This document shows, one piece after another, positions 1 through 38,558 of a stretch of 38,558 nucleotides of DNA. The stretch is taken from assembly GCA_934718065.1 (NCBI GenBank), contig CAKUZR010000017.1:1-38558 (forward strand). Direction: 5' to 3'. The translations under genes and the position numbers were made by a program. This DNA comes from an uncultured Treponema sp. GTDB lineage: Bacteria > Spirochaetota > Spirochaetia > Treponematales > Treponemataceae. Position 1 is the stretch's first letter. The number at the start of each line of letters is the position of its first letter. A model generated the notes under the pieces. It was not told where the DNA came from. It searched no databases and was given only the letters and a program-made list of their open reading frames with translations.

Positions 1-70
1 TATCGCCTGGGTTCCGCAGAATCTCTTCAGCGTATCACAATACCGCTTGTTCGTTTACTTTTTTATCATG
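1..70 (-). pseudogene. Possible start of a gene running off the left edge, interrupted by a stop
   Basis: Read on the minus strand, an AGGAGG ribosome site lies directly before an ATG at about 70, but the frame reads Met-Ile-Lys-Lys and then TAA. After that stop the same frame stays open to the window edge and encodes a basic, cysteine-containing stretch (TNKRYCDTLKRFCGTQAI). This could be a gene broken by a nonsense change, or chance. The ribosome site is only one base from the ATG, which is too close for normal use. No family is recognisable. Confidence 0.18.
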
Positions 71-536
71 CCTCCTTTTACAATGAATAACCAATTCTAA
101 AAATGTCATCACCAAATTTTACGATTAATTTTACAAACCTTTATCTTAATTTGACTTTATCAGTTTACCCCCCCCCGTCAATAGTATTCACACATAATTT
201 CCCCCTTATCTCCTTCCCTTTTTTCCCCTAAGAATCCAACCAAAATCTACAATAAAATCAACTGATTTCTCTTGTTTTCTAAAAAAGTACCTTGATATTT
301 CTGTAAAAGTATCAAGTTACTTTTACAGAAACAAACTTGATTTCACCCAAAAACTCCTGTCAAATCACTTTAAAACAAACTAAGAATTGACTGTAAAACA
401 AGCAGGAATCAGCAATATCCCAGCGCGCAAAACCAGCAGGAACAGGCATAAACATTTCAGACCGCTGCAAGAATTCAAACTGATTCTGGGCAATATTCTA
501 AATTCCATGTTATAATTAAGAAAAGGAGTCCTTGCC
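71..536. other. Non-coding leader region upstream of the Abi-like gene
   Basis: No convincing gene lies in this stretch. It holds a C-tract near 170, a perfect inverted repeat at 298-331, and a TATAAT box near 511-516 followed by the AAGGAG ribosome site of the next gene. The + strand is clearly richer in C than G, as in the rest of the left flank. Confidence 0.6.
298..331. repeat. Perfect 14-bp inverted repeat with overlapping alternative arms
   Basis: TTTCTGTAAAAGTA (298-311) and TACTTTTACAGAAA (318-331) are exact reverse complements separated by TCAAGT. A second pairing overlaps it: CTTGATA (291-297) can pair with TATCAAG (310-316), and a further ACTTGAT lies at about 334. It could be an operator, an intrinsic hairpin or a two-state RNA. 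There is no T-tract after it, so a simple terminator is unlikely. Confidence 0.6.
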
Positions 537-1481
537 ATGTCCAAAAAAGATGAAACTGCCGGCGCAAAATCACCTAAGCTCACTGTGCCGGAGATTTTAG
601 ACTACTGTAAAAACACTCTGGGTATCACTTTCAACCTGATGGACGAGGAAAAAGCAAAGACTTTCCTTGAAAAGAACAATTTTTTCTTCCGGCTTAAGCA
701 GTACTGTTCAACTTGCACCGAGCGGACAAAAAGCGGCAAATACATTGGACTTGATTTCGGGCATCTTGTTGAGCTTTCTACCATTGATATGTTCCTTAGG
801 AAGATTCTCCTGAAAATGACAATCGACCAGGAGCATTATCTTAAAGTCAAGCTTGTAAACGACTGCCAGAACAATCCGAATGATGACGGATATGAAGCTG
901 TGGAAAAGTTTCTTGAATGCCATCCAAAAATCAAAGACAGCCTTTCCCAAATCAACAGAATTTCCAGCTACGGTGAAAATTCTTTAGAAAAATACGTTTC
1001 ATCTCCTGCTGTATGGAATTTTGTTGAGATGGTCAATTTTGCAGATTTTATCAGCTTCTACGCTTTTTACTACGAGTTTATGAATATAAAATGCGAATAC
1101 ACAAAGCACTTTGAATCTGTCCGCCGAATCCGTAATGCCTGCGCCCACAACAAGTGCATGCTTTCTTCTTTTAAGCCTGTTCCGGGATTCAAGCCCGACT
1201 TGGAAACAAGCTTTGAACTGCTGGGCGGAAACATTGGCATTGGAAACGGAACTATCTCCAGCTGCATGAAAGTTCCTCTGCTAAATGACTTTGCGGTAAT
1301 GCTTTCAGTTTATACAAGGCTGATTTCTTCTCCAAAAATCAAGGAAATCACAATTCAGGAAATCAAAGACTTTTTTGACGGCCGCATGATTTACAGAAAG
1401 CAATACTTTGAGAACAATATTGACATTAAAAACGCCTACCAGTTCGCAAGAAAAACTCTGGATTATTATTCTGGGAAATAG
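537..1481 (+). CDS. Abi_2 (AbiD/AbiF-like) abortive-infection protein with HEPN motif
   Basis: A 314-residue protein resembling the Abi_2 family, HEPN-fold proteins linked to phage abortive infection. A HEPN-type RNase signature R-x4-H is visible as R199-N-A-C-A-H204, in a helical context typical of the C-terminal half of the family. The N-terminal third contains the family-like segment FFFRLKQYC followed by the charged LVELSTIDMFLRKILL helix. The ATG at 537 follows AAGGAG with 8-nt spacing. It stands alone, with no partner gene directly adjacent, and precedes the hemerythrin-addBA genes by about 150 bp. Known in the family: AbiD1/AbiF-type proteins abort phage infection, probably by RNA cleavage. 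Inferred: an antiphage or stress RNase here. The fold call is moderately sure, the substrate unknown. Confidence 0.7.
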   Translation: MSKKDETAGAKSPKLTVPEILDYCKNTLGITFNLMDEEKAKTFLEKNNFFFRLKQYCSTCTERTKSGKYIGLDFGHLVELSTIDMFLRKILLKMTIDQEHYLKVKLVNDCQNNPNDDGYEAVEKFLECHPKIKDSLSQINRISSYGENSLEKYVSSPAVWNFVEMVNFADFISFYAFYYEFMNIKCEYTKHFESVRRIRNACAHNKCMLSSFKPVPGFKPDLETSFELLGGNIGIGNGTISSCMKVPLLNDFAVMLSVYTRLISSPKIKEITIQEIKDFFDGRMIYRKQYFENNIDIKNAYQFARKTLDYYSGK

Positions 1482-1538
1482 CAACATTCTTTCCAAACAA
1501 AGCGGTTTCATCTTCCTGCCCCCTAGCTTCTATATCTT

Positions 1539-1567
1539 TTGCCTAATTCTGCAATAAGAAGTATAAT
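1539..1567 (+). promoter_or_regulatory. Sigma-70 promoter for the hemerythrin-addBA genes
   Basis: TTGCCT (1539-1544), a 17-bp spacer and TATAAT (1562-1567) lie about 60 bp before the bacteriohemerythrin start. Since addB and addA follow with tiny gaps, this probably drives all three genes. Confidence 0.6.
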
Positions 1568-1628
1568 TGTTTCAGGCGCCGGGATTGAACTGAATCCTCC
1601 GCAAAATCAAAATTAAGGAAGAAATTTT

Positions 1629-2051
1629 ATGGCTGATGCGATGAAAAAAATCGAATGGGACGATGCTTATCTTTTGGGAATTCCTGAAATTGATATGCAG
1701 CACAAAAAACTTATTTCCATTGCTAACGAACTTTACGATGTTGTATGCGGAAACGAATCTGACTACAAGCTCAAAATGTCGATGGTTTTGAAAAAGCTCA
1801 CTGACTACACTGAATATCATTTTACAAGCGAGGAGCAGCTTCAGAAAAAAATCGGCTATGCCGGCTACGAAACCCACAAGACCACGCACGATTACTTCAT
1901 CAAGGAAGTTAATTTCCAGATTCAGAAGCTTAACTCTGAAAGCAAAAACAATGTGCTTGGCTTCTACAACTACATTTCAACATGGGTTTTTAACCATATT
2001 GCAAAGGCCGACAAGCTTTGGGCAAACTTTATGAATCAAAAAAACGGATAA
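1629..2051 (+). CDS. Bacteriohemerythrin
   Basis: A 140-residue single-domain hemerythrin that binds O2 reversibly at a non-haem di-iron site. All expected ligands are visible: H25, H64 with E68 (HFTSE), H83 and H87 (HKTTH), and H123 with D128 (HIAKAD). The start IEWDDAYLLGIPEIDMQH is the family's typical N-terminus. The ATG at 1629 follows AAGGAAG. Known for the family: O2 storage, delivery or sensing in microaerophiles and anaerobes. Its stop is only 3 nt before addB, so it is probably co-transcribed with the DNA-break repair nuclease. Inferred: oxygen scavenging or sensing tied to DNA repair in an oxygen-sensitive host. Confidence 0.93.
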   Translation: MADAMKKIEWDDAYLLGIPEIDMQHKKLISIANELYDVVCGNESDYKLKMSMVLKKLTDYTEYHFTSEEQLQKKIGYAGYETHKTTHDYFIKEVNFQIQKLNSESKNNVLGFYNYISTWVFNHIAKADKLWANFMNQKNG

Positions 2052-2054
2052 AAA

Positions 2055-4856
2055 ATGACTGAAAATCTGATTGAAAAACTTCTTCTTGAAAATATAAAGA
2101 ATCAGTCCGCGTTTTTTGTGTTTCCAACGCAGACTTCCGCGGATTTATGGGCAGACAGAATTGTTTCAACGGGCAGCGCAAAAGCTGTTGCAATGGAACG
2201 TTTCCTTGTCTGGGACAAATTTAAAAGCTCTTCAATCAGAAGCAGGCAGCTTCAGAAAACTTCCGTGCCTTCTGCAATGCGCTCAATTTTTGTTTCAAAT
2301 TTAATAGAAGAAAACGCGCGGAAACCTTTTCTGAAGAATTTAATCTCTCCGGAATATGCGGACTCAGCATCTGGATTTACAAAATGGCTCGCAGGTCTTA
2401 TTCCTTCCCTTTTCACCTGGAAAAACCATTTTCAGAAATCGGGAATGCAGCCCGACCAGGAAGACCAGGATCTTCTGGAGCTTTACAAACGCTACAGCGA
2501 ATTCCTTGACCAGCACAATTTTTTTGATCCGGCCTGGGAAACTCCGCCGTTTGTTCCGGACGGAAACCATTATTTCATCTTTTTTCCGGAGATTCTTTCA
2601 GATTATTCCGAATACGAGCAGATTCTTGAAAATTCCCCGGAAAGCATAACCGCCGTCCACGTTCCGCAGGAAATTCTTTCGCAAAAGCCGCAGAACGTTC
2701 ATCTTATGCAGAATTCCCGCCAGGAAATCCGCGCCGTCTGCCTTCATCTTAGGCAGCTTCACGAGCAGAAAAATATTCCATGGAACGAAATTGCGGTGAG
2801 CGTTCCAGATTTGGAAAGCTACGGGCCGTATCTGGAGCGCGATCTGGAGATTTACCAGATTCCTTATGTAACAAAAAACGCGGAAGATTTGAATTCAACA
2901 GGCGCAGGCAATTTCTTCAGCCTGATTTTAAATTGCAAGCAGCAGAATTTCAGCTTTGAATCAATCAAAAATCTTCTATTAAATAACAATCTTCCGTGGA
3001 AAGACGAAAACCGGATTTTCAGCCTGATAGAATTCGGAAAAGAAAACAACTGCGTGTGCAGCTTTGAATTCAACAACGAAAAAATCGACATCTGGAGCAA
3101 ATCCTTTCAGAATCCAAAGGAAAATCCGGACGAGCAGTCCCGGCTTTTTTACGTCCAGCTGAAAAAAGATATAAATTCACTAGCAAACTCCAAGAATTTC
3201 GCCGAAATCAGAAGAAATTATTTCATTTTCCGCGAGCATTTTTTTGACATGAGCCTTTGCTCAGAAAATTCAGACAATATTTTAAGCCGGTGCGTCACAG
3301 AGCTGGCGGAACTTATAAATCTTGAGGAAAATTATCATTTCCAGCTTTCAAATCCGCTGAGTTTTTATTCAAGCTATCTTTCCGGAATAAAATATCTTGC
3401 GCAGACAAAGCAGCGCGGCGTTCAAATTCTTCCATATAAACTGGGTTCGTGCGCGCCGTTCAAAGCGCAGGTTGTTCTGGATTCAAGCCAGAGCGGACTT
3501 TCCGTTGTCTACAAGCAGCTTTCGTTTTTGCGCGACGACAAGCGGAAAATTCTTCTGAACGGCAAGGACGACCCGAACGTTTCAGAGCTTTTTGCAAAGC
3601 TTTATGAAATGAATTCAATTGAAGAGCCGGTTTTCTTCACCTGCGCTGAAAAAACTTTCACAGGATATGCGCAGGCTTCAAGCTATCTTTCAGAAATTGA
3701 ATTTAAAAACGATGAGAACCTGAAAAATCTTCTTGAAAACGATTTTTATCTGGATGAAAAGAAATTCTTCCTGAATCCTGAAGCCGGTTTTCCAAAGAAA
3801 ATCACCGGAACAGAAAAAAAAGGAATTGATTTTTGGAAAAACAGCCAGAAATTTCAGGAGCCGGACGTTTCAGAATCCATAAAAATTGAAAAGAACAAAA
3901 TCGCCGCGGGAAAACTTTTTTCCGCCGACAAGAAAATTCAAATTTCAAGCACAACGCTCAAAAATTTCTTCACCTGCCCGCGGCTCTGGGCAATCGAGGA
4001 AATCGGAAAACTTTCCGAGCAAAAGAACGAGGCCGAAATCGCCGACCACAGAATGCTCGGAAACCTTTACCACAAAATCTTCGAGCTTTTCTGCAAAGAG
4101 CTTAAAAGCCAGAATATTCCTCTTCAGATTGAAAACGACTCTCTTCCGGAAAATCTGATGAAAATTCTCCGCGAAAAAATAGACGAAGCCTTGCTCACGG
4201 AAAAAAACAGCTACCTTTCAAAGGAACTTTTGAAAACCACAAAATCCTCCGTGGCAAGAACCGCCGTGAACGCCGTTTCAACCTTCTCGAAAATTTTCCA
4301 GGGCTGCACAGTTTTCGCCTCGGAAGAAAAATATTTTTTCACCGATGAAGAAAAAAACTGCATTTTTAACGGAAGAATCGACTGCATTCTGCTTGACCCT
4401 TCAACAACGGAGCTTTTTCTTGTTGATTTCAAGAGTTTCACCAGCGCAATTCCGGAAAATTTCCTTTACGACGAATCTTCCGCCGCCTGGGAATTCCCTG
4501 ATTTCCAGATGCCGATGTATCTTTTTCTTCTGCAGAACCAGAAAAAGCCGCTCGAAGTTGAAAACTGCTGCTTTTTCAATGTTTCAAAGGCTGAAACAAC
4601 GCAAGTTTTCGGCCAGGAGCTGTGCGAGCGGATTCTAGCGGCAAAACCAAAATCAAAAAAGCCGAAAAATGCGCTTACCGCAGAAGATTTTGCGCCGACC
4701 AGGGAAAAATTCAGCGAAGCGGTGTCGCTTTTCATCCAGCGAATACAAGACAGCGATTTTTCAGTTTCAGACGAAGCGCAGAACTTTGAAACCTGCGGAA
4801 AATGCCGCTGCAAGGCTGTCTGCCGCCGAACATTCAACGTGAGCCGGCAAAATTAA
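2055..4856 (+). CDS. addB: AddB-type ATP-dependent nuclease subunit B (RexB)
   Basis: A 933-residue protein forming, with the next gene, an AddAB helicase-nuclease that resects double-strand breaks for RecA loading. The C-terminal PD-(D/E)XK nuclease is visible around residues 770-800 (GRIDCI followed by LVDFKSF, with the catalytic D-x-K). The AddB iron-sulphur cluster cysteines are present: one at TCPRLW, and three at the extreme C-terminus (C914, C917, C923; C-x2-C-x5-C spacing). The N-terminal helicase-like half lacks a Walker A motif, as is usual in AddB. It is shorter than the Bacillus protein (about 1166 aa). The ATG at 2055 comes 3 nt after the hemerythrin stop and has no strong ribosome site, which suggests translational coupling. 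An iteron-like site lies at 3177-3192. Confidence 0.9.
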   Translation: MTENLIEKLLLENIKNQSAFFVFPTQTSADLWADRIVSTGSAKAVAMERFLVWDKFKSSSIRSRQLQKTSVPSAMRSIFVSNLIEENARKPFLKNLISPEYADSASGFTKWLAGLIPSLFTWKNHFQKSGMQPDQEDQDLLELYKRYSEFLDQHNFFDPAWETPPFVPDGNHYFIFFPEILSDYSEYEQILENSPESITAVHVPQEILSQKPQNVHLMQNSRQEIRAVCLHLRQLHEQKNIPWNEIAVSVPDLESYGPYLERDLEIYQIPYVTKNAEDLNSTGAGNFFSLILNCKQQNFSFESIKNLLLNNNLPWKDENRIFSLIEFGKENNCVCSFEFNNEKIDIWSKSFQNPKENPDEQSRLFYVQLKKDINSLANSKNFAEIRRNYFIFREHFFDMSLCSENSDNILSRCVTELAELINLEENYHFQLSNPLSFYSSYLSGIKYLAQTKQRGVQILPYKLGSCAPFKAQVVLDSSQSGLSVVYKQLSFLRDDKRKILLNGKDDPNVSELFAKLYEMNSIEEPVFFTCAEKTFTGYAQASSYLSEIEFKNDENLKNLLENDFYLDEKKFFLNPEAGFPKKITGTEKKGIDFWKNSQKFQEPDVSESIKIEKNKIAAGKLFSADKKIQISSTTLKNFFTCPRLWAIEEIGKLSEQKNEAEIADHRMLGNLYHKIFELFCKELKSQNIPLQIENDSLPENLMKILREKIDEALLTEKNSYLSKELLKTTKSSVARTAVNAVSTFSKIFQGCTVFASEEKYFFTDEEKNCIFNGRIDCILLDPSTTELFLVDFKSFTSAIPENFLYDESSAAWEFPDFQMPMYLFLLQNQKKPLEVENCCFFNVSKAETTQVFGQELCERILAAKPKSKKPKNALTAEDFAPTREKFSEAVSLFIQRIQDSDFSVSDEAQNFETCGKCRCKAVCRRTFNVSRQN

Positions 4857-4885
4857 ATTGAAAAATTTCAAACTCCGAGGATTTT

Positions 4886-7800
4886 ATGCAGAGCAAACCC
4901 GAACAAAAACGAAAATTTGATGAATACCAGCAGAAAGCCATAAATATTTTAAGAAATTCAGTTGTAAGCGCAGGCGCAGGCTCCGGCAAGACAACAGTTC
5001 TTTCCGAGCGTTTTCTGCGTCTTGTCCAGCAGGAAAACTACAAGGTTGAAGAAATTCTTACGCTCACATTTACAAAAAAAGCCACAGTCGAAATGTCCGC
5101 GCGAATTTTCAAGGTTTTAAAGGAAAAAGCGCCCGACAAAGCCGCTGATTTTTACAAGGCGAACATAAAAACTCTGGACAGCTACTGCAGCTCCGTGGCA
5201 AAAATGGGCGCGCATTTCTACGGAATCACCCCGGACTTCACGCAGGACGACACAATCAGCGCGCAGATTCAGCAGCTTGCCCTTCCCTTCATTTTAAAAA
5301 ACCGCGACAACGAGGCAATCAAAACACTAGTAAACTCCAATGATTTTGAAAAAAAAGCCAGCGAAATTTTTGTTGAGCCGATTCTGGAAAATTCAACTGT
5401 AGCAGAACCGATTGATTTTGACCGCTCAACTGAAAACCAGATTCAGGCAGTCCTGAAAACTTGGAAAAAACTAGGAAGCAAAGCGGAAAACGCGCTCCTT
5501 CAGTTTGAAAAAGCCTACTCGGACTTTGACGGAAACCGCAGCACAAAATACATTCTTGCAATAAAGAACATAATAGAAGAAAAAAATCATCCTGAACTTC
5601 CGGAGCTTTCAGAAGAGGACATAAAAAATTCAAATGACGAAAAGTTCCTTCCGTTTTTGGAATATATTTCAGAAATTTGCAAAATTCCCCAGACAGGCGC
5701 GCCGAAAAACGCGGACGAACTGAAAGAAACACAGAACGAGCTGAAAAAAATCGCTCCGCAGGCTGCCTCGGTGATTGACTTTATTCCAAGCTACAAGCTG
5801 ATGAAATCGCTTCTGCCGCTTCTAAAGGAATTCCAGGAGCTGGCAAACAATCTGAAGCGAAGCACGGGCTTCCTTAGCTTCAAGGACATTGCGAACCTTG
5901 CGCTCTGCACTTTGCGCGACCATCCGGAAATACGCAGAATTGAAAAACAGAAATACAAGGCGATAATGATAGACGAATTCCAGGACAACAACAGCGACCA
6001 GCGCGACATGCTTTTTCTTCTTGCTGAAAAGCCGGAGCGAATGGAAAAAAGCGTTCCCGCGGCAGAAGAGCTTTGCCCTGAAAAACTGTTTTTTGTCGGA
6101 GATGAAAAGCAGAGCATTTACCGGTTCCGCGGCGCGGACGTTTCCGTGTTCAGGGCGCTTTCAAACGATTTTAAAGACGGAAATCTTAGCATGGCAACAA
6201 ATTACCGCTCAAAACCAGCGCTGATTGCGGCGTTCAACACAATTTTCGGCGGCTTCCCCTACCCTCCTTCAAAAAACGAGCAGATTTCAAGCCAGCCGTG
6301 TCCACCGTGTGTTTTTTTCACTGAACGGAAGGACTGCTCAGAAGTTCCGGGCTACGAGGCAGTCTACAAAAAAGTCACAATGCCCGAATCAGTTGAAAAA
6401 GAAATTGAAAACAGCCCGCAGATTTTCTCCCCGAAAATTCATTTTGCGCTCTACGATGTGAAAAAAAATGAGGAATTCAAAGGAAATTTAAATTTTCTTA
6501 CCGATGAAGCCGCCGAAGCTGAATGGGTTGCTCAAAAAATCAGCGGATTAATCCAAAACGGACAGAATCCAGGCGAAATCGCAGTTCTTTTCAGAAACTA
6601 CAGCCTTCAGCCGCTCTACGAACGGACATTCCTGAAGCACGGAATTCCATACAACACGGAAGTTGTAACCGGTTTTTTTGACGACGGGCCGGTGAACGAC
6701 ATAATTTCATTTCTCCGCCTTTGCGCCTACCAGGATGACACGCAGCCTTACGCGCAGCTCATGCGCTCGCCGATGGCAAACCTTTCAATAGAAGAAATCA
6801 ACGCGATTCTTTCTTGCGGCGAAAAACCTTTCCATGGCGATTTTTCTTCATTTTTAGACGGAAAAAGCCTTGCGCGCTACGAGCATTTGAAGTCAGAGTA
6901 CGAAAAAATAAAGGAAAGCGCAAAAAACAAGCCGCTCACAAAAATTATTTCTGAAATCTGGTACGATTTCGGCTACCGCTACGAAACTTTGTGGAATTCA
7001 ACAGTTTCTGTCTACGGAAAAATGTACGACCTCCTTTTTGAGCTTGCCCGAAAAGCGGAGCTTCAGAACCTTAGCATCGCGGCGTTCGTTGACAGCGTTG
7101 AAAAATACAAGGAAAAATCAAATTCGCTGGACGGAAAAACCGAAAAACTTGAAGGAATGGATATTCCGCTGGAACAGACTTCCGGCGTGCACATTCTTAC
7201 AATCCACAAAAGCAAAGGCCTTGAATACGACACAGTTTTTATCTGCGGAACGCACCGGAAAGGAAAAAACGAAACAAATTCAAAAGCCGTATACTGCAGC
7301 AAAAAATACGGAATTTCCGTGAACAATCCGGAATCCGAGCACCAGAATTATTTTTACCAGCTTGTTGACGAGGAAAACAAAAAAATGCAGAACGCGGAGC
7401 TGCGGCGGCTTACATATGTTGCCCTGACCCGCGCAAAAAAAGAAATTTTCATAACAAGCGGAAAATACTCGCCTTCAAAAGATTCGTCCGGATTCCTTCC
7501 GGGCGGAGAAAAAAATCCAGCCACGATTTTCAATGTTCTGGAACCGGTTTTCGATTTTTATTCACAGGAAGAAACAAATTCTCCGCTGCCTTTTGACACC
7601 GAGGAAATAAATTCTTTTCCGCGGACGATTGAAAATTCATCCGGAGCCGCAAAAAACAACGCAAATTCAAAAATTGAATTCCTGAACTTACTAGAAAACT
7701 CCAAGATTCTTCAAACTTCCGAGGAAATCATTCCCGACGAGCCGGATGAAAAATACGTTTCTCCTAGCAAACTCCATCCTGCCGACGAAGAATTAGAACT

Positions 7801-8386
7801 TCAGCCTGAAAACCTAAAGTTCGACAGCTCAGCGCCGTTCCAGGAAATCAACGAAATTGTGCAGAAAACAAAAAAATTCACATTTGAAAATTTCGGAACG
7901 ATTGCACACGCATACATGGAAGCCGCCGTTAAAAATATTGAAACGCCGTCTTATCCCGCAAAAGAAATTTCCGCGCTTGAAGACAAAACTGAATTCCTTG
8001 AAACAATAGACAAAATCTGCCGCCAGATGCAGAAAACTTTCATTGACTCGGAAATCGGAGCCGCGGCAAAAAATTCCGCCTGGAAAAAAACAGAATTTGA
8101 ATTCCGCGGAACAGCCGGAAAAAAAATCATCCGCGGAATAATCGACCTTGTGTTCAAAAATTCCGACGGAACTTTCACAATAATCGACTACAAGACGAAC
8201 CAGACAATTCAGCCGGAAATTTACGAAGCCCAGCTCACCTGCTACAAAAAAGTCATTTCAGACATGCTCGAAATTTCCCCGGAAAAAATCCGCTGCTATC
8301 TTTACTACTTAAGATTTGGAAAATTAGTTGAAATAAAAACTGAAAATTCTTTTAAAAATCTTGAAAATATTATTGACAACATCTGA
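4886..8386 (+). CDS. addA: AddA-type ATP-dependent helicase/nuclease subunit A
   Basis: A 1166-residue UvrD/RecB-family SF1A helicase with a C-terminal RecB nuclease. Motifs in order: Walker A AGAGSGKTT (29-37), Ia TFTKKA, II MIDEFQD, III VGDEKQSIYRFRGAD, IV NYRSKPAL, V TIHKSKGLEYD, VI YVALTRAKK, then the nuclease GIIDLV and IIDYKTNQ (D1101, K1103). It is the motor and second nuclease of AddAB. The ATG at 4886 follows CCGAGGA, 29 nt after addB. A strong terminator follows. Four iteron-like sites (5324-5339, 5462-5477, 7688-7703, 7761-7776) lie inside the gene, the third a full match to the consensus. Identity is very secure. Confidence 0.95.
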   Translation: MQSKPEQKRKFDEYQQKAINILRNSVVSAGAGSGKTTVLSERFLRLVQQENYKVEEILTLTFTKKATVEMSARIFKVLKEKAPDKAADFYKANIKTLDSYCSSVAKMGAHFYGITPDFTQDDTISAQIQQLALPFILKNRDNEAIKTLVNSNDFEKKASEIFVEPILENSTVAEPIDFDRSTENQIQAVLKTWKKLGSKAENALLQFEKAYSDFDGNRSTKYILAIKNIIEEKNHPELPELSEEDIKNSNDEKFLPFLEYISEICKIPQTGAPKNADELKETQNELKKIAPQAASVIDFIPSYKLMKSLLPLLKEFQELANNLKRSTGFLSFKDIANLALCTLRDHPEIRRIEKQKYKAIMIDEFQDNNSDQRDMLFLLAEKPERMEKSVPAAEELCPEKLFFVGDEKQSIYRFRGADVSVFRALSNDFKDGNLSMATNYRSKPALIAAFNTIFGGFPYPPSKNEQISSQPCPPCVFFTERKDCSEVPGYEAVYKKVTMPESVEKEIENSPQIFSPKIHFALYDVKKNEEFKGNLNFLTDEAAEAEWVAQKISGLIQNGQNPGEIAVLFRNYSLQPLYERTFLKHGIPYNTEVVTGFFDDGPVNDIISFLRLCAYQDDTQPYAQLMRSPMANLSIEEINAILSCGEKPFHGDFSSFLDGKSLARYEHLKSEYEKIKESAKNKPLTKIISEIWYDFGYRYETLWNSTVSVYGKMYDLLFELARKAELQNLSIAAFVDSVEKYKEKSNSLDGKTEKLEGMDIPLEQTSGVHILTIHKSKGLEYDTVFICGTHRKGKNETNSKAVYCSKKYGISVNNPESEHQNYFYQLVDEENKKMQNAELRRLTYVALTRAKKEIFITSGKYSPSKDSSGFLPGGEKNPATIFNVLEPVFDFYSQEETNSPLPFDTEEINSFPRTIENSSGAAKNNANSKIEFLNLLENSKILQTSEEIIPDEPDEKYVSPSKLHPADEELELQPENLKFDSSAPFQEINEIVQKTKKFTFENFGTIAHAYMEAAVKNIETPSYPAKEISALEDKTEFLETIDKICRQMQKTFIDSEIGAAAKNSAWKKTEFEFRGTAGKKIIRGIIDLVFKNSDGTFTIIDYKTNQTIQPEIYEAQLTCYKKVISDMLEISPEKIRCYLYYLRFGKLVEIKTENSFKNLENIIDNI

Positions 8387-8402
8387 ATTAAATGGTAACT
8401 TA

Positions 8403-8457
8403 TTATCAGCTTGTAAATAAGCTGATAAACTCTCTCCGATGCTCGTGAAAAACGAGC
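8403..8457 (+). other. Two hairpins between addA and its terminator
   Basis: TTATCAGCTT (8403-8412) pairs perfectly with AAGCTGATAA (8419-8428), and GCTCGT (8441-8446) pairs with ACGAGC (8452-8457). With the terminator that follows they make a compact three-hairpin unit of about 100 nt. It could be an mRNA 3' stabiliser or a small RNA; no known family is recognised. Confidence 0.5.
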
Positions 8458-8459
8458 GA

Positions 8460-8502
8460 CAGGGCTTCTGGATACGTTGTGTTCGGAAGCCCTGTTTTTT
8501 TT
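8460..8502 (+). terminator. Intrinsic terminator after addA
   Basis: CAGGGCTTC (8460-8468) pairs with GAAGCCCTG (8486-8494), extendable inward with wobble pairs to a long stem with a small loop, followed directly by eight T. It closes the hemerythrin-addBA unit. Confidence 0.9.
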
Positions 8503-8880
8503 GTAGAGCCACAGTTTCCTGAAAAATGCGCGAAATCCACCGCACCAACAAATCATCCAGATGTTGGTTTGCCGCGGCAAAAAATTTTGTTTCCGCGCAG
8601 AAATTCCTAGAGAAAAACACTGATTCCACGCGGATTTTCTGAAATTCAAAATATTCAAAAAACGGCATATATTTTCGCTAAAATGGATACATTATTGAAT
8701 CAACGTCGAAAAATGCGTTTTTCGATAAAAAACATATTAGATATATTAGATATATTACTTTTTATCTTACTTTTCTAATTAAATATATTAATTAAAATAT
8801 TACAAAATAAGCAATCTTTTTTATTATTTTATATCTAACCTTTATTATATTTTATCTAACTTTTATTACTATTTTTAATA
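8503..8880. other. AT-rich intergenic region upstream of parA with repeated motifs
   Basis: No gene is seen. The region from about 8726 to 8930 is extremely AT-rich, a candidate unwinding element. An exact hairpin (TCGAAAAA 8706-8713, TTTTTCGA 8718-8725) marks its left border. A 9-bp tandem repeat ATATTAGAT occurs at 8734 and 8743 with a degenerate third copy, and TATCTAAC occurs twice at 8832 and 8853, 21 bp apart. TTAGATA and TATCTAA are inverse versions of one motif, so this may be the partition centromere or operator of the adjacent par genes. Confidence 0.5.
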
Positions 8881-8886
8881 ATATTA

Positions 8887-8920
8887 TTGATTAGTTTTAT
8901 TATTTATGTTAGAATTCTAA
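8887..8920 (+). promoter_or_regulatory. par operon promoter with palindromic operator
   Basis: TTGATT (8887-8892), a 17-bp spacer and TAGAAT (8910-8915) form a sigma-70 promoter. A perfect 12-bp palindrome TTAGAATTCTAA (8909-8920) covers the -10 box and resembles the TTAGATA motif upstream, so it is a plausible repressor site for the ribbon-helix-helix protein encoded in the same operon. Confidence 0.55.
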
Positions 8921-8964
8921 TATTCTCAAAAAGAAAAATTTCAAATTTTTCAAGGAGGCCCGAA

Positions 8965-9720
8965 ATTAAAGTCATCACATTGGCGCTTGCAAAAGGCGGA
9001 GTAGGGAAGTCAAGCATATCGCTCAGCCTTGCCGCTGAACTCGCAAAAAAACACAAGACAGTTCTCATCGACGGAGACGTTCAGGGAAACAGCTCTTCAA
9101 CTCTTGTGTCGGAAACAAAATTTGAGCTTGCAGATATTTTGAACGGAAAATGCTACGTTGAGGACGCTGTTGTAAAAACAGAAATTCCGAATCTTTTTGT
9201 GATTCCAACTGTAGCCACGGAAAACAACTTGAGAATTTACAAGGCGCAGAAAGCCAGCGAGGAGCCGGAAGTTTTCATGGACATAACAGACGAGCTTGAA
9301 AAACTCGGATTTGAATACGTTATAATCGACACGTCACCGGCGTTCGACGCATTCGAGGGAAATATTTTCCTTGCCACAGACGAAGTGATTCCGGTAATGC
9401 TGCTCGATCCGTACTCATTCGACGGACTTACAATGTTCAAGAAAAACCTGGAGGAATTCCGCGCGAAGCACAAGAGGCAGCTTTCAGACTCAAAGGCCGT
9501 TATAAAGCGGATTGTCCTGAACAACTACGACTCGCGGCTTGCGCTTTCAAGAAACATTCTGGACGTGATGCAGAAACAAAGCGAGTACAAAACTTACCTG
9601 ATTCCGACTGAACAGAATTTCAAGCGCTCGGTAAACCAGAAAACTCCGGTTCAGTACATTTCCGGCACAAAGGCGCAGGTTCTTAAAGGGCTGGAAGAAC
9701 TCGCGGGAGACGTTGAATAA
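8965..9720 (+). CDS. parA: ParA-family partition ATPase, probable ATT start
   Basis: A 251-residue ParA/Soj-type P-loop ATPase for replicon segregation. The deviant Walker A motif KGGVGKSS lies near the N-terminus, DGDVQGNSS follows as motif A', and IIDTSPAF is Walker B. An AAGGAGG site at 8952-8958 lies 6 nt before ATT at 8965, giving the typical ParA opening I/M-KVITLALAKGGVGK. No ATG, GTG or TTG lies at a workable distance: the next TTG is 21 nt from the site, and an upstream TTG at 8887 lies inside the promoter. ATT initiation is therefore inferred, a rare codon that would keep expression low. The gene overlaps the next by 1 nt (TAATG), typical of a type Ib par operon with an RHH partner. 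Confidence 0.9.
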   Translation: MKVITLALAKGGVGKSSISLSLAAELAKKHKTVLIDGDVQGNSSSTLVSETKFELADILNGKCYVEDAVVKTEIPNLFVIPTVATENNLRIYKAQKASEEPEVFMDITDELEKLGFEYVIIDTSPAFDAFEGNIFLATDEVIPVMLLDPYSFDGLTMFKKNLEEFRAKHKRQLSDSKAVIKRIVLNNYDSRLALSRNILDVMQKQSEYKTYLIPTEQNFKRSVNQKTPVQYISGTKAQVLKGLEELAGDVE

Positions 9721-10100
9721 TGGCAATCATGAAGAAACCTTCAAACGAGCTTCCAAAAGAATTCGTTTCGCAGGCAATGGAAACTTTGAGCTCGGAAAAC
9801 CAAGAAACTGAAAGAGCAAAAATTCCGGCCGCAGCAGTAAAAGCAAGGCAGGTTACCGCGGCACCGGCGGAATCATTTCAGGATTCAAAAAATGAAAAGA
9901 AAAATCCATCCGGAAAATACAGCGACGTTATAAACCTGAAGCTTCCAAAAGGCGAGCGGAACAGGCTGAAAGGACTTTGCGCCCAGTTCGGAATCTCGAT
10001 GAACCAGTTCATACTTTATTCAATCTACGAACTGGAAGAAAGAATAATGGACGGAAAATGCACAGTTTCCCAGATGGGAGTAAGAGAAATATCAAGATAA
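9720..10100 (+). CDS. Ribbon-helix-helix partition partner (ParG/ParB-like)
   Basis: A 126-residue protein with a long, low-complexity, basic N-terminus (to about residue 75) and a C-terminal ribbon-helix-helix: strand DVINLKLPKGERNRLKG, then helices around FGISMNQFILYSIYELEER. Known for such partners (ParG, Omega): the RHH dimer binds repeated sites at the centromere and represses the par promoter, while the mobile N-terminus stimulates the ParA ATPase. The start overlaps the parA stop (TAATG), so translation is coupled. Likely target sites are the TTAGATA and TTAGAATTCTAA motifs upstream of parA. The assignment rests on fold and context, since the N-terminus is not conserved in such proteins. 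Confidence 0.8.
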   Translation: MAIMKKPSNELPKEFVSQAMETLSSENQETERAKIPAAAVKARQVTAAPAESFQDSKNEKKNPSGKYSDVINLKLPKGERNRLKGLCAQFGISMNQFILYSIYELEERIMDGKCTVSQMGVREISR

Positions 10101-10105
10101 ACAGA

Positions 10106-10149
10106 CGGCATGGAATTTGCTAGTAAGCAGAATCCGTGCCGATTTTTTA
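10106..10149 (+). terminator. par operon terminator with iteron 1 in its loop
   Basis: CGGCA (10106-10110) plus GGA pairs with TCC plus TGCCG (10137-10141), followed by six T. The loop contains the first iteron (10111-10126), so initiator bound there would sit on the terminator. Confidence 0.65.
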
Positions 10150-10445
10150 TTATATGGAAAATTCTAGTAATTTAATGGAAGAAACTAGTTAGTTTTTGGA
10201 ATTTGCTAGTAACAAGAAAAAAGGAATGAAAAATTCCTTGGAAAAACCTAGTAAGAAAACCCGCGGAAAACAGATTTTTTTTGGAATCAGCTAGTAAAAA
10301 AAGGAAAAAACTAGTAAGCAGATGGCATTTTCTAGCAAGGAAATGGAAAACGCTAGGAACTTCTGGAAAAACCTAGCAAGAAAATGGAAACAGCTAGTTG
10401 GAAGAAATGGCGAAACCTAGTGAAAAACTTGGAAACAACTAGTAA
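10111..10445 (+). repeat. Left iteron array of the replication origin (13 copies)
   Basis: Thirteen direct repeats of TGGAANNNNCTAGTAA start at 10111, 10155, 10176, 10197, 10239, 10282, 10302, 10323, 10344, 10364, 10385, 10408 and 10430. Neighbouring starts are 20-23 bp apart, or about twice that (42-44) where a copy is missing, so all sites face the same side of the helix. CTAG is invariant, TGGA is nearly so, and the middle is variable. They are the expected binding sites of the Rep protein encoded just downstream. Confidence 0.92.
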
Positions 10446-10479
10446 GATAAAACTGTAAAATCTTTCACCACAAGAAAAT

Positions 10480-10562
10480 AGACACGCTCAATAATAAATA
10501 TAAATTTAAATATTAAGAAATAAAATTTATAATATTCATCAGAAAAAAAAATAATATTAGGT
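10480..10562. other. AT-rich candidate DNA-unwinding element
   Basis: About 80 bp of almost pure A/T directly after the last iteron and before repeat element A. Position and composition match the duplex-unwinding element of iteron-type origins. This is inference from layout. Confidence 0.5.
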
Positions 10563-10564
10563 AG

Positions 10565-10751
10565 AATGTTAAGTTTTTTGTAAAAAAGTGAAAGCGAAGG
10601 CAGATTTTCAGATTGTGAAGATTTTTGGCGATTGAGGCAGTTAAAGTGCAAAGCACCCGAATTAATACAAGCGAAGCGCGAGCTAAATCCATCTGAGCAA
10701 ACTGAAAATCTGCCGAAAGCGTTCTTTCAGAATTTGTAAAAAACTCAACAT
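10565..10751. repeat. Repeat family A, copy 1 (palindromic-ended, ~185 bp)
   Basis: The element is bounded by near-perfect inverted ends: AATGTTAAGTTTTTTGTAAA on the left pairs with a TTTGTAAAAAACTCAACATT-like right end. Inner arms GGCAGATTTTCAGATTG (10599-10615) and CAAACTGAAAATCTGCC (10698-10714) also pair. It shares most of its core with the copy at 24716-24900. It has no coding capacity and lies between the AT-rich element and the rep promoter. Confidence 0.8.
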
Positions 10752-10849
10752 TTAAATTATTAAGCAGACTTTTCTAAAATTGAACTTAAACAGCCTGAAA
10801 AATATCATAAAAAAAATCAAAAAATTTTTGCAAAGTAACTAAAATTTGC

Positions 10850-10878
10850 TTGCACACCTAGTAAGTTTGATTTATATT
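10850..10878 (+). promoter_or_regulatory. rep promoter with an iteron in its spacer
   Basis: TTGCAC (10850-10855), a 17-bp spacer and TATATT (10873-10878). The spacer contains CTAGTAA (10858-10864), the conserved half of the iteron, so the initiator could repress its own gene. The rep ATG begins only 6 nt after the -10 box. Confidence 0.7.
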
Positions 10879-10884
10879 CAATCT

Positions 10885-11982
10885 ATGGGGAAAAAAGAAA
10901 CGGGTGGAATTTTGAACTTTAAAAATTCATCGCTGGAAACAACAGATCTGGTGCTGACCGGAGACGAATCGACAAAGCCTTCTTATTTGATTCAGAAAAA
11001 CGCAATGAGCAAGGCATACTATAAAATTTCTGCAATGGGAAAAAAACTGATTTCAATGGCAATGGCAGTAAACAACATGCAGAAAACAATTTTCGGCGAC
11101 ACAAACTACTACGAGGCGAAATTTTCGTTCAACGACTTTTTCAAGTCGATGGGAATTTCAATTGGCGGCACAAGCATTGAAAGAATAGCCGAATGCGCGG
11201 ACGAGTGCGTTCATTTTGTAATAAATTTTCACACGGACGACCTTCAGAATTTCATACCGCTGTTTTCGTTGATTCAAATTGACAAGACAAATAAAATTCT
11301 GCGGTTTGTATTCAATCCGATTATAAACAACTTTCTGGAGCAGCAGGCCGGACACCACAAGATTAATTTTCTTGAATACGGAAAGCTCCGCTCAACTTAC
11401 GCGATGCGCTACTACGACATTTTTGAGCAGTACAAAGGCTTCGCGGGGAAAAACGGAAATCCGAAAAACACATGGACCTGCTCGCTTTCGTTTGACGAGA
11501 TAAAAAATCTTTTTCAGCTTGATGAAATTTACCAGAACCGCACGGACAACTTCAAGAAATTTGTAATAACCGAGCCAATCAAGGAGCTGAACGAAAAAAT
11601 CACTTCGATGAAAGTTGTTAAGCAGGACTGGCTGAAAACCGGAAAAAAACACACGGGCGTCCGCTTTACGATTATGCGCACCGAATCCGGAATGACGGAC
11701 TACGACAAAGTTTCGCCGTATCTGAATTTTATTGAGGACCAGGGCGACAGAATTCTTGTGTGCCAGAACGCGGAGCTTTATCTTTCGCTGATTCAGAAGG
11801 AAAACGCTGTTGTGAAAGTTGATTTGGAAACTGCTAGTGAGTCAACGGAAGGAACGGAGCTTAGGCAGCTTCAACTTCTTTGCGGAATGGCTCTGAACGA
11901 CTTGAAGGAACAGAAAAAGAATTCAAAGAAACTAGCAAACTCCAAAAAGAACGAAAGTCTTCAGAAAGAGCTGTTTCTTTAA
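10885..11982 (+). CDS. Plasmid-type replication initiator, Rep_3 family
   Basis: A 365-residue initiator resembling Rep_3 (RepA/RepE/Pi-type) proteins, which bind iterons through two winged-helix domains and open the origin. Family-like features: the opening LIQKNAMSKAYYKISAMGKKLISMAMA, the central FLEYGKLRSTYAMRYYDIFEQY (winged helix 1 end), then LSFDEIKNLFQL and the C-terminal winged helix. The C-terminal 50 residues are lysine-rich. The ATG at 10885 is preferred over an upstream TTG at 10846, because that TTG lies before the promoter. No ribosome site precedes it and the -10 box is 6 nt away, so the mRNA is probably leaderless. Two iteron-like sites lie in its 3' end (11825-11840 and 11929-11944). 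Flanking iteron arrays and par genes support the function. Confidence 0.9.
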   Translation: MGKKETGGILNFKNSSLETTDLVLTGDESTKPSYLIQKNAMSKAYYKISAMGKKLISMAMAVNNMQKTIFGDTNYYEAKFSFNDFFKSMGISIGGTSIERIAECADECVHFVINFHTDDLQNFIPLFSLIQIDKTNKILRFVFNPIINNFLEQQAGHHKINFLEYGKLRSTYAMRYYDIFEQYKGFAGKNGNPKNTWTCSLSFDEIKNLFQLDEIYQNRTDNFKKFVITEPIKELNEKITSMKVVKQDWLKTGKKHTGVRFTIMRTESGMTDYDKVSPYLNFIEDQGDRILVCQNAELYLSLIQKENAVVKVDLETASESTEGTELRQLQLLCGMALNDLKEQKKNSKKLANSKKNESLQKELFL

Positions 11983-12018
11983 AACTGAAATATTTCCGCT
12001 GCTAGGAAAGAATCCGGG

Positions 12019-12445
12019 TGGAAATAGCTAGTAAATTCCAAAAAATAATTTTCTCAGAAAAAAGGCTTCAGTTTTGCGTATGTGGCAAGGATTGTAAGGT
12101 CTGGCGAAGCCAGTTCTGCGCATTGTCCGCAAGATTATTAAACCTGCTGCCGAGTTTTGCGGTGCAAAAATCATATTTATTGTTTAGGAAAAACATCAAA
12201 AGCGCAGAATGAAGGCGGAAGCCGGAAACCTGAAAAGCCTGGTTTTGGCGGGTGAGCCTGCGAACCTGGCAAAAGCCACCCAGAAAATAAAAATCTTCTT
12301 TTAAAAAATGGTTTGGAAAAAGCTAGGTAGTTTCGCGCGCATTTTCTTTTTTTGCTGTATGGAGTTTGCTAGTAAGTTGTTGAGGCTTGGAAATTTCTAG
12401 GATATTTGTGGCGTTTCCTAGGGGTTTATTGGCAAAAACTAGTAT
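12019..12445 (+). repeat. Right iteron array downstream of rep
   Basis: Iterons start at 12019, 12314, 12360, 12388, 12409 and 12430. The last three are exactly 21 bp apart. The 12019 copy overlaps a reverse-strand copy, forming a palindrome (TGGAAATAGC followed by TAGTAAATTCCA). The 12360 copy is a full match (TGGAGTTTGCTAGTAA). A repeat B copy interrupts the array between 12081 and 12281. Confidence 0.85.
12081..12281 (+). repeat. Repeat family B, copy 1 (hairpin-chain element, expanded)
   Basis: Begins GTGGCAAGGATTG and ends GCAAAAGCCACCC like the copy at 15428-15565. It contains the triloop hairpin CTGGC-GAA-GCCAG, then a larger insertion bounded by TTCTGCGC and GCGCAGAA, which itself contains CCGCAA paired with TTGCGG. 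The 3' half (GCCGGAAACCTG then AAAGCCTGGTTTTGGC) is the most conserved part of the family. Confidence 0.7.
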
Positions 12446-12606
12446 TTTGTTATAAAAAAGTATACATATTGAGATAAATAAATTCTTTCTGAATTTGTTA
12501 ATAGTATGTGCTTTTTTTTTGACAGTTTAAATTTCAGTAAATTTGAATTTAGTTTTTTGAAAAATTTCTGATGGGCTTCCGTCATTCCGCGGGCGGCTCG
12601 GCGGCG

Positions 12607-12714
12607 TTCGACATTATTTTGAATGTCTGATATAGTTTTAGCTTGACTGCGCAGTTTATGATTCCTCAAAAACTCCTGCGCATAAAAAATTAAAATCCTT
12701 AAGGAGGCTGTGAA
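12607..12714 (+). promoter_or_regulatory. Promoter and structured leader of the queuosine-precursor transporter
   Basis: TTCGAC (12607-12612), an 18-bp spacer and TATAGT (12631-12636) predict a transcript start near 12643 and a leader of about 72 nt. It folds as TGCGCAG (12648-12654) with CTGCGCA (12676-12682), followed by an A-rich tail. The loop CCTC (12664-12667) can pair with GAGG (12704-12707) of the AAGGAGG ribosome site, a pseudoknot layout like that of small preQ1 riboswitches. It does not match the class I consensus loop, so this is a candidate only. Confidence 0.4.
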
Positions 12715-13461
12715 ATGAAGAAATTTCACGATTTTTTTAAAGAGGAGATGAAGGACACGGGTATTCTGCTCAGAAGCGTTCCTTCTCTTACCGTTTCTAT
12801 TTTTTTCCTTTCCGTTGTCTGCGCGAACCTGCTGGCGAACAAGGAGCTTTTTAATTTCAAGTATCTTGCGATGGACTGCGGATTTGCGTTCAGCTGGATT
12901 ATGTTTCTGTGCATGGACATAATCTGCAAAAGGTGGGGGCCGAAGGCGAGCATAAAGATTTCGGTGATTTCGCTGGTTATGAATCTTTTTGTCTGCGCGG
13001 TGTTTTTTCTGCTTAGCAAAACTCCGGGGAAATGGGGGGAATTCTACACAACTGAAAATATCGCCGTGAACAACGCTTTGAATGCAACTTTCGGCGGCTC
13101 GTGGTACGTTGTGCTGGGGTCGGCGACCGCTTCGCTGGTTTCTTCGGTTGTGAATTCGCTGCTGAATTTCTACATCGGGAAAATTGTGCGGAAGGACGGA
13201 TTTCTGGCGTTTGCCGCGCGCTCGTATTTTTCAACGCTGGCGGGGCAGTTTGTTGACAATCTTGTTTTTGCCACAATTGTTTCAAAATTTTTCTTTGGAT
13301 GGACGTGGACTCAGGTTTTTCTTTGCTCAGGAATCGCGGCGTTTCTGGAGCTTCTTGCCGAAATTCTGTTCAGCGGAATCGGGTACAAAGTTTTGAAAAA
13401 ATGGGAAGAGGACGACGTCGGGCGGGAATATCTTGATTATCTGAAGGCCAGGGAAAAATGA
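12715..13461 (+). CDS. Queuosine precursor transporter (VUT/YhhQ family)
   Basis: A 248-residue membrane protein with about six hydrophobic helices, matching the VUT/YhhQ family that imports queuine or preQ0/preQ1. Family-like segments are SVVCANLLANKELFNF, MDIICKRWGPKASI (the Y/W-G-P-K turn), the FGGSW-ASLVSS region and LAGQFVDNLVFATI. The ATG at 12715 follows a perfect AAGGAGG with 7-nt spacing. It overlaps the following SDR gene by 4 nt (ATGA). The leader just upstream folds into a small pseudoknot-capable hairpin that could sense a queuosine precursor. It is the first gene to the right of the origin. Substrate preference cannot be read from sequence. Confidence 0.85.
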   Translation: MKKFHDFFKEEMKDTGILLRSVPSLTVSIFFLSVVCANLLANKELFNFKYLAMDCGFAFSWIMFLCMDIICKRWGPKASIKISVISLVMNLFVCAVFFLLSKTPGKWGEFYTTENIAVNNALNATFGGSWYVVLGSATASLVSSVVNSLLNFYIGKIVRKDGFLAFAARSYFSTLAGQFVDNLVFATIVSKFFFGWTWTQVFLCSGIAAFLELLAEILFSGIGYKVLKKWEEDDVGREYLDYLKAREK

Positions 13462-14141
13462 AAATTCTAGTTACAGGAACTTCGGGCGGAATCGGAAAGG
13501 CCGCGGCTGTTAAATTTTTGCGGGAAGGACATTCTGTTTATGGAATTGACATTAGGGCTGACACAATAAGCGGAACTTTTCCCGAGGCGGAGAACTACAC
13601 GCATTTTACCGCGGATATTTCCATTAAAGAAAATCTGCCGGAAATAAAAGATGTTAAAATTATTGTGAACAACGCGGGCATTCAGACCGGCACAGAAAAT
13701 GACATAAAAGTTAATCTTTTGGGCACGATGAACGTTACTGAAAAATATGCTTTCCAGAAGGCGATAAAATCTGTGCTTTTTATAAGCTCGGTTTCAGCGC
13801 TTACAGGAAATGAATTTCCGGAGTACGTTGCCTCAAAAGCCGGAATAAACGGATATATGAAAAACTGCGCAATCCGGCTTGCGAACCAGTTCCAGGCGAC
13901 AAGCAATTCGTTGTGTTTCGGGGGAGTTCTTACCGAGCTGAACAGGCCGGTTCTTGAAAACCCAAAGCTATGGGAAAAGATTATGGAAGTAACTCCGCTG
14001 AAAAAGTGGATTTCCGCGGAAGAGGCTGCGGAATGGTGTTACTTTTTTACGGTTACAAATACGTTCTGCACCGGGCAGACGGTTGATATTTCCGGCGGGG
14101 AAAGAAACTGCGCCGATTTGTTTGTGTGGCCGGAGGAGTAA
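13458..14141 (+). CDS. Short-chain dehydrogenase/reductase
   Basis: A 227-residue classical SDR oxidoreductase. The nucleotide-binding TGTSGGIG (6-13), NNAG (71-74), the active-site serine in FISSVSAL and the catalytic Y123-x3-K127 (YVASK) are all present. D31 after the second strand (YGIDIR) suggests NAD(H) rather than NADP(H). Its start overlaps the transporter's stop by 4 nt, so the two are translationally coupled. The C-terminal GQTVDISGGE is the usual SDR ending. It resembles 3-oxoacyl-ACP reductase-like SDRs, but the substrate is unknown; linkage to the queuosine transporter does not imply a queuosine reaction. Confidence 0.88.
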   Translation: MKILVTGTSGGIGKAAAVKFLREGHSVYGIDIRADTISGTFPEAENYTHFTADISIKENLPEIKDVKIIVNNAGIQTGTENDIKVNLLGTMNVTEKYAFQKAIKSVLFISSVSALTGNEFPEYVASKAGINGYMKNCAIRLANQFQATSNSLCFGGVLTELNRPVLENPKLWEKIMEVTPLKKWISAEEAAEWCYFFTVTNTFCTGQTVDISGGERNCADLFVWPEE

Positions 14142-14180
14142 AAAAAAATGCGCCTGAAAATTTTTCAGGCGCATTTTTTT
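14141..14180. terminator. Bidirectional terminator
   Basis: GCGCCTGAAAA (14150-14160) abuts its complement TTTTTCAGGCGC (14161-14172). An A-tract lies on one side and a T-tract on the other, so it can end both the SDR transcript and the convergent small gene. Confidence 0.92.
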
Positions 14181-14195
14181 ATGTTTCAACAAGAA

Positions 14196-14381
14196 TTACT
14201 TGATAGAAAGTCCGTGCATTTTTGCTGACTCTCGGAGCCATTTTAATGTTGATTCATATTCGCCGTCGCGAATTTTTGCGCTTTCGTAGCTTGCCTTCAG
14301 TTTGTCAGCCAATGCCTGGTATTCATGGTCGTTGACCATTTTTTCAAAGTCCGGCTGATTTAATCCAAATTTCTCATGCAT
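14196..14381 (-). CDS. Small conserved-looking protein of unknown function
   Basis: A 61-residue, charged, probably all-helical soluble protein (MHEKFGLNQPDFEKMVNDHE start; YESAKIRDGEYESTLKWLRESAKMHG near the end). The ATG at 14381 is preceded by GGAGG with 7-nt spacing, and the gene ends against the shared bidirectional terminator, so it is very likely real. No signal peptide, membrane segment or catalytic motif is visible, and I do not recognise the family. Confidence 0.7.
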   Translation of the reverse strand: MHEKFGLNQPDFEKMVNDHEYQALADKLKASYESAKIRDGEYESTLKWLRESAKMHGLSIK

Positions 14382-14624
14382 AATTGCGCCTCCAGCTTGA
14401 TGTATTTTTAGATGCCTTTGGAAAACATCTTCTATATAATAATAATTCAGATTTTAAAAAAATCCAGTAAAAAATTTTAAATTTTCAGAAATCTGGTTTT
14501 TGCGGAAGTTTTTTTCAGTTTTTTCTGGATTTTGCAAAAATTGAGTAAAAAATACTCAGGAATTGCGGGTAAAAACGACACAGTGTAAAAATTGCCCGTT
14601 TTTTTGTGAAAAAATAAAAGCGTG

Positions 14625-14695
14625 CGCAAAATCCATCTGGAGCAAACTGGAAATATTCCGAAAGAGTTCCTTCTTGATTTGCAAAAACACTCTGT
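14625..14695 (+). repeat. Repeat family A, internally deleted copy
   Basis: Shares AAATCCATCTGGAGCAAACTGGAAAT and the trailing TTCCGAAAG-like right end with the full copy at 24716-24900, but lacks the left inner arm. A short piece of the left flank (AAAATAAAAGCG) is fused to it. It looks like a decayed or recombined copy. Confidence 0.65.
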
Positions 14696-14757
14696 TTTGG
14701 CAGGCGTTTCTTGGCCGGCAGTTATTTTTTTGATTTTTTTTTGTTTTTATGAAAAGT

Positions 14758-14773
14758 TGGCACGGTTCTTGCA
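14758..14773 (+). promoter_or_regulatory. Sigma-54 (RpoN) promoter for hsp20
   Basis: TGGCACG (14758-14764), 4 nt, then TTGCA (14769-14773). GG at -24 and GC at -12 are 12 bp apart. This is a near-perfect match to the sigma-54 consensus TGGCACG-N4-TTGCW, with predicted start near 14784 and an AAGGAGG ribosome site downstream. No enhancer site could be identified. Confidence 0.8.
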
Positions 14774-14840
14774 TAATATATTGTGAAAGCCAAAGGCTTT
14801 GAATAAAAAAGAAAATTGCAATGCTGAAGGAGGCATGATT

Positions 14841-15293
14841 ATGATGAACGAACTTTCTTTGTTGGATTCACTTTTTGATAACTTTGATGGTGTTTATGGC
14901 GGAAACTGCCGCGGAAATTATGTTCCTAAAGTTGATGTTAAAGAAACAAAAGACGCTTATACATTGGATATGGAGCTTCCTGGAAGAACTGAAAATGATG
15001 TTGACATTCAGCTTGACAGGAACGTGCTGACAATTTCTTCAAAGAAGGCTGAGAAAAAAGCTGAGAAATGCGGTGAAAACTGCGCGGAGGCTTCTGGAAA
15101 GGCCGAAAAAGAAGAGCAGCCGAAATGGGTTATCCGCGAAAGAAGAGTTTCTGAATTCAGCAGAAGCTTTACTTTGCCGAACGATTCTGACGGTGAAAAT
15201 ATTTCCGCGTCGTTCAAGAACGGAATTCTGACGGTTGTTGTTCCGCGCAAGGCTGTGAATGTTCCAAAGCGCATTGAAATAAAAGTTGCGTAG
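14841..15293 (+). CDS. Small heat-shock protein, Hsp20/alpha-crystallin family
   Basis: A 150-residue ATP-independent holdase. The alpha-crystallin domain runs from about residue 33 (VPKVDVKETKDAYTLDMELPG) to the end. It includes DVDIQLDRNVLTIS, the beta-6 region and the typical SRSFTLPNDSDGENISASFKNGILTVVVPR segment. A Lys/Glu-rich insertion (KKAEKKAEKCGENCAEASGK) replaces the usual loop. ATG codons at 14835, 14841 and 14844 are in frame; AAGGAGG (14827-14833) favours 14841, which gives the standard MMNELSLLDSLF start. Transcription appears to use a sigma-54 promoter, unusual for this family, and a strong terminator follows. Confidence 0.93.
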   Translation: MMNELSLLDSLFDNFDGVYGGNCRGNYVPKVDVKETKDAYTLDMELPGRTENDVDIQLDRNVLTISSKKAEKKAEKCGENCAEASGKAEKEEQPKWVIRERRVSEFSRSFTLPNDSDGENISASFKNGILTVVVPRKAVNVPKRIEIKVA

Positions 15294-15360
15294 TTCTAGC
15301 TTGATTGATTGGCGAGCCTTGGTGATTGAGCCGAGCCTCGGATATTTGCTGGCTGATGAA

Positions 15361-15400
15361 AACGGAAACTGGCTTTTTTTGCTGGTTTCCGTTTTTTTTT
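15361..15400 (+). terminator. Intrinsic terminator after hsp20
   Basis: AACGGAAAC pairs with GTTTCCGTT across a short T-rich loop, followed by about nine T. Confidence 0.88.
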
Positions 15401-15427
15401 GTTCCGGTTGAATTTGTGTTTGCGGAC

Positions 15428-15565
15428 GTGGCAAGGATTGGAAGGTCGCGCGGAGCGCGTTGCGGAATAAAAACGAAGTTTTTATGGAGCAATGGAGGCG
15501 GAGGCCGGAAACCTGGAAAGCCTGGTTTTGGCTGGTGAGCGTGTCGAGCCAGGCAAAAGCCACCC
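15428..15565 (+). repeat. Repeat family B, copy 2 (hairpin-chain element)
   Basis: Runs from GTGGCAAGGATTG to GCAAAAGCCACCC. It contains hairpins CGCGC-GGA-GCGCG and AAAAAC-GAA-GTTTTT in series, then the conserved GCCGGAAACCTGGAAAGCC block and a terminal CTGG/CCAG arm. No open frame is conserved between copies, so it acts as DNA or RNA. Confidence 0.78.
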
Positions 15566-15693
15566 TGAATATGAAAATTTGAAGTCCTGCCTTTTAAATT
15601 TCTTTTGCTATTTAATAGAATATTTTGAAATTCGGATGCTTTTTTTTGCATTTTTTTATATATTTTAGTGTGGGGAATTTTTAAGGATTTTTT

Positions 15694-15942
15694 ATGGAAA
15701 ATTTCAACTTTAAGCCTAGCGGTGTTTGCCCGCGGCAGATTGATTTCAGCCTGGAAGACGGCAAGATTCATAATGTTAAGTTTTACGGCGGTTGCCCTGG
15801 AAATACAAAGGCGGTTTCAAAGCTGGTTGAAGGAATGGACGCGGCGAAACTTGTTGCGGTTCTGAAGGGGAATTTGTGCGGCGCGAAGGGAACTTCTTGC
15901 GCGGACCAGCTGGCTGTTGCTGTTGAAAAGGCTTTGAAATAG
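15694..15942 (+). CDS. TSCPD-domain protein
   Basis: An 82-residue single-domain protein with the TSCPD fold: a conserved Cys near the start (GVCPRQI), VKFYGGCPGNTKAVSKLVEGM, and the signature K-x-TSCADQLA near the end. Four cysteines at family positions suggest metal binding. The domain is known at the C-terminus of some vitamin B12-dependent ribonucleotide reductases and as stand-alone proteins of uncertain role. The ATG at 15694 follows TAAGGA. It ends 8 nt before the ABC permease, so it may share that transcript, but no functional link is evident. Confidence 0.85.
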   Translation: MENFNFKPSGVCPRQIDFSLEDGKIHNVKFYGGCPGNTKAVSKLVEGMDAAKLVAVLKGNLCGAKGTSCADQLAVAVEKALK

Positions 15943-15950
15943 TTTGCGCT

Positions 15951-16613
15951 ATGGATTTTGGTTTTATTAAAGATGTTATTCCGCTTTACGGGGAAGCCGC
16001 GGTTCTGACGCTGAAGCTTTCGATGGCGGGAATTGTTTTGTCGTTTGCGGTTGGGCTTGTGTGCGCGCTGGTGAAATTTCAGAAGATTCCTGTTTTGAGC
16101 CAGATTGTGAGTGTTTACGTGGAATTTTCAAGGAATACGCCGCTTTTGATTCAGCTTTTCTTTTTGTATTTTGCGTTTCCGCGGATGGGAATAAAGCTTT
16201 CTTCTGTGCAGTGCGCGGTTATCGGGCTTACTTTTCTTGGCGGAAGCTATATGGAAGAAACTTTCCGCTCGGCGTTGGAAAGTGTTTCTAAGATTCAGAT
16301 TGAAAGCGCGGAATGTATCGGTCTTACGAAGCGGCAGATTGTTCAGTATGTTGTGATTCCTCAGGCGGTGAGCGTTTCGGTTCCTGGAATTTGCGCGAAC
16401 ATTATGTTTCTGATAAAGGAGACTTCGGTTTTCAGCGCGGTGGCTCTTGCGGATCTTATGTATGTGGCGAAGGATTTGATTGGTCTTTACTACAAGACTG
16501 ACGAGGCTCTGGTTTTGCTCTGCATTTCTTATTTTATTCTGCTTCTTCCGATTTCGGTTCTGGCGGCGGTTGCTGAAAGGAGATTGCGCTATGCACAGTT
16601 CGGAAACAATTGA
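15951..16613 (+). CDS. Polar amino-acid ABC transporter permease (HisMQ/GlnP type), first
   Basis: A 220-residue inner-membrane permease of a PAAT-family importer, with about five transmembrane segments. The ATPase-contacting EAA loop reads ESAECIGLTKRQIVQYVVIPQA (about 121-142), and the conserved FSRNTPLLIQLFFLYF precedes it. It pairs with the next gene as a heterodimeric channel. Its 3' end overlaps the second permease by 23 nt, showing tight translational coupling. The + strand here is strongly G/T-rich, unlike the left flank of the origin. Substrate is probably a polar amino acid. Confidence 0.92.
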   Translation: MDFGFIKDVIPLYGEAAVLTLKLSMAGIVLSFAVGLVCALVKFQKIPVLSQIVSVYVEFSRNTPLLIQLFFLYFAFPRMGIKLSSVQCAVIGLTFLGGSYMEETFRSALESVSKIQIESAECIGLTKRQIVQYVVIPQAVSVSVPGICANIMFLIKETSVFSAVALADLMYVAKDLIGLYYKTDEALVLLCISYFILLLPISVLAAVAERRLRYAQFGNN

Positions 16614-17286
16614 TGCGGTTTTGCAGGCTTTCAGCGTTCTTGGAATGGGAACTAATTTTTTGCGTCTGCTGGGCGGGCTTTGGACGACGGTTTGGATTGC
16701 GCTGGTTTCCGTTCTTTTTTCGGTTGTGCTGGGCTTTGCGTTTGGAATTGTGATGACGCTGAAAAACAGGGTTGTGCGCGCGGTCTGCAAAGTTTACCTG
16801 GAAGTTATGAGGATTATGCCGCAGCTGGTTCTTCTTTTTGTGGCTTACTACGGATTGACGCGGACGCTGGGGATTTCCCTTTCCGGCGAGGCGGCTTCTA
16901 TTCTTGTGTTCACTTTGTGGGGAACTGCCGAGATGGGCGATTTGGTCCGCGGCGCGCTGGAAAGTGTTCCGAAACATCAGTATGAAAGCGGAAAGGCAAT
17001 CGGGCTGACGGACAGGCAGGTTTTCTTCTATATAATTATTCCGCAGACTTTGCGTTCCCTGATTCCGCTGAGCATGAATTTGATTACAAGAATGATAAAA
17101 ACGACTTCGCTGGTGGTTTTTGTTGGTGTAATTGAAGTTGTGAAGATTGGCCAGCAGATTGTGGAGGCGAACCGTCTTACAGTTCCGACTGCGAGCATTG
17201 CGGTTTATTTTGTGATTTTTATGATGTATTTCTTTGTGTGCTGGATTTTGAATCTTTGCGCGAAATATGTGGAAAAACGTCTTTAA
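16591..17286 (+). CDS. Polar amino-acid ABC transporter permease, second
   Basis: A 231-residue PAAT-family permease. The EAA loop is ESGKAIGLTDRQVFFYIIIPQT, and YLEVMRIMPQLVLLFVAYYG corresponds to the R-x-x-P-x-L-V segment. A longer in-frame start exists upstream, but ATG 16591 has AAAGGAGA at the right spacing and yields the usual N-terminus. It overlaps the first permease by 23 nt. Together with the ATPase at 17334 and the binding protein at 18182 it completes an importer. Confidence 0.91.
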   Translation: MHSSETIDAVLQAFSVLGMGTNFLRLLGGLWTTVWIALVSVLFSVVLGFAFGIVMTLKNRVVRAVCKVYLEVMRIMPQLVLLFVAYYGLTRTLGISLSGEAASILVFTLWGTAEMGDLVRGALESVPKHQYESGKAIGLTDRQVFFYIIIPQTLRSLIPLSMNLITRMIKTTSLVVFVGVIEVVKIGQQIVEANRLTVPTASIAVYFVIFMMYFFVCWILNLCAKYVEKRL

Positions 17287-17333
17287 AAATGAATTTGAAT
17301 TTAATGAACAGAATTTTATAAACGGGAAAAATT

Positions 17334-18083
17334 ATGGCTCTTCTTGAAATAAAAAATCTTACAAAGTCTTTTGGCGAAAATCTGATTTTAAAAAATGTGA
17401 ATCTTCAGGTTGAAAAAGGCGAGGTCATTGTTATTCTTGGGCCGAGCGGCTGCGGAAAGTCGACTTTGCTCCGCTGCATAAACGGGCTTGAAACTATCCA
17501 GGGCGGCGAAATTCTTCTGGACGGCGAGGTGATTTCAAACCGCAGGAAGGATATGCATCTTGTGCGCCAGAAAATTGGTATGGTTTTTCAGAGCTACGAC
17601 CTTTTTCCGCATCTGAACGTGATGAAAAATCTTCTGCTGGGGCCGAAGCACGCCCATGAGCTGAATCTTGACCTTGCGTCTGTGAAGGCGGAGGCTGAGG
17701 CCTGGCTTGAAAGGGTAGGTCTGAGCGACAAGAAATATGCGTATCCGCGCGAGCTTTCCGGCGGACAGAAGCAGCGTGTTGCGATTGTGCGCGCGCTTTG
17801 CCTTCATCCGGAAGTTATGCTTTTTGACGAGGTTACGGCGGCTCTTGATCCGGAGATGGTCCGCGAAGTTCTTGATGTTATGATGGATTTGGCGAACGAG
17901 GGAAAAACTATGCTTATCGTTACGCACCAGATGGCTTTTGCGCGTGCGGTTGCTGACAGAATTGTTTTTATGGACGGCGGAAATATTGTTGAAACCGGAA
18001 CGCCGGAAGAATTCTGGAGCAGCCCGAAGAGTGAGCGCGCCAAGAAATTCCTGAGCAACTTTGAGTTCAAATCAAGAAAATAA
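17334..18083 (+). CDS. Polar amino-acid ABC transporter ATP-binding protein (GlnQ/HisP type)
   Basis: A 249-residue ATPase powering the importer. Walker A GPSGCGKST (about 37-45), Q-loop MVFQSYDLFPH, signature LSGGQKQRVAI, Walker B VMLFDEVTAALDP and H-loop VTHQ are all intact. The length is typical of GlnQ/HisP. It lies 47 nt after the second permease in the same direction. The binding-protein gene that follows has its own strong promoter, which would give the usual excess of binding protein over membrane complex. Confidence 0.95.
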   Translation: MALLEIKNLTKSFGENLILKNVNLQVEKGEVIVILGPSGCGKSTLLRCINGLETIQGGEILLDGEVISNRRKDMHLVRQKIGMVFQSYDLFPHLNVMKNLLLGPKHAHELNLDLASVKAEAEAWLERVGLSDKKYAYPRELSGGQKQRVAIVRALCLHPEVMLFDEVTAALDPEMVREVLDVMMDLANEGKTMLIVTHQMAFARAVADRIVFMDGGNIVETGTPEEFWSSPKSERAKKFLSNFEFKSRK

Positions 18084-18098
18084 TTTTTTCACATAAAA

Positions 18099-18132
18099 CC
18101 TATTGACATAATAGGAAATTAAATGCTATAAA
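18099..18132 (+). promoter_or_regulatory. Strong promoter with operator-like inverted repeat for the binding protein
   Basis: TTGACA (18103-18108), an 18-bp spacer and TATAAA (18127-18132). A perfect inverted repeat CCTATT/AATAGG (18099-18104 and 18110-18115) covers the -35 box, a plausible repressor site. Confidence 0.7.
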
Positions 18133-18181
18133 ATACTCATCAGACGGATGCCTGAAATAAATCCGGTAAAGGAGTATTGAT

Positions 18182-19009
18182 ATGAAAAAAACAACTTTTA
18201 TAAAATTTGCTGCCGGCGCGGCGCTTCTTCTTGCGGCGTTTTCTGCTGCTGCAAAGCCTAAGTTCAGAACTGTTGAGCAGATTAAAAAAAGCAAGGTTCT
18301 GAAAGTTGCTGTGTTCAGCGATAAAAAACCGTTCGGCTATGTTGATGAATATGGAAAATATCAGGGCTACGATATTTATTTTGCGGAGCGAATCGCGAAG
18401 GATCTTGGTGTAAAAATCAAGTATGTTCCGGTTGAAGCTGCTGCCCGCGTTGAAGTTCTGGAAACTGGAAAAGTTGACATTACTCTTGCGAACTTTACGG
18501 TGACTCCGGCGCGTGCTGAAAAAGTTGATTTTGCGCTTCCGTATATGAAATGCGCGCTCGGCGTTGTTTCAAACGAAAAGGATTTTATTACAAAACCTGC
18601 TGACTTGAACGGAAAAACTTTGATTGTTTCAAAAGGAACTACAGCTGAAACTTATTTTACAGAAAATTATCCGGAAGTTAAGCTTCTGAAGTTTGACCAG
18701 TACAGCGAGGCTTACAACGCGCTGCTTGACGGACGAGGTGTTGCTCTTTCAACTGACAACACGGAAGTTCTTGCCTGGGCGATTGAAAATCCTGGATTTG
18801 CGGTAGGAATTGAGTCTCTTGGAGCTTTGGACACAATTGCGCCGGCTGTTTCAAAAGGAAACGCTTCGCTTCTGGAATGGCTTAACAACGAGATTGTTGA
18901 GCTTGGAAAGGAAAACTTTTTCCATGCGGACTACGAGGCGACTTTGCGCGCTACATACGGAAAAGATTCCAACGCGGACAACCTTGTTGTTGAAGGCGGA
19001 AAGATTTAA
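18182..19009 (+). CDS. Periplasmic polar amino-acid binding protein (SBP family 3)
   Basis: A 275-residue solute-binding protein with a signal peptide (MKKTTFIKFAAGAALLLAAF, cleavage likely after AFSAAA). Family signatures include VAVFSDKKPFGYVDEYGKYQGYDIYFAERIA, VPVEAAARVEVLETGKVDI and NFTVTPARAEKVDFALPYM, where the TPAR arginine usually contacts the ligand carboxylate. No lipobox is obvious, so it is probably free in the periplasm. The ATG at 18182 follows AAAGGAG. It has its own promoter and terminator downstream of the transporter genes. Substrate is not determinable by eye; glutamine, cystine or another polar amino acid is possible. Confidence 0.92.
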   Translation: MKKTTFIKFAAGAALLLAAFSAAAKPKFRTVEQIKKSKVLKVAVFSDKKPFGYVDEYGKYQGYDIYFAERIAKDLGVKIKYVPVEAAARVEVLETGKVDITLANFTVTPARAEKVDFALPYMKCALGVVSNEKDFITKPADLNGKTLIVSKGTTAETYFTENYPEVKLLKFDQYSEAYNALLDGRGVALSTDNTEVLAWAIENPGFAVGIESLGALDTIAPAVSKGNASLLEWLNNEIVELGKENFFHADYEATLRATYGKDSNADNLVVEGGKI

Positions 19010-19040
19010 TCTGGGCTGAAAATTTGAATTGATTTTGAAG

Positions 19041-19074
19041 GCTGGAAATTCCTAGGAGTTTCCGGCTTTTTTTT
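19041..19074 (+). terminator. Terminator after the binding protein, containing an iteron-like palindrome
   Basis: GGAAATTCC pairs with GGAGTTTCC across TA, flanked by GGC/GCC-type pairs and followed by a T-tract. The sequence TGGAAATTCCTAGGAG (19043-19058) also resembles the iteron. Confidence 0.8.
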
Positions 19075-19092
19075 GTTTTTGGGGATGCGGGA

Positions 19093-19262
19093 GGGGCTGC
19101 CTGCAGCCCCGATGCTTGCTTGCGAGCTTGCAGCGGTAAGGATTGGAGCGGGCGCGGAGCGCGTGTTTTTTACGGAGTAAAAAATACCGGCCGTGAGGTG
19201 AGCGGAGCGAAAGCCGCGGAAAGCCTGGGTGAGCAAAAAGGATTTTTGCGAACACCGCCCGG
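19093..19262 (+). repeat. Repeat family B, divergent copy 3 (chain of hairpins)
   Basis: A run of perfect small hairpins: GGGGCTG/CAGCCCC, then after AAGGATTG the stems GCGC-GGA-GCGC, TTTTTTAC-GGA-GTAAAAAA and GCAAAAA-GGA-TTTTTGC, the last inside an outer GGTG/CACC pair. The order matches copies 1 and 2, but the stem sequences differ while pairing is kept. Confidence 0.7.
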
Positions 19263-19343
19263 AAATGTCTGATTTTTATTATTTTTGAAACTTTTTGATG
19301 GAAAAATTGTCTTAAAGGTATAAAATATAGAAAGGTTTAAAAA

Positions 19344-20111
19344 ATGGTGAAAAATTATAGAACAGAGCTTTCGGAAGACGGAATTTCAGTGGAAAACGAG
19401 ACTAAGATTCTTTTTGGGCAGTGCGGGCCGGACAAAAGGATTCATCTGACGGAAGTGATGGAATATTGCGCTGATTTTGTTACGGATTTGTATGCGCTTC
19501 GCGGTCAGAACAGGGATTTTTTGGCGGAGCACGGATATGCGCAGATGGTTTCGCGGGCGAGCTTTCATATTAACAGGCTGCCGAAGGAAAACGACGAGGT
19601 TCTGATTACGGTTCGCGAGGAAAAGACGGAAGGCGTTCAGTTTATGCGCTATTATCAGTTCAAGGATTTGGCGAGCGGCGAGGTTCTGATTGAGGGGAAA
19701 AGCCTTTGGGTTGTTGTGAATCCTGAGACAAGGGCGATTGTGATTCCGGCGAAATTTGAATTTCTTGCGAAGTCGGACTTGAAGACGGAATCTGTCTGCA
19801 AGCCGGGAAGGATTAAGATTCCGGAGGATGCGCAGAAAATCGGCGAGCAGAAGATTCTTTATTCAATGATTGACGGAAACGGGCATTTGACGAATGCGAA
19901 ATATATAAATTTTGCGCTGGATTTTTTGCCGGAGGAATATCAGACGCGGCAGATTTCTGATTTTAAGCTGAATTTCTGCAAGGAAATCCGCAAGGGCGAC
20001 ATGATGATTGTGAACGCGGCTTTTGATGCGGCGGAAAACCGGGTTTTTGTTGAGGGAAAGATTGCTTCGAGCGGCGAGCGTTCGTTTGAGTGCGAGATTC
20101 TTTACAGGTAG
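19344..20111 (+). CDS. Acyl-ACP thioesterase
   Basis: A 255-residue double hot-dog enzyme of the acyl-ACP thioesterase family, which releases free fatty acids from acyl-carrier protein in the cytoplasm. The first hot-dog includes LTEVMEYCADFVTDLYALRG, and the second carries the active-site region DGNGHLTNAKYINFALDFLP with the conserved Asn and His. GKSLWVVVNPETRAIVIP is typical of the family. The length fits bacterial members. It precedes a LysR regulator by 12 nt and likely shares its transcript. The ATG follows AAAGG. Confidence 0.88.
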   Translation: MVKNYRTELSEDGISVENETKILFGQCGPDKRIHLTEVMEYCADFVTDLYALRGQNRDFLAEHGYAQMVSRASFHINRLPKENDEVLITVREEKTEGVQFMRYYQFKDLASGEVLIEGKSLWVVVNPETRAIVIPAKFEFLAKSDLKTESVCKPGRIKIPEDAQKIGEQKILYSMIDGNGHLTNAKYINFALDFLPEEYQTRQISDFKLNFCKEIRKGDMMIVNAAFDAAENRVFVEGKIASSGERSFECEILYR

Positions 20112-20123
20112 GGCTGCTTTTTT

Positions 20124-21020
20124 ATGACTTTGCAGCAGCTTAAGTATGCGGTTGCCGTTGCGGAAGCCAAGACTGTTTCTGGGGCGGCGGAAAAAATTTT
20201 TATTTCGCAGCCGAGCCTGACGCAGGCGATTCATCAGCTTGAAGATGAAATGCACGTTAAGATTTTTTCGCGGACGAACAAGGGGATTGAGATTACCAAG
20301 GAAGGCGAGGTTTTTCTGGGCTACGCGCGGCAGGTTCTTGAGCAGGCCGATTTGCTTGAGGAAACTTATGCCGGAAAGGCTAGGCAGGCGCCAGTTTTCA
20401 GCGTTTCGTGCCAGCATTATTCTTTTGCTGTGAACGCGATGGTTGATGTTATCCGGAAATTTGGCGGCGACCGTTACAATTATACTTTGCGCGAGACCCA
20501 GACTTTTGAAATCATTGACGATGTTTCAAGGCTGAAAAGCGAAATTGGGATTCTGTATTTGAGCTCGAAGAACGAGGAAGTGCTGGGGAAGCTGCTTAAG
20601 CGGAACGAGCTGGTTTTTACGGAGCTTTTTACAGCGAAGCCGCACGTTTTTATAAGCGACAAGAATCCTTTGTGCAAGAAAAGTTCTGTTTCCGTTGAGG
20701 ATCTGGCGCCTTTTCCGTATCTGGTTTTTGAGCAGGGAACGCATAATTCATTTTATTTTTCTGAGGAGCCTTTTTCGGCGATTGACAGGAACAAGACAAT
20801 CTGTGTGCGCGACCGGGCGACTTTGTTCAACCTGCTGATTGGGCTTGACGGATTTACTGTTTCTTCCGGCGTTATAAGCAAGGAGCTGAACGGCGAAAAT
20901 ATTGTGGCGCGCCCGCTGGAAATTGAGGAAAAAATGCGGATTGGCATTATAACGAAGAAAAACGTGATTCTTTCAAGATACGCGGAAAGCTACATTGAGG
21001 CGCTGAAAGAGCATATCTGA
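20124..21020 (+). CDS. LysR-family transcriptional regulator
   Basis: A 298-residue LysR-type activator or repressor. The N-terminal winged helix-turn-helix is canonical (LQQLKYAVAVAEAKTVSGAAEKIFISQPSLTQAIHQLEDEM, about 3-43), followed by the linker helix and a periplasmic-binding-like effector domain (about 90-298). It lies 12 nt after the thioesterase and converges on metE, separated by a bidirectional terminator. MetR usually lies divergent from metE, so this arrangement does not itself show that it controls metE. Effector unknown. Confidence 0.92.
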   Translation: MTLQQLKYAVAVAEAKTVSGAAEKIFISQPSLTQAIHQLEDEMHVKIFSRTNKGIEITKEGEVFLGYARQVLEQADLLEETYAGKARQAPVFSVSCQHYSFAVNAMVDVIRKFGGDRYNYTLRETQTFEIIDDVSRLKSEIGILYLSSKNEEVLGKLLKRNELVFTELFTAKPHVFISDKNPLCKKSSVSVEDLAPFPYLVFEQGTHNSFYFSEEPFSAIDRNKTICVRDRATLFNLLIGLDGFTVSSGVISKELNGENIVARPLEIEEKMRIGIITKKNVILSRYAESYIEALKEHI

Positions 21021-21112
21021 TTTATAGCGGTTTTTTGTTTTTGATGAAGTGTGTTTGCGGTGCATTGGCCGGGCGGAAATGCGGTTCTTCCGGCTGTGTG
21101 TAAAACCTAAAA

Positions 21113-21159
21113 AAAGGCTGCCTTTTGAACTTTGATTCATTCGGGCAGCCTTTGAACTT
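21113..21159. terminator. Bidirectional terminator between the LysR gene and metE
   Basis: AAAGGCTGCC (21113-21122) pairs with GGCAGCCTTT (21144-21153). An A-tract precedes it and T-tracts follow, so it serves both converging genes. Confidence 0.88.
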
Positions 21160-21187
21160 TTTTAAATTTTTAATGAGTAATTTTTAA

Positions 21188-23467
21188 TTATTTTTCGTTT
21201 CGCACGATTTTTGCAGCCGCAACAAGATTCTTCAAGCTGGCAACTGTTTCTTTTTCGCCGCGGGTTTTAAGACCGCAGTCCGGATTAATCCAGAGTTTTT
21301 TCTGCGGAACGTATTCTTCCATCTTTTTAACGGCTGAAACGATTTCTTCAACTGTTGGAACTCGCGGGCTGTGGATGTCGTAAACACCAGGACCAACTTC
21401 TGTGCGGAAATTGTTTTCCTTGAGCGCAGAAAGAATTGTAAGGTCGCCGCGGCTTGCCTCGAATGTGATTACATCTGCATCCATATCGTCAATGTCCTTG
21501 ATGATGTCGTTGAATTCGCTGTAGCACATGTGGGTATGAATCTGTGTTTCAGGTTTTACTCCGGAATGAACAAGACGGAACGCTGGAATCGCCCAGTCAA
21601 GATATTCTGTGTGCCAGTCTGAATGGCGGAGCGGAAGCTTTTCGCGGAGAGCGGCTTCATCAATCTGGATGATTTTGATTCCGTTCTTTTCAAGGTCAAG
21701 AACTTCTTCCCGGATTGCAAGCGCAATCTGCAAAGTCTGTGTTTTTAGGCTGATGTCTTCGCGCGGGAATGACCAGTTCAAAATTGTAACAGGACCGGTC
21801 AACATTCCTTTTACAGGAAGTTTTGTGCAGCTCTGGGCAAATTTTGACCATTCAACTGTGATTGCAGATTTTCTTGAAACGTCGCCCCAAACTACCGGCG
21901 GTTTTACACAGCGAGTTCCGTAAGACTGAACCCACGCTTTTTCTGTGAAGAGGAATCCTTCAAGGTTTTCACCGAAGTATTCAACCATGTCGTTTCGTTC
22001 GTATTCACCATGAACAAGAACGTCAAGTCCAAGCTCTTCCTGAAGCTTGATGCATTCCGCGATTTTGTTCTTGTTGAATTCCTTGTACTGCTCGGCTGTA
22101 ATCTGGCCTTTTTTGAATGCGCTGCGGTTTGCGCGGACATCTTTTGTCTGCGGGAATGAACCGATTGTTGTTGTAGGGAACAAAGGAAGGTTCAGCGCCT
22201 TTCTCTGGATTTCCTCGCGCTCATCGAACGCCGGAAGACGAGTGTAGTCTTTTTCGCCAAGCCCGTTGATTTTTGCGGCAAGCTCAGAATTTTCGTGAAC
22301 GCGCTCGTTCTTGAACAAATCCTGGTTTCTGTTGAAAAGATTTGAGTCTGTGTCGTTTCCGTCAACGATTTTTGAAAGATCTGTAAGCTCAAAAAGCTTT
22401 TCGCGCGCAAAAGAGAAGTGCTTCAGAATGTCGCTTGAAAGTTTGATTTCATTTCTGATTGTGTAAGGAACGTGGAGCAGTGAGCATGATGTTGAAAGAA
22501 CAACTTCTGCTTCTGTTGCCTTTTTGATTTTGTTCACAAGCTCGATTGTTTTTGCGTAGTTGTTTTTCCAGATGTTTTTTCCGTTTACAACGCCGGCAAA
22601 AAGAATCTTGTCTTTCGGGAAGCCTTCCTTCTGAAGAAGATTCAAAGTTTCTTTTCCTTCAAGGAAATCAAGGCCGATTGCATCGAACGCAAGGCTTGTT
22701 ACAGTCTTGTAGCTGTCGCGGATGTCGCCGAAATATGTTTCAAGAAGAACGTTTACTTTTTTGCCTTCAAGCGCAATCTTGTAGAGTTTTTCAAAAAGAA
22801 CTCTGTCATCGGCAGTTGTGTCGTGAACAAGGGCAGGTTCTTCAATCTGAACCCATTTTGCTCCGATTTCCGCTGCTTTTGCCAGAAGAGCCTTGTAAAG
22901 GTCTGCGGCTTTTTCAGCAAAGTCATTTATGTTTTTTGTTCCTTTGTAGTGTGCAAGCTTAAGGAATGTGTAAGGTCCGATTACGTTGATTTTTGTTTCA
23001 ACGCCTGCTTCTTTTGCTTCATTGAATTCTTCTTCAATTTTTGAAGCGTCAAGCGCAAGCTCAATGTTGTCGTCAAGTTCCGGTACAATGTAGTGGTAGT
23101 TTGTGTTAAACCATTTTTTCATTGGAAGAGCTGTAACGTCGTTTGAGCCTTCCTGGTAGCCGCGAGCCATTGCGAAGAATGTGTCGAGCCTTGAAAGTCC
23201 AAGCTTCTTGTATCGTTCAGGAATTGCTCCAAGCATAAACGCTGTGTCGAGCATTCCGTCGTAGAAAGAAAAGTCGTTTGAAGAAATAAAGTCGATTCCG
23301 TCGTTTTTCTGAGTCTGCCAGTTTGAAACCTTCAGCCCGTGCGCAACGTTGTTCAATTCTTCCTGCGAAATTTCTTTAGCAAAATATTTTTCAGAGGCGA
23401 ATTTAAGTTCGCGCAAAGAACCAATTCTAGGATAACCAATTACAGATATACGTGTTTTATTACTCAT
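21188..23467 (-). CDS. metE: Cobalamin-independent methionine synthase
   Basis: A 759-residue MetE, which transfers the methyl group of methyltetrahydropteroyl-triglutamate to homocysteine in the last step of methionine synthesis. The N-terminal half opens with the family's VIGYPRIGSLRELKFA. The C-terminal catalytic barrel carries zinc-ligand motifs HTHMCYSEFNDI (His and Cys) and NPDCGLKTRGE (Cys), with TTIGSFPQTKDVR at the domain boundary. The frame stays open 86 codons upstream, but ATG 23467 gives the standard start (MSNKTRISVIGYPRIG), and the upstream stretch is AT-rich, promoter-like DNA. It is divergent from the lipoprotein gene at 23649. No S-box or cobalamin riboswitch is seen in the 180-bp gap. 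Confidence 0.96.
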   Translation of the reverse strand: MSNKTRISVIGYPRIGSLRELKFASEKYFAKEISQEELNNVAHGLKVSNWQTQKNDGIDFISSNDFSFYDGMLDTAFMLGAIPERYKKLGLSRLDTFFAMARGYQEGSNDVTALPMKKWFNTNYHYIVPELDDNIELALDASKIEEEFNEAKEAGVETKINVIGPYTFLKLAHYKGTKNINDFAEKAADLYKALLAKAAEIGAKWVQIEEPALVHDTTADDRVLFEKLYKIALEGKKVNVLLETYFGDIRDSYKTVTSLAFDAIGLDFLEGKETLNLLQKEGFPKDKILFAGVVNGKNIWKNNYAKTIELVNKIKKATEAEVVLSTSCSLLHVPYTIRNEIKLSSDILKHFSFAREKLFELTDLSKIVDGNDTDSNLFNRNQDLFKNERVHENSELAAKINGLGEKDYTRLPAFDEREEIQRKALNLPLFPTTTIGSFPQTKDVRANRSAFKKGQITAEQYKEFNKNKIAECIKLQEELGLDVLVHGEYERNDMVEYFGENLEGFLFTEKAWVQSYGTRCVKPPVVWGDVSRKSAITVEWSKFAQSCTKLPVKGMLTGPVTILNWSFPREDISLKTQTLQIALAIREEVLDLEKNGIKIIQIDEAALREKLPLRHSDWHTEYLDWAIPAFRLVHSGVKPETQIHTHMCYSEFNDIIKDIDDMDADVITFEASRGDLTILSALKENNFRTEVGPGVYDIHSPRVPTVEEIVSAVKKMEEYVPQKKLWINPDCGLKTRGEKETVASLKNLVAAAKIVRNEK

Positions 23468-23590
23468 AAAAAGAATAATATTATAATAAGAAGAAAATTG
23501 AAAATATAAGTTTTTTACAGTTGGATATAGGAAAAATCTATAACAAGCCCAAAAGTTAGACTGTGAAAACCTTGAGAAACCTTGATTTAA

Positions 23591-23619
23591 TTGCTTTTGA
23601 AAATCAGATTTGTTATAAT
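23591..23619 (+). promoter_or_regulatory. Promoter of the lipoprotein gene
   Basis: TTGCTT (23591-23596), a 17-bp spacer and TATAAT (23614-23619), 29 nt before the ATG, with an AAGAGG ribosome site between. Confidence 0.7.
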
Positions 23620-23648
23620 TAGCAAAATTTTTAAGAAAGAGGAAAAAA

Positions 23649-24707
23649 ATGAAGAATATTTTTAAACGTTCAGCACTGGCTGTTCTGTTGATTGCCGCAT
23701 TTACGGCAGTTTTTGTTTCATGCAACTTGGATGACGATGATGATTCTAATAAAAAACCGAAAGACGCAAATTATTCAATTATAGTCCGTTTTGATAAAGA
23801 CAAAATAAGTGTGAAAAAAGGTTTCATTGACAAAGAGTTGATTGAAAACAACAGCGAAGTAAAAGCCTATGAAACTTTGACCGTTGAACCTAAACTTTCT
23901 AGCGGCAAAACTGTTGACTACTGGAAAATAAACGGTGTTAAGGACAGCGGAAAAAATGTTAAAGGTTTTACAGTTAATATGCTTACAAAAGATGACTGCA
24001 TTCAGCAGGAAGGAAGCTATGTTTATGCAATCGAAGTTGAAGAAAGAGGTTATTACAGCGTAACAGTAAACTACGATGAAGAGCTTGTTGAATGTCGTTC
24101 AGATATTAGCTCAGCGCTTTCTTCTAATATAAAAAATGGTGCAACAGTATCAGAAGACACGGTTTCAAAACTCTATTTCAATGTTAAAGAAGCAAAAATC
24201 AGTTCTGACTGGAAAGGTGGCACAGAAACTTACATTTACGGTTATTCAATGGACGGCGGAGCTACAGAAGTTTACTATCCTACAACATGCTCCAAAAGAT
24301 ATTATTCAGTTGATTTGGCGGACGTAAACGGAAAAAATATCAATTTCAAGTTCCTTACAAAAGAGTCGGAATCTACAACACTTTCTTTTGATTCAAGCGT
24401 ATTGAGCGTTTCAAAAAATTGCTACTACAGAGAGCTAAAGGATGGAGCTGATGATTACACAACTGTGACAAAAGAAATTGAATCTGATAAAACTTCGGTT
24501 TATGAAGGCGAATATGTTAATTTCAAGCTTGCTTCCGGTGAAAAAGCGGATCCTAAAAAAATCTATGTGAACGGAATTTCTTTGGAAAAATATGTAAGAT
24601 GTCCATTCCTTTGCGACGGCAAGGACGGAGATTTGAAAATTATCTATTCTTCTTCAAACAAGATTGGCCCGAAAGACGGAAAATTTACAATCGAATATAG
24701 AGATTAG
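23649..24707 (+). CDS. Predicted surface lipoprotein of unknown function
   Basis: A 352-residue secreted lipoprotein. The N-terminus has two basic residues, a hydrophobic core and a lipobox ending FVSC25. An acidic linker (DDDDDS) then leads to a region rich in beta-strand patterns and Lys/Asp/Ser/Thr, suggesting tandem Ig-like or other beta-sandwich domains (roughly 40-130, 130-245 and 255-350). Treponema genomes carry many such paralogous lipoproteins on the outer face. No catalytic motif is visible. It has its own promoter and ribosome site, is divergent from metE, and is followed by a repeat A copy. Function is unknown; adhesion or binding is only a guess. Confidence 0.8.
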   Translation: MKNIFKRSALAVLLIAAFTAVFVSCNLDDDDDSNKKPKDANYSIIVRFDKDKISVKKGFIDKELIENNSEVKAYETLTVEPKLSSGKTVDYWKINGVKDSGKNVKGFTVNMLTKDDCIQQEGSYVYAIEVEERGYYSVTVNYDEELVECRSDISSALSSNIKNGATVSEDTVSKLYFNVKEAKISSDWKGGTETYIYGYSMDGGATEVYYPTTCSKRYYSVDLADVNGKNINFKFLTKESESTTLSFDSSVLSVSKNCYYRELKDGADDYTTVTKEIESDKTSVYEGEYVNFKLASGEKADPKKIYVNGISLEKYVRCPFLCDGKDGDLKIIYSSSNKIGPKDGKFTIEYRD

Positions 24708-24715
24708 CCTGAATG

Positions 24716-24900
24716 TCGAGTTTTTTGCGGAAAAGAATAAAAGCGCAGGCAGATTTCCAGTTTGTGAAGATTTTTGGCGATTGAATTAATAAAAGTGCGA
24801 AGCACCCGAATTAATACAAGCAAAGCGCGGGCCAAATCCATCTGGAGCAAACTGGAAATATGCCGAAAGCGTTCTTTCAAAATTTGCAAAAAAAACTCGA
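24716..24900. repeat. Repeat family A, full copy 2
   Basis: Outer ends TCGAGTTTTTTGC and GCAAAAAAAACTCGA, and inner arms GGCAGATTTCCAGTTTG (24748-24764) and CAAACTGGAAATATGCC (24848-24864), form nested inverted repeats around a conserved core (AGCACCCGAATTAATACAAG). It lies just after the lipoprotein stop. It encodes nothing plausible; size and palindromic ends suggest a small non-autonomous mobile element or a REP-like unit. Confidence 0.82.
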
Positions 24901-24936
24901 AATTAAGTCAAATTAGAATATTTTAGTTTTTAAGGA

Positions 24937-24985
24937 AAAGCCGGCTGAAAAAAGCTAACCGCTTTAGATTTCAGCTGGCTTTTTG
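24937..24985 (+). terminator. Hairpin with T-tract just before the CDF gene
   Basis: AAAGCCGGCTGAAA (24937-24950) pairs with TTTCAGCTGGCTTT (24969-24982; one mismatch), followed by a T-rich stretch. It ends upstream transcription, or acts as an attenuator, since the ribosome site of the next gene starts within 10 nt. Confidence 0.75.
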
Positions 24986-25005
24986 TTGTTTAAGGAGATT
25001 TCAAA

Positions 25006-26193
25006 GTGTTGAATTTATTGGCTAGGATTTTTATCAAGGACTGCAAAAACTACAAGAATCCTGCGGTCAGAAACCAGTACGGAATTCTGTGCGGAATCGC
25101 CGGAATCTGCTTCAATGTTTTTCTGTTCGCGTTCAAATTTCTTGCCGGAATTTTGTCTAATTCGGTGGCGGTTGTTGCGGACGCTTTTAACAATCTTTCT
25201 GACGCAACGGCTTCGGTTGTTACGATTCTTGGATTTAAAATTTCCGGGAAAAAGCCGGACGCTGAGCATCCGTTCGGGCATGGCCGGATGGAATATATCG
25301 CCGGGTTCATTGTTTCAGTTTTGATAATAATTATGGGCTACGAGCTTTTGAAATCTTCTGTGGGCGCAATCAGAAATCCGGAGCCGGTAAAAACAGATTT
25401 TCTTACAATAATAATTCTTTCGGTTTCAATTCTGGTGAAATTTTATATGTATTTTTACAATCATTCGCTTTCAAAAAAAATGAACAGTGTTGTGATGGAC
25501 GCAACCGCAAAAGACAGTCTGAACGACACAATTTCCACGGGCGTTGTTCTTTTGACTGTTGTTGCCACGATAATTTTAAAGTCTGCCGGAAAAGAAATTT
25601 CTGTTCCGCTGGACGGAATCGCCGGACTTTTTGTGGCTCTTTTTATTTTGAAGGGCGGATTCGACTCGGCGAAGGAAACCGTCGATCCTCTTCTGGGAAA
25701 AACCGCGAGCAAGGAATTTGTTGAGGAAATTGAAAAAACTGTGATGGCGCATAAAAAAATCTGCGGAATGCACGATTTGGTTCTGCACGACTACGGCCCT
25801 GAAAAAATTATGGTCAGCCTGCATGCGGAAGTTCCCGGCGACGAAAATATTTTTGAGCTTCACGATGAAATTGACAACATTGAATGTGAGATTTCCAGAA
25901 AATTCAACTGTTCGTGCGTAATCCACATGGATCCAATCGACAAGAACAATTCGGAAATCGAGCTGCTGAAGAATTTCATCATTGAAAAAGCGAAAAAAAT
26001 CGAGCCGGCCATTTCAATCCACGATTTGCGGCTTGTGCCTGGCCCTTCGCATACAAACGTTATTTTTGACGCGGTCCGCCCTTTTGAATGTAAATATTCC
26101 GAGGACGAGCTGAAAGATGCGCTCTGCAAAATTGTGAAGGAATATAATCCTTCGTATTTTGCTGTGATTCAGATTGACCAGCCGTTTATGTGA
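25006..26193 (+). CDS. Cation diffusion facilitator (CDF) metal exporter
   Basis: A 395-residue inner-membrane CDF transporter exporting divalent metals (Zn, Fe, Mn or Co) by proton antiport. The metal-site helix ADAFNNLSD (D59, D66), the signature HPFGHGRMEYIAG and the second site MDATAKDSLNDT are visible, with six transmembrane helices to about residue 210. The cytosolic C-terminal domain (about 215-300) contains LHDYGPEKIMVSLHAEVP. A further domain of about 80 residues makes it longer than the usual 300. The start is GTG at 25006 with AAGGAG at good spacing. Confidence 0.92.
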   Translation: MLNLLARIFIKDCKNYKNPAVRNQYGILCGIAGICFNVFLFAFKFLAGILSNSVAVVADAFNNLSDATASVVTILGFKISGKKPDAEHPFGHGRMEYIAGFIVSVLIIIMGYELLKSSVGAIRNPEPVKTDFLTIIILSVSILVKFYMYFYNHSLSKKMNSVVMDATAKDSLNDTISTGVVLLTVVATIILKSAGKEISVPLDGIAGLFVALFILKGGFDSAKETVDPLLGKTASKEFVEEIEKTVMAHKKICGMHDLVLHDYGPEKIMVSLHAEVPGDENIFELHDEIDNIECEISRKFNCSCVIHMDPIDKNNSEIELLKNFIIEKAKKIEPAISIHDLRLVPGPSHTNVIFDAVRPFECKYSEDELKDALCKIVKEYNPSYFAVIQIDQPFM

Positions 26194-26251
26194 ACACGTT
26201 CATGTGAAAATATTCGTGTGACCAGGTTGAAAAATAGCGTGAAAAATGCGG

Positions 26252-26280
26252 TTGTCTTTTGGGTTCTGAAAAAGTATAAT
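26252..26280 (+). promoter_or_regulatory. Promoter of the small lipoprotein gene (leaderless layout)
   Basis: TTGTCT (26252-26257), a 17-bp spacer and TATAAT (26275-26280). The ATG follows after CGTCTT, so the transcript should begin at or next to the start codon. Confidence 0.7.
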
Positions 26281-26286
26281 CGTCTT

Positions 26287-26841
26287 ATGAAAATTTTATC
26301 AGTTTCTTCTATTATTATGTTGGCGTTGATGTTTTGCGGCTGCGGCAAAAAAGTTTCTTCCGGGCTTGATTCCAAAAAAAATGAAAGAACTGAAATCCAG
26401 CCGGCGGTTATTGGAATGCCGAATCCTGTGCGCGATTCAACTGCCCAGGATATTTTGAACACGTTCGGCGTGCGGTTTGCGCTTCCGGAAGGCGCGGAAA
26501 ATGTGCGTTATTCTGTAATCGGCGGAACTCTTGCGCAGGTTGATTTTGCTTGGAATGGCGATGAATGTACGGCTCGTGCTGAACCAAGCGGCGAAACTTC
26601 ACTCAAGGATATTTCGGGATTTTACTACAACTGGAAAAATTCCGCTGAAGTAAAAGTTGGCTACAACACGGCGAAAGCAAGCTGGACAAAAGACGAAAAA
26701 GGAAATTCCGTGGGAATCTGCATCTGGTGGGATGCCGCGCCTGGAATTATGTACAGCGTAAGCATGAGAAGCGGAGCCGGGGAAAAATCTCTTTCCGCCC
26801 TTGCGAATGCGGTTTACGTTCCTGTGCAAGGTGAAAACTAG
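26287..26841 (+). CDS. Small predicted lipoprotein
   Basis: A 184-residue exported protein. The signal peptide MKILSVSSIIMLALMF ends in a cysteine-rich lipobox-like CGC (C19 the likely lipidated residue; relaxed spirochaete-type box). The mature part contains VIGMPNPVRDSTAQDILNTFG followed by a beta-rich domain, resembling uncharacterised DUF-type lipoproteins. ATG 26287 is chosen over upstream GTG codons because the promoter lies between them. It has no ribosome site. It ends 8 nt before the MATE gene and probably shares its transcript. Function unknown. Confidence 0.75.
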   Translation: MKILSVSSIIMLALMFCGCGKKVSSGLDSKKNERTEIQPAVIGMPNPVRDSTAQDILNTFGVRFALPEGAENVRYSVIGGTLAQVDFAWNGDECTARAEPSGETSLKDISGFYYNWKNSAEVKVGYNTAKASWTKDEKGNSVGICIWWDAAPGIMYSVSMRSGAGEKSLSALANAVYVPVQGEN

Positions 26842-26849
26842 GGCTTTCT

Positions 26850-28232
26850 GTGAAAAGCGATTATCTTACAACTAAGCCTCCGTTCTACGCGCTTTTTGTT
26901 TTTTCTCTTCCGATTATAATTGGAAATTTGTTTCAGCAGCTTTACACGATGGTCGATTCTGCGGTCGTGGGGCGTTTTGTGGGCGAGCAGGCTCTGGCGG
27001 CGGTCGGGGCTTCGTATTCGCTTACAGTTGTTTTTATCTGCGTTGCAATTGGCGGCGGCGTAGGCTCTTCCGTTGTTGTAAGCAAGTATTTCGGCGCGCG
27101 CAACTTTTCCGCAATGAAGACGGCGGTCAGCACGGCGTTTCTTGCTTTTCTTGGAATAAGCGTTTTTCTTGGCGCGCTTGGAGTTGCGGTGAACCGGCCG
27201 CTTCTTGTGCTTTTAAAAACTCCTTCCGACACGCTGGAAATGGCTCTTGTCTACCTGCGGATTTATTTTTTAGGGCTTCCGTTTCTTTTTATGTACAACG
27301 TGGTTTCCTCAATGTTTAATGCGCTTGGAAAGTCGCGGATTCCGCTTGTTTTTCTGATTTTTTCTTCGGTTCTGAACGTTGCGCTTGATTTTCTGTTTGT
27401 GGCGGTTTTCAAGACTGGAGTTGCGGGCGCGGCGTGGGCCACTCTGATTGCGCAGGGAATTTCGTGTGTTCTTTCGTTCGCAGTTTTTATGAAAACTCTT
27501 GCAGGCTTTCCGGTTTGTTCTGAAGGCGCGGAAACTGCGGAAACGGATTCGGATTCGCCCTTGTGCTTCAGATTTTTTGACAGGCGCGAGCTTTTTTCAA
27601 TGGGAAAAATCGTCGTTCCTTCAATACTGCAGCAGTCAACAGTTTCAATTGGAATGATGCTTGTGCAGTCCGTGGTGAACAGCTTCGGCTCTGAACCGCT
27701 TGCCGGATATTCAGCGTTCAGCCGGATTGCCTCGATTGCAATTGTTCCGATGGCGGCAATCAATAATTCAATGTCTTCGTATACGGCGCAGAATATTGGC
27801 GCAGGAAAACCCGGACGCGTTGTAAAGGGCTACCATGCGGCGAATCTTATGGTCGCGTTTTTTGCCGTTTCGCTCTGTCTGTGCATTGAGCTTTTCTACC
27901 GCCCGCTGATTCAGCTTTTTCTAGGCGAAGGCGGAAGCGAAACCGCGTTGCGTACAGGGCAGGCCGCGCTCCGCTTTGAAGGATTTTTCTACTGCTGGAT
28001 AGGATTCAAGATGGCGTGCGACGGACTTTTGCGCGGTGCTGGCGATATGAAAGTCTTCACCCTTGCAAACCTGATAAATCTTTCAATAAGGGTAGCCGTT
28101 TCCATTGTCTGCGCGCCCCGCTTTGGCCTTGAATGGGTCTGGTATTCCGTTCCGATGGGCTGGTTCGCCAACTTCGTGATTTCATTCGCTGAATATAAAA
28201 CTGGAAGATGGAAGAAAGCTTCACAAATATAA
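26850..28232 (+). CDS. MATE-family multidrug/toxin exporter
   Basis: A 460-residue, 12-helix MATE transporter exporting cationic or aromatic compounds by Na+ or H+ antiport. The N-terminal half begins PFYALFVFSLPIIIGNLFQQ, followed by LYTMVDSAVVGRFVGEQALAAVG, the family's most recognisable segment. The second repeat starts near GKIVVPSILQQSTVSIGMML. The start is GTG at 26850, 8 nt after the lipoprotein stop, so coupling is likely. DinF/NorM assignment and substrate are not determinable. Confidence 0.93.
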   Translation: MKSDYLTTKPPFYALFVFSLPIIIGNLFQQLYTMVDSAVVGRFVGEQALAAVGASYSLTVVFICVAIGGGVGSSVVVSKYFGARNFSAMKTAVSTAFLAFLGISVFLGALGVAVNRPLLVLLKTPSDTLEMALVYLRIYFLGLPFLFMYNVVSSMFNALGKSRIPLVFLIFSSVLNVALDFLFVAVFKTGVAGAAWATLIAQGISCVLSFAVFMKTLAGFPVCSEGAETAETDSDSPLCFRFFDRRELFSMGKIVVPSILQQSTVSIGMMLVQSVVNSFGSEPLAGYSAFSRIASIAIVPMAAINNSMSSYTAQNIGAGKPGRVVKGYHAANLMVAFFAVSLCLCIELFYRPLIQLFLGEGGSETALRTGQAALRFEGFFYCWIGFKMACDGLLRGAGDMKVFTLANLINLSIRVAVSIVCAPRFGLEWVWYSVPMGWFANFVISFAEYKTGRWKKASQI

Positions 28233-28267
28233 TAGAAATAACAGTTAAAATGTAGAGTTGTTTTAAT

Positions 28268-28324
28268 AAGTCCGCCTTAAAAATGTAGTTTTATATTGAA
28301 AAGTCCGCCTTAAAAATGTAATAT
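28268..28324 (+). promoter_or_regulatory. Promoter with two direct 20-bp repeats before the ATPase gene
   Basis: AAGTCCGCCTTAAAAATGTA occurs at 28268-28287 and again at 28301-28320, 33 bp (three helical turns) apart. The second copy fills the spacer between TTGAAA (28296-28301) and TAATAT (28319-28324). ATG starts 6 nt later. This looks like a pair of regulator sites over a leaderless promoter. Confidence 0.65.
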
Positions 28325-28330
28325 TTCAAT

Positions 28331-29683
28331 ATGGAACGGCAGATTTTAAGTAAACTTGAGCAATGGAAAAATTCTCCTCACCGAAAACCGCTTATTCTGC
28401 GTGGGGCAAGGCAGGTTGGAAAAACCTGGGTTATGAAAGAGTTTGGAAAGCGTTATTTCAAAAATTTTGCATACATAAACTTTGATAATAATTCTGCAAT
28501 GAAAGCCGTTTTTGATTCCGATTTTGATATTTCACGCATTATTCTGGCGCTTAGCGCAGCGACTGGTGTTTCTATAAAACCTCATGAAACTCTCATAATT
28601 TTAGACGAAGTTCAGGAAGTTCCGAGAGCGCTTTCAAGCTTAAAGTACTTTTGTGAAAATGCTTCAGAGTATGCGGTTATTGCGGCTGGAAGTCAGATGG
28701 GTGTTGCATTGCATAAAGGCACTAATTTTCCTGTTGGTAAAGTTGATTTGATGACTCTATATCCGTTTTCGTTCATAGAATTTCTTTTGGCATGCGAAAA
28801 TAATCAGCTGGTTTCAGTTTTGGAATCTGGTGACTGGATGCTGATTACAGCACTAAAAACGAAATTGATTTCGCGAATGAAAGAATATTTTTATGTTGGC
28901 GGCATGCCTCAAGCTGTTCAGACTTTTATTGATGAGCAGGACTGGTTAAAAGTCCGCGAAGTGCAGAACACTCTTCTTGAAGTTTATGCACAGGATTTTT
29001 CAAAACACGCTTCTAGTACACTAAGTACAAGGTTAAGACAAGTGTGGTTGTCGCTTCCGGCTCAGCTTTCAAAAGAAAACAAAAAGTTTATGTATGGTCA
29101 GATTAAAACTGGAGCGAGGGCAAAAGATTTTGAGCTTGCGATTCAATGGCTATCTGACTGCGGTTTGATTCATCTTGTTCACAGTGTTTCAAAACCAGGC
29201 TATCCGCTAAAGGCTTATGAAGAGCTGGATTCTTTCAAAATCTATATGAATGATATCGGACTTTTGTGCGCTCTTGGAAACACTGATATAAAAACAATTT
29301 TGGATAACAATAAATTTTTTATTGAATTCAAAGGTGCCGTAACAGAGCAGTATGTTTTACAGCAGCTTCTTTCATGCACTGACTTTAAGCCGTTTTATTA
29401 TTCTTCACCGAATTCTTCTGGCGAAATTGATTTTCTGATTCAGGGTGAAGACCAGATTATTCCGATTGAAGTCAAATCCGCAGAAAATCTTCAGTCAAAA
29501 AGCCTTAAATCTTTTCATCAAAAATACAATAATCAGTATTCCATTAGAACGTCTCTTTCTGATTTTAGAATAGATAACTGGATGACGAACGTTCCGCTTT
29601 ATGCAATTTTTTTGATTGGAAATAAAATAGACTTTGGGCATAATCAAAATGCAAATCAGGAAAACAAATTCGAAATTATATAG
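28331..29683 (+). CDS. AAA_14/DUF4143-type ATP-binding protein
   Basis: A 450-residue protein of the widespread AAA ATPase plus DUF4143 architecture. Walker A is GARQVGKTW (about 25-33), Walker B is IILDEVQEV, and the sensor-like segment AAGSQMGVAL follows. The C-terminal DUF4143 region includes the GEIDFLIQ motif and PIEVKSAEN, which resembles a PD-(D/E)XK nuclease core (D, then E-V-K). Family members are of uncertain function, often patchily distributed and suspected in mobile or defence contexts. The promoter overlaps two long direct repeats, and no ribosome site is present. Codon use is more AT-rich than in its left neighbours, suggesting separate acquisition. Confidence 0.88.
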   Translation: MERQILSKLEQWKNSPHRKPLILRGARQVGKTWVMKEFGKRYFKNFAYINFDNNSAMKAVFDSDFDISRIILALSAATGVSIKPHETLIILDEVQEVPRALSSLKYFCENASEYAVIAAGSQMGVALHKGTNFPVGKVDLMTLYPFSFIEFLLACENNQLVSVLESGDWMLITALKTKLISRMKEYFYVGGMPQAVQTFIDEQDWLKVREVQNTLLEVYAQDFSKHASSTLSTRLRQVWLSLPAQLSKENKKFMYGQIKTGARAKDFELAIQWLSDCGLIHLVHSVSKPGYPLKAYEELDSFKIYMNDIGLLCALGNTDIKTILDNNKFFIEFKGAVTEQYVLQQLLSCTDFKPFYYSSPNSSGEIDFLIQGEDQIIPIEVKSAENLQSKSLKSFHQKYNNQYSIRTSLSDFRIDNWMTNVPLYAIFLIGNKIDFGHNQNANQENKFEII

Positions 29684-29858
29684 AAATGTTAATGAATATT
29701 CCTTTAAAATCCTCAGAGTTGTGAATAATCTAAGTATGGATGTGAAATTTGACAAAGTTCTTGTGGATTGTTCCCGCGAATATTTTCACAAGGACTTTGG
29801 TTTGGAAATTGAATTCATAAAAAAATTATCGTGTAGAACCACTGTTTGGTTTCTCTGA
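29649..29858 (+). CDS. Possible small ORF after the ATPase gene
   Basis: A 69-codon frame beginning inside the end of the ATPase gene and running over the 3' end of the convergent lipoprotein gene. It has no ribosome site and no recognisable domain (basic N-terminus, KVLVDCSREYFHKDFG in the middle). It covers the only stretch between the two flanking genes, so it may be a remnant of something else or chance. Confidence 0.2.
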   Translation: MQIRKTNSKLYRNVNEYSFKILRVVNNLSMDVKFDKVLVDCSREYFHKDFGLEIEFIKKLSCRTTVWFL

Positions 29859-30315
29859 GCATTGCGCCTTTTACGGCTGCGTATTTGAATTTTTCGTTTT
29901 CCAGGGCGGATTTGTAGGCGCGGTTTTTAAGAAGAATGTTGAAAACTTCCTCGGCGTTGTCGGCTGAGTTTGTGGCGATTAGTTTTTGGGTTTCGCTGTA
30001 TTTTTCAAGTTCGGGAAGCTTGTAGTCTATCAGTTTTCCTTTTTGCGCCATGGATTTTGAGTTGGCAAGGCTGGATTCTAAAATATCTGAGCCATCTGGC
30101 CACAATGTTGAAAGCCCTAGGTTTTTCCTGTAACTGTGAATTAAATCAAATATTTCCTTGTCATAGATTCCGCAGGTGTAGAAGGCGCTTTCGGGAAGAG
30201 TAGAAGGCTCGAACTTGCATTGCAGGCTTGAATCATCATTTGAAGCGCAGGAAAAAGAAATCAGGCAGGCAAAAAGCACCGGGAAGAAAAATGTTCTGGC
30301 GGGTTTATGTTTCAT
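29815..30315 (-). CDS. CAP/SCP-like lipoprotein
   Basis: A 166-residue exported protein. The signal region ends LISFSC23, a relaxed lipobox. The mature domain has a CAP (SCP/PR1)-like pattern: FDLIHSYRKNLGLSTLWPDGSDILESSLANSKSMAQKGKL, a later NSADNAEEVFNILLKN, and a terminal KFKYAAVKGAML-WFYTIIFL strand. The usual catalytic histidines are not obvious, so it may be a divergent or inactive member. ATG 30315 is preferred over an upstream ATG because a TATATT box lies exactly 6 nt before it. No ribosome site is visible, so translation is probably leaderless. Confidence 0.68.
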   Translation of the reverse strand: MKHKPARTFFFPVLFACLISFSCASNDDSSLQCKFEPSTLPESAFYTCGIYDKEIFDLIHSYRKNLGLSTLWPDGSDILESSLANSKSMAQKGKLIDYKLPELEKYSETQKLIATNSADNAEEVFNILLKNRAYKSALENEKFKYAAVKGAMLRETKQWFYTIIFL

Positions 30316-30421
30316 ATAAAAAATATACCATAGATTTCTGTTTTGGGAAGAAATAAAATTCTTCATGCTTGGTGTAGTTCAAATGAGCGGCAGTTCATTT
30401 GGAAAATACGCGCAAAAAAAC

Positions 30422-30450
30422 TTGTTTTTTGATTTTTCGGAAAGTATAAT
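30422..30450 (+). promoter_or_regulatory. Promoter of the AAC(3)-type gene
   Basis: TTGTTT (30422-30427), a 17-bp spacer and TATAAT (30445-30450), 17 nt before ATG, with GGAG just before the start. This gives a very short leader that still carries a ribosome site. Confidence 0.68.
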
Positions 30451-30467
30451 CTGCTTGTGGAGATTTT

Positions 30468-31262
30468 ATGGAGAAAGAGCGAAAAATCGTATTGAAAAAT
30501 GACATTTTGCAGGCGTTCAAAGAAGTTGGCGTGCAAAACGGACAGTCAATTATGGTTCATACATCCTTAAGCAAATTGGGGTTTGTATGCGGCGGAGCGC
30601 AGGTTGTGATAGAAGCGCTGCTTGAATCTGTAGGGAATGACGGCACAATTATGATGCCGGCTCAGTCCTGGAAAAATCTGGATCCCGAGTGCGGCGTTCA
30701 TTGGGAAGAACCGAAAGAATGGTGGCAGCTGATTCGCGACAACTGGCCTACCTATGATAAAGATATTACGCCGACAAATACAATGGGCGCGGTTGCTGAA
30801 ATGTTCAGAAAATGGCACGGAACATTAAGAAGCGATCATCCTTCCCGCTCTGTGGCTGCTTGGGGAAAGAATGCGGAATTTTTGACTTGCAGGCATGACT
30901 TGTCAAATGTGTTCGGAGACGGCTCCCCGATTGGAAAGCTTTACGATTTGGACGGATATGTCCTGCTGATTGGCGTTGGATATGACAAGAACACTTCGCT
31001 TCACCTTGCCGATGTGCGCGCGGATTATCCTGGAAAACATTTCTGCACAGATCACAGCGCGGTTATGGAAAACGGAAAAAGAATCTGGAAGCCTTATGAA
31101 GTATTATTTGTTGACGGCAAAGATTTTGAAGAAATCGGAAAGGATTTTGAACAGTCCTGCAATGTAAAAAAAGCCCGGCTCGGAAACGGAACAATAACAT
31201 TTATGAAGCAGCGGGAACTTGTTGATTTTGCAGTAAAATGGATTGAAGCGAATAGAAAATAA
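30468..31262 (+). CDS. AAC(3)-family aminoglycoside N-acetyltransferase-like protein
   Basis: A 264-residue protein of the aminoglycoside 3-N-acetyltransferase (antibiotic NAT) family, which transfers acetyl from acetyl-CoA. Conserved blocks are MVHTSLSKLGFVCGG (about 30-44), DGTIMMPAQSW, HPSRSVAAWGK, DGSPIGKLYDLDGYVLLIGVGYDKNTSLHLAD and the C-terminal GNGTITFMKQRELVDFA. The length is typical. It has its own promoter and ribosome site. Many chromosomal members, including YokD-like proteins, do not confer resistance, so resistance should not be assumed. Confidence 0.88.
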   Translation: MEKERKIVLKNDILQAFKEVGVQNGQSIMVHTSLSKLGFVCGGAQVVIEALLESVGNDGTIMMPAQSWKNLDPECGVHWEEPKEWWQLIRDNWPTYDKDITPTNTMGAVAEMFRKWHGTLRSDHPSRSVAAWGKNAEFLTCRHDLSNVFGDGSPIGKLYDLDGYVLLIGVGYDKNTSLHLADVRADYPGKHFCTDHSAVMENGKRIWKPYEVLFVDGKDFEEIGKDFEQSCNVKKARLGNGTITFMKQRELVDFAVKWIEANRK

Positions 31263-31305
31263 TCAGGCAAAGCCGTTTTTTATTGACAGTTTTTTAACAA
31301 ACCGA

Positions 31306-31340
31306 TGTATTATACATTACGCAATGGGTAATGTATAAAA
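31306..31340. promoter_or_regulatory. Operator-like inverted repeat upstream of the toxin remnant
   Basis: TATACATTAC and GTAATGTATA are exact inverted arms with a 7-nt centre. Their position directly before the HigB-like remnant fits the autoregulatory operator of a toxin-antitoxin pair. Confidence 0.6.
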
Positions 31341-31605
31341 GTAAAGTTTTTTAAGCGATGAATTAAAACTTTTATATCAAGCAGGTTTCTCAAAAAAATA
31401 TAAAACAGTTTCGGCTCAACTTGCTAAAATGTTTGTTCGTGCTGTTTATGTGTTATCCGCTGCCACTGTAATACAAGATGTCTGGAAATTTCCCTCGTAT
31501 AAGTTTGAGCATCTGTCAACAACCTTCCTTGTGAAAACGTTAGTAAAATCGTACAATCAAAACTATAAAAGAAAATCCAGTTTTTCTTTTTCCAAAATCA
31601 ACTAG
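31331..31605 (+). pseudogene. Decayed HigB/RelE-type toxin
   Basis: From 31351 a frame encodes SDELKLLYQAGFSKKYKTVS, then a helix around AKMFVRAVYVLSAA, then QDVWKFPSYKFEHLS, which matches the N-terminal two thirds of HigB/RelE-type mRNA interferases. An ATG at 31331 with the expected start (MYKSKVF) is one base out of frame, the break lying in a run of six T. The expected C-terminal strand pair, with its basic catalytic residues, is replaced by unrelated low-complexity sequence. No HigA antitoxin follows; the next gene is an alkylation-repair protein. An operator-like inverted repeat remains upstream. Most likely it is the relic of a toxin-antitoxin module. Slippage on the T-run could in principle restore the start but not the missing end. 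Confidence 0.65.
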
Positions 31606-31617
31606 GAGCCAAGCCAA

Positions 31618-32319
31618 ATGCCTTTAAATCCCCTAACCCAAGTTCTTTTTGAGCTGAAAGATGACAGTTACCGCGAGTTTCATGCGAAGCTTATTCCGAA
31701 TGTTCCGGCTGAAAAAATTATCGGCGTGCGGACTCCGGCTCTGCGTGACTTTGCGAAAAAGGCGGCAAAAAGACATGAGGCAATGGCGTTCCTGGAGGAG
31801 CTTCCGCATTTTTACTACGAGGAAAACAATCTGCACGGTGCGCTGCTTTCCCTGATTTTTCCGAATGACATCGGGCAGTTTCTTGCGGAGCTGGAGCGTT
31901 TTCTTCCGTTTGTTGACAACTGGGCAACCTGCGATATGCTTTCTCCAAAAATCTTCAAAAAAAATCTGCCGCTGGTCTACGAAAAAGTGAAGGGCTGGCT
32001 CAAAAGCGGCAGAACGTACACCGTGCGCTTTGGAATCGTAACTTTGCTCGGATTTTACCTTGACGATGCGTTCAAACCCGAAATGCTTCAGCTGGTTGCG
32101 GACGTAAAATCAGACGAGTTTTATGTAAAAATGGCGGCCGCCTGGTATTTCAGCATTGCGCTTGTAAAGCAGTATGACGCGGCGCTTCCGTACATCCAGA
32201 ACAAGCAGCTCGATCCGAGGACTCACAACAAGGCAATCCAGAAAGCTCTTGAAAGCAGAAGAATCCCGCCCGAAACAAAAGAATATTTGAAAAGTTTGAA
32301 AATCATAGGAAGAGGGTAA
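31618..32319 (+). CDS. DNA alkylation repair protein, AlkD-like
   Basis: A 233-residue all-helical HEAT-like repeat protein of the DNA alkylation repair family. Family-like blocks are IGVRTPALRDFAKKAA (about 34-50), the following YYEENNLHGALLSL, FVDNWATCDMLSPKIF, and YVKMAAAWYFSIALVKQY. AlkD excises 3-methyladenine and 7-methylguanine using a conserved Trp-Asp-Arg set; the W and D in VDNWATCDM are visible. The ATG follows AGGAG with 9-nt spacing. It stands beyond the toxin remnant with no close partner. Confidence 0.88.
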   Translation: MPLNPLTQVLFELKDDSYREFHAKLIPNVPAEKIIGVRTPALRDFAKKAAKRHEAMAFLEELPHFYYEENNLHGALLSLIFPNDIGQFLAELERFLPFVDNWATCDMLSPKIFKKNLPLVYEKVKGWLKSGRTYTVRFGIVTLLGFYLDDAFKPEMLQLVADVKSDEFYVKMAAAWYFSIALVKQYDAALPYIQNKQLDPRTHNKAIQKALESRRIPPETKEYLKSLKIIGRG

Positions 32320-32391
32320 GCGGTAGCTTTCGATTCGTTTTAATAGTTTATAAATTTTCCCATAGTGCCTGTATTTTTTCAACACATTTCG

Positions 32392-32925
32392 TCAGGGAAG
32401 GCTTGCCAGTTCATCTTTTGCGTTCTGAAATTCCGCTGAACCGAATGCACAGAGCATCAAATTCACTTCATAATTCGGGAAATCTTGAACAAACTTTTTA
32501 TAAGCATATCCGCACTGTTTTGCAGATTCGCCGGCAGGATTTGAAAGCTTTCCTCTAAATATGCCGGAACTGATTAAAGGAAATGAAATGCTGTGTAAGT
32601 TGTAATTCTTCAGCACAAGAAGGGAATTATAATAAGCATTGAATAGTTCAAGAAAAGCTTTTGGTGTTCTTGAAAAATCTGGTCCGACTGCATGGATTAT
32701 ATATTTTGCATTTTTCATATTGAAAGCGGGCGTGATTACTGCGTTTCCGTCTTTTACAGGAGTTGGTATAGCGGAACAGGCTTGCGTCAGTTCTTTTGAA
32801 CCGCATTTTCTAAAGATAACTCCACAAATTCCGCTGCCTTCCCAAAGACCTGAATTAGCGGCGTTAACTACTGCATCTGCTGTTTGGTCGGCACAGCTTC
32901 CATGGATCAATTTGAAAGTGGACAT
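32392..32925 (-). CDS. Macro-domain protein
   Basis: A 177-residue stand-alone macro domain that binds ADP-ribose or related nucleotides. Signature segments are DAVVNAANSGLWEGSGICGVIF (about 17-38), the substrate-loop AVITPAFNMKNAKYIIHAVGP, and ISFPLISSGIFRGKLSNPA. The N-A-A-N and G-x-G-I-C pattern resembles hydrolytic macro proteins that remove ADP-ribose or O-acetyl-ADP-ribose. Its ATG overlaps the adenine deaminase stop (TAATG) and GGAG lies in the end of that gene, so the two are translationally coupled. Inferred: nucleotide or ADP-ribose salvage linked to adenine metabolism. Confidence 0.9.
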   Translation of the reverse strand: MSTFKLIHGSCADQTADAVVNAANSGLWEGSGICGVIFRKCGSKELTQACSAIPTPVKDGNAVITPAFNMKNAKYIIHAVGPDFSRTPKAFLELFNAYYNSLLVLKNYNLHSISFPLISSGIFRGKLSNPAGESAKQCGYAYKKFVQDFPNYEVNLMLCAFGSAEFQNAKDELASLP

Positions 32926-34649
32926 TAAAAAATCTCCGTAAATTCAAACCTGTCCACATCAAAAAGGCCGCGGGGCGTTACTTTCAGGTGAGGGATTACG
33001 GGCAGGCTCAGGAATGAAAGTGTCATGAACGGCTCGATTTCGCGGCTGATTCCCAGTTCTTTCCAGGCCAGCTCAAGAAGGTTCTGGAGGCTTTTGCCGA
33101 CTTCCAGGAAGCTTTTGTCCGACATCAGTCCTGCGACCGGAAGCGCGAGCGAGCCTAGAACTGCTCCGTTTTTCACAAGGACGATTCCGCCGCCCATTTC
33201 GTTCAGGGCGTTTACCGCGGCAAAAATATCGCTGTCGTTGTCGCCGGCTGCGATTATGTTGTGCGAGTCGTGGACAACCGTTGTGGCGACCGCTCCGCCT
33301 TTGATTCCGTAGTTTTCAATCAGCGCCTTTCCGATTTTTCCTGTGGCCTTGTGGCGTTCCATCACAATTATTTTCTGAATCCCCGGATTTTTCTTGCAGT
33401 CAAATATTCCGTCAGAAAGAACGACTTTCCGCACTGAACATTCTGTCACAAGGTCGTGGTTTTTCAGGCTGATGACTTTCGCGTTTTCTGATGAAAGATG
33501 GAGCGCAAGGTCTTCAATGGTGAACGGCTTTATGTGGACTGAATGAGTCACCGCCCGGTCAACACGGTTCTTGACTTCAAAAGCGGCTTTTTCGTCCTTG
33601 GCGGCAAGAGTTCCGTCTATAAAAACCATTTCCGGCTCAAAATCCTTCAAATCCTTAAAAAGCACGATGTCCGCAGAATATCCCGGCGCGATAAGCCCTG
33701 TGTTTTTAAGACCGTAACATTCCGCGGCGTTTATTGTCGCCATTGCGACCGCTGAAAAACAGTCAAGTCCGCCCTGAACCGCGATTTTCAGGCTTTCATT
33801 TATGTGTCCGCCCCTGATGATGTCCTGTGTGTGCTTGTCGTCCGTGCACATTGCGCATCTTCTTGAATTTTCCCTTGTCACGGAAGGAAGGATTTCGCGC
33901 AGATTCTGAGCGGCTGAGCCTTGCCTCAAAAGAACGTACATTCCGTTTTCAAGGCGCTCCAAGACTTCGCTTTTCGTGCCGCACTCGTGGTCGGTTCTGA
34001 TTCCGGCGGCGCAGTAGGCATTCAGCTCCAGCTGGGATAATCCCGGCGCATGGCCGTCGGCAGGCTTTCCGGCGTTTCTGGCGGCGCAGATTTTTTCAAG
34101 GACTTCAGGAACGCAGCCCACAACGCCCGGCGCATTCATAATCTCGCCAAGCCCAAGAATTCCAGGCTCTCGCAAAAGCTCCTCAATTTCATCCGCGTCA
34201 AGAGCCGCGCCTGAATCTTCAAAAGGCGTTGCAGGAACACATGACGGAACCATGAAATGGATTTTCAGCGGAACGCGCCGCGCGGAATTCAGCATAAAAT
34301 GAATCCCTTCCGCGCCCTTCACGTTTGCAATTTCATGCGGATCGGCAATCACGGTCGTTGTGCCTTTTGGAACAACCAGCTGCGCAAAAGACTCCGGAGT
34401 GCACATCGAAGATTCAATATGAACGTGCGCATCAATCAGCCCCGCCACAGCAAAAAGCGAGCGGGCATCGATTTCAGTCTTTCCGCTGTAGTTCCCGACG
34501 CCGGCAATAACGCCCTGCTCAATGGCGATGTCAGCCCCGCGGATTGTCCGTGTTATCGGATTCACAACCCGGCAGTTCTTCAAGACAAGCTCCGCCTTGG
34601 CCTTTCCCGCGGCGGCATTCACAACAAGCGAAAGTTTTTTTGCGTTCAT
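32925..34649 (-). CDS. ade: Adenine deaminase
   Basis: A 574-residue metal-dependent amidohydrolase converting adenine to hypoxanthine and ammonia for purine salvage. The metal motif HVHIESSM (about 75-82), DPHEIANVKG, the DGHAPGLS histidine, RTDHECG and TDDKHTQDI are all intact. The C-terminal domain carries HDSHNIIAAGDNDSDI, typical of Ade. The length matches the family. It is upstream of, and coupled to, the macro-domain gene. The + strand remains G-rich here, so the gene is on the lagging side relative to the proposed origin. Confidence 0.95.
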   Translation of the reverse strand: MNAKKLSLVVNAAAGKAKAELVLKNCRVVNPITRTIRGADIAIEQGVIAGVGNYSGKTEIDARSLFAVAGLIDAHVHIESSMCTPESFAQLVVPKGTTTVIADPHEIANVKGAEGIHFMLNSARRVPLKIHFMVPSCVPATPFEDSGAALDADEIEELLREPGILGLGEIMNAPGVVGCVPEVLEKICAARNAGKPADGHAPGLSQLELNAYCAAGIRTDHECGTKSEVLERLENGMYVLLRQGSAAQNLREILPSVTRENSRRCAMCTDDKHTQDIIRGGHINESLKIAVQGGLDCFSAVAMATINAAECYGLKNTGLIAPGYSADIVLFKDLKDFEPEMVFIDGTLAAKDEKAAFEVKNRVDRAVTHSVHIKPFTIEDLALHLSSENAKVISLKNHDLVTECSVRKVVLSDGIFDCKKNPGIQKIIVMERHKATGKIGKALIENYGIKGGAVATTVVHDSHNIIAAGDNDSDIFAAVNALNEMGGGIVLVKNGAVLGSLALPVAGLMSDKSFLEVGKSLQNLLELAWKELGISREIEPFMTLSFLSLPVIPHLKVTPRGLFDVDRFEFTEIF

Positions 34650-34719
34650 AGCCTGATTATAAATCGAAAAGTGAAAAATTCAAGCGGGAAAATAATTTCG
34701 AGTTTTAAATTTTTTATTT

Positions 34720-34858
34720 GGGTGGCTTCTAGCTGGTTCGCTAAGCTCACCAGCCAGAACCAGGCTTTTCAGGGTTCCGGCATTCGCCTCCATTGCTCCA
34801 CAAAAACTTCGCTTTTGTTCCGCAACGCGCTTTGCGCGCCCTTACAATCCTTGCCACA
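34720..34858 (-). repeat. Repeat family B, copy 4 (inverted orientation)
   Basis: Read on the minus strand it runs from GTGGCAAGGATTG to AGAAGCCACCC and is the closest relative of copy 2. Hairpins are CGCGC-AAA-GCGCG and an AAAAGC-GAA-GTTTTT stem, then the conserved AAAGCCTGGTT block and a CTGG/CCAG arm. It lies between ade and the ArsC-like gene. Confidence 0.8.
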
Positions 34859-34938
34859 TCAGAAACCCAAAGTTGAAATTCCAGCCAAAAATTATTGAAA
34901 GAAAACATCCCCGCATCGCAAGTTTTCGTTTTTTCTGT

Positions 34939-34944
34939 TATAAT
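34939..34944 (+). promoter_or_regulatory. -10 box of the ArsC-like gene, leaderless layout
   Basis: TATAAT at 34939-34944 is followed by TTCAGT and then ATG at 34951, with no ribosome site. The -35 region is weak. Confidence 0.55.
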
Positions 34945-34950
34945 TTCAGT

Positions 34951-35307
34951 ATGATTCAGATTTTTGGCACAACAAAAAGTTTCAACACAAAAAAAGCGCA
35001 GATGTGGTTCAAGGAACGGCGCATTCCGTTTCAGTTTGTTGACCTGAAGGAAAAACTAATCAGCCGCGGCGAATTTGAAAGCGTTGTCAGCGCAATTGCT
35101 CGCACAGCAGGCTCCAGGGCGGCCGCATTGGAACTCATGGCCGACAAAAACTCAAAAGACTACGCCTCGTTCGCATACCTCGACGACACCGACAAAGAAG
35201 CCAAACTTTTTGAAAACCAGCTCCTTCTCAACCTTCCAATCTGCCGCAACGGCAAAACCGCCGCCACCTGCGGACTTGATACAAAAGTGTGGGAGGAGTG
35301 GAAGTAA
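34951..35307 (+). CDS. ArsC/Spx-family thioredoxin-fold protein lacking the catalytic cysteine
   Basis: A 118-residue protein with the ArsC/YffB/Spx fold: MIQIFGTTKSFNTKKAQMWF at the start and a C-terminal LNLPICRNGKTAATCG. In arsenate reductases and Spx the motif after the first strand is C-x-T or C-x-x-C; here the aligned position is Ser (TKSFNTKKA), so classical arsenate reduction is unlikely. It is closer to YffB/PA3664-type members of unknown function. The upstream frame is longer, but ATG 34951 is chosen because TATAAT lies 6 nt before it. Confidence 0.82.
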   Translation: MIQIFGTTKSFNTKKAQMWFKERRIPFQFVDLKEKLISRGEFESVVSAIARTAGSRAAALELMADKNSKDYASFAYLDDTDKEAKLFENQLLLNLPICRNGKTAATCGLDTKVWEEWK

Positions 35308-35322
35308 CGCTGAAAAATCAGT

Positions 35323-35919
35323 TCACCGCTTTTTGCAGATGGCGTTAAACCATTGCTCATTTTTATGGGCTGGTCTTGCGTCTTTTGAAATCCAGGTTTC
35401 AATTAATTGAAAATCTTTGTTGCGGTTTAGCAGGGAAGTGAATTTTTCTGCTGTCATATCGTTGAAAAATCTTCCGTTGCGTTCGCCTTCAAATGTTCCG
35501 TGCTTAAAAGAGGAATAGAAAATTCCGCCTGTTTTTAAGGCGTCCGCGATTTTTTTTAGCACGCTCAAAAGTTCCTCTGAATTTAGATGCAGAATTGAAG
35601 AGCATGCCCAAATTCCGTCGTATTTCAGTTTTTCATTAAAAGCCAGGAAATCAACTTGCTCAACTTTTATTCCTGTGACTTCCTCTGCGAATTTGCACAT
35701 TTCTTTTGAGCCGTCAATTGCGCGGACGTTAAAACCTTTTTTTAGAAAATATTTTGCATCGCGCCCAGAACCACATCCAAAATCTAAAATATCCGTGCCG
35801 GGAGTTAAATACGAAAGGAATTTTTCTTGGGTGTCTGAAAAATCCACGTTCAAAGTTCCATTTGCAAATTCCTTGCAGTTTTTGTTGTAATATTCAAGTG
35901 TTTTTTCTTTGTATGTCAT
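35323..35919 (-). CDS. Class I SAM-dependent methyltransferase
   Basis: A 198-residue Rossmann-fold methyltransferase. Motif I is ILDFGCGSGRDAKYF (about 39-53), the acidic residue after strand 2 is in VRAIDGSKEM, and IWACSSILHL is motif IV. There is no N/D-PPY/F motif, so a base-modifying DNA methyltransferase is unlikely; the family fits small-molecule or protein methylation. Its start overlaps the stop of the helicase-nuclease gene by 4 nt (ATGA), showing one operon and coupled synthesis. Function with the helicase is unknown. Confidence 0.85.
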   Translation of the reverse strand: MTYKEKTLEYYNKNCKEFANGTLNVDFSDTQEKFLSYLTPGTDILDFGCGSGRDAKYFLKKGFNVRAIDGSKEMCKFAEEVTGIKVEQVDFLAFNEKLKYDGIWACSSILHLNSEELLSVLKKIADALKTGGIFYSSFKHGTFEGERNGRFFNDMTAEKFTSLLNRNKDFQLIETWISKDARPAHKNEQWFNAICKKR

Positions 35920-38525
35920 TTTTGATTTTCCCGGGAATTAGATTTTGCGCTGTCGGCAACAAAAAGTTCTGGCGTGTGGCTGTTCAGTCTTTCTGCATAA
36001 ATTTCGTCTTTTGCAAAAGAAACAAGAGCGTCCGATTCGATTATTCCGCCAAGATTTCGATAATAATCTCTTAAATCTTCCAGCATCTGTGTTTTTATTT
36101 TTTCTATGTCGTTTTTTGAAAGCGAATCCCACAATGCGGAATTCAGAGCAATTATGCCTAAATCTTTTGAAATATACATAAATCGTTTTCGCTCAAATTT
36201 TTCAAATGGATTTGAAAGCATATTTTCCTTGCAGAGTTTTTCATTTTTCAGGAACTCAGCTGAATAAGGACAGGATTTTTTATCAACAGGAATTTTATTG
36301 TTCAGCCTATTCTGATAAAACTGAATATAATCATATAATATAGAAGAAATATTTGCCTCTCCGATTTCGTTTATATTTTTTAAAAGTGAAAGCAAAAACG
36401 GCATTTTATAGGAAAGAGTGTAATCCCGCTGTTCCAGAAAATCAAAAAAATCTTTATGAATTGTTTTTTCATTATGCTCAGGAATTTTTAATTCGGTTTT
36501 TATTTTTAAGACTGATTCCGGACTGAACATATATATTTTTTTTGTTCCGAACGGAAAAACTGCGTCCGGCGTTATTTTTCTATTTTTAATCCAGGAATTT
36601 ATGGTTCCAGTGCTTACAAAAAATTCCCTTGCAAGCTGCTCCACGCTCAAAAAATCTTTGTATTTTTCAGAAAAATCATCAATATCAATTTTTACAATCC
36701 GCTCGACTCGCTCTGAAAGTCCGTCGACTGTTAGCATTTCGCCTTGTTTGTAGTCTGTTTTTGTTATAAGCCCGAACGGAACGTAATATGGATTTGCAAA
36801 AATTGAATGCATCGAGCAAGGATGAAGCATTGCGCCGTACTCATCAACAACATCGATTATAAGGACATTTTCTTTTGCTGAAGTTTTTCTAAGTCCGCGT
36901 CCTATCTGCTGAAGATATAAAACTTTTGAAAGTGTCGGCCGCGCCATGACAATTATTTTCAACGCAGGATAATCCCAGCCTTCGCTAATCATATTGCAGG
37001 TGCATAGAAATCTGATTTTTTTGCCGGTGAAGTCTTTCATTGTTTGTTCAGCGTTTTTGTCTTTGCTTGTATAAGACGCGGCTGAAATTCCATAGCTGTT
37101 TAAAATTTTCGCCATTTCTTTTGAATGATTTGTATTCACGCAGAAAATAAGTCCTTGCTCAGAACTGAAATTTTCATTTGAAAAATATTGCTTCAAAACA
37201 TAAGCTATAAGTTCATTCCGCGAGGTTACTCTGATTGATTTTTCCAAGTCCGCGTTTACGTAGTCTTTTCCGTTGAACCGGATTTTGCTTAAATCTATAT
37301 TTGTTTCAATTCTAAAAACATTCGCCTGCGCCACAATTCCTTTTTCCATCGCCTCGGAAAGTGAAAGCTGTGTTTTGTAGCTGCTGAAAACTGACTCAAG
37401 CTTTCTTTTGTCTGGACGCTGGTCTGTTGCTGTAAGTCCAATTAAAAAATCCGGCGTGAAATACTGTATTATGCGTTTGTACGTTGGCGCAACAACGTGA
37501 TGAGCTTCGTCCGCCACAATGTATGAATATTCTTCCGGAGAAAAATTTCTGTAGTTGCGGGAAAGAAAAGAATATGTTTTTACATCAATTTTACCTGCAA
37601 GCTGCGGAAGACTGATTTTTATACGCTTGTTCCAGTCTTCAATTATATCTTTGTTTGGAGCTAAAACCAGAGCTTTAAAATTTTCTTTTTGTTCAGAAAA
37701 TTCTTTCAAGTCTTCTTCAATGATTTTTGATTTTCCTGAGGCTGTCGGCAGAACAATTAAAAATGTGTTTATTCCGTTTTTTCTGGAATTTTTAATGTCT
37801 TCAAGCGTCAGTTTTTGATGTTCGTAAAGTTTTATTTGGCGGCTTGCGGTAATTCCGCTGTTCTTGAATTTTGAAGTGCTCGTTCCGAAAAAGTGCCGTA
37901 TGTCATCCTGAATTTTTTCTTCAAACTGGCAGTCTTCGGTTGAAAATCTGTAGAGTTTTATTCCCCATTTTGCACATTCATTTTGTTTTGCAAGCTGTTT
38001 CCTGTATTTTTCAATTCCAATCAGCTGCGGATGATGATAATTTATTCCGTTTTCCTCAACGGCAATGTCGCCGTCTTCTGTATGAACCAAATAATCAAGA
38101 AAAAAAGTGTTGCCGTTTGCATCGTTAATTGAAAATTCTTTGTTCAGAAATTTGATGCTTTCTTCTCCATACACTTTTGAAAATTCTTTTTCAAAATAAA
38201 ATTCCAGCGGAGAGCTTTCAGAAAAATCTTCGCGGTTTGCGGATGGCTTTAATTTTTCATTTTCGTTCTTAGCAGATAAGAACGATTGTATATTTTCTTT
38301 GTCTTCTTCTAAAAATCTATAAACGCGGGAAAATCTGTTTACGTAGGAATTCTGCTTGTCCGTAAGACGAGAATATTCTATGAGCTGCCTGGAATTATTT
38401 TTGCATATTCCGCTGTCAATGATAACAACATTATCTTCAAAAACATAAAAATCTGATTTTCCGCCGTTGCTGTACCGCACAGTTTCTTTTGGAATCTGAT
38501 GAATTATGGAAGAATTTATACTCAT
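35916..38525 (-). CDS. Nuclease-SF2 helicase fusion with internal HTH
   Basis: An 869-residue multidomain protein. Residues about 105-195 resemble a DUF559/Vsr-like PD-(D/E)XK endonuclease (LEFYFEKEF, FLDYLVHTEDGDIAVEENG with D144 and E157, then WGIKLYRF). An SF2 helicase follows: Walker A LPTASGKS (259-266), DEAH (339-342), motif III LTAT (364-367), EGWDYP and motif VI QQIGRGLRK. Around 635-690 a helix-turn-helix of MerR/excisionase type appears (LSVEQLAREFFVSTGTINSWI). The C-terminal 180 residues are unrecognised. Start ATG 38525 follows AGGA. It overlaps the methyltransferase by 4 nt. The arrangement resembles antiphage or restriction-like systems, but no named one fits. Confidence 0.85.
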   Translation of the reverse strand: MSINSSIIHQIPKETVRYSNGGKSDFYVFEDNVVIIDSGICKNNSRQLIEYSRLTDKQNSYVNRFSRVYRFLEEDKENIQSFLSAKNENEKLKPSANREDFSESSPLEFYFEKEFSKVYGEESIKFLNKEFSINDANGNTFFLDYLVHTEDGDIAVEENGINYHHPQLIGIEKYRKQLAKQNECAKWGIKLYRFSTEDCQFEEKIQDDIRHFFGTSTSKFKNSGITASRQIKLYEHQKLTLEDIKNSRKNGINTFLIVLPTASGKSKIIEEDLKEFSEQKENFKALVLAPNKDIIEDWNKRIKISLPQLAGKIDVKTYSFLSRNYRNFSPEEYSYIVADEAHHVVAPTYKRIIQYFTPDFLIGLTATDQRPDKRKLESVFSSYKTQLSLSEAMEKGIVAQANVFRIETNIDLSKIRFNGKDYVNADLEKSIRVTSRNELIAYVLKQYFSNENFSSEQGLIFCVNTNHSKEMAKILNSYGISAASYTSKDKNAEQTMKDFTGKKIRFLCTCNMISEGWDYPALKIIVMARPTLSKVLYLQQIGRGLRKTSAKENVLIIDVVDEYGAMLHPCSMHSIFANPYYVPFGLITKTDYKQGEMLTVDGLSERVERIVKIDIDDFSEKYKDFLSVEQLAREFFVSTGTINSWIKNRKITPDAVFPFGTKKIYMFSPESVLKIKTELKIPEHNEKTIHKDFFDFLEQRDYTLSYKMPFLLSLLKNINEIGEANISSILYDYIQFYQNRLNNKIPVDKKSCPYSAEFLKNEKLCKENMLSNPFEKFERKRFMYISKDLGIIALNSALWDSLSKNDIEKIKTQMLEDLRDYYRNLGGIIESDALVSFAKDEIYAERLNSHTPELFVADSAKSNSRENQK

Positions 38526-38558
38526 AGTTGTCCTAAAAAACGGTCGATTTTCGGGACA

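Follow-up and report, generated by a model that had tools for sequence, protein, structure and literature searches.

Does the plasmid-type replication module that lies among chromosomal-type genes in this DNA work as an origin and, if so, for what kind of molecule? The window, that is, the whole stretch analysed (38.6 kb; 38,558 nt), comes from an uncultured Treponema sp., and the replicon is seen in fragments only. The first-pass annotation had proposed that replication starts at the module and runs both ways, on a chromid or on a chromosome using a Rep_3 origin instead of DnaA/oriC. With a probability of roughly 0.78, we assign the module to a separate secondary replicon of low copy number, replicated bidirectionally, as its origin and partition locus; the host, an uncultured Treponema of rumen type, would have an ordinary DnaA chromosome besides. 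The best reading of this secondary replicon is an F/P1-like molecule, either megaplasmid or chromid. The only close relative with a genome is the rumen Treponema MAG RUG314 (G001), in which contig C34 (35.7 kb) carries the same module, with the same iteron spacing, flanks and GC turn.

Table 1. Features of the replication module and the adjoining addAB genes (positions in the window; the relative is RUG314)
Feature	Position	Strand	Remarks
addB, PD-(D/E)XK nuclease, helicase-nuclease subunit	2055..4856	+	Pfam PDDEXK_1
Iteron-like site in addB (TGGA-N5-CTAG)	3180..3192	-	kept in relative
addA, UvrD-type helicase-nuclease	4886..8386	+	Pfam UvrD-helicase, UvrD_C, PDDEXK_1
Iteron-like site in addA	5327..5339	-	kept in relative
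Iteron-like site in addA	5462..5474	+	kept in relative; score 23.1, highest outside module
Iteron-like site in addA	7691..7703	-	11/13 bases in relative, not kept exactly
Iteron-like site in addA	7764..7776	-	kept in relative
Double hairpin and T-run behind addA	8435..8500	+	66/66 bases identical in C34
A+T-rich region before parA	8735..8860		4 TTAGATA words (3 in relative); partly conserved
parA	8965..9720	+	Pfam AAA_31/CbiA; start probably ATT at 8965, behind AAGGAGG 8952-8958 (read from sequence)
Skew-turn interval	9069..12308		from the cumulative GC minimum to the combined one
Small ParA partner, RHH-like (weak)	9720..10100	+	overlaps parA stop
Origin array, 13 direct iterons	10111..10450	+	multiples of ~21 bp (about 21 or 42)
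A+T-rich stretch (88%) adjoining iterons	10487..10586		candidate unwinding element
Short dispersed repeat	10564..10754		second copy 24711-24893; relatives in C34 and C23
rep promoter region with iteron half-site CTAGTAAG	10839..10884	+	nearly unchanged in relative
rep, Rep_3-family initiator, WH1+WH2	10885..11982	+	Pfam; 93% aa identity to RUG314 counterpart
Second iteron array, 9 sites	11825..12442		from rep 3' part to behind rep; palindromic pair 12019/12028

From 5' to 3', parA is followed in the module by a small partner gene, the origin array of 13 iterons, the gene for a Rep_3 initiator and a further iteron array (Table 1). Profile searches bore out both parA and the Rep_3-type initiator: the nearest solved chain to ParA by sequence is a PF-32 protein (3k9g), and Rep gave 49.2 bits for Rep3_N (cut-off 22.4) and 36.2 bits for Rep3_C (cut-off 21.1), its profile finding no solved structure at E<=0.01. 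For a ParA/RHH partition cassette (type Ib-like), ParA is clear and a small gene does follow it, as had been read; an RHH identity of its product is plausible, the sole hint being a HicB-type match below the cut-off (E 0.012). The partner had no Pfam match at E<=0.001 and no match among solved structures at E<=1. The hairpin behind addA (fold of 8430-8500, z −7.1) is probably a terminator or the end of a small RNA, and no Rfam match at gathering scores was found anywhere in the window. The A+T-rich region before parA is a candidate centromere or operator for the partner protein, and the half-site in the rep promoter is a candidate autoregulatory operator. The candidate unwinding element is matched in A+T content by the stretch before parA (90%). 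The dispersed repeat at 10564..10754 is absent at the corresponding place in C34.

The iterons were searched as WGG[AC]-N5-CTAG, and 22 of the 29 sites in the window fall within 10111-12442 (2.3 kb of 38.6), so that phased direct repeats adjoin rep to an extent not expected by chance, as at Rep_3 origins of the iteron type. The phasing claimed earlier is real and is kept in the second species: the spacing of the 13 origin copies is 44,21,21,42,43,20,21,21,20,21,23,22 in the window and 44,21,21,42,43,21,21,21,20,21,23,22 in RUG314, a single difference of 1 bp although the letters of the iterons differ. The second array is taken by us to resemble incA of P1 or incC of F. No DnaA box (TTWTNCACA) was detected between 7558 and 14605, so that the module has none; at Rep_3 origins of the iteron type this box is frequent, not universal.

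Strand composition changes sign across the module. The GC skew is −0.03 to −0.21 and the AT skew +0.05 to +0.25 in the first 8 kb, and the GC skew is +0.03 to +0.32 between 12 and 33 kb. On the cumulative curves, the GC minimum lies at 9069, inside parA, the T-minus-A minimum at 12293 and the combined minimum at 12308, in agreement with the turn expected by the first-pass annotation. At fourfold sites, plus-strand genes left of the module (4 genes, 965 sites) have a GC/AT skew of +0.01/−0.07 and those on the right (2027 sites) of +0.39/−0.37 (Fisher, P 1.8e-11 for GC and 1.2e-8 for AT); thus the flip persists with gene direction controlled, the lagging classes (left plus genes and right minus genes) being near zero and the leading right plus genes carrying the bias. 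The GC contrast of 21 kb on the right minus 8.4 kb on the left (0.215) is above that at all 1049 comparison positions, which were taken on contigs C23 and C30 of the relative and on plasmid pTS1 in overlapping, not independent steps of 500 bp, restricted on C23 and pTS1 to places >30 kb from the origin. The bias had also been said to continue to the window end even over minus-strand genes. This is true over metE (raw GC skew +0.06 to +0.10; +0.30 in the third-position skew table) and fails at 33-37 kb (ade, methyltransferase, helicase), where the GC skew ranges from −0.02 to −0.12, with a fall of the cumulative curve after 32780; the plus-strand GC skews of ade and the helicase are −0.09 and −0.13 at fourfold sites, and +0.06 and +0.10 at third positions.

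In C34, the same gene classes (coding strand, GC/AT) are +0.30/−0.20 for right plus, +0.08/−0.01 for left plus and +0.03/+0.07 for right minus genes; the GC fall on the left is shallow (−53), and the T-minus-A curve has its minimum at 35,660 and none at the module. A skew extremum at the module, gene direction controlled, is therefore found for both GC and AT in the window and for GC only in C34. The weakening or reversal of raw skew over the minus-strand genes at 33-38 kb and the lack of an A/T turn in C34 would fit a flip that reflects only how genes are oriented or which genes lie nearby and says nothing about replication. This is very improbable, however, as the GC contrast exceeds every off-origin position and the GC turn is repeated in C34, and an orientation artefact is ruled out by the left-right difference among genes of the same strand at fourfold sites.

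Window and C34 share their gene order over about 25 kb at dS near or above 1, the alignment ending after about 26.8 kb. The dS values of 0.9-1.8 in the 10 compared genes place synonymous sites near saturation, and the dN/dS ratios are 0.014 for parA, 0.026 for rep, 0.094 for the partner and 0.024 for the LysR gene, parA and rep being among the three most constrained genes (the third is LysR). Judged from these substitution ratios, parA and rep are under strong purifying selection.

The dnaA gene of RUG314 lies on a separate contig, C23 (211 kb), with the cumulative GC minimum beside it (108,510 of 211,128), and is followed by two DnaA boxes; the lagging genes of one arm of C23 stand at −0.23, not near zero. 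The search for dnaA and for a second skew minimum, proposed as a check, thus found both in the relative. Replacement of DnaA/oriC by the Rep_3 origin as the origin of the chromosome was one of the two readings first offered. It would agree with the skew turn at the module and with 34 of 196 genomes of the genus having no DnaA_C match, but dnaA is present in RUG314. This reading is not supported, given that the contig with dnaA is a different one and shows a GC minimum of its own and that 162 of the 196 genomes have the DnaA C-terminal domain, and we regard the replacement as extremely improbable. A DnaA chromosome is expected in the species of the window as well.

Alternatively, the module might be a plasmid inserted into the main chromosome, and the skew might turn because an inverted segment ends there or because of a second, ectopic origin. 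The flanks carry ordinary metabolic genes as well as addAB, which four relatives have on their dnaA contig, the molecule is closed in no assembly, and inversion edges are also known to produce skew turns. Against this, two species separated by dS near or above 1 would both need an inversion edge at the module, parA and rep are still under strong selection, and contig C23, which extends to both sides of dnaA without C34 sequence, rules out a place for C34 within about 100 kb of that gene. Integration is therefore distinctly unlikely. Chromids are close to their chromosome in composition; the GC content is 0.379 in C34, 0.380 in C23 and 0.42 in the window, and the tetranucleotide correlation is 0.70 between C34 and C23 and 0.72 within C23.

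The Rep profile matched 23 of 200 Treponema genomes, closely in RUG314 only, and no relative of Rep is encoded in 400 candidate viral stretches. Known plasmids of the genus, pTS1 (NZ_AP025289.1, 423,813 bp, complete) and pTS2 of Treponema saccharophilum and pTRESU01 of T. succinifaciens, carry parA, one or more small genes and a putative initiator in a row, with 48%, 39% and 43% identity to the window ParA, respectively. The cumulative GC minimum of pTS1 (245,288) lies inside its parA (245,171-245,917), as in the window; its T-minus-A minimum is elsewhere (419,312), its combined minimum (260,883) is 15 kb from parA, and its 8.4/21-kb GC contrast is 0.136 at the origin and 0.138 at the best off-origin position. 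By Pfam and profile, the putative initiators are not Rep_3 (DnaD/HTH_36-like in pTS1, RepA_C in pTRESU01, no Pfam match in pTS2), the window Rep profile matching none of the three whereas it does match RUG314. These plasmids therefore support the partition cassette more than the window initiator. Unlike the window, pTS1 has no TGGA-N5-CTAG site.

Iteron plasmids of the F/P1 type (RepE, RepA) resemble the window in having a Rep_3 initiator, iterons before and behind rep and a ParA cassette. The window differs from them by the lack of a DnaA box in the module, by the iteron-like sites in the neighbouring addAB and by a Rep with no solved relative by sequence at E<=0.01. On the 8.4-kb T. saccharophilum plasmid NZ_AP025291.1, a Rep_3 initiator is 31% identical over 57% of the query; from its size, this plasmid appears to be the published rrn plasmid, reported as a small Rep_3 plasmid with core genes, of estimated high copy number and without partition system (PMC10645730), in contrast to the window module with its parA cassette.

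Taken together, these data make it very probable that the Rep_3 module works as an origin in both directions: the skew turns there with gene direction controlled, the GC turn recurs in a second species, parA and rep are under strong purifying selection and pTS1 has its GC minimum in parA. The start of replication in both directions, as first proposed, is accordingly retained. Counting against the secondary replicon are the skew reversal at 33-37 kb, the missing A/T turn at the module in C34 and pTS1, and the fact that neither fragment is closed in any assembly, which bears on separateness.

What kind of secondary replicon this is depends on its gene content. A plasmid-type replication and partition system, as in chromids, is present. 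The description of the module as embedded in chromosomal-type genes holds in that, among 14 relatives examined, the 4 in which addAB could be placed (G002, G015, G016 and G018) have these genes on the dnaA contig, and fails in that addAB of the window lineage most likely sit on the secondary replicon. With somewhat less than an even chance, a share included in the main reading, this replicon is a dispensable megaplasmid with replaceable addAB rather than a chromid: addAB is generally not essential, a phage-type integrase and a Mob_Pre protein are encoded at the right end of C34, the alignment of window and C34 stops, no tRNA was found in either, and the window is without Rfam match. In contrast, the sole AddB match of RUG314 is the counterpart of the window addB, next to rep on this replicon fragment, and the gene order of about 25 kb has been kept.

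For the secondary replicon, the mode of action can be proposed as follows. Rep would bind the 13 phased iterons and open the adjacent A+T-rich DNA, and the skew turn would result from forks leaving in both directions. When bound to the array behind rep and to the promoter half-site, Rep may limit initiation by titration, origin pairing and autoregulation, as in P1 and F. ParA and its partner would segregate the molecule. The addAB pair would have been captured by the replicon, and Rep sites inside it would add to titration. Rep binding, unwinding, copy control, partition and the separateness of the molecule are inferred throughout.

The iteron-like sites inside addAB are a new observation; 4 of the 5 are shared by both species, well beyond what synonymous shuffles give. 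Contig C30 of RUG314 bears two such sites close together, in a transporter gene 2 kb from the only enolase gene of this genome. Synteny proved uninformative for assigning C30 to a replicon, only eno itself being common to five relatives and the gene order round it being kept in one relative pair only (G013, G014), and tetranucleotide profiles do not assign it either. It is a tentative and rather unlikely idea that a spirochaete chromid is coupled to the remaining genome through its own iterons, with Rep acting at the addAB sites and at the pair on the enolase contig. Chromosome 2 of Vibrio cholerae (RctB, ori2, crtS), a much-studied case among plasmid-derived second chromosomes, is described as derived from an iteron plasmid, with extra initiator sites off the origin and on chromosome 1; the central domains of RctB resemble Rep WH1/WH2, and crtS has no likeness to iterons (PMC6090056, PMC11711613). 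The RctB likeness concerns Rep WH1/WH2 as published and implies no kinship of the window Rep, and the pair on C30, whichever replicon this contig belongs to, differs from crtS in being iteron-like.

In the openly licensed literature searched, with most subscription journals outside its scope, no title on a Rep_3 chromid in Treponema was found. If Rep binds the addAB sites, they would form a titration belt beside the origin. If C30 is chromosomal, its pair of sites would be the equivalent of a crtS checkpoint built from true iterons; if C30 is on the second replicon, and only then does eno count as a core gene there, this molecule carries the only enolase of the cell and would be a genuine second chromosome. 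The sites in addAB and the pair near enolase give a concrete prediction on how the replicon might be limited or coupled to the chromosome. If the secondary replicon is real, a DNA-repair pair has left the dnaA chromosome for an iteron replicon and remained on it as the species diverged.

The main ORFs of the window were annotated by Pfam. Along the + strand, addB and addA come first. A double hairpin and an A+T-rich region separate them from parA, behind which lie a small partner gene, 13 iterons and a stretch of 88% A+T; the Rep_3 gene follows, and a second iteron array is last. The combination of parA, Rep_3 gene and iterons described in the first-pass annotation was recovered by Pfam and the iteron pattern; the partner gene likewise lies after parA, its RHH nature being indicated by one weak match only. 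The best match of ParA by sequence among solved structures was the PF-32 protein 3k9g. Its start is probably an ATT codon, because AAGGAGG lies ahead of it, the same ATT is present in the relative and the upstream TTG is out of frame there through a one-base length difference. ATT is a rare start codon, apparently also used for parA in the relative. All 66 bases of the double hairpin (66/66) are the same in the relative, with poorly conserved flanks, and among 196 genomes G062 had one match at 82%, while G017 and G088 each had a partial one at 83%.

Features of the window and of contigs C34, C23 and C30 of the relative G001 (rumen Treponema MAG RUG314)
Feature	Location	Remarks
Abi_2-family (abortive infection-like) protein	window 537-1481	left of hemerythrin gene and addB
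Double hairpin with T-run	window 8435-8500	3' of addA; candidate terminator or RNA
A+T-rich region before parA	window, + strand order	four TTAGATA words
Probable parA start	window 8965	ATT
Dispersed repeat, about 180 bp	window 10564-10743, 24711-24893	relatives in C34 and C23, the C34 copy also matched in C30; first copy inserted between origin and rep, missing there in C34
Second short intergenic repeat family	window 12208-12294, 15413-15583, 34704-34871	both orientations
Second iteron array	3' part of rep to 12442	9 sites
Aminoglycoside 3-N-acetyltransferase-family protein	window 30468-31262	Pfam Antibiotic_NAT, family match only
Phage-type integrase and Mob_Pre protein	C34 right end, L036:11502-15690	
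DnaA C-terminal domain	C23, 109,783-109,989	
Paired TGGA-N5-CTAGTNA sites	C30, 4528 and 4869	opposite strands
Vat-like acetyltransferase	C30, L118:10869-11558	best NCBIfam hit below its cut-off

The reference for comparison was C34 (35,690 bp) of G001, the sole close relative with a genome, which aligned with the window in blocks of 79-90% identity across 1.6-26.8 kb. Among 10 genes compared, dN/dS was lowest in parA (0.014), followed by LysR (0.024) and rep (0.026), and was near 0.10 in addA and addB. Between the two species, the spacing of the iterons at the origin (13 copies, 12 spacings) differs at a single place, by 1 bp. Since the module is so strongly constrained at such divergence, we infer that it is in use. 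The integrase and Mob_Pre protein at the right end of C34 suggest an inserted mobilisable element. Rep proteins 84-94% identical were also found on metagenome contigs of up to 5.8 kb; one of them (P0001), 94% identical to that of the window, is the representative of 206 member sequences, and the replicon may therefore be common in the habitats sampled.

GC skew predicts the replication mode of chromids, according to an excerpt of PMC7858055. The window has its cumulative GC minimum at 9069 and its combined minimum at 12308, both in the module. This agrees with the proposed skew flip, of which the continuous bias to the window end failed at 33-37 kb. On C34, the corresponding minima (10679 and 12175) lie within the same module, with a shallow left GC fall (-53) and a T-minus-A minimum at the contig end. 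Fourfold sites were used to remove the effect of gene direction, covering three of four classes, as the window has no minus genes left of the module. The GC/AT skew was +0.39/-0.37 for plus genes on the right (leading), +0.01/-0.07 for plus genes on the left (inferred lagging) and +0.04/0.00, read on the + strand, for minus genes on the right (lagging). The strong bias of the leading class and the near-zero values of both lagging classes fit the prediction for a bidirectional origin. The automatic ORFs of C34, read on the coding strand, gave +0.08/-0.01 (left plus), +0.30/-0.20 (right plus) and +0.03/+0.07 (right minus). The module is likely to be the working origin of a secondary replicon, which may be a chromid.

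The P1 and F plasmids serve as comparison systems. Within the genus, the circular T. saccharophilum megaplasmid pTS1 (423,813 bp) encodes a ParA 48% identical to that of the window, and its cumulative GC minimum (245,288) falls within parA. The T-minus-A (419,312) and combined (260,883) minima are less clear than the GC measure, and the origin contrast (0.136) about equals the best off-origin value (0.138). Unlike that of the window, its putative initiator is not Rep_3. From this one complete replicon and the gene order in two more, the origins of large Treponema replicons seem to be recognisable by this partition cassette, combined with varying initiators. In T. saccharophilum, rRNA genes are located on a Rep_3 plasmid, as excerpted from PMC10645730.

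Replacement of DnaA/oriC by the Rep_3 origin had also been considered. The search for dnaA and a second skew minimum located both on C23 (211,128 bp) of G001, where the cumulative GC minimum (108,510) adjoins dnaA and two DnaA boxes lie directly behind the gene; GC skews around it were +0.18 and +0.31 for leading genes and 0.00 and -0.23 for lagging genes. C34, C23 and C30 have short dispersed repeats in common, which supports their origin from one organism. The module is not the only origin of the chromosome in G001, which argues against replacement. The DnaA C-terminal domain was detected in 162 of 196 genus genomes.

AddA-like matches were found in all 196 genomes searched (196/196), the weak ones possibly being other UvrD helicases. 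At all 14 AddA places examined (14/14), addB and addA are adjacent, and parA, partner and rep of the window had no match in the surrounding 10-20 kb. The addAB genes are on the dnaA contig in four of the 14 (G002, G015, G016 and G018); for the remaining 10, the contigs differ from that of dnaA or the dnaA place is not listed. The sole AddB match of G001 is on C34. The addAB genes of the window contain five TGGA-N5-CTAG sites and those of C34 four, at matching positions, against means of 0.13 and 0.16 in synonymous shuffles, 0 of 3000 reaching the observed number in each case, a result somewhat flattered by the post hoc tightening of the pattern from WGG[AC]-N5-CTAG. All eight fixed bases are kept in four of the five sites (background 0.198, P 0.006). 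Elsewhere, one site was found in 88 kb of addAB from 14 relatives and three in the 211 kb of C23.

The extended pattern TGGA-N5-CTAGTNA has 13 sites in G001, 11 on C34 and a pair on C30 (67,646 bp), and the reversed control pattern has none in this genome. In 97 other genomes, 48 matches were found, at most four per genome, the nearest pair on the same contig being 2.1 kb apart. Two such sites arose in 0 of 20000 synonymous shuffles of the C30 permease gene carrying the pair, and two sites of the shorter TGGA-N5-CTAG in 3 of 20000. With the looser pattern, C30 holds three of the 12 matches outside C34. C30 carries the sole enolase match of G001; of the eight relatives with a match (10 searched), six have it on the same contig as dnaA. 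Sites of RctB beyond ori2, some on chromosome 1, are described in excerpts of PMC6090056 and PMC11711613. The iteron-like sites conserved outside the origin, as candidate Rep sites, are the most interesting part of the finding.
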